From Falsiroseomonas tokyonensis (GTDB lineage: Bacteria; Pseudomonadota; Alphaproteobacteria; Acetobacterales; Acetobacteraceae): a DNA stretch of 64,000 nt. This document shows positions 1 through 64,000 of the stretch, in pieces. The stretch covers positions 682,118-746,117 of the forward strand of contig NZ_JAFNJS010000002.1 in NCBI RefSeq assembly GCF_019024325.1, written 5' to 3'. How positions within the stretch are numbered: the first letter of the stretch is position 1; each line of letters opens with the position of its first letter. The notes beneath the pieces were generated by a model, which saw only the letters and a program-made list of their open reading frames with translations, was not told the origin of the DNA and did no database searches. Both the position numbers and the translations under genes were made by a program.

Positions 1-85
1 GCTTCAGGTTCTTCTCGATCAGCCGGGCATGGCCGTCATCGTCCTCGATCATGACGATGGTGACGGCCTGGGCGGAAACATTCAT
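1..85 (-). CDS. Response regulator, N-terminal fragment (runs off window)
   Basis: The first 28 codons are visible and begin MNVSAQAVTIVMIEDDDGHA. The hydrophobic strand followed by an acidic EDDD cluster is the typical first strand and acidic pocket of a CheY-like receiver domain. The spacing of the next residues (HARLIEKNL) resembles the stand-alone receivers that pair with phytochrome-type or CHASE3 kinases. The start overlaps the stop of the upstream histidine kinase by ATGA, so the two are translationally coupled and probably form one two-component pair. The phosphoacceptor aspartate and any output domain lie outside the window. Confidence 0.75.
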   Translation of the reverse strand, partial: MNVSAQAVTIVMIEDDDGHARLIEKNLK

Positions 86-1608
86 GCGGGCTGGTCCTCC
101 AGCTGGGGTGCGCCGTTCGGATTGGACGCCGGGTCGGGCGCCGGCAGGGCATCCGGCAGCAACAGGGTGAAGACGGAGCCCTCGCCGAGGCGGGACGCCA
201 GGCGGATATCGCCGCCCATGCGGCGGGCGAGGGCGCGGGTATGGGCCAGGCCGATGCCCTCGCCCTTCTGGTCCTGCGGGCCGGAGCGGCGGAACAGTTC
301 GAAGACGCGCGCATGGTCGCGGGTTGCGATGCCGCGGCCATTATCGACCACGTCGATGGCATGCATCCCGGCCTCCCGCCGCGCCCGCACCAGGATCCGG
401 CCGGGCCGGCCGGGCTGCAGGTACTTGGTGGCGTTGTCCAGCAGGTTGCCCAGGATCTGCTCGATCGCCAGGCGATCGGTCTGCAGGGTGGGGAAAGGGG
501 GCTGCAGGCGGAGTTCGGCGCCGGCATGGTCCAGCTGGTGCTGCAGCGATCCGGAGATGCCCTCCAGCAGCCCCTGCAGCGCCACCGGCTCCGGCGTCAG
601 GCGGCGGCGACCCTCGCGGAACAGGGCCAGGATGGCGCCGATCAGCCGGTCCATGCGGTTGGTGGAGGAGCGGATGAAGCCGATCGCCTCCGGGATGTCT
701 TCCTGCACCGCGTCGCGCACCTCCTGGGTCACCAGCTGCGGCGCCTCGGACTCGGCGCGCTGCACCACTTCCCGCACCGTGCCGATGGCGGTCTCCAGCT
801 CCTGCGTGAAGCCCATGACGTTGACCAGCGGCGCGCGCAGGTCGTGCGAGACGATATAGGCGAAGCGCTGGATTTCCTCATTCGCCGCCATCAGGGACCC
901 GGTGCGTTCCTGCACCCGCTGCTCCAGGCTGGCATTGGCCCGCTGCAGCGCCGCCTGCGCCGCGCCCAGGTCGCGCGTATAGCTGCGCGCGATGCGCAGC
1001 GTGCCCAGGGTGACCAGCCCGATCACCATCAGGCCGGCGATGGCCGACCAGGTCAGCAGCCCGCCGGTGCGCTGCAGGGATTGGCTGCGCCCTGCCTGCC
1101 GCGCCAGGGTCCGCTCCTCCACGCCGTTCAGCAGCAGGCGGATCTCATCCATCAGCGCCTTGCCGCGGCCGCCGCGGACCATGGCCAGGGCCGCGTCCTG
1201 GTCGCCGGCCTGGGCCAGGCGCACCGTCTCCCTCATCTCGGCCATCTTGGCCTCGACCTGTATGCGCAGCTCCCGCTGCGGGCCAACCCGCCCGCCATCG
1301 GCGGTCACCTGGCTGGCCAGGTCGCGCAGCGCCTCGTCATAACGGGACTCGGCATCGGTGAAGGGCGCCAGGTAGGCGGGGTCGCGGGTCAGCAGGTAGC
1401 CACGCTGCCCGGTCTCGGCATCCTGCAGCACGCCCAGCAGGTCCGTGGCGGCGACCCGGATCTGCTGCGTGGCGACCACCGCGGCGGCATAGCTACGGGT
1501 TTCCTGCACCAGCCAGACGAAGGCGACGCCAAGCGCGAGCAGAAGGGCAAAGCCGAGCGCGGTCAGTGCCAGGGTGATCCGGCCGAAGGTGGCCTCTGTC
1601 CAGGTCAT
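82..1608 (-). CDS. CHASE3-domain sensor histidine kinase
   Basis: A 508-residue membrane sensor kinase. Transmembrane helices lie at about residues 11-33 and 183-205, enclosing a roughly 150-residue periplasmic region with the CHASE3-like signature DAETGQRGYLLT near residue 63. A short coiled linker follows, then a HisKA domain with phosphoacceptor H255 in SHDLRAP, and a HATPase domain with N-box NLLDNATKY (about 388-396), G1 box DNGRGI and G2 box GEGIGLAHT. All catalytic boxes are intact. It should autophosphorylate and pass phosphate to the receiver encoded immediately downstream, which overlaps it by 4 nt. The ligand cannot be read from the sequence. The ATG start gives a short cytoplasmic tail before helix 1, as expected. 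Confidence 0.9.
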   Translation of the reverse strand: MTWTEATFGRITLALTALGFALLLALGVAFVWLVQETRSYAAAVVATQQIRVAATDLLGVLQDAETGQRGYLLTRDPAYLAPFTDAESRYDEALRDLASQVTADGGRVGPQRELRIQVEAKMAEMRETVRLAQAGDQDAALAMVRGGRGKALMDEIRLLLNGVEERTLARQAGRSQSLQRTGGLLTWSAIAGLMVIGLVTLGTLRIARSYTRDLGAAQAALQRANASLEQRVQERTGSLMAANEEIQRFAYIVSHDLRAPLVNVMGFTQELETAIGTVREVVQRAESEAPQLVTQEVRDAVQEDIPEAIGFIRSSTNRMDRLIGAILALFREGRRRLTPEPVALQGLLEGISGSLQHQLDHAGAELRLQPPFPTLQTDRLAIEQILGNLLDNATKYLQPGRPGRILVRARREAGMHAIDVVDNGRGIATRDHARVFELFRRSGPQDQKGEGIGLAHTRALARRMGGDIRLASRLGEGSVFTLLLPDALPAPDPASNPNGAPQLEDQPA

Positions 1609-1869
1609 GGATCCGTTTCGGTTTCATTGCAGGAGGCCACCAAGGGCAGCCACATCGCCGGGTGTAGGGTGGCGGCACAAGAGCGCGCCTGCAACCGATC
1701 CGCTCCCGACCTTCACATGGCGGTGAGGCCAGGTCGCGGTCCCGCCTTCCGGAACCCGGGCGCTTCGCCCCCTGCCGCCACCCGCCCGGGGCGGGCATGC
1801 GGAGAGCTTCGCACCCGTCGCTACCCCCCCTATGCTGGCGGCGGAAACGGAATGCCGAGGAGCAGCAGC
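1609..1869. other. Divergent intergenic region, no gene seen
   Basis: This gap separates the minus-strand kinase from the plus-strand AceE-like gene and must hold both promoters. A weak plus-strand candidate is CTTCGC at 1807, 18 nt, then TATGCT at 1831. A good Shine-Dalgarno GAGGAG at 1857-1862 sits 7 nt before the ATG at 1870. The reading frame of the downstream gene stays open upstream across the gap and across the kinase, but nothing there looks coding. Confidence 0.4.
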
Positions 1870-4254
1870 ATGACGGTGGAACGGCCGATCCGAACCCAGG
1901 CTTCGCCCGCCGACCGCCTTCGCCTGCTGCATGCGCTGGAGCGCAAGCTGCTCTGGCTCTCGGCCTGGATGATCCACAACGCCAACCACCTGCGGCCGAA
2001 CCGGGACGGGCTGAAGGTGGGCGGGCACCAGGCCTCCTGCGCCTCCTCCGTCTCCATCCTGGCGGCGCTGTATTTCGAGATCCTGCGGCCGCAGGACCGG
2101 GTGGCGGTGAAGCCGCATGCGGGGCCGGTCTTCCATGCCATCAACTACCTGCTCGGCCGCCAGGACCGGGAGAAGCTGGCCACCCTGCGCCAGTTCGGCG
2201 GCATCCAGCCCTATCCCTCCCGCGTCAAGGACGGGGCGGAGGTGGATTTCTCCACCGGCTCCGTCGGCCTCGGCGTCGCGCTGACCAGTTTTGGCAGCCT
2301 GGTGCAGGACTATGTGCGCCTGCATGGGCTGGGGCGGCCGGAGCTTCCGGCCGGGCGGCATGTGGCGATCGTCGGCGATGCGGAGCTGGACGAGGGCAAT
2401 ATCTACGAGGCGCTGCTGGAAGGCTGGAAGCACGACGTCCGCAATGTCTGGTGGGTGGTGGACTACAACCGCCAGAGCCTGGACAGCGTGGTGCCGGACC
2501 GGCTGTTCGGCCGGATCGAGGGGCTGTTCCGCGACATGGGGTGGAACGTCGTCACCCTGAAATACGGCCGCAAGCTGGAAGCCGCATTCGCGCGGGAGGA
2601 TGGGGAGGCGCTGCGCCGCTGGATCGACGACTGCCCGAACAGCCTCTATGCCGCGCTGACCTTCCAGGGCGGCGCCGCCTTCCGCCGGGCCATCCTGGCC
2701 GAGCTCGGCCGCATCGAGGGGGTGCGCGCCATCATCGACCCGCTGGACGATGACGAGCTGGCGGCGCTGATGACGAACCTCGGCGGCCATGACATCGAGA
2801 CGCTGACCGAGGCTTTTCGGGCCGCGGATGCCGAGGGCGACCAGCCGACCTGCTTCATCGCCTATACCATCAAGGGCATGGGCCTGCCTTTTGCGGGGCA
2901 CAAGGACAACCATGCGGGCCTGATGACCAAGGAGCAAATGGCGACCTTCCGGCAGGCCATGGGCATCCGCGATGGCCATGAGTGGGATCGGTTCGAGGGC
3001 CTGGACATCCCGGAGGCCGAATTGCAGGCCTTTCTCGCCAGCCTTCCCTTCGCCCAGCCCCTGGCGCCGGAAGGGCGGCAACTGCGGTCTGAGACCATCC
3101 CGGTGCCCGCCACCCTGCCGGCGCCGCGCATCCCGCCGGGGCGGATGATGTCCACCCAGGGCGCCTTCGGCGAGATCCTGGCGGAGATCGGCCGCGGCCA
3201 GGGGGAGAATGCGGCGCTGGCCGAGCGGATCGTCACCACCAGCCCGGATGTCACCGTCTCCACCAATCTCGGCCCCTGGGTGAACCGGCGGGGGATCTTC
3301 GACCGCCACCTGAAGAATGACGTCTTTCGGGATGCCAAGCTGGCCTCGGCGCAGCGCTGGGGCATGGGGCCGGAGGGGCAGCATATCGAGCTGGGCATCG
3401 CCGAGCAGAACCTGTTCCTGCTGCTCGGCGCGCTGGGGCTGTCCCATTCCCTTTATGGCGCAAGGCTGCTGCCGGTGGGGACGGTCTATGATCCCTTCGT
3501 CAACCGCGGCCTCGATGCGCTGATCTACGGCTGCTACCAGGATGCGCGGTTTCTTCTGGTTTCAACGCCCTCCGGGCTGACCCTCGCGCCGGAAGGCGGC
3601 CAGCATCAGTCGGTCAATACGCCGCTGATCGGAATCGCCCAGGACCGGCTGATGGCCTATGAACCGGCCTATGCAGATGAGCTCGCGATCCTGATGCGCT
3701 TCGCCTTCGACCACATGCAGAAGCCCGACGGCAGCGCCGTCTGGCTTCGCCTGTCCACCCGCGCTTTGGCGCAGCCGGAACGCCGGCTGGACCCGGCCGG
3801 CGTCATCGCCGGCGGCTATTGGCTGGTGCCGCCCGGGCCAGGCGCCAAGCTCGCCATCGCCTATCAGGGGCCGATCGCGCCGGAGGTACGGGAGGCCTTC
3901 GACGCGGTGCGGGAGGATGTGCCCGATGCCGGGCTGCTCGCCGTGACCAGCCCGGACCGGCTGCAGGCCGGCTGGCTGGAAAGCCGGCGCCAGGCGCGAC
4001 AGGGCAGGGGCGCCGCCCCCTCCGCCATCGAGGCGCTGCTCGCGCCGCTGGACCGCGACGCCGCCCTCGTCACCATCCTGGACGGCCATCCGGCGGCGCA
4101 TGCCTGGCTGGGTGCCGTGCGCGGCCAGCGCGTGGTGCCGCTGGGCGTCGACCGATTCGGCCAGGCCGGCGACCTTCCGGACCTCTATGCCGCCTATGGG
4201 CTGGACGCCGCCGCCATCCTGGATGCCTGCGCCGCCGCGGTGCTCGGCCAATGA
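1870..4254 (+). CDS. AceE-like (homodimeric pyruvate dehydrogenase E1-type) thiamine-diphosphate enzyme
   Basis: A 794-residue transketolase-superfamily protein. The N-terminal half holds a TPP/Mg site: GD at 169-170 (IVGDAELDEGNIYEA) and N200 in VVDYNRQSLD, matching the GDxEMDE...NLQRLDG pattern of AceE better than transketolase or DXS. The pyrimidine-domain half carries HIELGIAEQNLFLLLGALG and then STPSGLTLAPEGGQHQSV, which parallels the GTSGRTTLNGEGLQHEDG loop of AceE. The length lies between transketolase (about 660) and AceE (about 887). It probably decarboxylates a 2-oxo acid, but the substrate is not determinable. No E2 or E3 gene is nearby. Its stop overlaps the next gene by ATGA. Start chosen from the GAGGAG at 1857. 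Family membership is firm; the exact reaction is inference. Confidence 0.75.
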   Translation: MTVERPIRTQASPADRLRLLHALERKLLWLSAWMIHNANHLRPNRDGLKVGGHQASCASSVSILAALYFEILRPQDRVAVKPHAGPVFHAINYLLGRQDREKLATLRQFGGIQPYPSRVKDGAEVDFSTGSVGLGVALTSFGSLVQDYVRLHGLGRPELPAGRHVAIVGDAELDEGNIYEALLEGWKHDVRNVWWVVDYNRQSLDSVVPDRLFGRIEGLFRDMGWNVVTLKYGRKLEAAFAREDGEALRRWIDDCPNSLYAALTFQGGAAFRRAILAELGRIEGVRAIIDPLDDDELAALMTNLGGHDIETLTEAFRAADAEGDQPTCFIAYTIKGMGLPFAGHKDNHAGLMTKEQMATFRQAMGIRDGHEWDRFEGLDIPEAELQAFLASLPFAQPLAPEGRQLRSETIPVPATLPAPRIPPGRMMSTQGAFGEILAEIGRGQGENAALAERIVTTSPDVTVSTNLGPWVNRRGIFDRHLKNDVFRDAKLASAQRWGMGPEGQHIELGIAEQNLFLLLGALGLSHSLYGARLLPVGTVYDPFVNRGLDALIYGCYQDARFLLVSTPSGLTLAPEGGQHQSVNTPLIGIAQDRLMAYEPAYADELAILMRFAFDHMQKPDGSAVWLRLSTRALAQPERRLDPAGVIAGGYWLVPPGPGAKLAIAYQGPIAPEVREAFDAVREDVPDAGLLAVTSPDRLQAGWLESRRQARQGRGAAPSAIEALLAPLDRDAALVTILDGHPAAHAWLGAVRGQRVVPLGVDRFGQAGDLPDLYAAYGLDAAAILDACAAAVLGQ

Positions 4255-5300
4255 GCCTGACCCGTCCACCCCAGCCGCCTCAGGCCCGCCCCGCCGCGCC
4301 GCAGGCGACGCCGGAAGATGTCCGCGCCGCCTATCGCATGCTGCTGGGCCGGGAGCCGGAGAACGAGGCGGTGGTGCTGCGCCACTTGGCCAGCAAGCCG
4401 ACGCGGGCGGAGCTGCGCGCCCGATTCGTGAAGTCCGACGAATTCCGCCGCTTCCTCAAGCAGGTTGAGGGGCCGCGCACCGTTTCCACCGCCATGCCGC
4501 TCGCGCCCGACCCGGTGCCGGTGGAGGTGCATGCGGAAGGCCCCCGCCTGGCCGCGATGCTGCAGCGGGTGGGCAGCTACTGGGCCCGCGTGGGACAGGA
4601 GGCGCCGCATTGGTCCGTGCTGACCAATGACCGCTTCCGGCCGGAGAATATCGCCGAGAACCGCAAGGCCTTCTATGCGACCGGCGCCGGCGACCTCGAC
4701 CTGGTGCGCCGCCTGCTGGCCCGGCACGGGATCGACCCCGCCAGCCTTCCGCGCTGCCTGGAATATGGCTGCGGCGTTGGCCGCGCCACGCTGGCGCTGG
4801 CCAGCCTGTTCCAGACCGTGGTCGGCTGCGACATCTCCCAGCCGCATCTGGACCTGGCCCAGCGCGAGGCGGAGCAGCGGGGCCTCACCAATATCCGCTG
4901 GCACGCCAGCACCATGCAGGGCCCGATGCCGAGCGGGCAGTGGGATCTCTGGTACAGCCGCATCGTGCTGCAGCACAATCCGCCGCCGGTCATCGCGCAT
5001 CTGCTGCGCCTGGCCTTCGCCGGCCTGGCGCCGGGCGGGGTGGCCATCTTCCAGGTGCCGACCCACCGCAACGGCTACGCCTTCGCGATCGACACCTATA
5101 TGGCGGCGACCGGCGCGGCGGACATGGAGATGCACATGCTGCCCCAGCGCGAGGTCTTTGCCCTGGCGGCGGCGGCGGGGCTGGAGGTGCTGGAGGTGCG
5201 GGAGGATGCCCATGTGGTGACCTCCGACCCGACGCTCTGGCTGTCCAATATGTTCGTCCTCCGCCGGCCGGGCTTGGCGACGGCGCCGATGGCGGGATAG
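4251..5300 (+). CDS. Class I SAM-dependent methyltransferase with DUF4214-like N-terminal segment
   Basis: A 349-residue protein. Residues about 20-70 (PEDVRAAYRMLLGREPENE... FVKSDEFRRFL) resemble the short helical DUF4214-type repeat found in many surface-glycan enzymes. A Rossmann methyltransferase domain follows, with motif I LEYGCGVGRAT at 170-180, an acidic strand-2 end at VVGCDIS, and a DLWYSRIVLQH segment in the position of motif IV. The substrate is unknown. Coupling to the AceE-like gene by a 4-nt overlap implies co-expression and perhaps a shared pathway. The DUF4214-like segment hints at glycan or lipid modification, but that is inference. Confidence 0.8.
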   Translation: MSLTRPPQPPQARPAAPQATPEDVRAAYRMLLGREPENEAVVLRHLASKPTRAELRARFVKSDEFRRFLKQVEGPRTVSTAMPLAPDPVPVEVHAEGPRLAAMLQRVGSYWARVGQEAPHWSVLTNDRFRPENIAENRKAFYATGAGDLDLVRRLLARHGIDPASLPRCLEYGCGVGRATLALASLFQTVVGCDISQPHLDLAQREAEQRGLTNIRWHASTMQGPMPSGQWDLWYSRIVLQHNPPPVIAHLLRLAFAGLAPGGVAIFQVPTHRNGYAFAIDTYMAATGAADMEMHMLPQREVFALAAAAGLEVLEVREDAHVVTSDPTLWLSNMFVLRRPGLATAPMAG

Positions 5301-5312
5301 GTAGCCACCGGC

Positions 5313-5393
5313 GCGGGCGTGGTGGAACGGTAGACACGCTGGTTTTAGGTACCAGTGGCGCAAGCCATGGGGGTTCGAGTCCCTCCGCCCGCA
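5313..5393 (+). tRNA. tRNA-Leu (anticodon UAG)
   Basis: Cloverleaf read by eye. Acceptor GCGGGCG (5313-5319) pairs with CGCCCGC (5386-5392), discriminator A. The anticodon stem CTGGT/ACCAG encloses loop TTTAGGT with anticodon TAG, and there is a long class II variable arm TGGCGCAAGCCA, as expected for leucine. T loop GGTTCGAGTCC is present. CCA is not encoded. It starts 13 nt after the methyltransferase stop. Confidence 0.95.
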
Positions 5394-5448
5394 GGTCCCA
5401 CCGGGGCCGCCCGGCGCCGCCATAGGCCCGGTTTCAGGCCATCGCCCA

Positions 5449-5477
5449 TTGCCCCGCGCGCCCTTGGGCGGTAACGG
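5449..5477 (+). promoter_or_regulatory. Candidate sigma-70-type promoter for tig
   Basis: TTGCCC, a 17-nt spacer and TAACGG, ending about 60 nt before the tig start. The spacing is right but the hexamers are imperfect, and high-GC sequence gives such matches often. Confidence 0.35.
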
Positions 5478-5538
5478 GGCGGGCCTCAAAGCGTCTTGCG
5501 CCCGTCATGGGCGCCTCCATGCACGAAGAAGGTCAGAA

Positions 5539-6885
5539 ATGCAGGTCACCGAGCTTCCCGCCGAGGGGCTGAAAAGGACGTTCCAGGTCGTCGTCCCGGC
5601 CGCGAGCCTGGCCGAGAAGCGCGAGAAGCGCCTGAAGGAGCTGGGCGCCGACCTGCGCCTGCCCGGCTTCCGCCCCGGCAAGGTGCCCACCGCCGTGGTC
5701 AAGCAGCGCTACGGTCAGGCCGTAGCCGGCGAGGTGCTGGAACAGTCGGTGGATGACGCGACGCGCCAGGTGATCGCCGATCGCGGCCTGCGGCCGGCCA
5801 TGCAGCCGAAGATCGAGCTGGTGAACTACAGCGAGGGCGCCGACCTCGAATACAAGATCGACCTCGAGCTGCTGCCCGAGATCCCGATGCCCGACTTCGC
5901 CTCGATCGCGCTGGACCGGCAGAAGGCGACGCCGGGCGATGCCGAGATCGACGCCTTCCTGGCCACCATGGCCGGCCGCCTGGCCGAGCTGGAGGACGTG
6001 GCCGAGGCGCGCCCGGCCGCCAAGGGCGAGATGCTGGTGGTGGACTTCGAGGGCCGCACCAAGAACGAGGATGGCACCCTGTCCGAGCCCTTCCCGGGCG
6101 GCACCGCCACCGACACCCCCATCGAGGTGGCCGGCGAGGGCTTCATCCCCGGCTTCACCGAGCAGCTGGAGGGCATGGCGCCGGGCGAGAAGAAGGAGAT
6201 CAACGTCTCCTTCCCCGCCGAATACGGCTCCGCCGCCCTGGCCGGCAAGGATGCGGTCTTCGCCATCAACGCCAAGGCGCTGAAGGTGAAGAAGCTGCCG
6301 GCGATGGACGACGACTTCGCTAAGAAGCTCGGCCTGGAGGACATCGCCAGCCTGCGCGCCAAGGTGGCCGAGAACCTGCAGGGCGAATATGACGGCCTGG
6401 CCCGGATGAAGGTGAAGCGCGCCCTGCTGGACGCGCTGGCCGAGAAGGCCGTGTTCGAAGTGCCGCCCGGCATGGTCGAGGGCGAATTCGCCCAGATCTG
6501 GCAGCGCGTCGAGCAGGACCTGAAGGCCGGCCGGCTGGATGCCGATGACCAGGGCAAGGACGAGGAGACGCTGAAGGCGGACTACCGCGCGATTGCGGAG
6601 CGCCGCATCCGCCTCGGCCTGCTGTTGTCCGAGATCGGCCGCACCAACAACATCCAGGTCACCAATGAGGAGCTGACCGGCGCGATGCGCCAGGAAGCCT
6701 CCCGCTATCCGGGCCAGGAGAAGCAGGTGCTGGAGTATTTCCGCAAGAACCCGCAGGCGATCGAGAGCCTGCGCGCGCCGATCTTCGAGGAGAAGGTGGT
6801 CGATTTCGTGCTGGAGCTGGCCAAGGTGACCGACCATCAGGTCGAGCCCGCGGCGCTGACGGCGCAGGACGACGCGGCGGCCTGA
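5539..6885 (+). CDS. tig: Trigger factor, ribosome-associated chaperone and peptidyl-prolyl isomerase
   Basis: A 448-residue protein of full family length. The N-terminal ribosome-binding domain holds the loop GFRPGKVP that docks at ribosomal protein L23. The middle FKBP-type isomerase domain contains DFEGRTKNEDG and FIPGFTEQLEGMAPGE. The C-terminal region is helical and substrate-binding. It cradles nascent chains at the exit tunnel. Start chosen at ATG 5539 because MQVTEL is the family N-terminus and AAGAAGG lies just upstream. It opens the conserved tig-clpP-clpX-lon block, but a terminator separates it from clpP. Confidence 0.97.
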   Translation: MQVTELPAEGLKRTFQVVVPAASLAEKREKRLKELGADLRLPGFRPGKVPTAVVKQRYGQAVAGEVLEQSVDDATRQVIADRGLRPAMQPKIELVNYSEGADLEYKIDLELLPEIPMPDFASIALDRQKATPGDAEIDAFLATMAGRLAELEDVAEARPAAKGEMLVVDFEGRTKNEDGTLSEPFPGGTATDTPIEVAGEGFIPGFTEQLEGMAPGEKKEINVSFPAEYGSAALAGKDAVFAINAKALKVKKLPAMDDDFAKKLGLEDIASLRAKVAENLQGEYDGLARMKVKRALLDALAEKAVFEVPPGMVEGEFAQIWQRVEQDLKAGRLDADDQGKDEETLKADYRAIAERRIRLGLLLSEIGRTNNIQVTNEELTGAMRQEASRYPGQEKQVLEYFRKNPQAIESLRAPIFEEKVVDFVLELAKVTDHQVEPAALTAQDDAAA

Positions 6886-6921
6886 GGGTGGCCGTCCGGG
6901 GCTGCCGGACCGATTGGTTGC

Positions 6922-6960
6922 ACGGGGCGGCGCCATCCAGGCTCCGCCCCGTTGCTGTTT
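6922..6960 (+). terminator. Intrinsic terminator after tig
   Basis: A perfect 9-bp stem, ACGGGGCGG (6922-6930) with CCGCCCCGT (6944-6952), has a 13-nt loop and is followed by TTGCTGTTT. It lies 37 nt after the tig stop. Confidence 0.7.
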
Positions 6961-7051
6961 CCGGCCGGGCGGCGCCCTTGCCTTCGCCCGCCCGGCACCC
7001 CAGTTCCGGCCGCCGGTCGGGGCCTTGGGACTGGGGGCCGTCCGGGGGGGG

Positions 7052-7080
7052 CTTTGCGGTTCGCGCGGCTTTCCCCATCT
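7052..7080 (+). promoter_or_regulatory. Candidate heat-shock (RpoH-type) promoter for clpP
   Basis: CTTTGC, a 15-nt spacer and CCCCATCT resemble the RpoH pattern (CTTGAA, 13-17 nt, CCCCATNT). The position, about 100 nt before clpP and after the tig terminator, fits. One mismatch falls in the core CTTG. This is inferred from pattern only. Confidence 0.4.
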
Positions 7081-7179
7081 TAAAGGGAATGGCAGAGATT
7101 CGCTGTCAGGCTGGGGCCAGGCGCCTCCGCCATGGGATTGCGCCCAGGCCGGCGACGGACGGGCATGAAAGGGACCACC

Positions 7180-7821
<642 letters not shown>

Positions 7822-7835
7822 GGGCCCTCGGGCTG

Positions 7836-7858
7836 CGGTGCGGCGGCTTGCCGCACCG
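7836..7858 (+). terminator. Stem-loop after clpP (partial terminator or 3'-end hairpin)
   Basis: A perfect 9-bp stem CGGTGCGGC/GCCGCACCG closes a GGCTT loop 15 nt after the clpP stop. No T-run follows, but a second small hairpin CCCCC-GGTT-GGGGG begins at 7862. It may stabilise clpP mRNA or attenuate read-through to clpX. Confidence 0.45.
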
Positions 7859-8008
7859 TGACCCCCGGTTGGGGGACCCGAAGGGTTGCACTTTCCCCCG
7901 CGTGGATGCGGGGCTACACTTCTTTGTTTCCCGCCCCCCAGCCGGGGGGCAGGCATCCCGGTCCGTCAGCCTGCGAGGCGGCCGCGGCTTGAGGCTTTCG
8001 GAGCGCGC

Positions 8009-9265
8009 ATGAGCAAGTCCGGCGACTCGAAGAACACCCTGTATTGCTCGTTCTGCGGCAAGTCGCAGCACGAGGTCCGGAAGCTGATCGCCGGGCCCAC
8101 CGTGTTCATCTGCGATGAATGCGTCGAGCTTTGCATGGACATCATCCGCGAGGAGCACAAGACGCACCTCGTGAAGTCCCGCGATGGCGTGCCCACGCCG
8201 CGCGAGATCTGCAAGGTGCTGGATGATTACGTGATCGGCCAGGACCACGCCAAGAAGGTTCTCTCGGTCGCGGTGCACAACCACTACAAGCGCCTGGCCC
8301 ATGGGGCCAAGGCGGGCGAGGTGGAGATCGCCAAGTCCAATATCATGCTGATCGGCCCCACCGGGTCGGGCAAGACGCTGCTGGCGCAGACGCTCGCCCG
8401 CATCCTCGACGTGCCTTTCACCATGGCGGATGCCACCACCCTGACCGAGGCCGGCTATGTCGGCGAGGATGTGGAGAACATCATCCTCAAGCTGCTGCAG
8501 GCCGCGGACTACAATGTGGAGCGGGCGCAGCGCGGCATCGTCTATATCGACGAGGTCGACAAGATCAGCCGCAAGTCGGACAACCCGAGCATCACCCGTG
8601 ACGTGTCCGGCGAGGGTGTGCAGCAGGCGCTGCTGAAGATCATGGAAGGCACGGTCGCCTCCGTCCCGCCGCAGGGCGGCCGGAAGCATCCGCAGCAGGA
8701 ATTCCTGCAGGTGGACACGACCAATATCCTGTTCATCTGCGGCGGCGCCTTCGCGGGGCTTGAGAAGATCATCGGCGCCCGCGGCAAGGGTTCCGGCATC
8801 GGCTTCGGCTCCGAGGTTCGCGCGCCGGATGAGCGGCGCACGGGTGCTATCCTCAAGGAAGTCGAGCCCGAGGACCTGCTGAAGTTCGGCCTGATCCCGG
8901 AATTCATCGGCCGCCTGCCCGTGGTGGCGACGCTGGAGGATCTGGATGAGAAGGCGCTCATCGAGATCCTGACCAAGCCGAAGAACGCGCTGGTAAAACA
9001 GTATCAGCGGCTGTTCGAGATGGAGGGCGCCAAGCTCACCTTCACCGAGGATGCGATGAAGTCCGTCGCGGCGCGGGCCATCCAGCGCCGCACCGGCGCG
9101 CGCGGCCTGCGCTCCATCATGGAGTCGATCCTGCTCGGCACCATGTTCGACCTGCCCGGCCTCGAGGATATCGAGGAGGTGGTGGTGAACCGGGAGGTGG
9201 CCGAGGGCCGCGCGAGCCCGCTGTTCATCTACGGTGAACGCCCCGCGGAGCAATCTGCAGGGTGA
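8009..9265 (+). CDS. clpX: ATP-dependent Clp protease ATP-binding subunit ClpX
   Basis: A 418-residue AAA+ unfoldase. The N-terminal zinc-binding domain has CSFCGK and CDECVELC. Walker A is [10 protein letters not shown], Walker [10 protein letters not shown], the sensor-2 region [11 protein letters not shown], and the ClpP-docking loop contains the IGF tripeptide in GKGSGIGFG. It should form a hexamer that feeds substrates into ClpP encoded upstream. Start at ATG 8009 gives the family N-terminus [18 protein letters not shown] and has a GGAG 5 nt upstream. Confidence 0.97.
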
Positions 9266-9324
9266 GGCTGCGGATGGCTTCCCTGGCATGAGGACCCCCG
9301 CCCGGCATCCGCGTGGGGGCGCGC

Positions 9325-9353
9325 CTTGTGGTGGTGGGGAAGGGGGGCCATCT
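9325..9353 (+). promoter_or_regulatory. Candidate heat-shock (RpoH-type) promoter for lon
   Basis: CTTGTG, a 15-nt spacer and GGCCATCT lie about 100 nt before lon. The CTTG core and the CATCT core match the RpoH pattern, and the spacer length equals that of the clpP candidate. A separate AT-rich TTTTGATAATCC follows at 9355 but lacks a -35 at the right distance. Confidence 0.4.
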
Positions 9354-9456
9354 GTTTTGATAATCCCGTGGCGCCGGGAGCCGTGCCGATAACCAGGCGC
9401 CCATGTGGGCCGCCTGGGGGCGGCTACCGCGCCGATCGTCCAAAGTGAGGTCCGAT

Positions 9457-11877
<2,421 letters not shown>

Positions 11878-11903
11878 ATCGGCCTTCTGGACCTTGAGCA
11901 GAG

Positions 11904-11940
11904 GGGCGCGCATCGGGCTGATGCGCGCCCTTTTCCTTTG
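11904..11940 (+). terminator. Intrinsic terminator after lon
   Basis: A perfect 11-bp stem GGGCGCGCATC/GATGCGCGCCC with a 5-nt loop is followed directly by TTTTCCTTT, 26 nt after the lon stop. This is a textbook rho-independent terminator. Confidence 0.9.
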
Positions 11941-12074
11941 CGGGCCTCGTCTCTTTCTGGCGCCCGGCGCCGTGTTTCCGGACGGATCAGGAAGGGCAGG
12001 TGGCGAGGGCTGGCTTTTCCACCGAATCTTCGGCACGAAGCGCGGAACGGGGCCGGGAATCGGGGCTGGTGGCG

Positions 12075-12104
12075 TTGACGGGGCTGAAAGCCGCCTCCTA
12101 GTGT
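12075..12104 (+). promoter_or_regulatory. Candidate promoter for hup
   Basis: TTGACG, an 18-nt spacer and TAGTGT lie about 70 nt before the hup start and after the lon terminator. The -35 matches five of six consensus bases. Confidence 0.55.
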
Positions 12105-12174
12105 GCCGCCATAGCGGGGCGTGATTCGGGCCCGTTCCATCAGCCATGCACAGGAACCTGAAGGGGGCTCCCAT

Positions 12175-12447
12175 ATGAACAAGCAGGATCTGGTCGCCGT
12201 CGTTGCGGAGGCCGCGGATCTTCCGAAGGCCAAGGCGAGCGACGTGCTCGACGCCGTTTTCGACGCGATCCAGACGGCGCTGAAGAGCAGCACGGAGGTC
12301 CGTCTGGTGGGCTTCGGCACCTTCAGCACCTCCAAGCGGAAGGCCGGCAAGGGGCGCAATCCCCGCACTGGCGAGGAGATCAAGATTCCGGCGACGACGA
12401 CCGTGCGCTTCAAGGCGGGCAAGGGTCTGAAGGACGCCGTGAACTGA
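12175..12447 (+). CDS. hup: DNA-binding protein HU
   Basis: A 90-residue nucleoid protein of exact family length. It begins MNKQDLVAVVAEAADLPKAK and has the HU signature with VRLVGFGTFSTSKRKA followed by the beta-arm GRNPRTGEEIKIP that inserts in the minor groove. It should bend and compact DNA as a dimer. Start at ATG 12175 with AAGGGGG 7 nt upstream; an upstream in-frame GTG at 12121 would add unrelated sequence. It is flanked by its own promoter and terminator, so it is monocistronic, and it sits after lon as in many proteobacteria. Confidence 0.96.
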   Translation: MNKQDLVAVVAEAADLPKAKASDVLDAVFDAIQTALKSSTEVRLVGFGTFSTSKRKAGKGRNPRTGEEIKIPATTTVRFKAGKGLKDAVN

Positions 12448-12473
12448 GCCATCCGCCTTCGCGGGTGATGTGG

Positions 12474-12508
12474 AAGGGCCGGCCCGCAGGGGCTGGCCCT
12501 TTTGCTTT
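12474..12508 (+). terminator. Intrinsic terminator after hup
   Basis: A stem from AAGGGCC (12474) to GGCCCTTT (12501), 12-13 bp with one G-T pair and loop GCAG, leads into TTTTGCTTT. It lies 27 nt after the hup stop. Confidence 0.88.
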
Positions 12509-12516
12509 GGGGGGCC

Positions 12517-12545
12517 TTGGCGGGCTGGTCCGGGCGTCGTAACTC
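12517..12545 (+). promoter_or_regulatory. Promoter for tRNA-Val
   Basis: TTGGCG, 17 nt and TAACTC, with the -10 ending 13 nt before the mature tRNA 5' end. The location directly between the hup terminator and the tRNA supports it. Confidence 0.55.
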
Positions 12546-12558
12546 CAGGCCCGCCCAG

Positions 12559-12630
12559 GGGCGCTTAGCTCAGCGGTAGAGCGCCTGTCTTACACACAGG
12601 TGGTCGGCGGTTCGATCCCGTCAGCGCCCA
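12559..12630 (+). tRNA. tRNA-Val (anticodon UAC)
   Basis: Acceptor GGGCGCT (12559-12565) pairs with AGCGCCC (12623-12629), discriminator A. The D arm is GCTCAGCGGTAGAGC. The anticodon stem CCTGT/ACAGG encloses CTTACAC with anticodon TAC, and the T loop is GGTTCGATCCC. CCA is not encoded. Confidence 0.95.
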
Positions 12631-12658
12631 TTTTTCCGCGGCAAAGCCGCGGAAAAAT
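12630..12658. repeat. 13-bp perfect inverted repeat abutting tRNA-Val
   Basis: The arms ATTTTTCCGCGGC and GCCGCGGAAAAAT enclose an AAA loop. The first base is the tRNA discriminator. The T-tract lies on the 5' arm, so it is not a normal intrinsic terminator in either direction. It may act in 3'-end processing of the tRNA or be the boundary of the repeat array that follows. Confidence 0.8.
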
Positions 12659-12678
12659 CCCCCGGAGGGAAAAGCGAA

Positions 12679-12950
12679 GCGACCTGCGCGGCACCGCCGC
12701 GCAGCGCGGCCCGCGGATGGCGAGTCTTGTAGCAACATGCGCAGATCACCCGCGCCGCCTTCCCGATCGTCGCGGTGGCGACCTGTGCGGCACCGCCGCG
12801 CAGCGCGGCCCGCGGATGGCGAAACCTGCAGCGACCAGCGCCGATCGCCCGCGCCGCCTCTCCAATCGACGCAGTGGCGACCTGCGCCGCGCGGCCCGCG
12901 GATGGCGAAACTTGTCGCCACCCGCGCCGAACACCAGAACTGCCTCACAC
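12679..12950. repeat. 99-bp tandem repeat, two full copies and one partial
   Basis: Copies begin at GCGACCTG at 12679, 12778 and 12877, exactly 99 nt apart. Copies 1 and 2 are near identical in the first half, including the palindrome GCCGCGC-A-GCGCGGC and then CCCGCGGATGGCGA; the second halves diverge. Copy 3 lacks about 14 nt of the palindromic part and fades near 12950. The period is a multiple of three and leaves open frames on both strands, but the translations are low-complexity and arginine-rich, unlike any family I know. It looks like a REP-type element array between two tRNA genes rather than a gene. Confidence 0.8.
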
Positions 12951-13129
12951 TCGTCCGCGCCAACCGATTTGACGCGGGTGCGACATTTTTTTGTCGTGGT
13001 CTCACGCCCCGCTGCCCGCGGCCTGCCGCCCGCCCCCTGCGGATGGATCGTGCGAATCGCCGGTAGCACTGCCCCTCCCTTCGCCTACCCGGGCCGCCGC
13101 AGGCGCCGTTGCGTGCCATGTCCGGCCTG
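12951..13129. other. Intergenic remainder between repeat array and tRNA-Asp promoter
   Basis: No gene seen. One small hairpin CGACA-TTTTTT-TGTCG occurs at 12981-12996; the rest is GC-rich sequence without recognisable signals. Confidence 0.4.
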
Positions 13130-13158
13130 TTGACAGGCCGCCCCCGCGCCCCTATTCC
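13130..13158 (+). promoter_or_regulatory. Promoter for tRNA-Asp
   Basis: A consensus -35 TTGACA, a 17-nt spacer and TATTCC, ending 17 nt before the tRNA. This is the strongest promoter match in the window. Confidence 0.75.
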
Positions 13159-13175
13159 CGGCTCACTGTTCGCGG

Positions 13176-13252
<77 letters not shown>

Positions 13253-13278
13253 CGCGAACAGTTTTCCCAAAGCTTAAG

Positions 13279-13324
13279 ACAGGTTCAGGGTGCGCGCCGA
13301 AAGGCCGCGCGCCCCGCAACCTGT
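13279..13324 (+). terminator. Long stem-loop after tRNA-Asp
   Basis: Outer arms ACAGGTT (13279-13285) and AACCTGT (13318-13324) enclose a second stem of GGGTGCGCG with CGCGCGCCC around a GAAA-containing loop. The hairpin is long and very stable but is followed only by TCGTGG, not a T-run. It probably ends or trims the tRNA-Asp transcript. Confidence 0.5.
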
Positions 13325-13347
13325 TCGTGGCCTGGGCGTCAAAAAAG

Positions 13348-13378
13348 CGATGCATGTCAACGCTTCCATCATGCATCG
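13348..13378. repeat. 9-bp perfect inverted repeat upstream of nuoA
   Basis: CGATGCATG and CATGCATCG are separated by 13 nt, about 160 nt before nuoA, in a locally AT-richer patch preceded by AAAAAA. The arm spacing (22 nt centre to centre) would suit a dimeric regulator. No regulator can be named. Confidence 0.45.
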
Positions 13379-13540
13379 GGCCTATGGCGGAGGAGGCGGA
13401 GCGCGGCTAATCTGCGCTGCGCTGCAACGCGATGGGGACGGGGCCTGCGGGATTGGCGCAGATCGCCCTGCCTTAGCGCGCAGGTGGAATAGCCCGGGCG
13501 CCGGACGGCGCTCCGGACAGGCAAGGACAGCCGAGGCCCC

Positions 13541-13909
13541 ATGACTCAGCCGCTGCTGGCAGAATATTTCCCGATCCTGGTGTTCCTCGGCATCGCCGCC
13601 GTCATCGCCAGCGCGATGGTGGGTGGGGCGCTGCTCGCCGCCAGGCAGAAGCCCTATGCCGAGAAGCTCTCGGCCTATGAATGCGGCTTCGAACCCTTCG
13701 ACGATACGCGCCGCCGGTTCGACGTGCGGTTCTACCTCGTGGCCATCCTGTTCATCATTTTCGACCTGGAAGTGGCCTTCCTGTTCCCCTGGGCGGTGAC
13801 GCTGGGGGAGATCGGCTGGTTCGGCTTCCTGTCGATGATGGGCTTCCTTGGCGTGCTGACGGTCGGCTTCATCTATGAGTGGCGCAAGGGCGCCCTGGAC
13901 TGGGAATGA
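13541..13909 (+). CDS. nuoA: NADH-quinone oxidoreductase subunit A
   Basis: A 122-residue membrane subunit with three transmembrane helices, at about residues 9-30, 65-87 and 92-113. The loop [20 protein letters not shown] carries the conserved cysteine-containing segment near the quinone site, and [20 protein letters not shown] is the family hallmark. It opens a complete nuoA-N operon. CGAGG precedes the ATG by 4 nt. A 111-nt gap to nuoB is the only sizeable space within the operon. Confidence 0.97.
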
Positions 13910-14020
13910 AGGCGGGCCGCCTGGCCCTGCGAGGGGGCCGCGGCGGCAGGTAGTGGGGCGCCAGGTGTATCGCCTGGGCCCATCTGGCAATGGGCGCCGG
14001 CGGGGCGCCCGGAGAACAGC

Positions 14021-14581
14021 ATGAGCGGTTCAGACAGCAATGCGATCGCCTGGAACCGGGAGGCTCTGCCCCCGGGGGCTGCGCAGGACTCGGTGGTGCG
14101 GGGCATCACCGGGGAGATCGAGGAAAAGGGCTTCGTCATCGCCAACCTGGACAAGGTGGTGAACTGGGCCCGGACCGGCAGCCTCTGGCCGATGACCTTC
14201 GGCCTGGCCTGCTGCGCGGTGCCGATGATCCACGCCTATATGGCGCGCTACGACCTGGACCGCTTCGGCATCATCCCGCGCGGCTCGCCGCGGCAGAGCG
14301 ACGTGATGATCGTGGCCGGCACGCTGACCAACAAGATGGCTCCCGCGCTCCGCAAGGTCTACGACCAGATGTCGGAGCCGCGCTGGGTGATCTCCATGGG
14401 CTCCTGCGCCAATGGCGGCGGCTACTACCACTACAGCTACAGCGTGGTGCGCGGCTGCGACCGCGTGGTGCCGGTCGATGTCTACGTGCCGGGCTGCCCG
14501 CCGACGGCGGAGGCGCTGGTCTACGGCATCTTGCAATTGCAAAAGAAGATCCGCCGGACGGGGACCATCCTCCGTGGCTGA
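14021..14581 (+). CDS. nuoB: NADH-quinone oxidoreductase subunit B
   Basis: A 186-residue peripheral-arm subunit that carries cluster N2, the last 4Fe-4S centre before quinone. The tandem cysteines are in [13 protein letters not shown], with the remaining ligands in [11 protein letters not shown] and [12 protein letters not shown]. All ligands are present. The last codons overlap nuoC by 8 nt. Confidence 0.98.
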
Positions 14582-15221
14582 CGCGAACGCATTGCAGGCG
14601 CTGGGCGCCGCCATCGCCGAAGCCGCGGGCGCCGTGGTGGAGGAGGTCTTCGTCGAGCGTGGCGCCGAGCTGGTGGTGCGCGCCAGGCGCGACCAGATCG
14701 TGCCCTTCATGGAAATGCTGCGCGACGATCCGCGCTTCGCCTTCGAACAGGTGATGGACATTTGCGGCATGGACTGGCCGGAGCGCGCCGAGCGCTTCGA
14801 GGTGGTCTACAACCTGCTCAGCCTGGCGCTGAACCAGCGGCTGCGCGTGATCGTCTCGACCGACGAGGCGACGCCGGTGCCGAGCCTCATCCATGTCTGG
14901 CCCGCCGCCACATGGTATGAGCGCGAGGCGTGGGACATGTACGGCATCGTCTTCGAAGGCCAGCCCGACCTGCGCCGCCTGCTGACCGATTACGGCTTCG
15001 AAGGCCACCCGCTGCGCAAGGATTTCCCGCTGACCGGCCATGTGCAGGTTCGCTACGACGAGACGCGCAAGCAGGTGGTGAACGAGCCCGTCACGCTGAC
15101 GCAGGACTTTCGTTCGTTTGACTTCCTGAGCCCGTGGGAAGGCATGACCACGCTGCCGGGCGACGAGAAGGTGCACCAGATCCGCAGTGAACGCGGGCAG
15201 ATCGAGGGCCCCCAATCATGA
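14574..15221 (+). CDS. nuoC: NADH-quinone oxidoreductase subunit C
   Basis: A 215-residue 30-kDa subunit, separate from NuoD as in alphaproteobacteria. It contains the conserved [20 protein letters not shown] and the [14 protein letters not shown] signature. The start is GTG 14574, inside the end of nuoB, giving [11 protein letters not shown]; no ATG is available near the N-terminus. The stop overlaps nuoD by ATGA. Confidence 0.96.
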
Positions 15222-16456
15222 GCACCGAGCTGGTCAGCGGCCTGCCACAGATGGACGGCCCGAACGCGTCCCAGAAACTGTTCGACGCCGATACGCACAC
15301 CATCAACTTCGGCCCGCAGCATCCTGCCGCGCATGGCGTGCTGCGCCTCATCCTGGAGATGAAGGGCGAGGTGGTGGAGCGTGCCGATCCGCATATCGGG
15401 CTGCTGCATCGCGGCACTGAGAAGCTGATCGAGTACAAGACCTATCTCCAGGCCATGCCCTATATGGACCGGCTGGATTACGTCTCGCCCATGTGCATGG
15501 AGCACAGCTTCGTCCTGGCCACGGAGCGGTTGCTCGGCATCGAGAACGACGTGCCGCTGCGGGCCAAGTGGATCCGCACGATGTTCGCGGAAATCACGCG
15601 AATCCTGAATCACCTGCTGAACGTCACGACCTATGCGCTCGACGTCGGCGCCATCACGCCCTCGCTCTGGGGCTTTGAGCAGCGCGAGCATCTGCTGGAA
15701 TTCTACGAGCAGGTCGGCGGCAGCCATTACCATGTGAACTACTTCCGCGCCGGCGGCGTGGCGAAGGACCTGCCCGCGGGGCTCGAGGATCGGATCGGCG
15801 CCTGGTGCCGGCAGTTCCCGAAATTCCTGGATGAGCTTGAGGGTCTGCTGACGCAGAACCGCATCTTCAAGCAGCGCACCGTCGATATCGGCGTGATGAC
15901 GGCGGAACAGGCGATGTCCTGGGGCTTCTCCGGCCCCTGCCTGCGCGCCTCCGGCTGTGCCTGGGACCTGCGCAAGTCGCAGCCCTATGAGATGTACGAG
16001 CAGCTGGACTTCGAAATCCCCGTCGGCGTGCAGGGCGATTGCTACGATCGCTACCTGGTGCGCATGCAGGAGATGCGGCAGTCGCTGCGCATGGTCGAGC
16101 AGTGCCTGAACCACATCCGCCCGGGCCCGGTGAAGATCGCCGACCACAAGATCGCACCGCCGTCGCGCGGCGAGATGAAGCGCTCGATGGAAAGCCTGAT
16201 CCATCACTTCAAGCTCTACACCGAGGGCTACCACGTGCCCGCCGGCGCGACCTACACGGTGACCGAGGCGCCGAAGGGCGAGTTCGGCGTCTACATGGTG
16301 GCCGACGGCACCAACCGCCCCTATCGCTGCAAGATCCGCGCGCCCGGCTTCGCGCATCTGCAGGCGATGGAGGCACTGTCCAAGGGGCACATGCTGGCGG
16401 ATGCCGTCGCCATCATCGGCAGCCTCGATATCGTCTTCGGGGAGATCGACCGGTGA
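15218..16456 (+). CDS. nuoD: NADH-quinone oxidoreductase subunit D
   Basis: A 412-residue 49-kDa subunit that forms most of the quinone pocket. It shows [18 protein letters not shown] and [13 protein letters not shown] near the N-terminus. The C-terminal region has [15 protein letters not shown] and the end IVFGEIDR. The length is typical of stand-alone NuoD. The start overlaps nuoC by 4 nt. Confidence 0.98.
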
Positions 16457-17079
16457 GCTTCGAACAGCCCACGCATTTCGCCTTCGACGAGGCGAGCGAG
16501 GCCGAGGTCGCGAAGATTCTCGCCAAGTATCCGGAGGCGAAGAAGGCCTCCGGCGTGATCCCGCTGCTCTATGTCGTGCAGCGCCAGATGGGCCGCGCGA
16601 CCGGCAGCGCCTGGGTGCCGAAGGTGGCGATGGACGTGATTGCGGACCGCCTCGGCATGGCGCCGATCCGCGTCTATGAGGTCGCGACTTTCTACTTCAT
16701 GTTCAACATGAAGCCGATCGGGAAGCATCACCTGCAGCTGTGTGGCACCACGCCCTGCATGCTGCGTGGCTCGGATGACGTGATGCGCGCCTGCCACGAT
16801 GCGGCGCATGTGCAGGTCGGCCAAACCTCCGCCGATGGGCTGTTCACGCTGACCGAGGTTGAGTGCCTCGGCGCCTGCGTGAATGCGCCGGTGCTGCAGG
16901 TGGATGACGACTACTTCGAGGATCTCGACTACGACCGCACCGTCGCGCTGATCGAGGCGCTGAAGCGGGGCGAGCGTCCAACGCCCGGCAGCAGCATCGG
17001 CCGCCAGACCAGCGCGCCGGAAGGCGGGCCGCTGGTGCTGATCGACGTGCCCGGTGGCGTTGCAGGGGGAGGGGAATAG
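16453..17079 (+). CDS. nuoE: NADH-quinone oxidoreductase subunit E
   Basis: A 208-residue 24-kDa subunit with a thioredoxin-like fold binding the 2Fe-2S cluster N1a. Ligand cysteines lie in [11 protein letters not shown] and in [11 protein letters not shown]. The start is GTG 16453, overlapping the nuoD stop (GTGA), giving [13 protein letters not shown]. It feeds electrons with NuoF, encoded 3 nt downstream. Confidence 0.97.
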
Positions 17080-17082
17080 GCA

Positions 17083-18393
17083 ATGGCACTCTCCGACAAG
17101 GACCGCATCTTCACCAACCTCTACGGGTTGCAGGATTGGCGCCTGCCCGCCGCGCAGCGGCGCGGCAACTGGGACGGCACATCCGGCATCCTGGGCAAGG
17201 GCCGGGACTGGATCATCGAGGAGATGAAGGCCTCCGGCCTACGCGGCCGCGGAGGCGCCGGCTTCCCGACCGGCATGAAGTGGTCCTTCATGCCGAAGCA
17301 GGCGAGCGAGCGGCCGCACTACCTGGTGGTGAATGCCGACGAATCCGAGCCCGGCACCTGCAAGGACCGCGACATCATCCGCCACGATCCGCATACGCTG
17401 ATCGAAGGCTGCCTGATCGCCGGCTTCGCCATGGGCGCGCATGCTGGCTACATCTACATCCGCGGCGAATACTACAATGAGAGCCGCGTGCTGGATGCGG
17501 CGATCGACGAGGCCTATGCGGCCGGGCTGCTCGGCAAGAACGCAGCCGGCTCCGGCTGGGACTTCGATCTCTACGTCCATCGCGGCGCCGGCGCCTATAT
17601 CTGCGGCGAAGAGACGGCGCTGATCGAGAGCCTGGAGGGCAAGAAGGGCATGCCGCGGCTGAAGCCGCCATTCCCCGCCGCCGTCGGCCTCTATGGCTGC
17701 CCGACCACGGTGAACAATGTCGAGACCATCGCCGTGGTGCCGACCATCCTGCGCCGCGGCGCCGCCTGGTTCGCGGGCTTCGGCCGGCCGAAGAATTCGG
17801 GCACGAAGATCTTCTGCATCCAGGGGCATGTGAACAAGCCCTGCAATGTGGAGGAGGAAATGAGCATCCCGATGCGGGAGCTCATCGAGCGCCATGCCGG
17901 CGGCGTGCGCGGCGGCTGGGACAATCTGCTCTGCGTGATCCCGGGCGGTTCCTCCACGCCGCTGCTGCCGAAGCACATCTGCGACGATGTGCTGATGGAT
18001 TTCGATGCGCTGCGCGAGCACAAGTCGGGCCTCGGCACCGCCGGCGTGATCGTCATGGACAAGTCCACCGACATCGTCCGCGCCATCGCCCGCCTCTCGC
18101 GCTTCTACAAGCATGAGAGCTGCGGCCAGTGCACGCCCTGCCGCGAGGGCATGGGCTGGGTCAGCCGCATGATGGACCGGATGGTGCAGGGCCGCGCGGA
18201 GATCGAGGAGATCGACGTGCTGGAGGATGTGACCCGCCGCATCGAGGGCCACACGATCTGCGCGCTGGCGGATGGCGGCGTCTGGCCGGTGCAGGGGCTG
18301 ATCCGGCACTACCGGCCGGTGATGGAAGAACGCATCGCCCAGTACAAGGCACGGCACGCGACGCCGTCCGCCTTGCCGATGGCGGCGGAGTAA
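17083..18393 (+). CDS. nuoF: NADH-quinone oxidoreductase subunit F
   Basis: A 436-residue 51-kDa subunit that binds NADH, FMN and cluster N3. The nucleotide-binding glycine loop is [15 protein letters not shown]. The flavin site includes [13 protein letters not shown] and [17 protein letters not shown]. The 4Fe-4S ligands are in [12 protein letters not shown] plus a later cysteine in [10 protein letters not shown] strong GGGGGAGGGG precedes the ATG. Confidence 0.98.
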
Positions 18394-18398
18394 CGGCG

Positions 18399-20438
18399 AT
18401 GGCAAAGGTCACGGTCGACGGGATCGAGGTCGAGGTCCCGAACGGCGCCACGGTGCTGCAGGCCTGCGAGGCCGCGGGCAAGGAAATTCCGCGCTTCTGC
18501 TACCACGAGCGCCTGAGCGTCGCTGGCAATTGCCGCATGTGCCTGGTGGAAGTGGAGAAGGCGCCGAAGCCCGTCGCCTCCTGCGCCTATCCCGTCGCGG
18601 ATGGCATGGTGGTGAAGACGGACAGTCCCGTCGTGCGCAACGCGCGCCGCGGCGTCATGGAATTCCTGCTGATCAACCACCCGCTGGACTGCCCGATCTG
18701 CGACCAGGGCGGCGAGTGCGACCTGCAGGACCAGGCGGTCGGCTACGGCATGGACCACAGCCGCTACCGCGAGGCGAAGCGGTCCGTGAAGGACAAGAAC
18801 ATCGGGCCGCTGATCAAGACGATCATGACCCGCTGCATCCAGTGCACGCGCTGCGTCCGCTTCTCGGCCGAAGTGGCCGGCACCGCGGAGCTCGGCGGGA
18901 CCAATCGCGGCGAGAACCTCGAGATCGGCACCTATGTGGAGAAGGCGCTGACCAGCGAACTCTCCGGCAATCTGATCGACATCTGCCCGGTGGGCGCGCT
19001 GACCTCGCGCCCCTATGCCTTCGTCTCGCGCCCCTGGGAGCTGCGGAAGACCGAGGGCGTCGACGTGCAGGATGCGACGGGCACGAATATCCGCATCGAC
19101 ACGCGCGGCCCGGAAGTGCTGCGCATCCTGCCGCGCATCAATGAAGATGTGAACGAGGAGTGGATGGCCGATCGCGGCCGCTTCTCCTTCGACGGCCTCA
19201 AGCGCAAGCGGCTGGACCGGCCCTGGCTTCGTGTGGACGGCAAGCTGCGGCAGGCGAGCTGGCCGGAGGCTTTTGCCGCCATCGCCGGCAGGCTGAAGGG
19301 CCTGCGGGGCGATCGCATCGGCGCCATCGCGGGTGACCTGGTGGAAGCCGAGAGCCTGCTTGCGCTGAAGGCGCTGATGGCGAAGCTGGGATCGGAGAAT
19401 CTGGACTGCCGCACGGATGGCGCGGCGATCGACGTGACGCGGCCCGACTTCTACCGCTTCAACACGACCATCGCCGGCATCGAGGAAGCGGATGCGCTGC
19501 TGATCATCGGCAGCAATCCGCGCACCGAGGCCCCGGTCATCAATGCGCGCATCCGCAAGCGCTGGGTCGCCGGGCGTTTCCGCATCGGCCGCATCGGCCC
19601 GGCCGGTCTCGACCTGACCTACAGCCACGAGCATCTGGGCGAGGGGCCGGAGGCGATCCGCGCGCTGCTGGACGGCTCACACCCCTTCATGGAGGTGCTG
19701 AAGACCGCCAAGAACCCGATGGTGCTGCTCGGCCGCGGCGCGCTGATGCGGGCCGATGGGCTGGCGGTGCTGGCAGCGGCCTGGGAGGTGGCGCGCCAGG
19801 CCAATGCGCTGCGCGATGACTGGCACGGCTTTAACCTGCTGCACCTCTTCGGCGGCCAGGTTGGCGCGCTGGCCCTGGGCTTCCTGCCGGGCGCGGGCGG
19901 CCAGGATCTCGGCCAGATGCTGGGCGGCGGCGTGGATGCGCTGTGGCTGCTGGGTGCGGATGGGGTCGATCCGGCGACGATCGCGCCCGGCACCTTCGTG
20001 ATCTACCAGGGCCACCACGGCGACCGCATCGCGGGCCGCGCCGATGTGATCCTGCCCGGTGCCGCCTATACCGAGAAGGACGGCACCTGGGTGAACACGG
20101 AAGGCCGCGTGCAGCGCGGGCACCTGGCCGTCTATCCGCCGGGGGAGGCGCGCGAGGATTGGCGCATCATCCGCGCGGCAAGCGAGGCGCTGGGCGCCAC
20201 GCTGCCCTTCGACAGCCTGGCGCAGCTTCGCGCCGCGATGCCGCTGGAGGAGGGATTTGCGCGTCGCTTTGCGGCGGATGCGACGGGCCCGTCCGGTGAC
20301 CCGGCCGCGATGTCTGGCGCGCCCTTCGTGCTGCCGCTGGCCAATTACCACCAGGCGGATGTCATCGCGCGCGCTTCGGATGTGATGGCGCAATGCGCAG
20401 CCACTTATGCGGCGCCGCTGGCCGTGGCGGCGGAGTAG
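18399..20438 (+). CDS. nuoG: NADH-quinone oxidoreductase subunit G
   Basis: A 679-residue 75-kDa subunit. An N-terminal 2Fe-2S ferredoxin-like domain ([19 protein letters not shown]) is followed by the His-Cys3 cluster segment [19 protein letters not shown], then the cubane ligands [10 protein letters not shown] and DICPVGAL. The remainder is a molybdopterin-oxidoreductase-like domain that carries no cofactor in this family. Start at ATG 18399, 5 nt after nuoF, gives [13 protein letters not shown]. Confidence 0.97.
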
Positions 20439-20442
20439 GGAC

Positions 20443-21450
20443 ATGGACGCTTTCCTCGCCACCCCCATCGGGGTGCTCGCGCTGACGGTCGCGCAGGCCA
20501 TGGCGCTGCTGGTGCCGCTGCTGATCGGCGTCGCCTACCTCACCTGGGCCGAGCGCAAGGTGCTGGCGGCGATGCAGATGCGAAAGGGGCCGAATGTCGT
20601 CGGGCCCTTCGGCATGCTGCAGCCCTTCGCCGACGCCATCAAGATGCTGATGAAGGAAACCATCATTCCTTCCGGCGCATCCCGCGTGCTGTTCATCATG
20701 GCACCGATGATCACCTTCATGCTGGCGATGCTGGCCTGGGCGGTCATCCCCGTGAATGATGGGTGGGCGATCGCCGATATCAATGTCGGCATCCTCTATC
20801 TCTTCGCGATCTCTTCGCTCGGCGTCTATGGAATCATCATCGCTGGCTGGGCTTCGAATTCGAAATACGCCTTCCTCGGCGCGCTGCGCTCGGCGGCGCA
20901 GATGGTCAGCTACGAAGTCTCCATGGGCTTCGTCATCGTCACGGTGCTGCTCTGCGTCGGCTCGCTGAACCTGTCGGAGATCGTGCGGGCGCAGGAGAAC
21001 CTGTGGTTCATCGTGCCGCTCTTCCCGATGTTCGTCATCATGTTCATCAGTGCCCTGGCCGAGACGAACCGCGCGCCCTTCGACCTGCCGGAAGGCGAGT
21101 CCGAGCTGGTGGCGGGCTTCTTCGTCGAATACTCGTCGATGTCCTTTGCGCTGTTCTTCCTCGGCGAATACGCGAACATGATCCTGATGAGCGCGCTCAT
21201 CACCATCCTGTTCCTCGGCGGCTGGTACGGGCCCTTCGGGCTGCTGCCGGCGCTCGGGCCGCTGTGGTTCGTGCTGAAGATCTGCTTCTGCCTCTTCGTT
21301 TTCGTCTGGGTGCGCGCGACCTTCCCGCGGTATCGCTACGACCAGCTCATGCGGCTCGGCTGGAAGGTCTTCCTGCCCTTCAGCCTGGTCTGGCTGGTCA
21401 TCACCGCCGCGGCGCTCAAGATCTTCGGCTGGCTGCCGGGAGGAGTTTGA
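20443..21450 (+). CDS. nuoH: NADH-quinone oxidoreductase subunit H
   Basis: A 335-residue membrane subunit with eight predicted helices linking the quinone cavity to the proton-pumping arm. Conserved segments are [18 protein letters not shown] and [20 protein letters not shown], whose acidic residues are essential in the family. Start at ATG 20443, 4 nt after nuoG. Confidence 0.98.
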
Positions 21451-21453
21451 TCC

Positions 21454-21942
21454 ATGGCAACCCTCGATCGCGTCGCCCGCAGCCTGCTGCTGACCGAACT
21501 GGTCGGCGGCATGGCGCTGACGCTGAAGCAGTTCTTCAGCCGCAAGGCGACCATCAACTACCCCTATGAGAAGACGCCGCTCTCGCCGCGCTTCAAGGGC
21601 GAGCACGCGCTGCGCCGCTACCCGAATGGCGAGGAACGCTGCATCGCCTGCAAGCTCTGCGAGGCGATCTGCCCGGCGCAGGCCATCACCATCGAGGCCG
21701 AGCCGCGCGAGGACGGATCCCGCCGCACCACGCGCTACGACATCGACATGACGAAGTGCATCTATTGCGGCATGTGCGAGGAAGCCTGCCCGGTGGATGC
21801 GATCGTCGAGGGGCCGAACCTGGAATTCGCGACCGAGACCCGGTCCGAGCTGATCTACGACAAGGACAGGCTGCTGGATAACGGCGATCGCTGGGAAGCG
21901 ATCCTGGCCCAGCGGCTTACCCTCGACGCGCCGTATCGCTGA
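21454..21942 (+). CDS. nuoI: NADH-quinone oxidoreductase subunit I
   Basis: A 162-residue ferredoxin-like subunit with two 4Fe-4S clusters (N6a and N6b). The ligand motifs are [16 protein letters not shown] and [16 protein letters not shown], both complete. It relays electrons from NuoG to NuoB. AGGAG at the end of nuoH serves as its ribosome site. Confidence 0.98.
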
Positions 21943-21954
21943 AGGGCCGGGGTA

Positions 21955-22635
21955 ATGATCGCCGCCATCGCCTTCTACCTGTTCGCCGCCGTGCTGATCG
22001 CCAGTGCGGTCATGGTGGTGACCAGCCGCAATCCCGTGCACTCCGTGCTCTTCCTGATCCTGGCCTTCTTCAACGCCGCGGCGCTGTTCCTGCTGGCCGG
22101 CGCCGAATTCCTGGCGATGATCCTGGTCATCGTCTATGTCGGCGCGGTCGCGGTGCTGTTCCTCTTCGTCGTGATGATGCTGGACGTGGACTTCTCCGCC
22201 ATCCGGGAGGGCTTCCAGCGCTATGCGCCGATCGGCGGCGCCATCGGCCTGGTGCTATTCGCCGAGCTGATCTTCGTCTTCGGCAGCTGGAGTTTTGCCA
22301 GCGATGCCGCCGGCCTGCGGCTCAACCCGATGGAGCCTGGCGCCGACAATACGCGCGAGATCGGCCGCATCCTCTACACGGACTATGTCTGGCTGTTCCA
22401 GCTTTCGGGGCTGATCCTGCTGGTCGCCATGATCGGCGCCATCGTGCTGACGCTGCGCAACAAGCCCGTGGCCAAGCGCCAGGACATCGGAAGGCAGGTC
22501 TCCCGCATGGGCAGCGTGAACCTGCGCCAGGTGCGCAGCGGCGCGGGCCTGGCGGAGCTTGGCATCGAGCGCCCGCCGGTGGAGGCGCCGCCGGAGCCCA
22601 AGCGCGTCGAACACCATGGCGGGGGGCACCACTGA
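21955..22635 (+). CDS. nuoJ: NADH-quinone oxidoreductase subunit J
   Basis: A 226-residue membrane subunit with five helices, including the conserved [19 protein letters not shown] helix that contains a pi-bulge in the family. The C-terminal 60 residues form a hydrophilic histidine-ending tail (HHGGGHH) that is longer than in E. coli and probably cytoplasmic. The stop shares one base with the nuoK start. Confidence 0.96.
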
Positions 22636-22946
22636 TGCTGGCCATCGGCCTTTCGCACTACCTGACGGTGGGCGCGATCCTGTTTGTGCTGGGCATCCTC
22701 GGCATCTTCCTGAACCGGAAGAACATCATCGTCATCCTGATGTCGGTGGAGCTGATCCTGCTCTCGGTGAACCTGAACCTGGTGGCCTTCTCGGCGCAGC
22801 TGGGCGACCTCACCGGCCAAATCTTTGCGATGTTCATCCTGACGGTCGCGGCCGCCGAGGCGGCCATCGGCCTGGCGATCGTCGTCATCCACTTCCGCAA
22901 CCGCGGTACGATCGAGGTGGACGACGTGTCCACGCTGAGGGGCTGA
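22635..22946 (+). CDS. nuoK: NADH-quinone oxidoreductase subunit K
   Basis: A 103-residue three-helix subunit, MrpC/MnhC-like. Conserved membrane glutamates occur in [17 protein letters not shown] and in [15 protein letters not shown]; both take part in the proton path in the family. Overlaps nuoJ by 1 nt. Confidence 0.97.
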
Positions 22947-22950
22947 GCCC

Positions 22951-24870
22951 ATGTATGTCGGCGCCATCTTCTTTCCGCTGCTCGGGGCCTGCATCGCGGG
23001 CTTCTTCGGCCGCTGGCTGGGCGACAAGGTCTCGCAATGGGCGACGGTGGCCTGCATGGCCGCAGCGGCCATCTGCGGCAGCCTGGCCTTCATCGATGTG
23101 GCGCTCGGCAGCGCGCCGGGCGTCGTGCCACTCTTCACCTTCATCGATGTCGGTGGCTTCGAGGTGGAATGGGCGCTGCGCTATGACACGCTGAGCGTGG
23201 TGATGGTGGCGATGGTCACCTTCATCTCGACGCTGATCCACCTCTACTCCGTGGGCTACATGTCGCACGACGCGACGGTGCCGCGCTTCTTCGCCTATCT
23301 CTCGCTCTTCACCTTCATGATGCTGATGCTGGTGACGGCCGATAACCTGGTGCAGCTGTTCTTCGGGTGGGAAGGCGTCGGCCTCGCGAGCTATCTGCTC
23401 ATCGGATATTGGTACGAGAAGGAAAGCGCCAACCGCGCGGCGATGAAGGCCTTCATCGTCAACCGCGTGGGCGACGTCTTCTTCATGCTCGGCCTGGCGC
23501 TGACCTTCTGGACCTTCGCTTCCGTCGAGTTCGAGACGATCTTCGCGGGTGTCGAGGCGGCGCGGACCACCACCTTCCTCGGCCTGCCGGCGCTGGAAGT
23601 CATCGGTGTGCTGCTGTTCCTTGGCGCCTGCGGCAAGTCCGCGCAGATCGGGCTGCACACCTGGCTGCCGGATGCGATGGAGGGGCCGACGCCGGTCTCC
23701 GCGCTGATCCATGCGGCGACCATGGTGACGGCCGGCGTCTTCCTGATGTGCCGCGTGTCGCCGGTGCTGGAATACGCGCCGACCACGCTCACCATCATCA
23801 CCATCGTCGGCGCCACCACGGCGATCTTCGCGGCAACCATCGGCTGCGTGCAGAACGACATCAAGCGCATCATCGCCTATTCGACCTGCTCGCAGCTCGG
23901 CTACATGTTCTTCGCGGTCGGCGTCGGCGCTTACCAGGCGGCGATGTTCCACCTTTTCACGCACGCCTTCTTCAAGGCGCTGCTCTTCCTCGGCGCCGGC
24001 AGCGTGATCCACGCCATGTCGGACGAGCAGGACATCCGCCGCATGGGCGGCATCTGGAAGAAGATCCCCTTCACCTATGTGATGATGTGGATCGGGTCGC
24101 TGGCGCTGGCGGGCGTGCCCTATTTCGCTGGCTATTACTCGAAGGACATGGTGCTGGAGGTGGCCTATGCCGCGCATAGCGGCGCCGGCAACTACGCCTT
24201 CGCCATGGGCCTGCTGGCCGCCTTCCTCACCGCCTTCTATTCCTGGCGCCTGATCATCCTGACCTTCCACGGCGCGCCGCGCGCGGATCACCACACCATG
24301 GAGCACGTGCATGAAAGCCCGTGGACCATGCTGGTGCCGCTGCTGGCGCTGTCGGTCGGCGCGGTGCTGACGGGCTACCACTTCTACGACCTCTTCGTCG
24401 GCCATCATCAGGAGCATTTCTGGAACGGCGCGATCTTCACCTCCGCCGCCAACCAGATCCTGGAACACGCGCATCACGTGCCGGAATGGGTGCCGCTGGC
24501 GCCGACCGTGGTCGGCCTCGCGGGCATCGCCCTGGCTTATGTGATGTACATGTTCGCGCCGAAGCTGCCGGCGATGCTCGCGAATGCGCTGCCGGGCGTG
24601 CACCGCTTTCTGCTGAACAAGTGGTACTTCGACGAGCTGTACGACTTCCTCTTCGTGCGGCCGACGCAGTACCTGGCGCGGGCTCTGTGGAAGACCGGCG
24701 ACATGCGGCTGATCGACGGCATGCCGAATGGCGCGGCCGCCGCGGCGGTTTCCGTCGCCGGCGGGGCGGTGCGGCTGCAATCCGGCCGCGTCGCCAGCTA
24801 CGCCTTCACCATGATCATCGGACTGGTGCTGTTCGTGACCCTTCTCCTGGTTGGAATGCCCTCCCGATGA
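22951..24870 (+). CDS. nuoL: NADH-quinone oxidoreductase subunit L
   Basis: A 639-residue antiporter-like subunit at the tip of the membrane arm. Key glutamate in [19 protein letters not shown] and lysine in [18 protein letters not shown] mark the half-channels. The C-terminal lateral helix region is present, ending with a final transmembrane anchor. Overlaps nuoM by ATGA. Confidence 0.98.
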
Positions 24871-26378
24871 ATGCCGCTGGCTTTCCCATCCTCAGCCTCG
24901 TCACCTTCCTGCCGCTGGCGGGCGCGCTGGTCATCATGCTGGTGCGCGGGGAGGACGAGGTCGTCGCCCGCAATGCGCGCTGGACCGCCCTCTGGGCGAG
25001 CCTGATCACGCTGGCGCTGTCGCTGCTGCTCTGGACCGGCTTCGACCAGACCACGGCGGAGTTCCAGTTCGTCGAGCAGGCGGCCTGGCTGCCGGAATTC
25101 GGCGTCGGCTACCACATGGGCGTGGACGGCATCTCCGTGCTGTTCATCCTGCTGTCCACCATCCTGACGCCGCTCTGCATCCTGGCGTCGTGGGAGAGCG
25201 TGACCACGCGCGTGCGCGAATACATGGTCGCCTTCCTGGTGCTCGAATCCATGATGATCGGCATGTTCGCCGCGCTGGACTTCGTGCTGTTCTACATCTT
25301 CTTCGAAGCCGTGCTGATCCCGATGTTCCTCATCATCGGCATCTGGGGCGGCGGCCGGCGGGTGTATGCCGCGCTGAAGTTCTTCCTCTACACGCTGGCA
25401 GGCAGCCTGCTGATGCTGCTGGCGATCCTGGCCGTGTGGTATGAGGCCGGCACGACGGATATCCCGACGCTGATGCAGACGGCCTTCTCGCCGCGCATGC
25501 AGTTCTGGCTGTTCCTCGCCTTCTTCGCCTCCTTCGCCGTAAAGGTGCCGATGTGGCCGGTGCATACCTGGCTGCCGGATGCCCACGTCGAGGCGCCGAC
25601 CGCGGGTTCCGTCATCCTGGCCGGCGTGCTGCTGAAGATGGGCGCCTATGGCTTCCTGCGCTTCTCCCTGCCGCTGCTGCCGCAAGCTTCGGCGGACTTC
25701 GCGCCGCTGATCTTCGCGCTGTCCATCATCGCGGTCATCTACACCTCCCTCGTCGCGCTGGCGCAGGAGGATATGAAGAAGCTGATCGCCTATTCCTCGA
25801 TCGCCCATATGGGTATCGTCACGCTGGGCATCTTCACCTTCACCGCGCAGGGCCTCTCGGGCGCGCTGTTCACCATGCTGAGCCATGGCGTGGTGTCCGG
25901 CGCGCTCTTTCTCTGCGTTGGCGTGCTGTACGACCGGGTGCATTCGCGCGAGATCGCCCGCTATGGCGGCGTCGCCAAGATCATGCCGGCCTATGCGCTG
26001 GTCTTCATGGTCTTCACCATGGCCAGCGTCGCGCTGCCGGGCCTCGCGGGCTTCCCGGGCGAACTGCTGGTGATCGTCGGCGCCTTCAAGGTGAACCCCT
26101 GGGTCGCGCTCGGCGCCTGCATGGGCATGATCCTGGGCGCGGCCTACGCGCTCTACCTCTATCGCCGCGTGATCTTCGGCAAGATCGTGCGGGAGGATCT
26201 GAAGGCGCTGCTGGACCTGAGCCCGCGCGAATACGCCACCTTCGCGCCGCTGATCCTGCTGACCATCTGGATGGGGGTCTATCCCTCCTCCTTCCTCAAC
26301 TTCTTCGAGGCGACCGTGGCCGCGCTGGTCGCGCGCCATGAAGCCGCCCTCGGCGCCGCGCGCCTGGCTGGGATGTGA
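24867..26378 (+). CDS. nuoM: NADH-quinone oxidoreductase subunit M
   Basis: A 503-residue antiporter-like proton-pumping subunit. The conserved glutamate lies in [16 protein letters not shown] and the lysine/histidine path in [19 protein letters not shown]. The start, MNAAGFPIL, overlaps the nuoL stop by 4 nt. Confidence 0.98.
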
Positions 26379-27805
26379 TGAGCCCGATGAACTGGACCCT
26401 TGCCACGCCGGAGATCGTCCTCGGCATCGCCGGCCTGCTGATCCTGGCCGCCGGCGTGATCCCGAAGAAGGAGACCTTCTTCCCCGTCTCCATGGCCGTG
26501 ATCGGCGCCTTCGTACTGACCGCGGTGCTGGTGATCGGGCAGGGGGAGGGCACGGCCTTCCTCGGCCAGTATGTCTCCGACGCCTTCAGCCGCTTCGCCA
26601 AGGTGCTGATCCTGCTCGGCGCGGCGCTGGGCGTGGTGCTCTCGCTAGACTTCAACGAGAAGGCGGGCATCGGTCGCTTCGAATATGCCGTGCTGATGCT
26701 GTTCGCGACCACGGGCATGCTGGTCATGGTCTCGGCCAATGACCTGATGTCGCTCTATATCGGGCTCGAGCTGCTCTCGCTCTCGCTCTATGTCATCGCC
26801 GCCTTCGACCGCGACAACCCCCGCAGCGCGGAGGCGGGCCTGAAGTACTTCGTGCTGGGCGCGCTGGCCTCCGGCCTGCTGCTCTACGGCTCCTCGCTGG
26901 TCTATGGCTTTGCGGGCAGCACGAATTTCGACCGGCTGGCGGATGCGCTGGGCGGCGGCACGACAAGCCTCGGCCTGGTGGTGGGCCTGGTCTTCGTGCT
27001 CGCCGGGCTCTGCTTCAAGATCTCCGCCGTGCCCTTCCACATGTGGACGCCGGACGTCTATGAGGGCGCGCCGACGCCGGTGACCGCCTTCTTCGCCACC
27101 GCGCCGAAGGTGGCCGCCATCGCGCTACTGATGCGCGTGCTGGCCGGGCCCTTCGGCGATCTGGCGGCGCAGTGGTCGCAGGTGATCTGGGTAGCCTCGG
27201 TCGGCTCCATGCTGCTCGGCGCTTTCGCCGCCATCGGCCAGCGCAACATCAAGCGGCTGATGGCCTATTCCTCCATCGGCCATATCGGCTACGCGCTGAT
27301 GGGCGTGGCGGTGGCCAGCGACATCGGGCTGCGCGGCGTGCTGGTCTATATGGCCATCTACATGGTCACCTCGATCGGCACCTTCGCCGTGCTGGTCGCC
27401 ATGCGCCGCAATGGCCGTGCGCTGGAGGAGGTGGACGACCTGGCGGGCATCGGGCGCACGGATCCCGCCATGGCCATGTGGATGGCGGTGTTCATGTTCT
27501 CCATGGCTGGCATCCCGCCGCTCGCCGGCTTCTTCGGCAAGCTCTACGTCTTCCTGGCCGCGGTGCAGGGCGGCTACTGGGTGCTGGCCGCGGTCGGCAT
27601 CGGCACCTCGGTGGTCGCCACCTACTACTACCTGCGCATCGTGAAGGTGATGTACTTCGACACCGGCACGGCGCCGCTGGATGCGCGGCCCGCGGGGCTG
27701 ACGGTGGTGATGGGCGCCACCGGGATCGCCACGGTGCTGTTCTTCCTGTTCCCCGCGCCGATCATCGCCGCGGCGGAAGTGGCCATCACGGCCATCGCCG
27801 GATGA
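26378..27805 (+). CDS. nuoN: NADH-quinone oxidoreductase subunit N
   Basis: A 475-residue antiporter-like subunit completing complex I. The conserved membrane glutamate is in MSLYIGLELLSLSLYVIAA and the lysine in AVPFHMWTPDVYEGAPTPV. The stop of nuoM shares its last A with this ATG; a GTG one codon upstream and an ATG three codons downstream are alternatives. It is the last nuo gene; birA starts 1 nt later, so transcription likely continues. Confidence 0.97.
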   Translation: MSPMNWTLATPEIVLGIAGLLILAAGVIPKKETFFPVSMAVIGAFVLTAVLVIGQGEGTAFLGQYVSDAFSRFAKVLILLGAALGVVLSLDFNEKAGIGRFEYAVLMLFATTGMLVMVSANDLMSLYIGLELLSLSLYVIAAFDRDNPRSAEAGLKYFVLGALASGLLLYGSSLVYGFAGSTNFDRLADALGGGTTSLGLVVGLVFVLAGLCFKISAVPFHMWTPDVYEGAPTPVTAFFATAPKVAAIALLMRVLAGPFGDLAAQWSQVIWVASVGSMLLGAFAAIGQRNIKRLMAYSSIGHIGYALMGVAVASDIGLRGVLVYMAIYMVTSIGTFAVLVAMRRNGRALEEVDDLAGIGRTDPAMAMWMAVFMFSMAGIPPLAGFFGKLYVFLAAVQGGYWVLAAVGIGTSVVATYYYLRIVKVMYFDTGTAPLDARPAGLTVVMGATGIATVLFFLFPAPIIAAAEVAITAIAG

Positions 27806-27806
27806 G

Positions 27807-28547
27807 GTGGTGACCCAGCCGATCGCGCCGCCGCCCGGCTGGCGGCTGCGCATCGAGGACAGCCTGCCCTCGACCAGCGACCTGCTGCAGCGCCTGGCGG
27901 TGGCCGGCGAAGCGGAGAGCCTGGCCATCCTCGCCCGCCAGCAGACGGGTGGGCGGGGCAGGGATGGGCGGTCCTGGTCCAGCCCGCCGGGCAATCTCTA
28001 TTTTTCGCTACTGCTGCGCCCCGGCGGGCCGGCGCGGGAAGCGGGGCGCTGGGCGCTGGTCGCCGGGCTCGCGATGATCGAGGGGCTGGCTCCCTTTGCC
28101 GCGGATCCTGCCGCGCTGCGGCTGAAATGGCCGAATGACGTGCTGCTGGGCGAGGCCAAGTTGGCCGGCGTGCTGTGCGAGAGCGCGGCGAAGGATGACG
28201 GCACGCTCGACTGGTTCATCATGGGCATCGGCGCCAACCTTGCCGCCCCGCCCGTGCTGCCGGACCGGGCCACGGCCGGCCTCGGGCCGATCCCGCCCGA
28301 ACAGGTGGCCTGCGCCATGCTGGCGGCGCTGGAACGCTTCCGCGCCCTGTGGCGCGCCGAGGGGTTCGACGCCATCCGCCGCGCCTGGATGGCGCGCGGC
28401 CCGGCGCTGGATGCGCCGCTGACGCTGCGCGGCGGGCGGTCCGGCCGCTACGCCGGACTGGCCGAGAATGGCAGCCTCTTGCTCTCCGCCGAGGGGCGGG
28501 TGCATGCCGTGGCGACCGGTGAAGTCGCTTTCCGCGAGGTGGGTTGA
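27807..28547 (+). CDS. birA: Biotin--[acetyl-CoA-carboxylase] ligase, monofunctional
   Basis: A 246-residue ligase that attaches biotin to the carboxyl carrier protein through biotinyl-AMP. The adenylate loop GRGRDGRSW, the lysine motif KWPNDVLL and the substrate strand LAGVLCES are present. It lacks the N-terminal helix-turn-helix of E. coli BirA, so it should not act as a repressor. The start is GTG 27807 (GTG GTG ACC), immediately after nuoN, and the downstream coaX overlaps or abuts it. Confidence 0.93.
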
Positions 28548-28552
28548 AGACG

Positions 28553-29368
28553 ATGCTGCTGGCGGTGGATGCGGGCAATACCAATGTCGTCTTTGCCGTG
28601 CATGACGGGACGGAATGGCGCGGCCGCTGGCGCATCCGCACGGATGCGGAGCGGACCTCGGACGAATACGCCGTCTGGCTGCTGACCCTGCTGCAGCATT
28701 CCGGGCTGAAGCCCGCCGATATCACCCGCTGCGTCATCGGCACGGTGGTGCCGGCCGCGCTCTACAACCTGCGTCGCCTGTCCCGGGAATGGTTCGATTG
28801 CGAGCCGCTGGTCGCCCGCGCCCATCTGGATTGGGGGTTCGAGATCCGGGTCGATGCCCCGCATGAGGTGGGTGCCGACCGCCTGCTGAATGCACTGGCC
28901 GCCCATCACACCTATGGCGGGCCGCTGATCGTGATCGATTTCGGCACCGCCACCACCTTCGACGTGGTGGGCAAGGATGGCGCCTATCTCGGCGGGGTCA
29001 TCGCGCCCGGCATCAACCTGTCCATCGAGGCGCTGCACCGCGCCGCCGCCCGCCTGCCGCGCATCGGCATCGGCCGGCCGCAGGCGGTGGTCGGGCGGAA
29101 TACGGTGGCGGCGATGCAGTCGGGCATCTATTGGGGCTATGTCGGCCTGATCGAGGGGATCGTCGCCCGAATCCGGGCGGAGCAGGAGGAGCATCCGGTC
29201 GGCAATCTGAAGGTCATCGCCACCGGCGGCCTGGCCCCCCTGTTCGCGGAGGGCACCACCGTGATCGAAACGACCGACCAGGATACAACCTTGGATGGTC
29301 TCCGCCTGTTGGCGCTCCGCAACCCAGCCCCCATCTTCATGAGAACCGCGCGACGCGACGACCCCTGA
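28553..29368 (+). CDS. coaX: Type III pantothenate kinase
   Basis: A 271-residue ASKHA-fold kinase for the first step of coenzyme A synthesis. The phosphate-1 motif is [11 protein letters not shown], the phosphate-2 motif [11 protein letters not shown], and [12 protein letters not shown] is the conserved pantothenate-side segment. Start taken as ATG 28553 since [11 protein letters not shown] is the usual N-terminus and AGGTGG lies 10 nt upstream. A TTG at 28544 would overlap birA but has no room for a ribosome site. Followed by rnj after 102 nt. Confidence 0.94.
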
Positions 29369-29470
29369 GCCTACCCATCCCAGGCGCCCCGAAGGCGACG
29401 GGACAGCGGCGGCCGGGCCTCGCGAAGCGCCCCGATACGACGAACGCTGCATAAGACTGGAACAAGAAGA

Positions 29471-31108
29471 ATGACTGGTGACCTGGCCTTCATCCCGCTC
29501 GGCGGGACGGGGGAAATCGGACTCAACTTCAACGTCTACCGCTGTGATGGCGCCCTGCTGGCGGTGGATCTCGGCCTCGGCTTCGGCGGATCGGAGCATC
29601 CGGAAGTCGAGGTCATGGTGCCCGACCCGGCCTGGCTGGCCGAACGGCGGGACAAGCTGGTGGGCCTGGTGATCACCCATGCGCATGAGGACCATGTGGG
29701 TGCGGTGGCCCATATCTGGCCGAAGCTGCGCTGCCCGATCTATGCTAGCCCCTTCACCGCCTCCGTCCTGCGCCGGAAGCTCGGCGAGGCGGGGCTGCTG
29801 CAGCAGGCGGAGATCAATGTCATCCCGCTCGGCGGCCGCTGGAAGCTGGGCGTCTTCGACCTGGAATTCCTGCGGGTCGCCCATTCCATCGTCGAGCCGC
29901 AGGCGCTGGCCATCCGCACGCGGCACGGCACCATCCTGCATACCGGCGACTGGAAGCTGGACCCCAACCCGCTGATCGGCCCGCCCACCGACGAGGCCGC
30001 CTTCGGGCGTCTCGGCGACGAGGGCGTGCTGGCCATGGTCTGCGACAGCACCAATGCGATGGTCGAGGGCCATTCGGGCAGCGAGGCGGAGGTCCGCCGC
30101 AACCTGGCGGCCCTGATCAAGGGGCTGAAGGGCCGCGTCGCCGTCTCCTGCTTCTCGACCAACCTGGCGCGCATCGAATCCATCGCGCTCGCCGGCCGCG
30201 CCGCGGGGCGGGAGGTGGCGCTGTTCGGGCGCAGCCTGCGCAATGCCGATGCCTCGGCCCGCGAATGCGGCTACCTCCGCTCCATCCCGCCCTTCCTGTC
30301 GGAGGATGACGCGGAGGATGTGCCGGACGACAAGCTGCTGGTGATCTGCACCGGCAGTCAGGGCGAGCCCCGCTCGGCTCTCACCAAGATCGCCGCCGAT
30401 ACCCATCCGCATATCTCGCTGGGGGAGGGGGATACGGTGATCTATTCCTCCCGCATGATCCCGGGGAATGAGCGGGCGATCCTGCGCGTGCAGGACGAGC
30501 TTTCCCGCGCCGGCGTCCGCGTGATGACGGCGGATGACCACATGGTGCATGTCTCCGGCCATCCGGCGCGGGATGAGCTGAAGCGCCTGTACCAGCTGGT
30601 CCGTCCGAAATTCGCGATTCCCGTGCATGGCGAATGGCGCCACATGAACGAGCACGCGAACCTGGCCGAGACCCTGGGCGCCATCGCCTATGTGATCGAG
30701 GATGGCGACGTGCTGCGCTTCGCCCCCGGCAAGCCGGATGTGGTGGAAAGCGTGCCGGTGGGCCGCCTGGCCATCGACGGCGACCGCCTGCTGCGGCTGG
30801 ATGGCGATGTGCTGGCGGCGCGCAAGAAGATGCTGATGAACGGCGTCATCGTCGCCTCCTTCGTCGTGGATGGCTCGGGCAAGGTGCTAGGCAAGCCGCA
30901 GATCTCCGGCCCCGGCCTGTTCGATGAGACGGGGGAGGAGCCGGGGCAGATCGCGGCCGACCTGGCGCGCGCCGTGACGGAGCTGCCGGGCAATCTGAAA
31001 CGCGAGGACGGGCTGCTGCGGGAGGCGGCGCGGACCGCAGTGCGCAAGGCCGTCGGCCGCCGGCTGCGCAAGCGGCCCTCGGTCGAAGTGCATCTGATGC
31101 GGGTGTGA
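29471..31108 (+). CDS. rnj: Ribonuclease J
   Basis: A 545-residue metallo-beta-lactamase/beta-CASP ribonuclease for 5'-to-3' and endonucleolytic RNA decay and rRNA maturation. The zinc ligands are in the HAHEDH motif of VITHAHEDHVGAV, with later ligands in HTGDWKLD and the beta-CASP HVSGHPARDEL. All are intact. Preceded by a weak AAGAAGA. The product is typical of alphaproteobacterial RNase J, which replaces or complements RNase E functions. Confidence 0.94.
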   Translation: MTGDLAFIPLGGTGEIGLNFNVYRCDGALLAVDLGLGFGGSEHPEVEVMVPDPAWLAERRDKLVGLVITHAHEDHVGAVAHIWPKLRCPIYASPFTASVLRRKLGEAGLLQQAEINVIPLGGRWKLGVFDLEFLRVAHSIVEPQALAIRTRHGTILHTGDWKLDPNPLIGPPTDEAAFGRLGDEGVLAMVCDSTNAMVEGHSGSEAEVRRNLAALIKGLKGRVAVSCFSTNLARIESIALAGRAAGREVALFGRSLRNADASARECGYLRSIPPFLSEDDAEDVPDDKLLVICTGSQGEPRSALTKIAADTHPHISLGEGDTVIYSSRMIPGNERAILRVQDELSRAGVRVMTADDHMVHVSGHPARDELKRLYQLVRPKFAIPVHGEWRHMNEHANLAETLGAIAYVIEDGDVLRFAPGKPDVVESVPVGRLAIDGDRLLRLDGDVLAARKKMLMNGVIVASFVVDGSGKVLGKPQISGPGLFDETGEEPGQIAADLARAVTELPGNLKREDGLLREAARTAVRKAVGRRLRKRPSVEVHLMRV

Positions 31109-31115
31109 GGGCCTG

Positions 31116-31424
31116 ATGACCTGGTTCACCGGCGTGGTGGTCTATCTGCTGATCTGGTGGACCGCCCTGTTCATCGTGCTGCCCATCGGCACGCGGCCCG
31201 TGGATGTGGCGCCGGAGGATGGCGGCTGGCGCGGTGCGCCGGAAAAGCCGCTGCTGCTGCGCAAGCTGGCGGGCACCACGGTGCTGGCGGCGATTCTCTG
31301 GCTGGGCGTCTTCGCCATCATGGAAAGCGGCTGGGTTAGCTTCCGGGACGGCTGGTGGGCCTATACCGGCCCCGGCAGTTCGGCGGTCCTGCCGGGTCCC
31401 GCGCGGGGGCCTGCACAAAATTAA
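31116..31424 (+). CDS. Small two-helix membrane protein, DUF1467-like
   Basis: A 102-residue protein with hydrophobic helices at about residues 5-25 (VVVYLLIWWTALFIVLPIG) and 50-70. The N-terminal pattern WW-ALFIVLPIGTR and the following short polar loop fit the DUF1467 family, whose function is unknown. It is 7 nt after rnj and probably co-transcribed. A strong hairpin begins directly after its TAA. Confidence 0.75.
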   Translation: MTWFTGVVVYLLIWWTALFIVLPIGTRPVDVAPEDGGWRGAPEKPLLLRKLAGTTVLAAILWLGVFAIMESGWVSFRDGWWAYTGPGSSAVLPGPARGPAQN

Positions 31425-31456
31425 GGCGGCAAACCCGCCTCCCCGCGGGTGCCGCC
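31425..31456 (+). terminator. Strong hairpin at the end of the rnj unit
   Basis: GGCGGCA/TGCCGCC (7 bp) encloses AA and then CCCGC/GCGGG (5 bp). It begins at the base after the stop codon. No T-run follows, so it may be a rho-dependent or mRNA-stabilising end rather than an intrinsic terminator. Confidence 0.5.
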
Positions 31457-31645
31457 CCATAATCAGGCATATCAGTTTTGGAAGCCTGTTTTTGGGCTTC
31501 CGACGACGGCGTTTGCTGTTGTGCCGCCTTGGGTGCCGAGGCCAATCTAGGTTCCAGAGGGAGGTTGATCCTCCTTCTGCCGTGTGACTGGCGTTTCCTC
31601 CCTAAACTCGGGCCGTACCCTGACGGGTGCGGCCCTTCTTTTTTA
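31457..31645 (+). ncRNA. Candidate structured RNA (small RNA or proS leader), unassigned
   Basis: This stretch is distinctly richer in A and T than its surroundings. It starts with CATAAT at 31458, a possible -10, though no matching -35 is evident. Several local stems follow: GGAAGCC/GGCTTCC around a T-rich loop near 31480, GCCTTGG-GTG-CCGAGGC near 31530, and GGAGG-TTGAT-CCTCC near 31560. It ends in a strong intrinsic terminator. No open frame looks coding. If transcription starts near 31470 the product would be about 175 nt. I compared it mentally with 6S, SRP, tmRNA and RNase P signatures and found none. Confidence 0.35.
31610..31644 (+). terminator. Intrinsic terminator upstream of proS
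   Basis: An 11-bp stem GGGCCGTACCC/GGGTGCGGCCC (one G-T pair) with loop TGAC runs into TTCTTTTTT. It lies 185 nt after the DUF1467-like gene and about 205 nt before proS, so it must end a transcript that is not an annotated protein gene, or act as an attenuator. Confidence 0.88.
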
Positions 31646-31848
31646 CCCAGAGCCCGGGTGCTTGCAAGCACTATCTTAAGGGTCGAAGCATTTTTTTGCT
31701 CTTTCCTTACCCGAACGCTCGGGTGGACGTATTTTTATTGCTGCGGTGCAGCAGCCGTTGGAGGAAGTGGCAAAACGGCGCCCCTCCCTGGCGCCGGAGC
31801 GAGGCGGGCCCTACTTTGCCCCACCCGATCTCTTTGAGGAGCCGCGTC
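31646..31848. other. proS upstream region with palindromes
   Basis: Contains the 14-nt perfect palindrome GTGCTTGCAAGCAC at 31658-31671, the hairpin ACCCGA-ACGC-TCGGGT at 31709-31724, and T-rich runs near 31691 and 31730. A weak promoter candidate is TTACCC, 17 nt, TATTTT (about 31708-31736). GAGGAG at 31836-31841 is the proS ribosome site. No gene seen. Confidence 0.4.
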
Positions 31849-33153
31849 TTGCGCCTCTCCCGTGCCTTCCTGCCGACCCTGAAGGAAACCCCGGCCGAGG
31901 CGACCATCGCCTCGCACCGCCTCATGCTGCGCGCTGGGCTGGTGCGGCAGACCAGCGCCGGCATCTATGCCTGGCTGCCGCTCGGCTGGCGCGTGCTGCA
32001 GAAGATCGAGCAGATCGTGCGGGAGGAGCAGGACCGCGCCGGCGCGCAGGAAATCCTGATGCCGACCATCCAGTCCGCCGAGCTCTGGCGCCAGTCCGGC
32101 CGCTACGACGCCTATGGGCCGGAGATGCTGCGCCTGCGCGACCGGCACGACCGGGAGATGCTGTTCGGCCCGACCAACGAGGAAATGGTCACCGACATCT
32201 TCCGCGGCTTCGCCAAGAGCTACCGGGACCTGCCCCGGAATCTCTACCACATCCAGTGGAAGTTCCGGGACGAGGTGCGGCCGCGCTTCGGCGTGATGCG
32301 CGGGCGCGAATTCCTGATGAAGGATGCCTATTCCTTCGACCTGACGAAGGACGGCGCCCAGCACAGCTACCGCCAGATGTTCCTGGCCTATCTCCGCACC
32401 TTCGCCCGGATGGGGCTGAAGGCCGTGCCGATGCGCGCAGATACCGGGCCGATCGGCGGCAACCTGAGCCATGAATTCATCATCCTGGCGGAGACGGGTG
32501 AGTCCCAGGTCTTCGTCAGCCAGGACCTGCTCGACATGAACGCGCTGGCCGGCGCGCCCGATTACGGCGCGGACCTGGCGCCGGCCGTCGACGCCTGGAC
32601 CAGCCACTACGCGGCCACCGAGGAGATGCACGACCCCGCCGCCTGGGAACAGGTGCCGGAGGCCAAGCGCGTCTCGGCGCGCGGCATCGAGGTCGGCCAC
32701 ATCTTCTATTTCGGCACCAAGTATTCCGCGACCATGGGCCTGTCCGTGCAGGGGCCGGATGGCAAGCCGGTGGTGCCGGAGATGGGCAGCTACGGCATCG
32801 GCGTCTCCCGTCTGGTCGGCGCCACCATCGAGGCGAATCACGACGAGGCCGGAATAAAGTGGCCGGATGCCGTCGCGCCCTTCAAGGCGGTGGTGATCAA
32901 CCTGAAGCAGGGCGACACCGCCTGCGATGCGCTGAGCGAGCGCATGTACGCCGCCATCCCCGAGGCGCTGTATGACGACCGCACCGAGCGCGCCGGCCCG
33001 AAATTCGCCGATGCCGACCTGATGGGCCATCCCTGGCAGGTGGTGATCGGCCCGCGCGGCGCCGCCAACGGCGTGGTCGAGCTCAAGCGCCGCGCCACGG
33101 GGGAGAAGATGGAAGTCTCCCCCGAGGATGCGCTGGCGAAAATCCAGGGCTGA
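31849..33153 (+). CDS. proS: Prolyl-tRNA synthetase, short form without editing insertion
   Basis: A 434-residue class II synthetase that charges tRNA-Pro. Motif 1 region includes [19 protein letters not shown], motif 2 [16 protein letters not shown] and [14 protein letters not shown], motif 3 [14 protein letters not shown]. The large editing (INS) domain found between motifs 2 and 3 in E. coli is absent, as is common in alphaproteobacteria. The start is TTG 31849: it has GAGGAG 7 nt upstream and gives [18 protein letters not shown], the family N-terminus. No ATG fits. Confidence 0.94.
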
Positions 33154-33155
33154 GC

Positions 33156-34406
33156 ATGTTCAACGCCTTCGAACGCGCCATCGCCTTTCGCTATCTGCGC
33201 GCCCGCAAGGGCGAGCGTTTCGTCTCCGTTATCGCGATCTTCTCCCTCGTCGGCATCGCGCTGGGCGTGGCCACGCTGATCATCGTGATGTCGGTGATGA
33301 ACGGATTCCGGATCGAGCTGCTGGGCCGCATCCTGGGCCTCAACGGCCATCTCGGCGTGCATGGCATCGAGCGGCCGATCAGCGACTACGATGCGGTGGC
33401 CGGGCGCATCCGCGGACTGCCCGGCGTGGTCTCCGCCACGCCGATCATCGAGGGTCAGGTGCTGCTGACCAGCGAGCAGGGCGGCGCCTCCGGCGGCCTC
33501 GCGCGCGGCATCAAGCCGGAGGATCTGCGCGCCCGCGGCCTGGTGGCCCAGAACATCATGGAAGGCTCGCTGGCGCGATTCGAGGGTGATGATTCCATCG
33601 TCATCGGCACGCGGCTGGCGCAGAAGCTGCGCATCGGCATCGGCGACAAGCTGACGCTGGTCTCGCCGCAGGGCCGCACCACGGTCTTCGGCACCGTGCC
33701 GCGGGTGCGCGCCTATACCGTGGTGGCGCTGTTCCAGGTGGGCATGCAGGAATACGACAGCAGCTTCGTCTTCCTGCCGATGCCGGCCGCGCAGACCTTC
33801 TTCCAAACAGGCGATGCCGCCACCCAGATCGAGGTCTTCGTCAGCGACCCCACCGGCGTGCGCGCGGTGACGCGGGAAATCCGCGCGGCGCTGCAGAACA
33901 CGCCCGTTCGCATCGTCGACTGGCAGGACGCGAATTCCAGCTTCTTCGCCGCGGTGCAGGTGGAGCGGAACGTGATGTTCCTGATCCTTACCCTCATCAT
34001 CCTCGTCGCCGCCTTCAACATCGTCAGCTCGCTGATCATGCTGGTGAAGGACAAGGGGCGGGATATCGCCGTGCTGCGCACCATGGGCGCCACGCGCGGC
34101 GCCATCCTGCGCGTCTTCCTGCTGTGCGGTGCCAGCGTCGGCGTGCTGGGCACGCTGATCGGCTTCACCGTGGGCCTCGTTTTCTGCCTGAACATCGAGG
34201 CGATCCGCCAGGCGATCCAGTCCCTGTCGGGCACCGAGCTGTTCAACGCCGAGGTCTATTTCCTGACGCGGCTGCCCGCCGTGGTGGACCCGAAGGAGGT
34301 GATGCAGGTGGTCGGCATGGGCCTCGGCCTGTCGCTGCTGGCGACCATCTATCCCAGCTGGCGCGCGGCCAAGACGGACCCCGTGGTGGCGCTGCGCAAT
34401 GAGTAG
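33156..34406 (+). CDS. lolC: Lipoprotein-releasing ABC transporter permease (LolC/LolE family)
   Basis: A 416-residue inner-membrane permease that extracts mature lipoproteins for transfer to LolA. It has an N-terminal helix (VSVIAIFSLVGIALGVATLII), a periplasmic MacB/LolE-like domain of about 220 residues, and three C-terminal helices with NIVSSLIMLVKDKGRDIAVL and the MGAT motif. Only one permease gene precedes lolD, so the complex may be a homodimeric LolF-type transporter; other copies could lie elsewhere. It starts 2 nt after proS. Confidence 0.9.
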   Translation: MFNAFERAIAFRYLRARKGERFVSVIAIFSLVGIALGVATLIIVMSVMNGFRIELLGRILGLNGHLGVHGIERPISDYDAVAGRIRGLPGVVSATPIIEGQVLLTSEQGGASGGLARGIKPEDLRARGLVAQNIMEGSLARFEGDDSIVIGTRLAQKLRIGIGDKLTLVSPQGRTTVFGTVPRVRAYTVVALFQVGMQEYDSSFVFLPMPAAQTFFQTGDAATQIEVFVSDPTGVRAVTREIRAALQNTPVRIVDWQDANSSFFAAVQVERNVMFLILTLIILVAAFNIVSSLIMLVKDKGRDIAVLRTMGATRGAILRVFLLCGASVGVLGTLIGFTVGLVFCLNIEAIRQAIQSLSGTELFNAEVYFLTRLPAVVDPKEVMQVVGMGLGLSLLATIYPSWRAAKTDPVVALRNE

Positions 34407-34454
34407 CGCTGCGATCGCGGCGCACCGCAGGGCCGCAGGCCCGAGGAGCAGAGC

Positions 34455-35150
34455 GTGAATCGCAGCGCCAACGATCCCGTCCCCCTCGAACTGCGCGCCG
34501 TCACCCGCCGCTTCAAGACGGAAGCGGGTGTGCTGGAGGTGCTGACCGGCGCCGAACTCACCCTCGTCGCCGGCGAGATCGTGGCGCTCGTCGCGCCTTC
34601 CGGCACCGGCAAGTCCACCCTGCTGCACCTAGCCGGCCTGCTGGAAAAGCCGGATGCGGGGGAGGTCTTTTTCGCCGGCCAGGCCGCCGGCACGCTGGGT
34701 GACGATGCGCGCACCGCCATCCGCCGCACCGGCATCGGCTTCGTCTACCAGTTCCACCACCTGCTTCCCGAATTCTCCGCCATCGAGAACATCGCCCTGC
34801 CGCAGATGGCCAATGGCGTGGCCAAGGCCGCGGCCGATACGCGCGCCCGCGCGCTGCTGGCCGATTTCGGCCTGGCGGGGCGGGAGGATCATCGCCCCGG
34901 CAAGCTCTCGGGCGGCGAGCAGCAGCGCGTCGCCATCGCCCGCGCACTCGCCAACAGGCCGCGCGTGCTGCTGGCGGATGAGCCGACCGGCAATCTCGAT
35001 GTCGTTACCAGCGACCGCGTCTTCGCGGAGCTGCTGGAGGCGGTGCGCGGGCAGGGGATGGCGGCGCTGATCGCGACCCACAACCCGGATCTGGCGCGGC
35101 GCATGGACCGGGTCGTGACGCTTCGGGACGGTAAGGTGGTGTCGGGTTAG
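34455..35150 (+). CDS. lolD: Lipoprotein-releasing system ATP-binding protein LolD
   Basis: A 231-residue ABC ATPase. Walker A is APSGTGKST, the Q-loop region [13 protein letters not shown] (a LolD-type sequence), the signature [15 protein letters not shown], and Walker [13 protein letters not shown]. The start is GTG 34455 with GAGGAG 6 nt upstream. It powers the permease encoded 48 nt upstream. Confidence 0.94.
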
Positions 35151-35154
35151 CGGC

Positions 35155-36057
35155 TCAGCGCAGCAGGTCGGACAGGGCGCTGTCCTCGAAGAACTGCGCC
35201 CGGATCAGGTGGCGGATGTAGTCGGCGGAGGAGATCACCTTCAGCCGCTGCATGCGTTGCCTTGCCAGCTGCCAGTCGGCATCGCCGAAGCGCGCGGCCA
35301 GGTCGCCCAGTCTGGCCTGCATCGCCTTCGCATCCGTGGCGTCGGGCAGCCGCAGCGGGTAATCGGCGCCCAGCAACTCCGTCGCTTCCTCATCCGATTC
35401 GGCCACCAGGATCACGGCGCCGACATGGGCGGCGACGAAGCCCTTGGTGAAAGGCTTGAAGCCGGCGCCCCACATGCGGCGCGGCCGGAAGGCATAGTGT
35501 AGGTTGAAATCCGGCAGCGCCTGGTACCAGCCATTCTTGTTGGTGGTCTTGGCCTCCCAGACCGTCAGCGCCCCTGCTTCCTGCAGCGCCGCCAGATGCG
35601 CGGCGTTGTCGACATTGCCGAAATAGCCGCAGGCGAAGCGGTCCCACTGGCTGGGTGTGGCGGGGATGTCGAGGTCCACGTGGTGCGGGATGTGCACGAC
35701 GGGCTGGCCCGGAAAGGCCGCGCGCAGGTGCCGGCTTTGCAGCGCGGAACAGGCGATGAAGGCATCCGCCTGTGCCGTGATGGCGGGCACCAGCGGGCCG
35801 TCGATGAAGTCCATCAGCACCACGCAGCCCGCCTGCTTCAGCCGCTGCCCCAGGTCGCGATCTGATTGCATGAGCGCCGTCTTGTTGACGATGGCGATCG
35901 CATCGCGCACCGGTTCGTCGGCAAAGCCGAAGCGCACGGTGCGGTCGTAATCGGCCGCGACCTCGGCAAAAAGCTGTGAAAGCTGGCGGCCCCGCAGATG
36001 CGCGGAACCGTTCCGCTGCGTCTTGCGGTCGATGATGAAGGCGAAGTCCCGGGTCAT
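35155..36057 (-). CDS. Glycosyltransferase-like protein of unknown specificity
   Basis: A 300-residue soluble protein without signal peptide. The C-terminal half (KPFTKGFVAAHVGAVILVAE and LGADYPLRLPD) has the layout of a GT-B nucleotide-sugar-binding domain, and the N-terminal half includes a DFIDGPLVPAITAQADAFIACS segment typical of the first Rossmann domain. No family can be named with confidence. It converges on lolD with a 4-nt gap. Seven nt upstream of its start is the stop of a truncated gene tail, suggesting it was once inside a longer operon. Confidence 0.6.
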   Translation of the reverse strand: MTRDFAFIIDRKTQRNGSAHLRGRQLSQLFAEVAADYDRTVRFGFADEPVRDAIAIVNKTALMQSDRDLGQRLKQAGCVVLMDFIDGPLVPAITAQADAFIACSALQSRHLRAAFPGQPVVHIPHHVDLDIPATPSQWDRFACGYFGNVDNAAHLAALQEAGALTVWEAKTTNKNGWYQALPDFNLHYAFRPRRMWGAGFKPFTKGFVAAHVGAVILVAESDEEATELLGADYPLRLPDATDAKAMQARLGDLAARFGDADWQLARQRMQRLKVISSADYIRHLIRAQFFEDSALSDLLR

Positions 36058-36064
36058 GGAAGGA

Positions 36065-36181
36065 CTACAGGATCCGTCGCCAGGGCTCGCGGTAGGGCGC
36101 TTTCTCCACCACGATCATGTTGTTGTAGAAATGCAGGCTGCCGATGCTGTGCACAGGCGGTTTCCCTCGATGCCGGCGCAT
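36065..36181 (-). pseudogene. Orphan 3' end of a lost upstream gene
   Basis: The frame ending at 36065 closes with HSIGSLHFYNNMIVVEKAPY and REPWRRIL, which has the balanced composition of a real protein C-terminus. The sequence before it becomes arginine/proline-rich and non-coding in character. It stops 7 nt before the glycosyltransferase-like gene, as an operon partner would. The family is not recognisable from about 30 residues. Confidence 0.4.
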
Positions 36182-36215
36182 GATGCCGCGCCGGCCGGGG
36201 CGTGTGCAAGCTGGG

Positions 36216-36537
36216 TTACCGGGCGCCGCGATGCGGGATCTCCGCCGCCTCTTCCAACAGCGGGCCCACGACCTTGATGCGTCGCCGGCCGGCGGCGAAA
36301 ACCTCACGGTAGGGCAGGTCTAAAGCACTACTGGCGGCAGTTCCAGGCGGGCACGGGTGGCGAGCGGCGCTCGGCATGGGCGATGCCGTCGCCGTAGGGC
36401 GCGAAGCCATTGCCCTGCTCCATCAGCACGCGGCCCCCCGAATCGGCCAGCAGCGCAGCGTAGGGGTGCTGGCCGGCGGCATGCACCTCGGCCGAGAGCA
36501 TAATTGCCTGGCGTAGAAGGGTTTCGTCATCCGCCAT
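36216..36537 (-). pseudogene. Nucleoside deaminase pseudogene (internal deletion and frame change)
   Basis: Reading from 36537, one frame gives MADDETLLRQAIMLSAEVHA, then HPYAALLADSGGRVLMEQGN and IAHAER: the N-terminal half of a CDA-fold nucleoside deaminase up to its zinc HAE motif. The frame then falls apart into SPPVPAWNCRQ and stops. A second frame ending at 36216 gives LDLPYREVFAAG, KVVGPLLEEAAEIPHRG, the typical C-terminus of the same family. The segment of about 50 residues between them, including the PCxxC zinc motif, is missing. The enzyme cannot be active. Confidence 0.7.
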
Positions 36538-36571
36538 GCCATGGCTCTCGGGCGCGTGGTAGGGAGGGGCC

Positions 36572-39500
36572 ATGCGCCCCTTCATCCACCTGCACACCCA
36601 TTCCGCCTATTCCCTCAGCGAGGGCGCCATCAAGGCCGACAAGTTGCCGGCCCTGGCGCGGGCGGCGGGGATGCCGGCGGTGGCGCTGACCGATTCGGGG
36701 AACCTGTTCGGCGCCCTCGAATTCTCCCAGGCCTGCACCAGCAAAGGCATCCAGCCGATCATCGGCTGCCAGCTTTTCCTCGGCCGCGCTGTCACAGATG
36801 AGGCAGGGCGCGGCGGCGACCCGGCGCGGCACCGGCCGGACCCGGTCGTGGCCCTGGCGCGGGATGCGCAGGGGCTGGACAACCTCCAGCGCCTCTCCTC
36901 GGCCGGCTATCTCGGCAGCGACGTCTCGGGCATGCCCTGCATCGGGCTGGAGACGCTGGCGGCGCATCAAGCCGGCATCATCCTGCTCACCGGTGGCACG
37001 CTCGGCCCGCTCGGCCGGCTGCTGGCGGAAGGCCGGCGGGATGCGGCGGCGAAGCTGCTGGCGCAGCTGAGGGAGATCTTCGGCCAGGACGATTTGGTGG
37101 TGGAACTCCAGCGCCACGGCCTGGCGCAGGAGAAGATGGTGGAGGCCGGGCTGCTGTCGCTGGCCGATGAGGCGAGCCTGCCCATCGTCGCCACCAACGA
37201 TGTCTATTTCGCCGAGGCCTCGATGCATGCCGCGCATGACGCGCTGCTCTGCATTGCCGAAGGCCGCGTGATCGCGGAACCCGACCGCCGCCGCGTCACC
37301 GCCGAGCATTTCTTCAAATCCAGCGAGGCAATGCGCGCGCTCTTCGCCGACCTGCCGGAGGCCTGCGACAATACGCTGGCCATCGCGCGTCGCTGCGCCG
37401 TAATGGCGGAATCGAAGAAGCCGGAACTGCCCATCTGCCCCAAGGTGATGGAGGGCATGACGGAGGCCGAGACCGTCTTCGCCATGGCGAAGCAGGGCCT
37501 CGAAGGGCGGCTCGACGTGCTGGGCCTGGCGGAGGAGGCCCGCGCGCCCTACCGGGAACGCCTGGCCTACGAACTCTCGGTCATCGAGAAGATGGGCTTT
37601 TCCGGCTACTTCCTGATCGTCGCCGACTTCATCCAATGGGCGAAGCAGCAGGGCATTCCGGTGGGGCCTGGCCGTGGATCTGGCGCCGGCTCCGTCGCAG
37701 CCTGGGCGCTGCTGATCACGGACCTCGACCCGATGCGCTGGGGCCTGCTCTTCGAGCGCTTCCTGAACCCCGAGCGCGTCTCGATGCCGGACTTCGACAT
37801 CGACTTCTGCCAGGACCGGCGCGACGAGGTCATCGACTATGTCCGCCGCGAATATGGCGAGGATCGCGTCGCGCAGATCATCACCTTCGGCAAGCTGCAG
37901 GCCAAGGCGGCGGTGCGCGATGTCGGCCGCGTCATGGGCCTGCCCTATGGCCAGGTGGACCGCATCGCCAGCCTGATTCCCTTCAACCCGGCGAAACCCG
38001 TGACGCTGGCGCAGGCGATCGAGGGCGAGCCGAAGCTGCAGGAGATGCAGCGCAGCGACGAACAGGTGCACCGCCTTCTGGAAGTGGCGCAGGAGCTGGA
38101 GGGGCTGTACCGCAACGCCTCCACCCACGCCGCCGGCGTGGTGATTGGCCGGCGCCCGCTGGTCGATATCGTCCCGCTCTATCGCGACCCGCGCAGCCCG
38201 GACCTCATCACCCAGTACTCGATGAAATACGTCGAGCAGGCGAGCCTGGTGAAGTTCGACTTCCTGGGCCTCAAGACGCTCACCGTCCTGCAGCGTGCCG
38301 TGCAGCTGCTGGCGGGGCAGGGGGTCACGATCGACCTCGATCGCATCCCGCTGGATGACGCCAAGACCTACGCGATGCTGGCGCGCGGCGATGCGGCGGG
38401 CGTGTTCCAGTTCGAAGGCCAGGGCATGCGCGACTGTTTGCGCATGATGCGTCCCGACCGCTTCGAGGATCTGATCGCGGCGGTGTCGCTGTATCGCCCG
38501 GGCCCGATGGCGAACATTCCCGCCTATTGCCAGCGCAAGCATGGCGAGCCCTGGGCGGCGCCCCATCCGAAGATGGCGGCGATCGTGGATGAGACCTACG
38601 GCATCCTGGTCTACCAGGAGCAGGTCATGCAGATCAGCCAGGAGCTGGCCGGCTATACGCTGGGCGGCGCCGACCTGCTGCGCCGCGCCATGGGCAAGAA
38701 GATCCGATCCGAGATGGAGGCCCAGCGCAAGATCTTCGTCGAGGGCGCCACGAAGAACGGCGTGCCCGATGCAAAGGCCGGCGAGATCTTCGACCTGATG
38801 GAGAAGTTCGCCGAATACGGCTTCAACAAGTCGCACGCCGCAGCCTACGCGCTCGTCAGCTACCAGACCGCCTGGCTGAAGGCGAACCACCCGGTTGCCT
38901 TCCTCGCCGCCTCCATGTCGCTGGACCTCGGCAATACGGACAAGCTGGCAGGGCATATGCAGGAGGCCTCGCGGCTCGGCATCGTCGTGCTGCCGCCGGA
39001 CATCAACCGCAGCGGCGCCGAATTCCGCATCGAGGCGAAGGAAGACGGCACGCCGGCGATCCGCTTTGCGCTGGCCGCAGTGAAGCGCGTCGGCCTCGCC
39101 GCCATGAAGGACCTGGTGGCGCAGCGCGACGCCACCGCGCCCTTCGCCTCGCTGTCCGATTTCGCGGGCCGCGTGGACCCCAAGCACCTGAACAAGATGC
39201 AGCTGGAGAACCTGGCCAAGGCCGGCGCCTTCGACAGCCTGGAGCCGAACCGCGCCCGCATGGTGCAGGGCGTGGAACAGGTGCTGCGCGCCGCGCAGGA
39301 AGCCGGCGAGCGGCGGGCGAACCCGACGCGGGACATGTTCGGCGCCGAGACCGCGCCCCCGCCGTTGCGCCTGGCCGAGGTGCAGGATTGGCCGGAACTC
39401 GAAAAACTGGGCTACGAGGCCGATGCGGTGGGCTTCCACCTCTCGGCCCACCCTCTCGATACCTACAAGCGCGTGCTCGCCAAGCTCGGCGCCGTGCCGT

Positions 39501-40018
39501 CTTCCCGCATCGCGGATCGCGCGCGCGGCGGCTCGGGGCGGTTGAAGCTGGCGGGCACGGTGGTCGCGGTGAAGTCCGGCCGCACCAAGTCCGGCAACAA
39601 GATGGCCTGGATCCGCTTCAGCGATGCCGAGGGCAGCTTCGAGGTCACCTTCTTCAGCGAGAGCCTGGCCCGCGCCGATGGCATGCTGGCCGAAGGAACG
39701 GCCCTGCTGGTCACCACCGAGGTGCGGCTGGACGGCGACACGGTGCGGCTGACGGCGATGGAGGCGGAGCCGCTGGAACGCGTGGCCCAGGGCATGGGCC
39801 AGGGCATCCGCCTCTGGCTCGACCAGACCGCCGCCGTGGACCCCATCCGCGCCATGTTGGACCGGGAAGGCAAGGGACGCGGCGAGGTGCGCCTGGTCTC
39901 CGTCACCGGCCCGGGGCAGGAGGTGGAGATCGTGCTGCCGCAGCGCTTCAACCTCTCGCCCCGGCTGATGCAGGCGATGAAGGTGATCCCGGGCGTCGCG
40001 GATGTGGCGGAACTGTAG
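36572..40018 (+). CDS. dnaE: DNA polymerase III subunit alpha
   Basis: The 1148-residue replicative polymerase. The N-terminal PHP domain starts MRPFIHLHTHSAYSLSEGA. The palm carries catalytic aspartates in MPDFDIDFCQDRR. Fingers and helix-hairpin-helix regions follow (NKSHAAAYALVSYQTAWLKA). The C-terminal OB fold shows RTKSGNKMAWIRFSDAEGSF. Length and domain order match DnaE1 rather than the shorter DnaE2. AGGGAGGGG ends 1 nt before the ATG. The product works within the polymerase III holoenzyme. Confidence 0.97.
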   Translation: MRPFIHLHTHSAYSLSEGAIKADKLPALARAAGMPAVALTDSGNLFGALEFSQACTSKGIQPIIGCQLFLGRAVTDEAGRGGDPARHRPDPVVALARDAQGLDNLQRLSSAGYLGSDVSGMPCIGLETLAAHQAGIILLTGGTLGPLGRLLAEGRRDAAAKLLAQLREIFGQDDLVVELQRHGLAQEKMVEAGLLSLADEASLPIVATNDVYFAEASMHAAHDALLCIAEGRVIAEPDRRRVTAEHFFKSSEAMRALFADLPEACDNTLAIARRCAVMAESKKPELPICPKVMEGMTEAETVFAMAKQGLEGRLDVLGLAEEARAPYRERLAYELSVIEKMGFSGYFLIVADFIQWAKQQGIPVGPGRGSGAGSVAAWALLITDLDPMRWGLLFERFLNPERVSMPDFDIDFCQDRRDEVIDYVRREYGEDRVAQIITFGKLQAKAAVRDVGRVMGLPYGQVDRIASLIPFNPAKPVTLAQAIEGEPKLQEMQRSDEQVHRLLEVAQELEGLYRNASTHAAGVVIGRRPLVDIVPLYRDPRSPDLITQYSMKYVEQASLVKFDFLGLKTLTVLQRAVQLLAGQGVTIDLDRIPLDDAKTYAMLARGDAAGVFQFEGQGMRDCLRMMRPDRFEDLIAAVSLYRPGPMANIPAYCQRKHGEPWAAPHPKMAAIVDETYGILVYQEQVMQISQELAGYTLGGADLLRRAMGKKIRSEMEAQRKIFVEGATKNGVPDAKAGEIFDLMEKFAEYGFNKSHAAAYALVSYQTAWLKANHPVAFLAASMSLDLGNTDKLAGHMQEASRLGIVVLPPDINRSGAEFRIEAKEDGTPAIRFALAAVKRVGLAAMKDLVAQRDATAPFASLSDFAGRVDPKHLNKMQLENLAKAGAFDSLEPNRARMVQGVEQVLRAAQEAGERRANPTRDMFGAETAPPPLRLAEVQDWPELEKLGYEADAVGFHLSAHPLDTYKRVLAKLGAVPSSRIADRARGGSGRLKLAGTVVAVKSGRTKSGNKMAWIRFSDAEGSFEVTFFSESLARADGMLAEGTALLVTTEVRLDGDTVRLTAMEAEPLERVAQGMGQGIRLWLDQTAAVDPIRAMLDREGKGRGEVRLVSVTGPGQEVEIVLPQRFNLSPRLMQAMKVIPGVADVAEL

Positions 40019-40079
40019 CCCTCTCGCCGCGATGCGCCGCCTCGGCTAGAAATCATCCGCCCGCAGGAGGGGGCCTGAT

Positions 40080-40835
40080 CTGTCGCACGGCCATCATCCC
40101 TTGCTCGACCTGTCCCCCGACCGACGCGCCGCGGCGCTGATCGAGGCGGGGCTGCAGCACGCCCAGGCCACCCGGATGCGGGAGATGGCGGGCCCCTTCC
40201 TGGAAAGACTTGATCCGGAGGCGCGGGTCTTCGGCGAATTCCTGGTGGAGGAAATCGCGCGCCTCTCGGCCCGGGTGGAGGCCCTGTCCCAGCTGCGGGA
40301 GGCCGATGCCCTGTCGCGCGCGGAGCGCATGCGGATCGACCCGCTGCCTTTCATCCCCGCCGCGCGCCGTGCCGCCGCAGCCGGCCCCGAAGCTTCGCCG
40401 GAAGCCGGACCAGTATCCTTCGACGTGGCCTCGGACCGCTTCGCCGGCTTCGGCTGGTATCCGGCCGAGGTCACGGAGGATGGCGCGCTGCGCTGGTCGG
40501 GCCTCGCGCGCCAGGCCACCGTGCAGCTGCCGGCGCTGGGCGGTGGCGCGCTGCGCGTCACGCTGGCGCTGCGCACGCCCTTCGGCATGCCGCTGGACCT
40601 GGCGGCGCAGGAGGTCTTCCTGGATGGGCTGAAGCTCGACCTCCGCCTGCTGTCCCAGGATGGCGCGGTGGCCACCTGCGAGGCGATCGCCATGCTGCCG
40701 GAGCTGCCGGCCGGGTCGCGCATCACGCTGCTGCTGGCCGGCGATCGCTTCACCGACCCGGCCACCGGCCCGCTGCGCGACACCCGCGCGCTGGGGCTCG
40801 GCCTGGGTTGGCTGCGGATCGAGCGCGCCGCCTGA
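40080..40835 (+). CDS. Uncharacterised protein of the surface-glycan region
   Basis: A protein of about 251 residues, no signal peptide or membrane helix. The N-terminal 80 residues are helical and charged (EFLVEEIARLSARVEALSQ, possibly a short coiled coil). The C-terminal half is beta-rich with GFGWYPAEVTEDGALRWSG, a pattern I associate with accessory domains of surface-glycan proteins, though I cannot name the family. The start is uncertain: a near-perfect AGGAGGGGG at 40066 is 8 nt from an in-frame CTG at 40080, whereas the first standard codon, TTG 40101, has no ribosome site. Its stop overlaps the next gene by 1 nt. Confidence 0.6.
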   Translation: MSHGHHPLLDLSPDRRAAALIEAGLQHAQATRMREMAGPFLERLDPEARVFGEFLVEEIARLSARVEALSQLREADALSRAERMRIDPLPFIPAARRAAAAGPEASPEAGPVSFDVASDRFAGFGWYPAEVTEDGALRWSGLARQATVQLPALGGGALRVTLALRTPFGMPLDLAAQEVFLDGLKLDLRLLSQDGAVATCEAIAMLPELPAGSRITLLLAGDRFTDPATGPLRDTRALGLGLGWLRIERAA

Positions 40836-41998
40836 TGTTGCAGGCTACAGCGCCGCGCATCGTCGTCACCGGCGACCTGCTGCGGCCGCAGGACAAGCTG
40901 TTCAAGTCGTCCCAGAACGGCAATATCCTGTGGTTCCACCGTCTGGTGCGCCGGTCTCTGGCCCGGGCGACCGGCCTGCCGGTGCAGGCGCTGCTCTGGG
41001 ACGAGCCGGGCATCGCCCCGCCGGGCAGCGATGTGCTGGGCTTCGACACCCCCGGCTTCTACGCCGCCGCCGGTGTCACGCCGGATGTGGAGGGCTGGGT
41101 CGCGGTCTTCGATGCCATGGACCTGCCGCGGGAGGCCGCGGCACGGCTGGCCGCGCCCTTCGCCGGCGCGGCCGCCGTGGTGGGGTTCGAGCTGACGGAG
41201 CTGCAGAAGCGCCTGCTGACGCTCGCCGGCATCCCCTGGCTGGACGTGAACATCCACCCCTATCGCTTCGGCCCGGACGTGCTGTTCGCCATCCAGACCG
41301 ACCACCCAGAGATCCTGGCCCGCCTGCTGCCGCACCATGCCGAGGACCATGTCTTCGAGCCCTGGGCGGATCTGCTGGCGGCCACCGCGGTGAAGATGCC
41401 GCCGCACCGGCCGATCGAGACCGCCTGCCTGCTGGTCGGCCAGACTCAGGTGGACCGCGCGCTGATCCGCCAGGGCAGGCTGCTGGACCTGTCGCATTTC
41501 GGCCCGGCGCTGCATGCGGTGCTGGGGCCGGAAGCCCCCGTCCTGTTCAAGCCGCACCCCTACAACCCGGATGGCTTCGGCCTGCACCATGTCGGCCTGC
41601 CGCTGTCCCGGATCCGGGAGACGCGGGAGAATGCCTATGTGCTGCTTGCGCAGGACGCGATCCGCACCGTGGTGGGCGTCTCCTCCTCCGTGGTGGCGGA
41701 GGCGCGCTTCTTCGGGAAGGAGGGCGTGTTCCTCGGCACCCCGCCCATGACCATCGCGCCGCGCCGCGCGGACCTGTCGCCGGGGCGGCATGCCAGCGTG
41801 GTGGATGCCTGGCTCTCCGCCGATTTCTGGCGCGACCTGCTGGCGCCGGTCGTGGCGGTGACCGCGCCGGACGGCCGCCGGCCGGTGCTGCCGCCGAATG
41901 CGCTGCGCACCTCGCTGCGCCAGTTCTGGGGCTGGGACGAGATCTTTTTCCAATTGCCCTGGGACCTGGCCCAGGCGCGGGCGAAGGAACGAGGCTGA
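40835..41998 (+). CDS. Capsule-polysaccharide-type GT-B protein (KpsC/KpsS-like)
   Basis: A 387-residue soluble protein. The motif LFKPHPYNPDG followed by VVGVSSSVVAEARFFGKEG resembles the nucleotide-sugar-binding half of Kps-type and related transferases, with a KPHP motif and a serine-rich SSSV loop. The N-terminal half has EDHVFEPWADLLAA and no transmembrane segment. The role is probably in assembly of a surface polysaccharide, by analogy only. It is translationally coupled (TGATG) to the gene before it. Confidence 0.55.
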   Translation: MLQATAPRIVVTGDLLRPQDKLFKSSQNGNILWFHRLVRRSLARATGLPVQALLWDEPGIAPPGSDVLGFDTPGFYAAAGVTPDVEGWVAVFDAMDLPREAAARLAAPFAGAAAVVGFELTELQKRLLTLAGIPWLDVNIHPYRFGPDVLFAIQTDHPEILARLLPHHAEDHVFEPWADLLAATAVKMPPHRPIETACLLVGQTQVDRALIRQGRLLDLSHFGPALHAVLGPEAPVLFKPHPYNPDGFGLHHVGLPLSRIRETRENAYVLLAQDAIRTVVGVSSSVVAEARFFGKEGVFLGTPPMTIAPRRADLSPGRHASVVDAWLSADFWRDLLAPVVAVTAPDGRRPVLPPNALRTSLRQFWGWDEIFFQLPWDLAQARAKERG

Positions 41999-42003
41999 AG
42001 CCT

Positions 42004-42027
42004 CCCTCTCCCGTTTACGGGGGAGGG
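42004..42027. terminator. Bidirectional hairpin between convergent genes
   Basis: CCCTCTCCCG-TTTA-CGGGGGAGGG forms a 10-bp stem with one G-T pair, 5 nt after one stop and 31 nt before the convergent stop. A second hairpin GGCCGC-GCA-GCGGCC follows at 42029. Such CCCTC...GAGGG stems are commonly dispersed through high-GC alphaproteobacterial genomes. Confidence 0.6.
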
Positions 42028-42058
42028 TGGCCGCGCAGCGGCCGGGTGGGGGCGGGCG

Positions 42059-42988
42059 CTACCCCGCCTCCACCGGCTCCTCCCCGCTGAAGAAGGGCAG
42101 GAAGGCGCCCAGCACCAGGTCCGGCCGCTGCTCCGCCGGGTAATGCCCGGTCGGGATCGCCCAGCCGCGCAGGTCCGGCGCCCAGGGGCGCCAGGCCTCC
42201 ATCACCGCCAGGTGCCGGCCGACATGGCTGTTGCTGCCCCACAGAACCAGCACCGGGCAGGCGATGGTCCGCTGGCCGAAATCGGCGCGGTCCATCTCGT
42301 AGTCCAGCGTCACCGTGGCGCGGTAATCCTCGCAGACCGCATGCACCTGCTCCGGCGTCGTGCAGCGCTTGTATTCGGCGAAGGCCTCCGGCGCGAAGAT
42401 GGAAAGCCCGACGCCCTTCTTGTTCAGCTTGTAGTCGATGTAGTAGCCGAGGTCGGCGCAGAGCAGCTTCTCGGGGAAGGGCGCCTTCTGCGCCATGAAG
42501 AACCAGTGGTAGCTCTCCAGCCCCCAGCCCAGGGTGATGTTGGACAGCAGGTGCCAGGTCGGCACGATGTCGAGCGAAGCCAGGGCGGAGACCGCCGCGG
42601 GATGATCCAGCGCCATGCGGAAGGCGACGCGCGCGCCGCGGTCGTGACCGGCGACGCCGAAGCGGGCGAAGCCCAGCGCCTGCATCACCTCCACCCCGTC
42701 CTGCGCCATGGCGCGGAAGGAATAGGCGGCGTGGTCGGCCCCGCCCTCGGGCTTGCTGCTGTCGCCATAGCCGCGCAGGTCCATCGCCACCACGGTGAAG
42801 CGCCGCGTCAGCTCGCCGGCCACGCGGTGCCAGCTGACATGGGTCAAGGGGTTGCCGTGGATCAGCAGCAGGGGCGGGCCGGCGCCGCCGATCGCGGCCA
42901 GGATTTCGGCGCCGGAGGTGCGGATGCGCCGGTAGCGGAAGCCAGGCATCAGCGCGGCGGCATGGCGGCTCGGCGGATCCTGGTCCAT
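42059..42988 (-). CDS. Haloacetate dehalogenase-like alpha/beta hydrolase
   Basis: A 309-residue alpha/beta hydrolase. The nucleophile is aspartate, D116 in AGHDRGAR, with R117 and R120 in the positions that bind the substrate carboxylate in fluoroacetate dehalogenase. D140 in LDIVPT matches the triad acid and the histidine lies in TGHYPAEQRPD. The halide-site residues H161-W162 are in ESYHWFF. The oxyanion region is HGNP. All key residues of that family can be placed, so C-F or C-Cl cleavage of small haloacids is plausible; epoxide hydrolase relatives share the fold. It sits oddly among glycan genes and appears monocistronic. Confidence 0.8.
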   Translation of the reverse strand: MDQDPPSRHAAALMPGFRYRRIRTSGAEILAAIGGAGPPLLLIHGNPLTHVSWHRVAGELTRRFTVVAMDLRGYGDSSKPEGGADHAAYSFRAMAQDGVEVMQALGFARFGVAGHDRGARVAFRMALDHPAAVSALASLDIVPTWHLLSNITLGWGLESYHWFFMAQKAPFPEKLLCADLGYYIDYKLNKKGVGLSIFAPEAFAEYKRCTTPEQVHAVCEDYRATVTLDYEMDRADFGQRTIACPVLVLWGSNSHVGRHLAVMEAWRPWAPDLRGWAIPTGHYPAEQRPDLVLGAFLPFFSGEEPVEAG

Positions 42989-43040
42989 GGCTTTTCCTCC
43001 ATGGCCAGGGTTCGCCCGGCGCAGGGGCGGGTCAAGCCCC

Positions 43041-43146
43041 CCCCCGGCGGATGCCGGTCAGCCCCCGGCGGATGCCGGTCAGCCCCCGGCGGATGCCGGT
43101 CAGCCCCCGGCGGATGCCGGTCAGGCCCCCGGCGAATGCCGGTCAG
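43041..43146. repeat. 21-bp tandem repeat, five copies
   Basis: Units of CCCCCGGCGGATGCCGGTCAG begin at 43041, 43062, 43083, 43104 and, with one extra G and a G-to-A change, 43125. Each unit contains the hairpin CCGGC-GGAT-GCCGG. The last unit overlaps the stop codon of the minus-strand glycosyltransferase, so its mRNA would end in a string of hairpins. Confidence 0.95.
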
Positions 43147-44225
43147 GCGTCCGACAGCAGCCGGATCACTTCCCCCGCGCAGGCCTCGATCGCCGCCTTG
43201 CCGTGGTTGCGCTCCACATAGCGGCGCGCGGCGCGGCCCATGCGCATGCGCATGCCGTCATCGGCCAGCAGCAGTTCCACCGCATGGGGCAGCCCGGCCT
43301 CGGAGACGAGCAGGCCGGCCGCGGGCGGGATGCCGCCGCTGATCGTCTTCTGGAAGGCGATCACCGGCAGGCCGCAGGCCATGCCCTCCACCGTCGCGCG
43401 CGGCAGGCCATCCATGGTCGAGGTATGCACCATGATGCGCGACTTGCGCAGGACCTCGAAGACTTTGGGCTGCGGCAGGTGGCCGGCCAGGGTCAGGTTG
43501 GGATTGTCGCCATGCGCCTTCTGCAGCGGCGCCAGCAGCGGGCCGGCGCCGATCAGCACCACGCGATGCCGGTCGGCAAAGGGCAGCAGCACGCCCTGGT
43601 TCTTCCGCGTCTCGCCGAAATTGCCGACATTGGCGATGTCGTGCAGCGCCTCCCGCCGCGGCACCGGGCGGCCGTCGCCGACGGCGGTCAGGTCGATATA
43701 CTTCGGCAGCACCAACGCGCGCTTCGCCTTGAACAGATCGGGGAAGTGCTGCTGCATCTGCTCCGGATACTCGCCGAGCACCAGGCTGGCCTGCGGCACC
43801 AGCGGGTCCTTCACGCCGCCGCCGATCACCAGGCCGATCTTTGTGCCCGAGGGCAGCGCCGCCTGGACATCCGCGTTCACGTCGTAGCCGAGGCCCTTGT
43901 AGAGGATCGCATCCGGCGCGAAGGCTGCGATCTCCGCGCGCAGCGCCGCGCTGGTCTGGCGATGCACGGCAAGCTTTGGATCGTCCGAGGGGCAGAAGGT
44001 GCCGGGCACGCTGTCCATCAGCAGCTCCCGCTCCGTCTCAGGGCCGGGATGCATGCGGAACATCCGCGCATCGATGCCCCGCGCGCGCAGCGCGCGCGCC
44101 AGGATGATGTCCCGCCGCGCGCCACCCATGGCGCGGCTGGAATGGGACATCAGGATCGCGACGCGCTGTACGCCCTTCGCCTCCACTGTGCTGCTGGTCA
44201 CGCCGCTGGTCACTCCGCCTGTCAC
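43143..44225 (-). CDS. GT4-family glycosyltransferase
   Basis: A 360-residue GT-B glycosyltransferase. The C-terminal donor domain has ANVGNFGETRKNQGVLLPF, a LIGAGPLLAPLQ strand-loop, and the retaining E-x7-E-type segment HTSTMDGLPRATVEGMACG. The N-terminal acceptor domain begins VAILMSHSSRAMGGARRDI. The start is taken as GTG 44225, which overlaps the stop of the upstream glycosyltransferase. The first residues are a GVTGGVTSGVT run caused by a short DNA repeat, and three further in-frame GTG codons follow, so the true start may be slightly later. It transfers an unknown sugar in the surface-glycan pathway. Confidence 0.85.
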   Translation of the reverse strand: MTGGVTSGVTSSTVEAKGVQRVAILMSHSSRAMGGARRDIILARALRARGIDARMFRMHPGPETERELLMDSVPGTFCPSDDPKLAVHRQTSAALRAEIAAFAPDAILYKGLGYDVNADVQAALPSGTKIGLVIGGGVKDPLVPQASLVLGEYPEQMQQHFPDLFKAKRALVLPKYIDLTAVGDGRPVPRREALHDIANVGNFGETRKNQGVLLPFADRHRVVLIGAGPLLAPLQKAHGDNPNLTLAGHLPQPKVFEVLRKSRIMVHTSTMDGLPRATVEGMACGLPVIAFQKTISGGIPPAAGLLVSEAGLPHAVELLLADDGMRMRMGRAARRYVERNHGKAAIEACAGEVIRLLSDA

Positions 44226-45502
44226 TCCGCCGCCCGCCTCATCTCCGGCGAGTAACCCTGGCGCGGCGCATAGGCCGCATCCAGCGCCGCCAGGAATTCC
44301 GCGCGCCCCATCACATCCCGCAGGCTGGCGCCGCAGGCCGCACGCAAAGCGGGGTTGGCGGCATCCACCATCACCCGCGCCAGGTCCACCGGCGCCGCGC
44401 GCTTGAAATGCAGGCCATCCAGGCCGGGTCGCACCTTCTCCGCCATGCCGCCGATGTCGGAGACGATCAGCGGCGTGCCGGCGCGGCGCGCCTCCTGGAT
44501 CACCACCGGCGAATTCTCCCACCAGATGCTGGGCACCACCACCCAGCCGACCGAGCCCATCAGCTCCACCGCATCCAGCGGGTCGTAGCGGCCGGCGAAG
44601 GTCAGGCTGGGGCCGGCGGCCTCCACCATCGGCTCCAGCGTCGGGAACAGGCGCAGCACATCCTCGCGCTCCGCGCCGAAGATGGTCAGCACGATGTCCG
44701 GGTTGCCGCGCAGCGCCATGGGCAAGGCGCGCAGCAGCACGTCCAGCCCCTTGAAGGAGGTCGGCTGGCCGAAGAAGCCGAAGCGATGCGCCATTACCTC
44801 CGGGTCCGCGGTCCGGCGCGGCCGCGCCAGCATGGCGTCGCCCAGGTAGTTCTCCACCACCGGGTCGCGCGGCCGCGTCAGGCCCCAGTCGCGGTAGCGG
44901 GCGCGGATGAATTCGCTGGGGTGGATCACGCTGTCGAAGCGCGACAGCACCGAAAGCAGCGTCGCCTTGCGATAGGCGAAGCGCTCCAGCGTCTGGTCCG
45001 GGAAGCAGGCCAGGCAGCGCAGCGGCGATTCGCGCCGGCAGAGCTCCCGCGCCCGGGTCTTCACCATCTGGCCGTGATGCAGGCAGATCGCCAGCATTTC
45101 ATGCAGCGTCATGACGAAGCGCGCATCCGGCCGCGCTTCCATCAGCTCGTCGATCAGATCGGCGCCGAGCCGCCAGTAGTGGTGGAAGTGATAGACATCG
45201 CAATCGAGGCCGGCCAGGAAATCCACCAGCACGCGGCGCTGGAAGGCATCCTCCCAGGCCAGCTTGTCCTCCGCCATCCCGGCGAAGGAGAAGACGTATT
45301 CACGGTCCCCGAAGGGCATCACCGTCTCGATCTGGCGAGTCTCGGCATACTGGGTGCCGACCTCGCAGGCACCGACGAAGATGACGTCGCGGCCGGCATC
45401 GCGCATCGTCTCGAACTGCCGATGGGCCGCCAGCTCGCCGCCGCCCTTGGAGAATTCGGGGTGCGAATGGGCGATGATGCAGACCTTGTCGCGCTCAGCC
45501 AT
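44222..45502 (-). CDS. GT4-family glycosyltransferase
   Basis: A 426-residue GT-B glycosyltransferase. The N-terminus shows HSHPEFSKGGGELAAHRQF, the glycine-rich acceptor-side loop. The donor domain has RFGFFGQPTSFKGLDVLLRA and the motif PSIWWENSPVVIQEARRAGT with the conserved glutamates. A CxxC-containing insert (CRRESPLRCLACFPDQ) is unusual and may bind a metal. It overlaps its upstream neighbour by 8 nt and its downstream neighbour by 4 nt, so three genes form one translational unit. Confidence 0.88.
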   Translation of the reverse strand: MAERDKVCIIAHSHPEFSKGGGELAAHRQFETMRDAGRDVIFVGACEVGTQYAETRQIETVMPFGDREYVFSFAGMAEDKLAWEDAFQRRVLVDFLAGLDCDVYHFHHYWRLGADLIDELMEARPDARFVMTLHEMLAICLHHGQMVKTRARELCRRESPLRCLACFPDQTLERFAYRKATLLSVLSRFDSVIHPSEFIRARYRDWGLTRPRDPVVENYLGDAMLARPRRTADPEVMAHRFGFFGQPTSFKGLDVLLRALPMALRGNPDIVLTIFGAEREDVLRLFPTLEPMVEAAGPSLTFAGRYDPLDAVELMGSVGWVVVPSIWWENSPVVIQEARRAGTPLIVSDIGGMAEKVRPGLDGLHFKRAAPVDLARVMVDAANPALRAACGASLRDVMGRAEFLAALDAAYAPRQGYSPEMRRAAE

Positions 45503-47006
45503 GCGCCATCTCCGCCTGGCCAGAGGTCCAGAGCCGCGCCAGATGCGCGTTCACCAGCTCCGCCGCATGCGGGCTGCTCCAGCCACGCTGCACCGGCAGG
45601 AAGGCTGGCTCCCCGGCGCGCAGGCGCTGCAGGCGCAGCAGCCGCGCCAGCGTATCGGACAGCGCGGCCTCGCAGCCGGCCGCGCCGTGCAGCGCCAAAA
45701 GCCGCGCGAGATCGGCCGGGCCGAGGGGCTGGGAGAAGGCCTCGGCCGGGCGGCCGCGCGCCACCGCCTCGGCAAAGCGCGGCGCCTCCACCGCCAGCAC
45801 GCCGGCGCGGCCCGCGGCCTCGCGCAGCGCCTGCACCGCCTCCGCCCCCACCAGGACGGGCAGGCGGCCGCGGCGCGCGAAGGCCTCGGCCACTGCTTCC
45901 GCCGCATCGCCCATCACCAGCAGCCGGTCGCAGCGCCCTTCGAATTCCGTCGCCGTCACCTGGAACAGCCGCGCCGCCACCGGATCGTCCGCCGCCAGGA
46001 TCAGGCCGAGCCGGGGCAGGTGGCCGCCGGCATCGGGTGCGGGGCGCTGCGCGGCCAGCAGGGTCAGCAGCGGCCCGAAGGCGGCCTCTCGCCGCGCCAG
46101 CAGCAGGCGGAGCTGGGCGAGCGCGGCCGCGCCGGCGGCCTCGCTGGGCTCGGCGAAGGGGGTGGTGCGGCAGACCGCGTCCAGCAGGTCCGGCACGGTG
46201 GCGGCGCGCGGTCGGCAGCGCAGCCAATGCGCCTCCTCGCCCCAGGGCTGCACCTGCAGCACCAGGTCGAGCACCGCCAGGCGGTCCAGCCAGGCGGGGT
46301 CGATCCGGCCATAGCCGATCAGCGCCTGCGGCAGCGCCACCGCCTGCCAGTCCAGCAGCGGCAGGGCGACGGCTTCCGTGCGGCCGGTGGTGGCATCGGG
46401 CAGCAGGCCCAGCGGCACCGCCTCCAGCAGCGCCTCCCGCGCGAAGGCGGCGCTGCCGCGCACCACCACCATCACCTCCCCGGCCAGCGAGGTCAGCGTC
46501 TCCGCCTCCTCCAGCCCCGGCGCATCCTCCACCACCTTGCCGCGCGCCGGGATCAGCCGTGCGATCCAGTCCGCCAGCAGGCCGAAGGGGCGCGGGCCCT
46601 GGGCCAGCAGGGGGTGCAGGGTGGGGCTGGCGGCGCAGTCCTGGAGCAGGGCGAAGCCCGCCTGCATCGGCCGGGCGGCCAGCAGCGCGGCCAGGTCGCC
46701 TTCCGCCTGCAGCGGCTGCTCGGCCCGCCGGTCCCCGGCCTGCAGCACCAGCCGCCCCTCCGCCGGCAGGCCGGCCAGCAGCAGGGCGAAGCCATGGGCA
46801 GGCGGGGAGTCCTGGGCGGCCGCCAGGTCCGGCCTCGGGTGGAAGGTGGCGTGTTCGATGGGGCAGGGGCCCGCGGCCTGCACCACCAGGGCCGCGCCCT
46901 GAACCTCCGGCGCGCGCACCCAGCCGAGCGCGAGAGCGCGTCCGCCGGGCATCGGGGCGATGGCATCCAGGCCTAGCTGCACGTCGTCCTCAACCGGGCC
47001 AACCAC
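45495..47006 (-). CDS. Uncharacterised 503-residue protein in the glycan operon
   Basis: No signal peptide, membrane helix or recognised motif. The N-terminal 100 residues look like a beta-sandwich (GGRALALGWVRAPEVQGAAL), followed by an alanine/leucine-rich body with a Rossmann-like segment (LPVLVGAEAVQALREAAG). It may be a degenerate glycosyltransferase or a scaffold, but this is a guess from context. The start is GTG 47006 with AGGAGG 6-7 nt upstream. It is the first gene of a three-gene minus-strand operon. Confidence 0.6.
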   Translation of the reverse strand: MVGPVEDDVQLGLDAIAPMPGGRALALGWVRAPEVQGAALVVQAAGPCPIEHATFHPRPDLAAAQDSPPAHGFALLLAGLPAEGRLVLQAGDRRAEQPLQAEGDLAALLAARPMQAGFALLQDCAASPTLHPLLAQGPRPFGLLADWIARLIPARGKVVEDAPGLEEAETLTSLAGEVMVVVRGSAAFAREALLEAVPLGLLPDATTGRTEAVALPLLDWQAVALPQALIGYGRIDPAWLDRLAVLDLVLQVQPWGEEAHWLRCRPRAATVPDLLDAVCRTTPFAEPSEAAGAAALAQLRLLLARREAAFGPLLTLLAAQRPAPDAGGHLPRLGLILAADDPVAARLFQVTATEFEGRCDRLLVMGDAAEAVAEAFARRGRLPVLVGAEAVQALREAAGRAGVLAVEAPRFAEAVARGRPAEAFSQPLGPADLARLLALHGAAGCEAALSDTLARLLRLQRLRAGEPAFLPVQRGWSSPHAAELVNAHLARLWTSGQAEMAHG

Positions 47007-47140
47007 CCAAACCCTCCTGCCGGGCGCATCCGCCCATCGGTGTTTCGCGAGCCCGGCGCGGTCAAACGGACTCCGGCGGGGCCTGTCAACCGCCGCGGGT
47101 GGAAAAGGCCGGTGCGGGCCACGCCGCTGCCGCCTGGGGA

Positions 47141-48214
47141 CTAGGCCAGCCGGTGTGGCAGGCCCGATTCGTCCAGATAGGCCTTGAACTGCGCGTAGCG
47201 CGCCGGATAGGCGGAGAGGAAGCCCGAATAGTCCGCCGCGGCGCGCAGCGTGGCCAGGTCACGGATCCGAATCGCGTCCTCCAGCGGCATGGAGGGCAGC
47301 TTCAGGAGTTCGCACAATTCCTGCGTCCGCCGGTCGTGGGTCATCCAGAGCGCCGGGACCCCGGCCTGCAGCGCCGCCATATTGCCGTGGAAGCGGCTGC
47401 CGGTGCTGAAGTCGTAGCGGGCCATATGCGCCAGCCAGCTGTCCTGTTCGAAGAACTTGTGGAAATGCGTCCTGCAATAGGCGGCGTATGTCTCGGCCGG
47501 GATGCCCTGGGTCGAGTAAAAACGCTCCATCTTCGCATCGGCCGGCGGCGGCTGGTCCGCCTTCAGTAGTTCCTCGTAGCCTTCCTGCTGGCCGACCATG
47601 TCGAGCTCCTGCTCGACCGCCCATTTCACCAGCGGCGCCTCGCGGCTGATCGAGGTATAGTTGAAGGCGACGCGCGAACCCTGCTTCAGCGGCCGGTTCA
47701 AGGCATGCGGGAATTTCGGCGTCAGGCTGATGAAGCAGGACTGGCAGCCGAGCACGGCGGCCTTCTTGATGCCGAACTTCTCCAGCACCTCCGCCGTGAA
47801 GGCGCCGCGCACCGCGATGCGTTGCGACCGGTCCGCGATGATCCGCAGCAGGCGCAGCGTGGGTTCCGGCATGGTCATGGCGACTTCCCGCCCTGCCGCC
47901 GCCTGGGCGCCGAGGCCGAAGACGACCACCGGCTGGTTCGTCCGGGCCAGGTTCTGCGCCATGATGTCATGATGCGCGGACAGACCGCCCTCCGTCTCGC
48001 CCAGGCGGATGGCATTGGCCATGACAACGACGATATGCGTCATCGACCTTGCCTTCTCGGTCTCCTTCTCGGACCAGAGGCGGGTCGTGGGCAGGTCGGT
48101 ATGGTTTTGAAGCAGCCGGCGGGCCGCCACGGCGTGCAGGATATTGCCCGTATTGTCCGGGCGGAAAGGGCGGTAGATCGTCCCTGTTCCAATGACGCCG
48201 GCGCCTTCAGTCAT
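47141..48214 (-). CDS. Polysaccharide pyruvyltransferase family protein
   Basis: A 357-residue protein with the pyruvyltransferase layout: DNTGNILHAVAARRLL near the N-terminus in place of the usual glycine-rich start, RIAVRGAFTAEVLEKFGI mid-protein, and DFSTGSRFHGNMAALQAGVP near the end, where the R-x-H motif is characteristic. Such enzymes add ketal pyruvate from phosphoenolpyruvate to surface sugars. The specificity is unknown. It is divergent from another member of the same family at 48503. Confidence 0.75.
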   Translation of the reverse strand: MTEGAGVIGTGTIYRPFRPDNTGNILHAVAARRLLQNHTDLPTTRLWSEKETEKARSMTHIVVVMANAIRLGETEGGLSAHHDIMAQNLARTNQPVVVFGLGAQAAAGREVAMTMPEPTLRLLRIIADRSQRIAVRGAFTAEVLEKFGIKKAAVLGCQSCFISLTPKFPHALNRPLKQGSRVAFNYTSISREAPLVKWAVEQELDMVGQQEGYEELLKADQPPPADAKMERFYSTQGIPAETYAAYCRTHFHKFFEQDSWLAHMARYDFSTGSRFHGNMAALQAGVPALWMTHDRRTQELCELLKLPSMPLEDAIRIRDLATLRAAADYSGFLSAYPARYAQFKAYLDESGLPHRLA

Positions 48215-48502
48215 CCATCACCCAGTGGATCGCGGCTGCAGACAGCCTGTTTCGACGAGAACCCGCTGTGTCTTCGGACCGGACACCTCTGCGCAAGCGC
48301 GCGAAGCTTCATCATGGCGAAGCGGGCGATTCCCGTAAAGCTGAGGATGGATGGAGCGTCATGCCCCGGCAACCCGCCTGCTTGGCTGACAGCCGCGGGC
48401 AAGCTAGCCTTCGCCCGCCCACGACCGGGCCCGCAGGCGGCTGCAGGTCGGCCGCAACGCCACCCATGATCCACCCTCGAACCACCCAGGATCAGGAACA
48501 CG
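48215..48502. other. Divergent intergenic region between two pyruvyltransferase-like genes
   Basis: No gene seen. It holds the promoter described at 48382 for the plus strand and presumably one for the minus strand. Confidence 0.4.
48382..48410 (+). promoter_or_regulatory. Candidate promoter for the 48503 operon
   Basis: TTGGCT, 17 nt and TAGCCT, about 90 nt before the start. Spacing is ideal and four of six bases match in each hexamer. Confidence 0.45.
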
Positions 48503-49360
48503 ATGTCCCACGCCTTCCATCGCATGCTTGTGGAGGAGGTCCTGCGGCCGCTGCGCAATCGCTCGGTCCTGTTCATGCCGAACACCGGCAATGCCGGGGA
48601 TTCGCTGATCAACCTGGCGACCATGCACTGCCTGGATCGGATGAGCGTGCGGTACAAGGCGGTGGGCAATGGCGCCAAGGTGGATGGGGAGACGGTGCTG
48701 CTGGGCGGCGGCGGCAACTTCATCCCGGCCTATGGCACCATCCGCAAGGCCTTCGAGACCTTTCTGGACACGGCGCGGGAGATCATCCTGCTGCCGCACA
48801 CCATCCGCGGCAATGAGGACCTGCTGCAGCGGATGGGCAGCAATGTCACGCTGATCGCCCGCGACGTGGAAAGCTATCGCCACGCCTCCGAAACCGCGAC
48901 CAAGGCCCGCGTGCTGCTGGGCCACGACATGGCCTTCCACACGGATGTGGACCGTCTGCTGCACGCGAGCGATGCCGCCCTGCGCTTCCAACCCGCCTTC
49001 GAGGAGGCGCTGGCCGCCCGCAAGGTCGACCTCGCCGCGCTGCAGGCGAAGGAGAAGGTCTTCTTCGCCCGCCGCGACGTGGAGCGCGCGGGATCGATCG
49101 GCGGCGCGGATGCCGATATCTCGGCCATCTTTGCGCTGGGCACCTGGCCGGGCAAGGCGGAGATCTCCGCCTGGTGCTTCCTGGAGATGATCCGCACCGC
49201 CCCGCCCATCGTCTCGGACCGCCTGCATGTCGGCATCGGCGCGGCCCTGCTGGGCAAGGACTGCACGCTGCACGACAACAGCTATGGCAAGAACCTGGGC
49301 GTCTGGCGCCACAGCCTGCGGCACCACTTCCCGACGGTGTCCTTTGCCGCGGCGGGCTGA
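48503..49360 (+). CDS. Polysaccharide pyruvyltransferase family protein (ExoV-like)
   Basis: A 285-residue protein. The N-terminus has the family loop MPNTGNAGDSLINLAT, then LLGGGGNFIPAYG, and near the C-terminus APPIVSDRLHVGIGAALLG with the R-x-H motif. This is a closer match to the classical family than the divergent neighbour. It probably adds pyruvate to a glycan residue. It is followed after 12 nt by a GT14 enzyme. Confidence 0.8.
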   Translation: MSHAFHRMLVEEVLRPLRNRSVLFMPNTGNAGDSLINLATMHCLDRMSVRYKAVGNGAKVDGETVLLGGGGNFIPAYGTIRKAFETFLDTAREIILLPHTIRGNEDLLQRMGSNVTLIARDVESYRHASETATKARVLLGHDMAFHTDVDRLLHASDAALRFQPAFEEALAARKVDLAALQAKEKVFFARRDVERAGSIGGADADISAIFALGTWPGKAEISAWCFLEMIRTAPPIVSDRLHVGIGAALLGKDCTLHDNSYGKNLGVWRHSLRHHFPTVSFAAAG

Positions 49361-49372
49361 AGGGATCCGGTG

Positions 49373-50242
49373 ATGGAGTTCGGTTTCGCCGTCCTGGCGC
49401 ATCGCGCGCCGCAGGTCGGCCAGCGCCTGATCCGCCGTCTGCTGCGCCTCGGCGACGTCTACCTGCATGTCGATGCCAAGGTGGGGCTGGAGGATTTCCT
49501 TCCCCAGGACATCGAGGGCCTGCCCGGCCGGCTGCACCTGGCGCGGCGCCGCTTCGATATCCGCTGGGGCTCCTTCGCCATGGTGGAGGCGACGCTGGCC
49601 CTGCTGGCGGAAATGCGCGCCGCCAAGCCCTATCACCGCATCACCCTGCTGTCCGGCGACAGCTACCCGATCTTCCCCGATGGGCGGATGCGCGAATTCC
49701 TGGCCTCCTCCACCGAGGCGATTTCCGCCCGGCCCGTGACCCGCGATGCAAGGCGCAGCCGGACGGAGCGGATCTATGTGCCGGATACGGTGATCGGCGT
49801 GCTGAAGTCGCATTTCACCGATCGCTACCTGACGCCCGCCGATGTGCCGGACCTGCTGGCGGCGATCGGGCTGCTGCAGACCCGCACGGAATTCCTGCAG
49901 CGCACGCCGGTCCATCTCGGCAGCCAGTGGTGGTCCCTGACCCGCGATGCGCTGGACCAGATCGAGGCCTTCCTGCAGGCCAACCCCGATTTCATCCAGC
50001 ACTTCCGCTATTCAGCGATTCCGGACGAGAGCTTCTTCCAGACCGCCTTCATGAAGGCGGTGGCCGATCCGAAGAAGCGCACCGATGGCCCGCTGCATAT
50101 CCGCTGGGACACCAAGCCGCGCCCCTTCGTCTTCCTGCTGCCGGAGCAGATCGTCGACCTGCGCGCCTCGAACAAACCCTTCGTCCGCAAGGTGGCCGAG
50201 GAATCGGCCGAGCTGCTGGACCTGCTGGACGCCGAGACCTAG
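49373..50242 (+). CDS. GT14-type (core-2/I-branching) glycosyltransferase
   Basis: A 289-residue protein without the membrane anchor of eukaryotic relatives. It begins MEFGFAVLAHRAPQVGQRLI, then VYLHVDAKVG and RFDIRWGSFAMVEATLALL, with YHRITLLSGDSYPIF and HLGSQWWSLTRDALDQI, a sequence of motifs typical of bacterial GT14 proteins. Members transfer N-acetylglucosamine or xylose in branching reactions; the actual donor is unknown. A GTG one codon upstream is an alternative start. Its end overlaps the convergent cysQ by 4 nt. Confidence 0.82.
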   Translation: MEFGFAVLAHRAPQVGQRLIRRLLRLGDVYLHVDAKVGLEDFLPQDIEGLPGRLHLARRRFDIRWGSFAMVEATLALLAEMRAAKPYHRITLLSGDSYPIFPDGRMREFLASSTEAISARPVTRDARRSRTERIYVPDTVIGVLKSHFTDRYLTPADVPDLLAAIGLLQTRTEFLQRTPVHLGSQWWSLTRDALDQIEAFLQANPDFIQHFRYSAIPDESFFQTAFMKAVADPKKRTDGPLHIRWDTKPRPFVFLLPEQIVDLRASNKPFVRKVAEESAELLDLLDAET

Positions 50243-51024
50243 CCCCCCCAGGCGATGAAGGGCCCATTCCGGAAGCCGGCCCCCGCCTTGCCATAGACGA
50301 AGGGCGCCCCCTCCGGCGTCTCCACCCGCCCGCCGGCGGCCTCCAGCACCGCCTGGCCGGCGGCGGTGTCCCATTCCATGGTTGGGCCGAAGCGCGGATA
50401 GACATCCGCCACCCCCTCCGCCAGCAGGCAGAATTTCAGGGAAGACCCGATGGCGCGATGCTCGCCGATCGGCAGCCGCGCCAAATAGGCCTCGGTCTCC
50501 GGGTCCATATGCGACCGGCTGGCCACCGCGGTCCAATCCGCCGCCGGGCGCGGCCGGGCGCGGATCGGCCGCCAGGCGACGCGCTTCGGATCGGCGCCCG
50601 GCGGCAGCGCCGCCATCTCCGCCCCCAGGCCCACGGCGCCGCGCCAGATCCGGCCAAGTGCCGGCGCATAGACTACGCCGCCGCTCGGCCGCCCGGCCTC
50701 GATCAGCGCGATGTTCACCGTGAATTCGCCGGAAGGCCCCAGGAATTCCCGCGTGCCGTCCAGCGGGTCCACCAGAAGGAAGGTCGCCCCCGGGGGCGGG
50801 GCGACGCGCGCCGCATCCTCCTCGGACACCACGGCGATGCCGGGCGCCGCGGCGGGCAGGGCGGCCGCGATCACCGCCTCCGCCGCCAGATCCGCCTCGG
50901 TCAGCGGCGAGCCATCCGCCTTGGCCACCACGTCATGCGGCCGGGCGCGGATCTCCACGATGCGCTGCCCGGCCTCGGCGGCAATGGCGGAGAGGCGCGC
51001 CAGGAGGGGGCCGTAGTCGATCAT
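50239..51024 (-). CDS. cysQ: 3'(2'),5'-bisphosphate nucleotidase CysQ
   Basis: A 261-residue inositol-monophosphatase-fold enzyme that hydrolyses PAP to AMP, removing the by-product of PAPS-dependent sulfation or reduction. The metal ligands are in VVSEEDAA and VDPLDGTREFL, with the distal aspartate in MEWDTAAGQAVLEAAGG. All are present. It is transcribed divergently from cysNC, 116 nt away, which fits a sulfation role here. Confidence 0.92.
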   Translation of the reverse strand: MIDYGPLLARLSAIAAEAGQRIVEIRARPHDVVAKADGSPLTEADLAAEAVIAAALPAAAPGIAVVSEEDAARVAPPPGATFLLVDPLDGTREFLGPSGEFTVNIALIEAGRPSGGVVYAPALGRIWRGAVGLGAEMAALPPGADPKRVAWRPIRARPRPAADWTAVASRSHMDPETEAYLARLPIGEHRAIGSSLKFCLLAEGVADVYPRFGPTMEWDTAAGQAVLEAAGGRVETPEGAPFVYGKAGAGFRNGPFIAWGG

Positions 51025-51140
51025 TCCAGCGGGGTCCCTGAAGGAGTTCGGCGCATCTTGCCCGGCCGAGGGTGGTCATGGGATAGCCGAAAGGCAAGCA
51101 GGGCCAACCGCCACGCGCGCCAGGAGCCGGACGGACCGCC

Positions 51141-53012
51141 ATGGACAGCCACCGCCACGACGCCATCCCGCCGAGCCGCGGCCTGCTGCGCTTCCTGACC
51201 TGCGGCTCCGTCGATGACGGCAAATCCACCCTGATCGGCCGGCTGCTCTTCGACAGCCGCCTGATCATGGAGGACACGCTCGCGGCCATTACCAAGGACA
51301 GCCGCAAGCACGGCACGGTGGGGGAGGAGGTGGACCTCGCCTTGCTGGTCGATGGGCTGGAGGCGGAGCGCCAGCAGGGCATCACCATCGACGTCGCCTA
51401 CCGCTTCTTCGCCACGCCCCGCCGCAGCTTCATCGTCGCCGATACGCCGGGGCATGAGCAGTACACGCGCAACATGGCGACGGGCGCCTCCAATTCCGAT
51501 CTCGCCATCATCCTGTGCGATGCGCGGCGCGGCGTGCTGACGCAGACGCGGCGCCACGCCTATATCTGCTCGCTCCTCGGCATCCGGCATGTCGTGCTGG
51601 CCGTGAACAAGATCGACCTGGTGGGGTTCGAGCAGGCCGTCTTCGACCGCATCACCGGCGATTTTGCCACCTTCGCCGCCGGGCTGGGCTTCCATACGCT
51701 CACGCCCATCCCGGTCTCCGCCCGCTTCGGCGACAATGTCTCCACCGCCTCCGGCAATACGCCCTGGTATCGCGGCCCGACGCTGGTGGCGCATCTGGAA
51801 CAGGTGGAGCCGGAGGCTGAGGCGGCGGCGCGGCCCTTCCGCTTCCCCGTGCAATGGGTGAACCGGCCGAACCAGGATTTTCGCGGATTTTCCGGCACCG
51901 TCGCCTCCGGCCGCATCGGCCAGGGCGATCCAGTGGTGGTCGCGGCCTCCGGCAAGACGACCACGGTTTCCCGCATCCTGGGCCCGGATGGCGACCAGCC
52001 CGCCGCCGTCGCGGGCGATGCCGTGACCCTCTGCCTGGCGGAGGAGGTGGATGTGGCGCGCGGCGATGTCCTCGCCCCGCCCGCGGAACGCCCGGCCGTG
52101 ACGGACCAGTTCGCGGCCCACATCCTGTGGATGGACGAGGAACCGCTGCTGCCCGGGCGGCAATACCTGATGCGCTCCGGCAATCTCTGGACGCCGGTCT
52201 CCGTCACCTCCATCCGCCACCGTGTCGATGTGAATACGCTGGAGCATCAGGCGGCGCGGCGCCTCGATCTCAACGAGATCGGCTTCTGCAACCTCTCGGC
52301 CGCCCAGCGCGTGCCGCTCGACCCCTATGCAGAGAACCGGCAGACCGGCGCCTTCGTGCTGGTGGACCGCTTCAGCAACCGCACCGCCGGCGCCGGCATG
52401 GTCGCCTTCAGCCTGCGCCGCGCCACCAATATCCACACCGAGGAATTTTTGGTCGACAAGGCCGCCCGTGCGGCGCTGGACCATCAGAAGCCGCTGGCGC
52501 TGTGGTTCACCGGCCTGTCCGGCTCCGGCAAGTCCACCATCGCCAAGCTGGTCGAACAGGCGCTGCATGCGGAGGGCCGGCACACCTATACGCTGGACGG
52601 CGACAATCTGCGCCACGGGCTGAACCGCGACCTCGGCTTCACCGATGCCGACCGTGTCGAGAACATCCGCCGCGTCGGCGAAGTCGCGAAGCTGTTCGTC
52701 GATGCCGGGCTGATCGTCATCTGCTCCTTCATCTCGCCCTTCCGCGCCGAGCGGCAGATGGTGCGGGAGATGATGGGCGCGGGCGAGTTCATCGAGGTCT
52801 TCGTCGACACGCCGATCGAGGACTGCATCAGGCGCGACCCCAAGGGTCTCTACGCCAAGGCGCTGGCCGGCACGATCCGCAATTTCACCGGCATCAGCAG
52901 CCCCTATGAGGCACCCGAAGCGCCCGAGCTGCGCATCGCCACGCCCGGCCTGACGCCGGAGGAAGCGGCGGCTCAGGTGCTGGCGCATCTGCGACGCGTG
53001 CTGGCCGGCTGA
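51141..53012 (+). CDS. cysNC: Bifunctional sulfate adenylyltransferase subunit 1 / adenylylsulfate kinase
   Basis: A 623-residue fusion. The N-terminal GTPase (CysN) has G1 [15 protein letters not shown], the switch region [18 protein letters not shown]3 [12 protein letters not shown] and G4 NKIDLV, followed by two beta-barrel domains. From about residue 457 an APS kinase (CysC) begins with P-loop GLSGSGKST and continues with [16 protein letters not shown]. It makes PAPS from sulfate, but the first step also needs the CysD catalytic subunit, which is not adjacent. It leads a three-gene unit with two sulfotransferases, like NodPQ-type sulfation loci. Confidence 0.95.
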
Positions 53013-53016
53013 ACCC

Positions 53017-53805
53017 ATGTCCATGCATCTGCTGTCCGAGGGCCGCGCCCTGGCCTTCCTGCGGGAAGCCGACCTCACCGCCGGGCCCTGCATCTTCGTG
53101 CATGTGCCGAAGACCGCCGGCACCTCGCTGCGCGCCGAGCTCGCCGCAATCCTGCCGCCCGACGTCAATATCCATGTCGACTATACCGACACCACGCGCA
53201 GCTTCCGCGAGCGCATCGACGAGGCGGTGGAGCGGTTTCTCGACCAGGCGGGCCCCGGCGGCATCCGCTTCGCCTCCGGCCATATCGTCGCACGCCATGT
53301 CGCGCGCATCGCCGAACGCCTGCCAGATGCGCGCTTCATCACCATGCTGCGGGACCCGGTGGCGCGGGTGATCTCGGACTATCGCCACCAGCGATCGCCG
53401 CGGCAGCCCGGCTTCGAAGCCTTCCGCCAGCGCGTGCCGGATCTCGACGCCTATCTCGCGTTGCGCTGGGAGATGGACAAATCGGCCCTGCACCTGGTGC
53501 CGCAGGAGATCCTGGCGCGCGGCGACACGGCGGCCGCGATCCAGCACGTCGCGCGCCGCTTCGCCTTCGTCGGCATCCAGGAAATGTACGACCTGTCCTT
53601 CCGCGCCATCACCGCGCTTGCCGGCCGGCAGCAGGCGCCGCAGATCCGGGCCAATGTGAACATGGACGAGGACGGCACGGATGCGGTGGATGCCGCGACC
53701 GCCGCGCGCATCCGTGCGCTGAACCCGATGGACACGGCACTCTACGACCACTTCGCCGAGGCGCTGCGCACCGCGACGCCGGCGCTGCGTGCCGTGCTGG
53801 GATGA
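53017..53805 (+). CDS. PAPS-dependent sulfotransferase (1 of 2)
   Basis: A 262-residue soluble sulfotransferase-2-like enzyme. The 5'-phosphosulfate-binding motif is FVHVPKTAGTSLRAE (residues 27-41) and the 3'-phosphate-binding motif MLRDPVARVISDY (110-122). HIVARH at about 89 may supply the catalytic histidine. It starts 4 nt after cysNC, so it probably uses PAPS made by that enzyme to sulfate a glycan. Confidence 0.88.
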   Translation: MSMHLLSEGRALAFLREADLTAGPCIFVHVPKTAGTSLRAELAAILPPDVNIHVDYTDTTRSFRERIDEAVERFLDQAGPGGIRFASGHIVARHVARIAERLPDARFITMLRDPVARVISDYRHQRSPRQPGFEAFRQRVPDLDAYLALRWEMDKSALHLVPQEILARGDTAAAIQHVARRFAFVGIQEMYDLSFRAITALAGRQQAPQIRANVNMDEDGTDAVDAATAARIRALNPMDTALYDHFAEALRTATPALRAVLG

Positions 53806-54620
53806 CGCCGCTCCAGGCCTTCTTCGCCGGCGACTTTGCGACATGGCGCGCCAGCGCCCATCCGGCGCCGCCGCTCTGGCTCTTCGTGCATGTGCCGAAG
53901 ACGGCCGGTTCATCGCTGGCCGCCGAGATCGCGACGGATGTCGCGCCCTATCGCAGCCTGCATATCGACCATCTCGACCGCAGCCGCCCGGCGCTCGCCC
54001 GTTACGACACCGTCGTGGAACAGGCGCTGGAGGAATTTGAAAAAGCGCCCTTCCGCTTCGCCTCCGGCCATGTGCAGCAGCGCCAGGTGGCGCGGCTGGT
54101 GCAGGGCGTTCCGGGGACGCGGCTGTTCACCATGCTGCGCGACCCGGCGGCGCGGCTGGTCTCGGACTATCTGTACCAGCGGTCGGAGATGCATCCCCTG
54201 GCCGAGGAGGTGCGCCGCCGCATCCAGGATTTCGACGCCTTCCTGGACCTGCCCGGCCAGCGCAACCGCGCCGCGCGGCACCTGGTGCCGAAGCCGATCC
54301 TCGATGCGCAGGACGCCGCCGCCGCCATCGCGCATATCGAGGCGAACTACGCCTTCCTCGGCCTGCAGGAGAGCTATGCGCTGGGTTTTCGGGCGCTGAC
54401 GGCGCTGCTGGGCGCGCCCCGCGCGCCGGCCGCGCGGCTGCGGGTGAATGCGGCCGCGGCGGCGGAACGGGCGGAAATCGCCGCGCGCCTGTCCGACCCT
54501 GCGCTCGCGGCGCGCATCGCGGAGGCCAATGGCCTGGACCTTGCGATCTACCGCTATTTCGGCGCGCGCTGGGATGCCATCGCGCGCCGTCTGGAAAGCT
54601 GGCTCGACGGGCTGGGCTGA
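53802..54620 (+). CDS. PAPS-dependent sulfotransferase (2 of 2)
   Basis: A 272-residue paralogue of the preceding gene, overlapping it by ATGA. It shares the arrangement FVHVPKTAGSSLAAE, then FASGHVQQRQVARL and TMLRDPAARLVSDYLYQRS, then RHLVPKPILDAQDAAAAI. The C-terminal 60 residues differ in composition (alanine-rich), which may reflect a different acceptor. The two arose by local duplication. Confidence 0.88.
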   Translation: MTPLQAFFAGDFATWRASAHPAPPLWLFVHVPKTAGSSLAAEIATDVAPYRSLHIDHLDRSRPALARYDTVVEQALEEFEKAPFRFASGHVQQRQVARLVQGVPGTRLFTMLRDPAARLVSDYLYQRSEMHPLAEEVRRRIQDFDAFLDLPGQRNRAARHLVPKPILDAQDAAAAIAHIEANYAFLGLQESYALGFRALTALLGAPRAPAARLRVNAAAAAERAEIAARLSDPALAARIAEANGLDLAIYRYFGARWDAIARRLESWLDGLG

Positions 54621-54626
54621 AGGGCC

Positions 54627-56630
54627 TCAGCCGGGGCCGACGGTGACGCCGCGCGGGGCGACCGGGCGGCTCGCCTCCACGGCGCTGGCCAGCACGCGGC
54701 CACGCTCGCCCCAACCCTCCTGCTCCTCGGGCGGCAGGCCTGCCAGGCGGGCGGCACGGCGAACCAGGGCGGGCAGCACCTCCAGCAGGGCCGCCATCAT
54801 GGCGCGGTCCTGCGGCGAGGTGAGCTTGGCCATGGCCTCCGCCGTGGCTTCCGTCTCCAGGCGGTAATAGGGGCCGAACTGGTCGCTGCCGCCCTTCGGC
54901 CAGGTCTCGAACATGTTCGGCCAGCCCTTGATGCGGCGGAATTCCAGCCCGACGGTGCCGCGCCGATCGAAGAGCTTCAGCCGCACCTCCCGCCAGACGC
55001 CCGCCGCCGAGACCAGGCCGGTCAGGCCGAGATCCAGGTGCCGGTAGCTGCCATCGGCATTGGCGGTGTGCTGGTGCAGCTTGATGTCCTGGAAGTCCGA
55101 TCCGCCCGGCGGCATCTCCGCGGCCAGCACCGGCATGGGGGCGGCAAGCGTCATGGGTGTGGTGGCGGGGGCGGGCGGCGGCAGCGGGCCGCCGGCCTCT
55201 CCGCCGGCCAGCGGCGGCTGGGTGGTGGCCGCGCGCGGCGGGGGGCCGGGCAGGCCGGAGGCGGCGGGCGGTACCTCGGCCAGCGGGGCCGGGGCGGCGC
55301 CAGGCAGGGGCACGGAAAGCCGCGCGGGCTGCGGTGCCAGGCCAGGTGTCCGCAGCCCGGGCTCCGGCAGCAGGCGCCGCGGCGCCCCGGCGGCGCCGGC
55401 CATCAGCGCCAGGGCGGAGACCTCCACCGTCAGCGCCGCCGTGCCGCGGTTGCGCAGCGCGAGGCCCAGAAGCAGCGCGCCGCCGAGGCCCGCCGGCAGC
55501 GGCAGGGCGATGCGCAGCGCGCCCGTCGCATCCGGAATCCGCCAGCCGCTGTCCCGCGCCGGGCCTGATTCGGGCCCGGCCGTCAGCGCCACCTGCAGGC
55601 CGGTGGCATCGCCCAGCCGGCAGGCGAGCTCGGCCAGCGCCAGGTCGGTGGCGCCGGGCGGCAGGCTGGGCAGACGCAACTGCGCGGTGCCGCCCGGTTC
55701 CAGCTCGAGCAGCATGCGCGGCGCCTCGCCGCCCGCCGCCACCATGCGGGATTCGGCGCCTTCCACCACAGCCGCCGCCCAGGCCGCTTCCGGCACCGGC
55801 AAGGCGAGCCCGGCGGCGGGGGCGGGCAGGTCGCGCGCGGCCCAGTCGAAGTGGCGCGGCAGCGCCAGGTGGTGCGGCGCCGCCGTCTCCGCCCGCAGGG
55901 CGAGCGGCGCCAGCGGCCCGGCGCCGGCGGCCGAGAGCTGCAGGGTCTCATTGGGCGCGACCTCGGCCGCGACTTCCAGCACCGCCTCCGCCGCGCCGGG
56001 CGGCGCCGGCTCGGGCAGGTCGAGCGCCAGCCAGCCGGGGGCGAGCGCCGAGCCCGGCACGGTCCAGGCGCCCAGCACCCGCCCCGCGGCCAGCAGCCGC
56101 ACCCGCAGCAGGCTGGCGGCGCTGGCCTGGACGGCGGCGAGATGCAGCGCCAGGCCACAGAGCCCCTCCGCCGGGCGGCCCAGATGCTGGGTGACGCGGG
56201 CGGGCGGCGGCGGCGCCATGGGGGCGGGCGGCAGGTCGATCACCTGCTGCCGGGCGGCAGGCTGGCCCGCGGCCGCGGCCTGCAGCCGCAGCCGCGTGGC
56301 CTCCGCCGCGGCCAGCGCCTGCATGGCCAGGGCCAGCAGGCCGGGCAGGGGGTTGCTGCCGGTCACCTGCGGCAGGCCAGGGGGCAGGCCCGCCGCCAGC
56401 TCCGCCGCCCCCGCCGCATCCGCGGCCAGGATGGCCAGCGGGCGCAGGCCGGCGGGCAGCGGCTCCGCGGGGCCGTCGCTGGCGCCATCCTGCCGCAGCA
56501 CCCCCTGCACCGGCCGCAGCACCGCCATCGGCAGGCTCTCCAGCCCCAGCATGCCGGGCGGGGCCACCACGGCAGGCTGCCCGGCGGCCAGGGCGGCGCG
56601 CTCGGCCGCGCCGATCAGGAATGCGGTCAT
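54627..56630 (-). CDS. Uncharacterised 667-residue alanine/proline-rich protein with conserved-looking C-terminal domain
   Basis: Translation from ATG 56630, which overlaps the stop of the upstream glycosyltransferase. The N-terminal 500 residues are dominated by A, L, P and G with repeated beta-type segments. A proline-rich linker (about 460-530) leads to a well-composed C-terminal domain: FQDIKLHQHTANADGSYRHL, LGLTGLVSAAGVWREVRLKL, RRIKGWPNMFETWPKGGSDQ and FGPYYRLETEA. No signal peptide and no catalytic motif recognised. Context suggests a role in glycan assembly or attachment. Confidence 0.65.
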   Translation of the reverse strand: MTAFLIGAAERAALAAGQPAVVAPPGMLGLESLPMAVLRPVQGVLRQDGASDGPAEPLPAGLRPLAILAADAAGAAELAAGLPPGLPQVTGSNPLPGLLALAMQALAAAEATRLRLQAAAAGQPAARQQVIDLPPAPMAPPPPARVTQHLGRPAEGLCGLALHLAAVQASAASLLRVRLLAAGRVLGAWTVPGSALAPGWLALDLPEPAPPGAAEAVLEVAAEVAPNETLQLSAAGAGPLAPLALRAETAAPHHLALPRHFDWAARDLPAPAAGLALPVPEAAWAAAVVEGAESRMVAAGGEAPRMLLELEPGGTAQLRLPSLPPGATDLALAELACRLGDATGLQVALTAGPESGPARDSGWRIPDATGALRIALPLPAGLGGALLLGLALRNRGTAALTVEVSALALMAGAAGAPRRLLPEPGLRTPGLAPQPARLSVPLPGAAPAPLAEVPPAASGLPGPPPRAATTQPPLAGGEAGGPLPPPAPATTPMTLAAPMPVLAAEMPPGGSDFQDIKLHQHTANADGSYRHLDLGLTGLVSAAGVWREVRLKLFDRRGTVGLEFRRIKGWPNMFETWPKGGSDQFGPYYRLETEATAEAMAKLTSPQDRAMMAALLEVLPALVRRAARLAGLPPEEQEGWGERGRVLASAVEASRPVAPRGVTVGPG

Positions 56631-57799
56631 GCGGGGGTCTCCGGCGAGGGATCGAGGGGCCGGCGCGTCGCGGCGGCGCGCAGCAGGCCGAGCCATTCGG
56701 GCAGGATGCGGTCCCAGGACCGCCGCGCCGCCTCGGCCCGGGCGCGGCCCGCCAGCGCGGCGGCGCCTTCCGGATCGGCCAGCAGGGCGCGCAGCGTGGC
56801 GGCGAAGGGCGCGGCCTCCGGCCTCGGCACCAGGCGAGCGAGGTCGGGCGCCGCAGCGCCGAGGCCTTCCAGCGCCGCTTCCGTGGCCACCACGGGGCAG
56901 CCGGCGGCGGCGGCCTCCAGGAAGACCAGCGGCATCCCTTCAAGCACCGATGGCAGCACCAGCGCGTCCGCGGCCAGATACCAGGCGGCGGGATCGGCCA
57001 GCTGTCCGAGCAGGCGCAGCCGCCCCTCCGGGTCCGCTGCCGCCTGGCGGTCCAGCAGCGGACGCAGCGGGCCGCTGCCGGCGCAGGCCAGCGTCATGCC
57101 GGATTCCGTCGCGATGCCGGGCAGCAGATGCGCGCCCTTGCCCTTCTCCAGCCGGCCGACGAACAGGACCAGCGGCGCATCCGCATGCAGGCCGAGCCCG
57201 GCGCGCAGCGCGGCGCGGACCATGGCGCGATCGGCCTGCGGCGGCGGCGGTGCGGGATTGTCGATCTGGGCGCAGGCGAGCGGCGGCAGGCCGAAGAACC
57301 GCTCCGCCCGCCGCGCACCAGGGGCGGAGACGGCGCACCAGGCGGCGCCTTCCAGCGGCAGATCCTCCACCGCCTCGGCCAGCCCGGCCGGCGCCGCTTC
57401 CGGCACCAGGTGCAGCACCACCAGCCGGGGCAGCGCCGCGCCGGCGCGCAGCAAGCCGAGGCCGGCATTGGGCCAGGGCAGGGGGATCAGCAGGATATCG
57501 GGGGCGAGGCGCGCGACCAGGGCGGTGGCCGCGGCCTGTTGGCCGGCGATCTCGGCCTCCGTCGGCACGCGGCCGCTCCAGCCGATCGGGGCGGCGCGCA
57601 GCGCGGGGGCGGGGCCGTGCGGCAGGCCGGCGGCCAGCTCCGGCAGTAGCGCGGCCTCCGCCGCCAGGGTCACGCGCAGGCCCGGCTGCGCGGCCAGCCG
57701 CGCCGCCAGCTGCAGCGTATGGCCCTCGGTGCCGCCGAAACGGGTGGAGGGCAGCAGGATGAGGAGATGGCCCAGGCGGCCGGAAGGCTGCGCGGTCAT
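56627..57799 (-). CDS. GT4-family glycosyltransferase
   Basis: A 390-residue GT-B enzyme. The N-terminal loop is STRFGGTEGHTLQLAARLA, and the donor domain shows LVLFVGRLEKGKGAHLLPG, LACAGSGPLRPLLDRQ and VLPSVLEGMPLVFLEAAAAG with the conserved glutamates. It is coupled to the 667-residue protein by a 4-nt overlap. The sugar is unknown. Confidence 0.88.
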   Translation of the reverse strand: MTAQPSGRLGHLLILLPSTRFGGTEGHTLQLAARLAAQPGLRVTLAAEAALLPELAAGLPHGPAPALRAAPIGWSGRVPTEAEIAGQQAAATALVARLAPDILLIPLPWPNAGLGLLRAGAALPRLVVLHLVPEAAPAGLAEAVEDLPLEGAAWCAVSAPGARRAERFFGLPPLACAQIDNPAPPPPQADRAMVRAALRAGLGLHADAPLVLFVGRLEKGKGAHLLPGIATESGMTLACAGSGPLRPLLDRQAAADPEGRLRLLGQLADPAAWYLAADALVLPSVLEGMPLVFLEAAAAGCPVVATEAALEGLGAAAPDLARLVPRPEAAPFAATLRALLADPEGAAALAGRARAEAARRSWDRILPEWLGLLRAAATRRPLDPSPETPA

Positions 57800-57902
57800 C
57801 CGGCCGCCCTGTCCAGCGCCTGCGGGCTGCGGCCCATCCGACTTCCCGCCCCTGTTGCCAATCCGGCCGATCCCTTAGCCCAGCCCCGCCGATGGCGCCA
57901 AG

Positions 57903-60236
57903 TCAGGCACCAAGGGCGCGAGGGCGCGGCTCCGGGCGGGGGATGCCGCGCGCCAGCCCGGCCAGGCTGCGCATGGCCGGCGCCAGCGCCGCCGGGGCGA
58001 AGTGGCGGCGGCCGAAGGCCTGGGCCGCATCGCCCATCCGCGCCCGCGCCGCCGGGTCCAGCACCAGCCCGGCCAGGGCCGCGACGAAGCCTGCGCGGTC
58101 CTCGGCCAGTTCATAGGCGGTGCCGGCGCCGCCGCTGATGCCGTAGAGCGCCTCCGCCGTCAGCACGCTGGGCAGGCCGTGGCAGAGGTACTCCACCGTC
58201 TTGATCTTCAGCCCGCCGCCGTAGAAGACCGGGTTCACGCCGATATCCAGCGTCGCCAGGAAATCCTCCGGCCGGTTCACCAGGCCATGCGCCACCACCC
58301 CTGGCCGGCCCGGCGGCACGGCGGCAGAGACCTGGCCGGCCACATGCAGCTCCGCCCCCAGCGGCGCGATGGCGGGCCAGACCTGGTCCAGCAGCCAGGT
58401 CAGCCCGTCCCGGTTCATCGGGCTGTCGCCGCCCAGGAAGCCGATCCGTACCGGGCCTTCGCCGCTGCCGATGGCGCGCGGCATCAGCGGCACGACATGC
58501 GGCGCCAGCAGCACCCGGCCGGGCAGCAGGGCCTCCAGCCAGGCGAATTCATCCTGCTGGATCGCCAGCAGCTGGTCGAAGGCCGAGAGGATCTGCAGCT
58601 CCTCCTGCACGCTGATCTCGATGAAGTGGCGGCGGCCGAAATGGGCGAAGTTGCGCGCCCGCAGGGACATGATGTCGTGCGTATCCAGCACCTTCAGCAC
58701 CGGCTGGCTGATCGCGTGGCGCAGATAGGACAGGCGGATGTATTCCAGCACCACCGCATCCGGCGGGTTCTCCGCCAGGTGCCTGGCAAACAGCGGCAGG
58801 GCGGAGGCGATGGTGGAGCGCCGCTCGAAGGGCGTCATGCCGCGGGGCAGGATGGCATCCGGCGTGGGCGGCAGCGGACCGGTCGGGAAGATGCGGGACC
58901 GGCCGCCCATCAGCTGGCGCGCCTGCGCCTGCTCGGCCTCCGACATGCTGCCCAGGAAGAACAGGTCGAGATCCGTCTCCGACCGCGCGGCGCGGGCGAG
59001 CGAGGCGATGCGGGCATGGTTGCCCAGCCGTTCCTCCCAGAAGCGCAGGTCGGTGACCAGCAGGGTGCGCGGCCGCTGCATCGCCAGGCGCAGCTCCGCG
59101 GGGCTGGCCAGGTGGCGCGCCTCGGCCGCGACGCGGGTGGCATAGCCCTGCCAAAGCCGGGCCGAGGCCCGGGCCAGCTCCGGCCGCAGCGCCGGCTCCG
59201 CCACCAGGCGCTGCACCAGGGCGGCCAGGGCCGGGGCATCGGCCGCGGCCTGGAAGGCGGATTGCGGCGCGAGGCCCGCAAAAGCCTCCGCCGTGCCGGC
59301 CACCGGGCGGCCGCGCGCCAGCGCCTCCACCGTCTTGATCTTCAGCCCGGTGCCACCCTCATGCGGGTTCACCACCAGGTCCACCGCGGCATAGAGCTCG
59401 TCCGGATCCGGCACGGGGCCGAGCAGAACAAGGCCAGGCTGCGGCGCCAGGTGGCCGGCGGCGCTGCCGGCGATGCGCAGCTCCGCCCCCACCGCGGCCA
59501 GGGCCGGCAGGTCGAGTGCCGCCAGGAAGCGGTCCAGCGCGCGGGTGTTCATGGGGTTCGCGCTGCCGAGATAGCCGATGACGAAGCGGCCATCCGGCGC
59601 ACGCGGCGGCAGGGGCGGGTGCTGGCCGGCCGGGATATGGCCCAGCGTCAGCACGGGCTTGGGGCTGTAGGACGCGAAGGCCTCGCGCTCCTCGTCCTGG
59701 ATCGACAGCACCAGATCGGCCCTGCCGAAGCCGCGCGCCTCCTCCGCCTCCGTCGTGAAGAAGAAGGAGGGGTTGAGGCCCAGCGCGCGCAGCCGCGCAT
59801 CACGCCCGCCGAACTGGTCGTGCGTGTCCAGCACCTTCAGCACCGGGGTCGGGAAGCGCAGATGCGGGGCGGGGAAGAAGGTGAAGGCGCGGCTGAGGAA
59901 GACGTATTCCACCAGCACCATGTCGAAGCCCGGCCGCCGCGCCGCGAGCCCGACCAGCGCATCCTCCAGCGCCGGCTGGATCCAGTCGTCCAGGCCGAAG
60001 CGGCCTTCCGCCAGGCTGGGCTTTTCCAGGCTGCGGTCATGCGGCACCAGGATCAGCTCGTCCCAGGTGTTTCGCATGGATTCAAGATGTTCGGGGGCGA
60101 CTTTCTCACGGTCCAGCAGGCAGAGCGTGATGCCGTGGCCCGCCGCCTTCAGCCCGGAGAGCACGGCATGGATGCGGGCGCGGTTGCCGGCATCCTGCGG
60201 ATGGCTCGGCGTGGGGGAGACGACCAGGATTCGCAT
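57903..60236 (-). CDS. Fused tandem glycosyltransferase (two GT-B modules)
   Basis: A 777-residue protein made of two homologous GT4-type modules, residues 1-385 and 386-777. Each has an acceptor domain with an LEY/VEY-LS segment followed by [10 protein letters not shown], then a donor domain with the motif GLKIKTVE (module 1 in [20 protein letters not shown]; module 2 in [20 protein letters not shown]). The start at ATG 60236 gives [20 protein letters not shown]. Upstream in-frame sequence runs antisense to rpsB and tsf and is not coding. Two transfers by one polypeptide are plausible, as in polymerising or sequential enzymes. It has a possible promoter at 60267-60294. Confidence 0.88.
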
Positions 60237-60266
60237 GGGGCTCGGGCTGTCCGGAGGCGAGGCGCC

Positions 60267-60294
60267 AGGATAGGGATGGGGCCGCCCGCGGCAA
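60267..60294 (-). promoter_or_regulatory. Candidate promoter for the fused glycosyltransferase
   Basis: On the minus strand TTGCCG (60294-60289), a 16-nt spacer and TATCCT (60272-60267), about 31 nt before the ATG. Confidence 0.38.
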
Positions 60295-60327
60295 GCGGCC
60301 CGCAAGCTAGGCTCGCCGCCGCCGGGG

Positions 60328-60356
60328 TTGCGGCAGCGGCGCCGCTGGGGCATACC
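60328..60356 (+). promoter_or_regulatory. Candidate promoter for rpsB-tsf
   Basis: TTGCGG, 17 nt and CATACC. A second GGGGCATACC occurs at about 60415 without a clear -35. The roughly 150-nt leader would leave room for S2 autoregulation, which is known in other bacteria but not shown here. Confidence 0.35.
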
Positions 60357-60518
60357 GCGCCCGTCGACCCAAGGCGCAAGCCCGGGGGCGGCAAATTCGC
60401 ACGCTCTGCACCTTCCGGGGCATACCCCGAGGGTCCGGTCCCCACCCTTCGGTCTGACGGGCGGGGGCGGCAGCGCGGAGGCACAACCGGACCACTGGAA
60501 GTAGAAAGGATTTCGCCG

Positions 60519-61343
60519 ATGGCGATGCCCGACGTCACCCTGCGCGGCCTGCTCGAGGCCGGCGTCCACTTCGGCCACCATACCCGCCGCTGGAACCCCC
60601 GGATGGCGCCCTACATTTTCGGCGTGCGCAACCAGGTCCATATCCTGGACCTGCAGCAGACCGTGCCGATGATGGACCGCGCGCTGCGCGCCATCCGCGA
60701 CGTGGTGGCCGCCGGCGGCCGCGTGCTGCTGGTCGGCACCAAGAAGGCGGCGGCCGACTATGTGGCCGAGAGCGCCGCGCGCTGCGGCCAGTATTACGTG
60801 AACCACCGCTGGCTGGGCGGCATGCTGACCAACTGGAAGACCATCCAGGGCAGCATCAAGCGCCTGAAGCAGATGGAAGAGCAGCTGGGCGGCAACATCC
60901 AGGGCCTGACCAAGAAGGAAGTCCTGATGCTGACGCGGGAGCGCGAGAAGCTCGACCGTGCGCTCGGCGGCATCAAGGACATGGGCGGCCTGCCGGACAT
61001 CATCTTCGTCATCGACACGGTGAAGGAGAAGCTGGCGATCGAGGAGGCCAACAAGCTCGGCATCCCCGTGGTCGCCGTGGTCGACAGCAATGCGGACCCG
61101 ATGGGCATCGCCTATCCGATCCCGGGCAATGACGACGCGATCCGCGCCATCCACCTGTATTGCGACATGGTCGCCGGCGCGGTGCTGGACGGCATCTCGG
61201 CCGAGCTCGGCTCCTCCGGCGCCGATCTCGGCGCGGCCGAGGAGCTGGTGCCCGAGGCGCTGCCGGATGTCGCCGAGGTGCTGCCCGAGGCGGTCGCCGC
61301 CGAGGTTGCGGCCGAGCCGGCCAAGGACGCGCCCGCCGCCTGA
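60519..61343 (+). CDS. rpsB: 30S ribosomal protein S2
   Basis: A 274-residue ribosomal protein. It begins [20 protein letters not shown], with [15 protein letters not shown], and contains the second signature [20 protein letters not shown]. The last 40 residues are an alanine/glutamate-rich extension, common in alphaproteobacteria. AGAAAGGA is 8 nt upstream of the ATG. It precedes tsf as in nearly all bacteria. Confidence 0.98.
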
Positions 61344-61351
61344 TGCGCTGG

Positions 61352-61397
61352 CCCCCGGTGCATCCGGGGGCATCCGGCCGGGCGCTCGCGCCCGGCC
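61352..61397 (+). terminator. Double hairpin between rpsB and tsf
   Basis: CCCCCGG-TGCAT-CCGGGGG is followed by the 9-bp stem GGCCGGGCG-CTCG-CGCCCGGCC. Neither has a T-run, so this is more likely an attenuator or mRNA-stabilising element than a full terminator. Confidence 0.5.
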
Positions 61398-61460
61398 ATC
61401 CGGAAAGAAGCCGCGCTGGGGGACCCCTGGTGCGGCCGTGATTCGATGGGGATGACCGAT

Positions 61461-62369
61461 ATGGCCGAGATCACCGCGGCATTGGTGCGCGACCTTCGCG
61501 AGAAGACCGGCGCCGGCATGATGGACTGCAAGAAGGCGCTGGTGGAATCCAACGGCGACATGGAAGCGGCCATCGACTGGCTGCGTAAGAAGGGCCTCTC
61601 GGCCGCGGCCAAGAAGTCCGGCCGCGTCGCCGCCGAGGGCCTGGTGGGCGTCGCCTCCGGCCCCAATGTCGCCGCCATGGTCGAGGTGAATGCCGAGACC
61701 GACTTCGTCGCCCGCAACGACGCCTTCCAGGCCTTCGTGGCCGAGGTGGCGGGCCTGGCCCTGTCCGTGGGCGACGATGTCGAGGCGCTGAAGGCCGCGA
61801 CCTATCCGGGCACCACGCACTCCACCCAGGAGGAGCTGACCCGCCTGATCGCCACGATCGGCGAGAACATGTCGATCCGCCGCGCCAAGGTGCTGCGCGT
61901 GCCCTCCGGCACCGTCGCCACCTATATGCACAATGCGGTGAAGCCCGGCCTCGGCAAGATCGGCGTGCTGGTCGCCCTGCAGGCCGAGAACGAGATCGAG
62001 GCGCTGGAGGCGCTCGGCCGCCAGATCGGCATGCATGTGGCCGCGACGCGGCCGGAGGCGCTGGACGTCTCCGCCGTCGACCCCTCGGCACTGGAGCGGG
62101 AGAAGGCGGTGCTGCGCGAGCAGGCGGCCGGGTCCGGCAAGAAGCCCGAGATCGTCGAGAAGATGATCGAGGGCCGCATCCGCAAGTACTACGAAGAAGT
62201 GGTGCTGCTGGAGCAGGTCTGGGTGCATGACGGCGAGACCCGCGTGAAGGAAGTGGTCAAGAAGGCCGGTGGCCAGCTGACCGGCTTCGCCCGCTTCCAT
62301 CTGGGCGAGGGCATCGAGAAGGCGGCTAGCGACTTCGCCGCCGAAGTGGCCGCCGCCGCCAAGGGCTGA
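61461..62369 (+). CDS. tsf: Elongation factor Ts
   Basis: A 302-residue nucleotide-exchange factor for EF-Tu. It begins [30 protein letters not shown], and carries the core TDFVARN segment. Start at ATG 61461 with GGGGA 8 nt upstream; two in-frame ATGs at 61446 and 61452 lack such a site. Confidence 0.97.
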
Positions 62370-62376
62370 GGCGCAA

Positions 62377-62425
62377 GCCCGCCCGCCCCCCCGACCCGGC
62401 TGCCTGAAGGGGCGGCCGGGCGGGC
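62377..62425 (+). terminator. GC-rich stem-loop after tsf
   Basis: GCCCGCCCG (62377-62385) can pair with CGGGCGGGC (62417-62425); the 31-nt interior offers further CCCC/GGGG pairing. No T-run. It may end part of the rpsB-tsf transcript. Confidence 0.4.
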
Positions 62426-62575
62426 GCATACCTGGCGCGAAGTCGGCCGCGCAGCTCCCCCGGCCCGGCTCGCGCCCGGGGCCTGCCGCCACAGGGCTGC
62501 TTTCCCTTCGCCTTGCCGCCGCCATGCCGCGGCGACTATGTTCCGCAACGCCAGCCTCCGGATTCCCGAGACCCG

Positions 62576-63298
62576 ATGAGCAGACCTCCGATCTACAAGC
62601 GCGTCCTGCTCAAGCTGTCCGGCGAGGCGCTGATGGGCTCGCGGGACTATGGCCTCGACATCGCCGTGCTGAAGGCCATCGCGGAGGATATCCGCGACGT
62701 GGTGGAGCTCGGCGTCGAGGTCTGCATGGTGATCGGCGGCGGCAATATCTTTCGGGGCGTCGCCGGGGCCTCGGCAGGGATGGATCGCACCCAGGCGGAT
62801 GCGATGGGCATGCTGGCCACGGTGATGAACGCGCTGGCCATGCAGAACTGGCTGGAAAAGCTGGGCGTGCCCACCCGGGTCCAGTCCGCCATCCAAATGG
62901 CCAGCCTCTGCGAGCCCTTCATCCGCCGCCGCGCCATGCGGCACATGGAGAAGGGAAGGGTGGTGATCTTCGCCGCCGGCACCGGCAACCCCTTCTTCAC
63001 CACGGACACCGCCGCCGCGCTGCGCGCCAATGAGATGGGCTGCGACGCGCTGCTGAAGGGCACGCAGGTGGATGGCGTCTATTCCGCCGACCCGCGCAAG
63101 AACCCCAATGCGGAACGCTACACCACGATCACCTATCTCGATGTCCTGTCCCGCGACCTGGCGGTGATGGACGCCGCCGCCATCAGCCTGGCGCGGGAGA
63201 ACAAGCTGCCGATCGTCGTGTTCAACATTCACGAGCCTGGTGCCTTCACCGCCGTCATGCGGGGCGAGGGGAAGTTCACCACCGTGGTCGATCCATAA
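62576..63298 (+). CDS. pyrH: UMP kinase
   Basis: A 240-residue amino-acid-kinase-fold enzyme that phosphorylates UMP to UDP. It shows [44 protein letters not shown] (UMP-binding) and [15 protein letters not shown]. The first in-frame ATG with a plausible N-terminus ([11 protein letters not shown]) was chosen. It precedes frr, the usual order. Confidence 0.97.
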
Positions 63299-63310
63299 GG
63301 GATAGCTGGC

Positions 63311-63883
63311 ATGGCCGCTGACTTCGCCGAGTACAAGCGCGAGCTGCAGCGCCGCATGGACGGCGCGCTGGAGACGCTCAAGAAGGAATTCCAGGGCCTG
63401 CGCACCGGCCGCGCCAGCCCGGCGCTGCTGGAGCCGATCCGCGTCGAAGCCTATGGCAATGTGCAGCCGTTGGTGCAGGTCTCCAATATCTCGGTGGCCG
63501 GGCCCGGCCTGCTCTCGGTCCAGGTCTGGGACAAGTCCGTGGTGAAGGCGGTGGAGATCGCCATCCGCGATTCCGGCCTCGGCCTGAACCCGCAGACGGA
63601 GGGCCAGGTGATCCGCGTGCCGCTGCCGCCGCTGACCACGGAACGGCGCAACGACCTTGTGAAGACCGCCGGCAAATATGCCGAGGCCAGCAAGGTTGCC
63701 ATGCGCGGCGTTCGGCGCGATGCGATGGAGACGGTCAAGGCCTGGGAGAAGGACAAGAAGTCCGAGGTCAGCCAGGACGACGTGAAGCGTTGGACGGATG
63801 AGATCCAGAAGATGACCGACCAGAGCATCAAGGCCGTGGATGCCACCCTGGCGGAGAAGGAAAAGGACATCCGGACAAGCTGA
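63311..63883 (+). CDS. frr: Ribosome recycling factor
   Basis: A 190-residue protein of standard length. The helical stalk starts MDGALETLKKEFQGLRTGRA and the hinge/beta domain has VQVWDKSVVKAVEIAI and RVPLPPLTTERRNDLV. With EF-G it splits post-termination ribosomes. It is 12 nt after pyrH. Confidence 0.97.
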   Translation: MAADFAEYKRELQRRMDGALETLKKEFQGLRTGRASPALLEPIRVEAYGNVQPLVQVSNISVAGPGLLSVQVWDKSVVKAVEIAIRDSGLGLNPQTEGQVIRVPLPPLTTERRNDLVKTAGKYAEASKVAMRGVRRDAMETVKAWEKDKKSEVSQDDVKRWTDEIQKMTDQSIKAVDATLAEKEKDIRTS

Positions 63884-63914
63884 TGGCACGCGAGGCGGCC
63901 TGGATCGTCGGGGG

Positions 63915-64000
63915 ATGAGCGCTGCGACGAAGCCGCTGGATGGCGCGGCGGCGCGCGACCTGCCGCAGGGCGCCGCCCCGGCTCGCACCGGGTGCGAGGG
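63915..64000 (+). CDS. uppS: Start of a gene running off the window, probably undecaprenyl diphosphate synthase
   Basis: An open frame starts at ATG 63915 with GTCGGGGG just upstream and continues to the edge (MSAATKPLDGAAARDLPQGA). No conserved motif is reached. The assignment to uppS rests only on the usual order pyrH-frr-uppS-cdsA. Confidence 0.4.
   Translation, partial: MSAATKPLDGAAARDLPQGAAPARTGCE

What the first reader, a model, noticed from the sequence alone, without database searches (positions are those of the whole stretch)
31425..31848. AT-rich, highly structured stretch with a lone strong terminator between a DUF1467-like gene and proS
In a very GC-rich window this gap is visibly richer in A and T. 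It holds several hairpins, a 14-nt palindrome, T-runs, and an 11-bp intrinsic terminator that no protein gene uses. It could encode a small RNA of about 175 nt, or be a proS leader with an attenuator. I could not match it to 6S, SRP, tmRNA, RNase P or a known riboswitch.
Basis: partly seen in the sequence, partly recalled or inferred. Interest (0 to 1): 0.6.

Follow-up and report, generated by a model that had tools for sequence, protein, structure and literature searches.

The report
Known small RNA gene beside proS
The AT-rich gap holds a gene for a small regulatory RNA of a known alphaproteobacterial family (αr8/MmgR/Sis), here an extra copy kept beside the gene proS, which probably turns down the making of nutrient-uptake proteins.

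Summary
In detail: the gap is 60.1% GC against 69.2% for the window and carries an 11-bp terminator that serves no protein gene. But Rfam RF00519 (suhB/mmgR, αr8) matches 31572-31650 at 48.4 bits, cut-off 41, so the RNA belongs to a known family. Predicted transcript: about 91 nt, 31554-31644, with a covarying 5' stem, a small hairpin, the exposed αr8 10-mer UUUCCUCCCU and the terminator. The 175-nt size and the proS-attenuator idea are not supported. The genome has a second αr8 copy beside an FGase gene, the usual place. The proS-linked copy is a separate class: 95 of 117 named contigs with its 27-nt core have it between DUF1467 and proS. PhaR-type boxes are in 41 of 48 other αr8 promoters but 7 of 113 of this class; 78 of 105 carry such a box before proS. 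Five of nine exact 10-mer complements outside the two sRNA genes sit at ribosome-binding sites of TctC/Bug receptor genes, a testable target prediction. Transcription, Hfq binding and repression were not tested.

The parts
31116..31424 (+). DUF1467 gene, upstream neighbour
   Evidence: PF07330, E 3.1e-22
31480..31501 (.). Dyad GGAAGCC-N8-GGCTTCC, centred about -63 from the predicted start; role unknown
   Evidence: At most 1 mismatch and fixed distance to the 10-mer in 11 of 11 genus loci, 5 or more mismatches in 23 of 23 loci of other genera; one exact site in the genome
31519..31548 (+). Predicted sRNA promoter: TTGTGC (31519-31524), 18 nt, CAATCT (31543-31548); inference
   Evidence: TTG and A...T columns conserved in the 34-locus alignment; the sigma-70 consensus scan found no promoter
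31554..31644 (+). Predicted αr8 small RNA, about 91 nt (proS-linked class)
   Evidence: RF00519 at 31572-31650, 48.4 bits; fold z -5.5; covariation; start inferred
31556..31578 (+). 5' stem-loop, 9 pairs; its left arm lies outside the Rfam match
   Evidence: At least 7 of 9 pairs in 34 of 34 loci and 115 of 115 named contigs with enough sequence; 3 pairs with changes on both sides
31579..31592 (+). GCC-GUGUGACU-GGC hairpin
   Evidence: Nearly invariant, so no covariation evidence for it
31594..31603 (+). Exposed 10-mer UUUCCUCCCU, the αr8 seed
   Evidence: Exact in 34 of 40 DUF1467 loci; unpaired in the fold; identical to the αR8 core in PMC12559287
31610..31644 (+). Intrinsic terminator and U tail
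   Evidence: 4 of 11 stem pairs with changes on both sides
31738..31753 (.). PhaR-type box TTGCTGCGGTGCAGCA, 95 nt before the proS start codon
   Evidence: Only one other exact copy in the genome, upstream of a phasin gene; box core in 11 of 11 genus loci and 78 of 105 named contigs against 3.3 expected
31849..33153 (+). proS, downstream neighbour
   Evidence: PF00587 and PF03129

Best explanation
The gap encodes a trans-acting small RNA of the αr8 (suhB/MmgR/Sis) family, about 91 nt, with its own promoter and with the orphan terminator as its 3' end. Its exposed 10-mer UUUCCUCCCU pairs, probably with the help of Hfq, with G/A-rich ribosome-binding sites and blocks translation; the best predicted targets are mRNAs of TctC/Bug and other periplasmic substrate-binding proteins. 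It is a second, proS-linked sibling of the FGase-linked αr8 copy of the same genome; the two share the seed but not the promoter, since the FGase-linked copy has PhaR-type boxes and this one has none. Shown here: gene, structure, conservation, gene linkage, seed, promoter difference, target complementarity. Inferred: transcription and its start, Hfq binding, repression, and what PhaR does.
For: RF00519 above its gathering score. Three-helix fold with the seed unpaired, z -5.5; 98.8% of cells paired and 7 of 23 pairs with changes on both sides against 1.6 in shuffles, 0 of 500. Exact 10-mer in 34 of 40 DUF1467 loci; DUF1467-sRNA-proS order in 95 of 117 named contigs with the core. Second copy with FGase neighbour and PhaR-type boxes. 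Box in 41 of 48 other αr8 promoters, 0 of 9 and 7 of 113 of this class. Five of nine exact seed complements at TctC ribosome-binding sites, with a decoy test in support. SisA pairs with target leaders through the same 10-mer in Caulobacter (PMC12559287, passages and section 7).
Against: No expression data. The Rfam score is modest (48.4 against 56.7 bits for the other copy). The promoter scan found no sigma-70 consensus. The small hairpin does not vary, so it has no covariation support. Six of 40 DUF1467 loci lack the exact 10-mer. The target evidence rests on complementarity: genes other than TctC also show some excess at 8-9 nt, duplex energies did not discriminate, and only 4 of 10 mRNA-type sites read in the genus were TctC, one of them the own genome's. 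7 of 113 promoters of this class do have a box, more than the 1.2 expected.
Confidence: 0.85

Rival explanations
1. A proS leader with a transcription attenuator: the terminator is conditional and controls read-through into proS.
For: The terminator lies upstream of proS on the same strand.
Against: RF00519 match; the terminator ends about 205 nt before proS and a promoter-like stretch with a conserved box follows it; the leader 31740-31848 has no excess structure; the distance from sRNA to proS varies widely among relatives.
Confidence: 0.04
2. A longer RNA of about 175 nt, or the 3' UTR end of the rnj-DUF1467 mRNA, from which the αr8 part is processed.
For: The hairpin at 31480-31501 is conserved in the genus, and the scan shows no + strand terminator between DUF1467 and the sRNA.
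Against: Outside the genus the sequence upstream of the promoter-like columns is poorly conserved, while those columns and everything from the 5' stem on are conserved.
Confidence: 0.1
3. The RNA is an αr8 copy, but TctC receptors are not its targets: they simply tend to have GGAGGAAAC-like ribosome-binding sites.
For: Strong Shine-Dalgarno sequences overlap the seed complement; other genes show a smaller excess too (6 of 400 decoys as high at 8 nt).
Against: The decoy test keeps GGAGG and shuffles the flanks; at 8 nt TctC has 8 of 63 against 1.9, 1 of 400 decoys as high, without the segments that hold exact sites; 3 of 19 against 0.7, 12 of 400, in two contiguous blocks.
Confidence: 0.4

Closest known systems
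MmgR (sm8, SmelC689) of Sinorhizobium meliloti, RF00519 / αr8
   Same: Same Rfam family; short Hfq-dependent RNA of 77 nt (PMC8401924, passages); its promoter has a PhaR site bound in EMSA (PMC12542648, passages), as the other αr8 copy of this genome appears to have
   Different: MmgR lies between SMc04042 and SMc04043, not at proS (PMC2573895, passages); the copy described here has no PhaR-type box in its promoter
SisA-D of Caulobacter crescentus (αR8 siblings, sponged by CrfA)
   Same: Several siblings per genome with the same 10-mer, a weak hairpin before it, a terminator, and differing promoters; SisA lies by an FGase gene like the second copy here (PMC12559287, passages and section 7)
   Different: No CrfA-like sponge was identified here (not searched for beyond the 11 exact sites); reported targets are TonB-dependent receptors and other transporters, predicted ones here are TctC/Bug receptors; whether any Sis copy lies at proS was not checked
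smrC9 (sra32) of S. meliloti, in the SMc01933-proS gap
   Same: Also an sRNA in the gap next to proS (PMC2573895, passages)
   Different: Opposite strand to proS, about 165 nt, a different RNA; no family other than RF00519 reached its gathering score in this gap

Membership tests
αr8 / suhB / mmgR (RF00519) | Score above Rfam's gathering cut-off | tested here: met
   48.4 bits, cut-off 41, model positions 1-77 of 77
αr8 / suhB / mmgR (RF00519) | Single-stranded 10-mer UUUCCUCCCU | tested here: met
   Exact at 31594-31603, unpaired in the MFE and centroid structures
αr8 / suhB / mmgR (RF00519) | Weak hairpin upstream of the 10-mer and a Rho-independent terminator | tested here: met
   Hairpin 31579-31592, terminator 31610-31644
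αr8 / suhB / mmgR (RF00519) | Expressed as a short, Hfq-bound RNA | not testable with these tools
   No expression or binding data
αr8 / suhB / mmgR (RF00519) | Usual (not defining) place beside an FGase gene | tested here: not met
   This copy lies at DUF1467-proS; 0 of 9 copies of its class but 31 of 46 canonical copies have FGase within 1.5 kb
CcsR1 (RF02791, CCUCCUCCC motif RNA) | Score above Rfam's gathering cut-off | tested here: not met
   17.2 and 11.5 bits against 65.3, and elsewhere in the gap
proS leader attenuator | Terminator in the proS leader with alternative folds or a known leader family | tested here: not met
   No Rfam leader family at gathering scores; leader z +0.9
PhaR (AniA) binding site (box at 31738-31753) | YGCRNYGCR core, bound by PhaR | tested here: inconclusive
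   Core present, same 16-mer upstream of a phasin gene, phaR gene in the genome; binding not testable here

The most novel reading that the evidence does not exclude
In Acetobacteraceae the αr8 system has two arms with one seed: a canonical FGase-linked copy under the PHB-responsive regulator PhaR, and a proS-linked sibling freed of PhaR whose neighbour proS carries a PhaR-type box instead. Together they silence a large family of TctC/Bug nutrient receptors, giving this expanded and poorly understood family a common post-transcriptional switch tied to carbon storage.
Probability: 0.35. Interest if true: 0.6.

Novelty: new member of a known kind. Interest (0 to 1): 0.38.

Why it matters
It turns an unexplained AT-rich gap into a named regulatory RNA gene and offers a clean comparison of sibling sRNAs that share a seed but not a promoter. 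If the target prediction holds, it gives a handle on how bacteria with 150 or more TctC/Bug receptor genes keep them in check, and it would extend the PhaR-αr8 link from Sinorhizobium to Acetobacteraceae.

Tried and rejected
proS attenuator: not supported. CcsR1 and the other families: all below gathering. Self-occlusion of the seed by AGGGAGG in the 5' arm (31558-31564 with 31597-31603): only L031 and L033 of 34 loci have that arm, so not a conserved switch. RNAalifold on the 34-row alignment did not show the 5' stem, I think because rows are out of register there; I counted pairs on 11 rows in register, dropping 23 of 34, and checked the stem row by row, where 24 of 34 rows have 9 of 9 pairs against 24% of arm swaps. 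Duplex energies of target sites were uninformative. The dyad 31480-31501 as a regulon motif: one exact site in the genome. My gene caller found 1062 genes in 1.595 Mb and some starts are wrong (called genes recovered only 2 of the exact sites near a start), so searches are rough. An earlier count said 33 of 40; the right count is 34 of 40.

Literature searches (PMC open-licence library only). In these listings I saw no report of αr8 with TctC/Bug targets or of the proS-linked class. The survey of αr8 phylogeny (Lagares et al. 2016, seen only as a reference) was not read, so proS-linked copies may already be listed there. PMC5370414 is not held.

Full report
What is there. The gap 31425-31848 lies between a DUF1467 gene and proS. 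It is clearly lower in GC than the window (0.601 against 0.692) and holds one strong terminator at 31610-31635. Searching the window against Rfam gave four matches at gathering scores: three tRNAs and RF00519 (suhB/mmgR) at 31572-31650, 48.4 bits with a cut-off of 41 (repeated on the gap alone). So the terminator is the 3' end of an αr8 small RNA.

Anatomy. From the alignment of 34 relatives I place the start near 31554: TTGTGC and CAATCT, 18 nt apart, are followed by a 5' stem of 9 pairs, a GCC-GUGUGACU-GGC hairpin, the unpaired 10-mer UUUCCUCCCU and the terminator. The window's RNA folds so at -44.2 kcal/mol (z -5.5). On 11 rows in register 98.8% of cells pair and 7 of 23 pairs have changes on both sides against 1.6 in shuffles, 0 of 500 as high; slid versions reach 0 to 3. 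The left arm of the 5' stem lies outside the Rfam match, yet at least 7 of 9 pairs form in 34 of 34 loci and in 115 of 115 public contigs with enough sequence. The start is an inference; the sigma-70 scan found nothing.

Conservation and place. Of 40 fetched loci with a DUF1467 gene (11 of the genus, 29 of other genera of the family), 34 have the exact 10-mer 149-217 nt after the end of the DUF1467 match; 6 do not. Nine further DUF1467 matches were not fetched. In 95 of 117 both DUF1467 and proS are in place; some misses are contig ends, while 4 had room but no proS match and 6 had room but no DUF1467 match. Two contigs of genus-mates have the lengths of named Falsiroseomonas records, so the genus is probably Falsiroseomonas. 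Over 289 genomes of the class a model of this RNA scores 114 bits here and 58.8 at best elsewhere; 132 of 289 have some match. Only four genomes of the family appear in the listed rows (137 rows without a match were not listed), so this does not measure its spread inside the family. In two other families an αr8 match lies beside a DUF1467 gene.

Two classes in one genome. RF00519 occurs twice in this genome, in 15 of 15 genomes of the genus and in 98 of 120 sampled genomes of the family, with stricter filters; the 20 listed misses are genomes of 1.9-3.7 Mb. The other copy (L001) has an FGase gene (PF05013) 96 nt downstream, on the opposite strand, the usual αR8 place according to PMC12559287 (section 7). 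Of 59 fetched RF00519 copies, 57 had a readable core: 9 of the proS class, 46 canonical and 2 of a third kind. A TGCRNYGCA box, matching the core of the S. meliloti PhaR motif (PMC12542648, passages), is in the promoter region of 41 of the 48 others (2.0 expected) and 0 of 9 of this class; in the public contigs it is in 7 of 113 of this class (1.2 expected). Between this sRNA and proS such a box occurs in 78 of 105 contigs (3.3 expected), at a median of 118 nt before the proS match; 51 of 78 lie within 85-145 nt. The window's box TTGCTGCGGTGCAGCA has one other exact copy in the genome, upstream of a phasin gene (PF09361) with a second box nearby. The genome has a phaR gene (PF07879). I infer that proS, rather than this sRNA, is under PhaR here; binding is untested and the reason is unknown.

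Likely work. In Caulobacter the shared 10-mer pairs with a target leader, and CrfA sponges the siblings (PMC12559287). In this genome the exact complement AGGGAGGAAA occurs 11 times. Two are the sRNA genes. Of the other nine, five begin 15-19 nt before the start codon of genes confirmed as TctC receptors (PF03401), two overlap the start codon of other genes, and two precede only doubtful ORFs. TctC matches number at least 150 (150 of 169 candidates were scored), and TctC genes were 19 of 531 called genes in two contiguous 400-kb blocks, so five of nine is far above chance. Of 86 genus-wide sites of the 11-mer AGGGAGGAAAC, 30 were fetched and 29 read: 13 are antisense to αr8 genes of the two main classes, 6 by eye antisense to a third αr8-like class, and 10 are others, of which 4 are TctC, 2 other solute-binding proteins, 2 a fumarase-type gene (one tested) and 2 start-codon overlaps; two of the ten are this genome's own sites again. 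A decoy test that keeps GGAGG and shuffles the flanks supports a real preference: with the segments holding exact sites removed, 8 of 63 TctC genes against a decoy mean of 1.9 at 8 nt, 1 of 400 decoys as high; in the two contiguous blocks, 3 of 19 against 0.7, 12 of 400. Other genes show a weaker excess (20 of 912 against 11.1, 6 of 400).

Verdict. A known family, a distinct sibling locus, and a testable wiring. Literature seen: search listings; passages of PMC12559287, PMC8401924, PMC12542648, PMC2573895, PMC2873474 and PMC6520949; and one whole section (section 7 of PMC12559287).

Noticed in passing
window 31480-31501: Dyad GGAAGCC-N8-GGCTTCC at a fixed distance upstream of the sRNA in 11 of 11 genus loci and absent (5 or more mismatches) in 23 of 23 loci of other genera; possible activator site or RNA element.
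   Followed up: partly
window 31738-31753: PhaR-type box before proS, common across the family; why a prolyl-tRNA synthetase gene should carry one is unexplained.
   Followed up: partly
L027, L030, L320, L329, L332, L336, L340, L343: A third αr8-like class with the core GTTCCTGGACGTTTCCTCCCT in some genomes of the genus.
   Followed up: no
own genome G000: At least 150 TctC/Bug receptor genes (PF03401) in a 6.16-Mb genome.
   Followed up: partly
L107 near 1440-1520: Two PhaR-type boxes upstream of a phasin gene, one of them the same 16-mer as before proS.
   Followed up: partly
window around 20633-21056: The lowest-GC 424-bp stretch of the window (0.585), lower than the reported gap.
   Followed up: no
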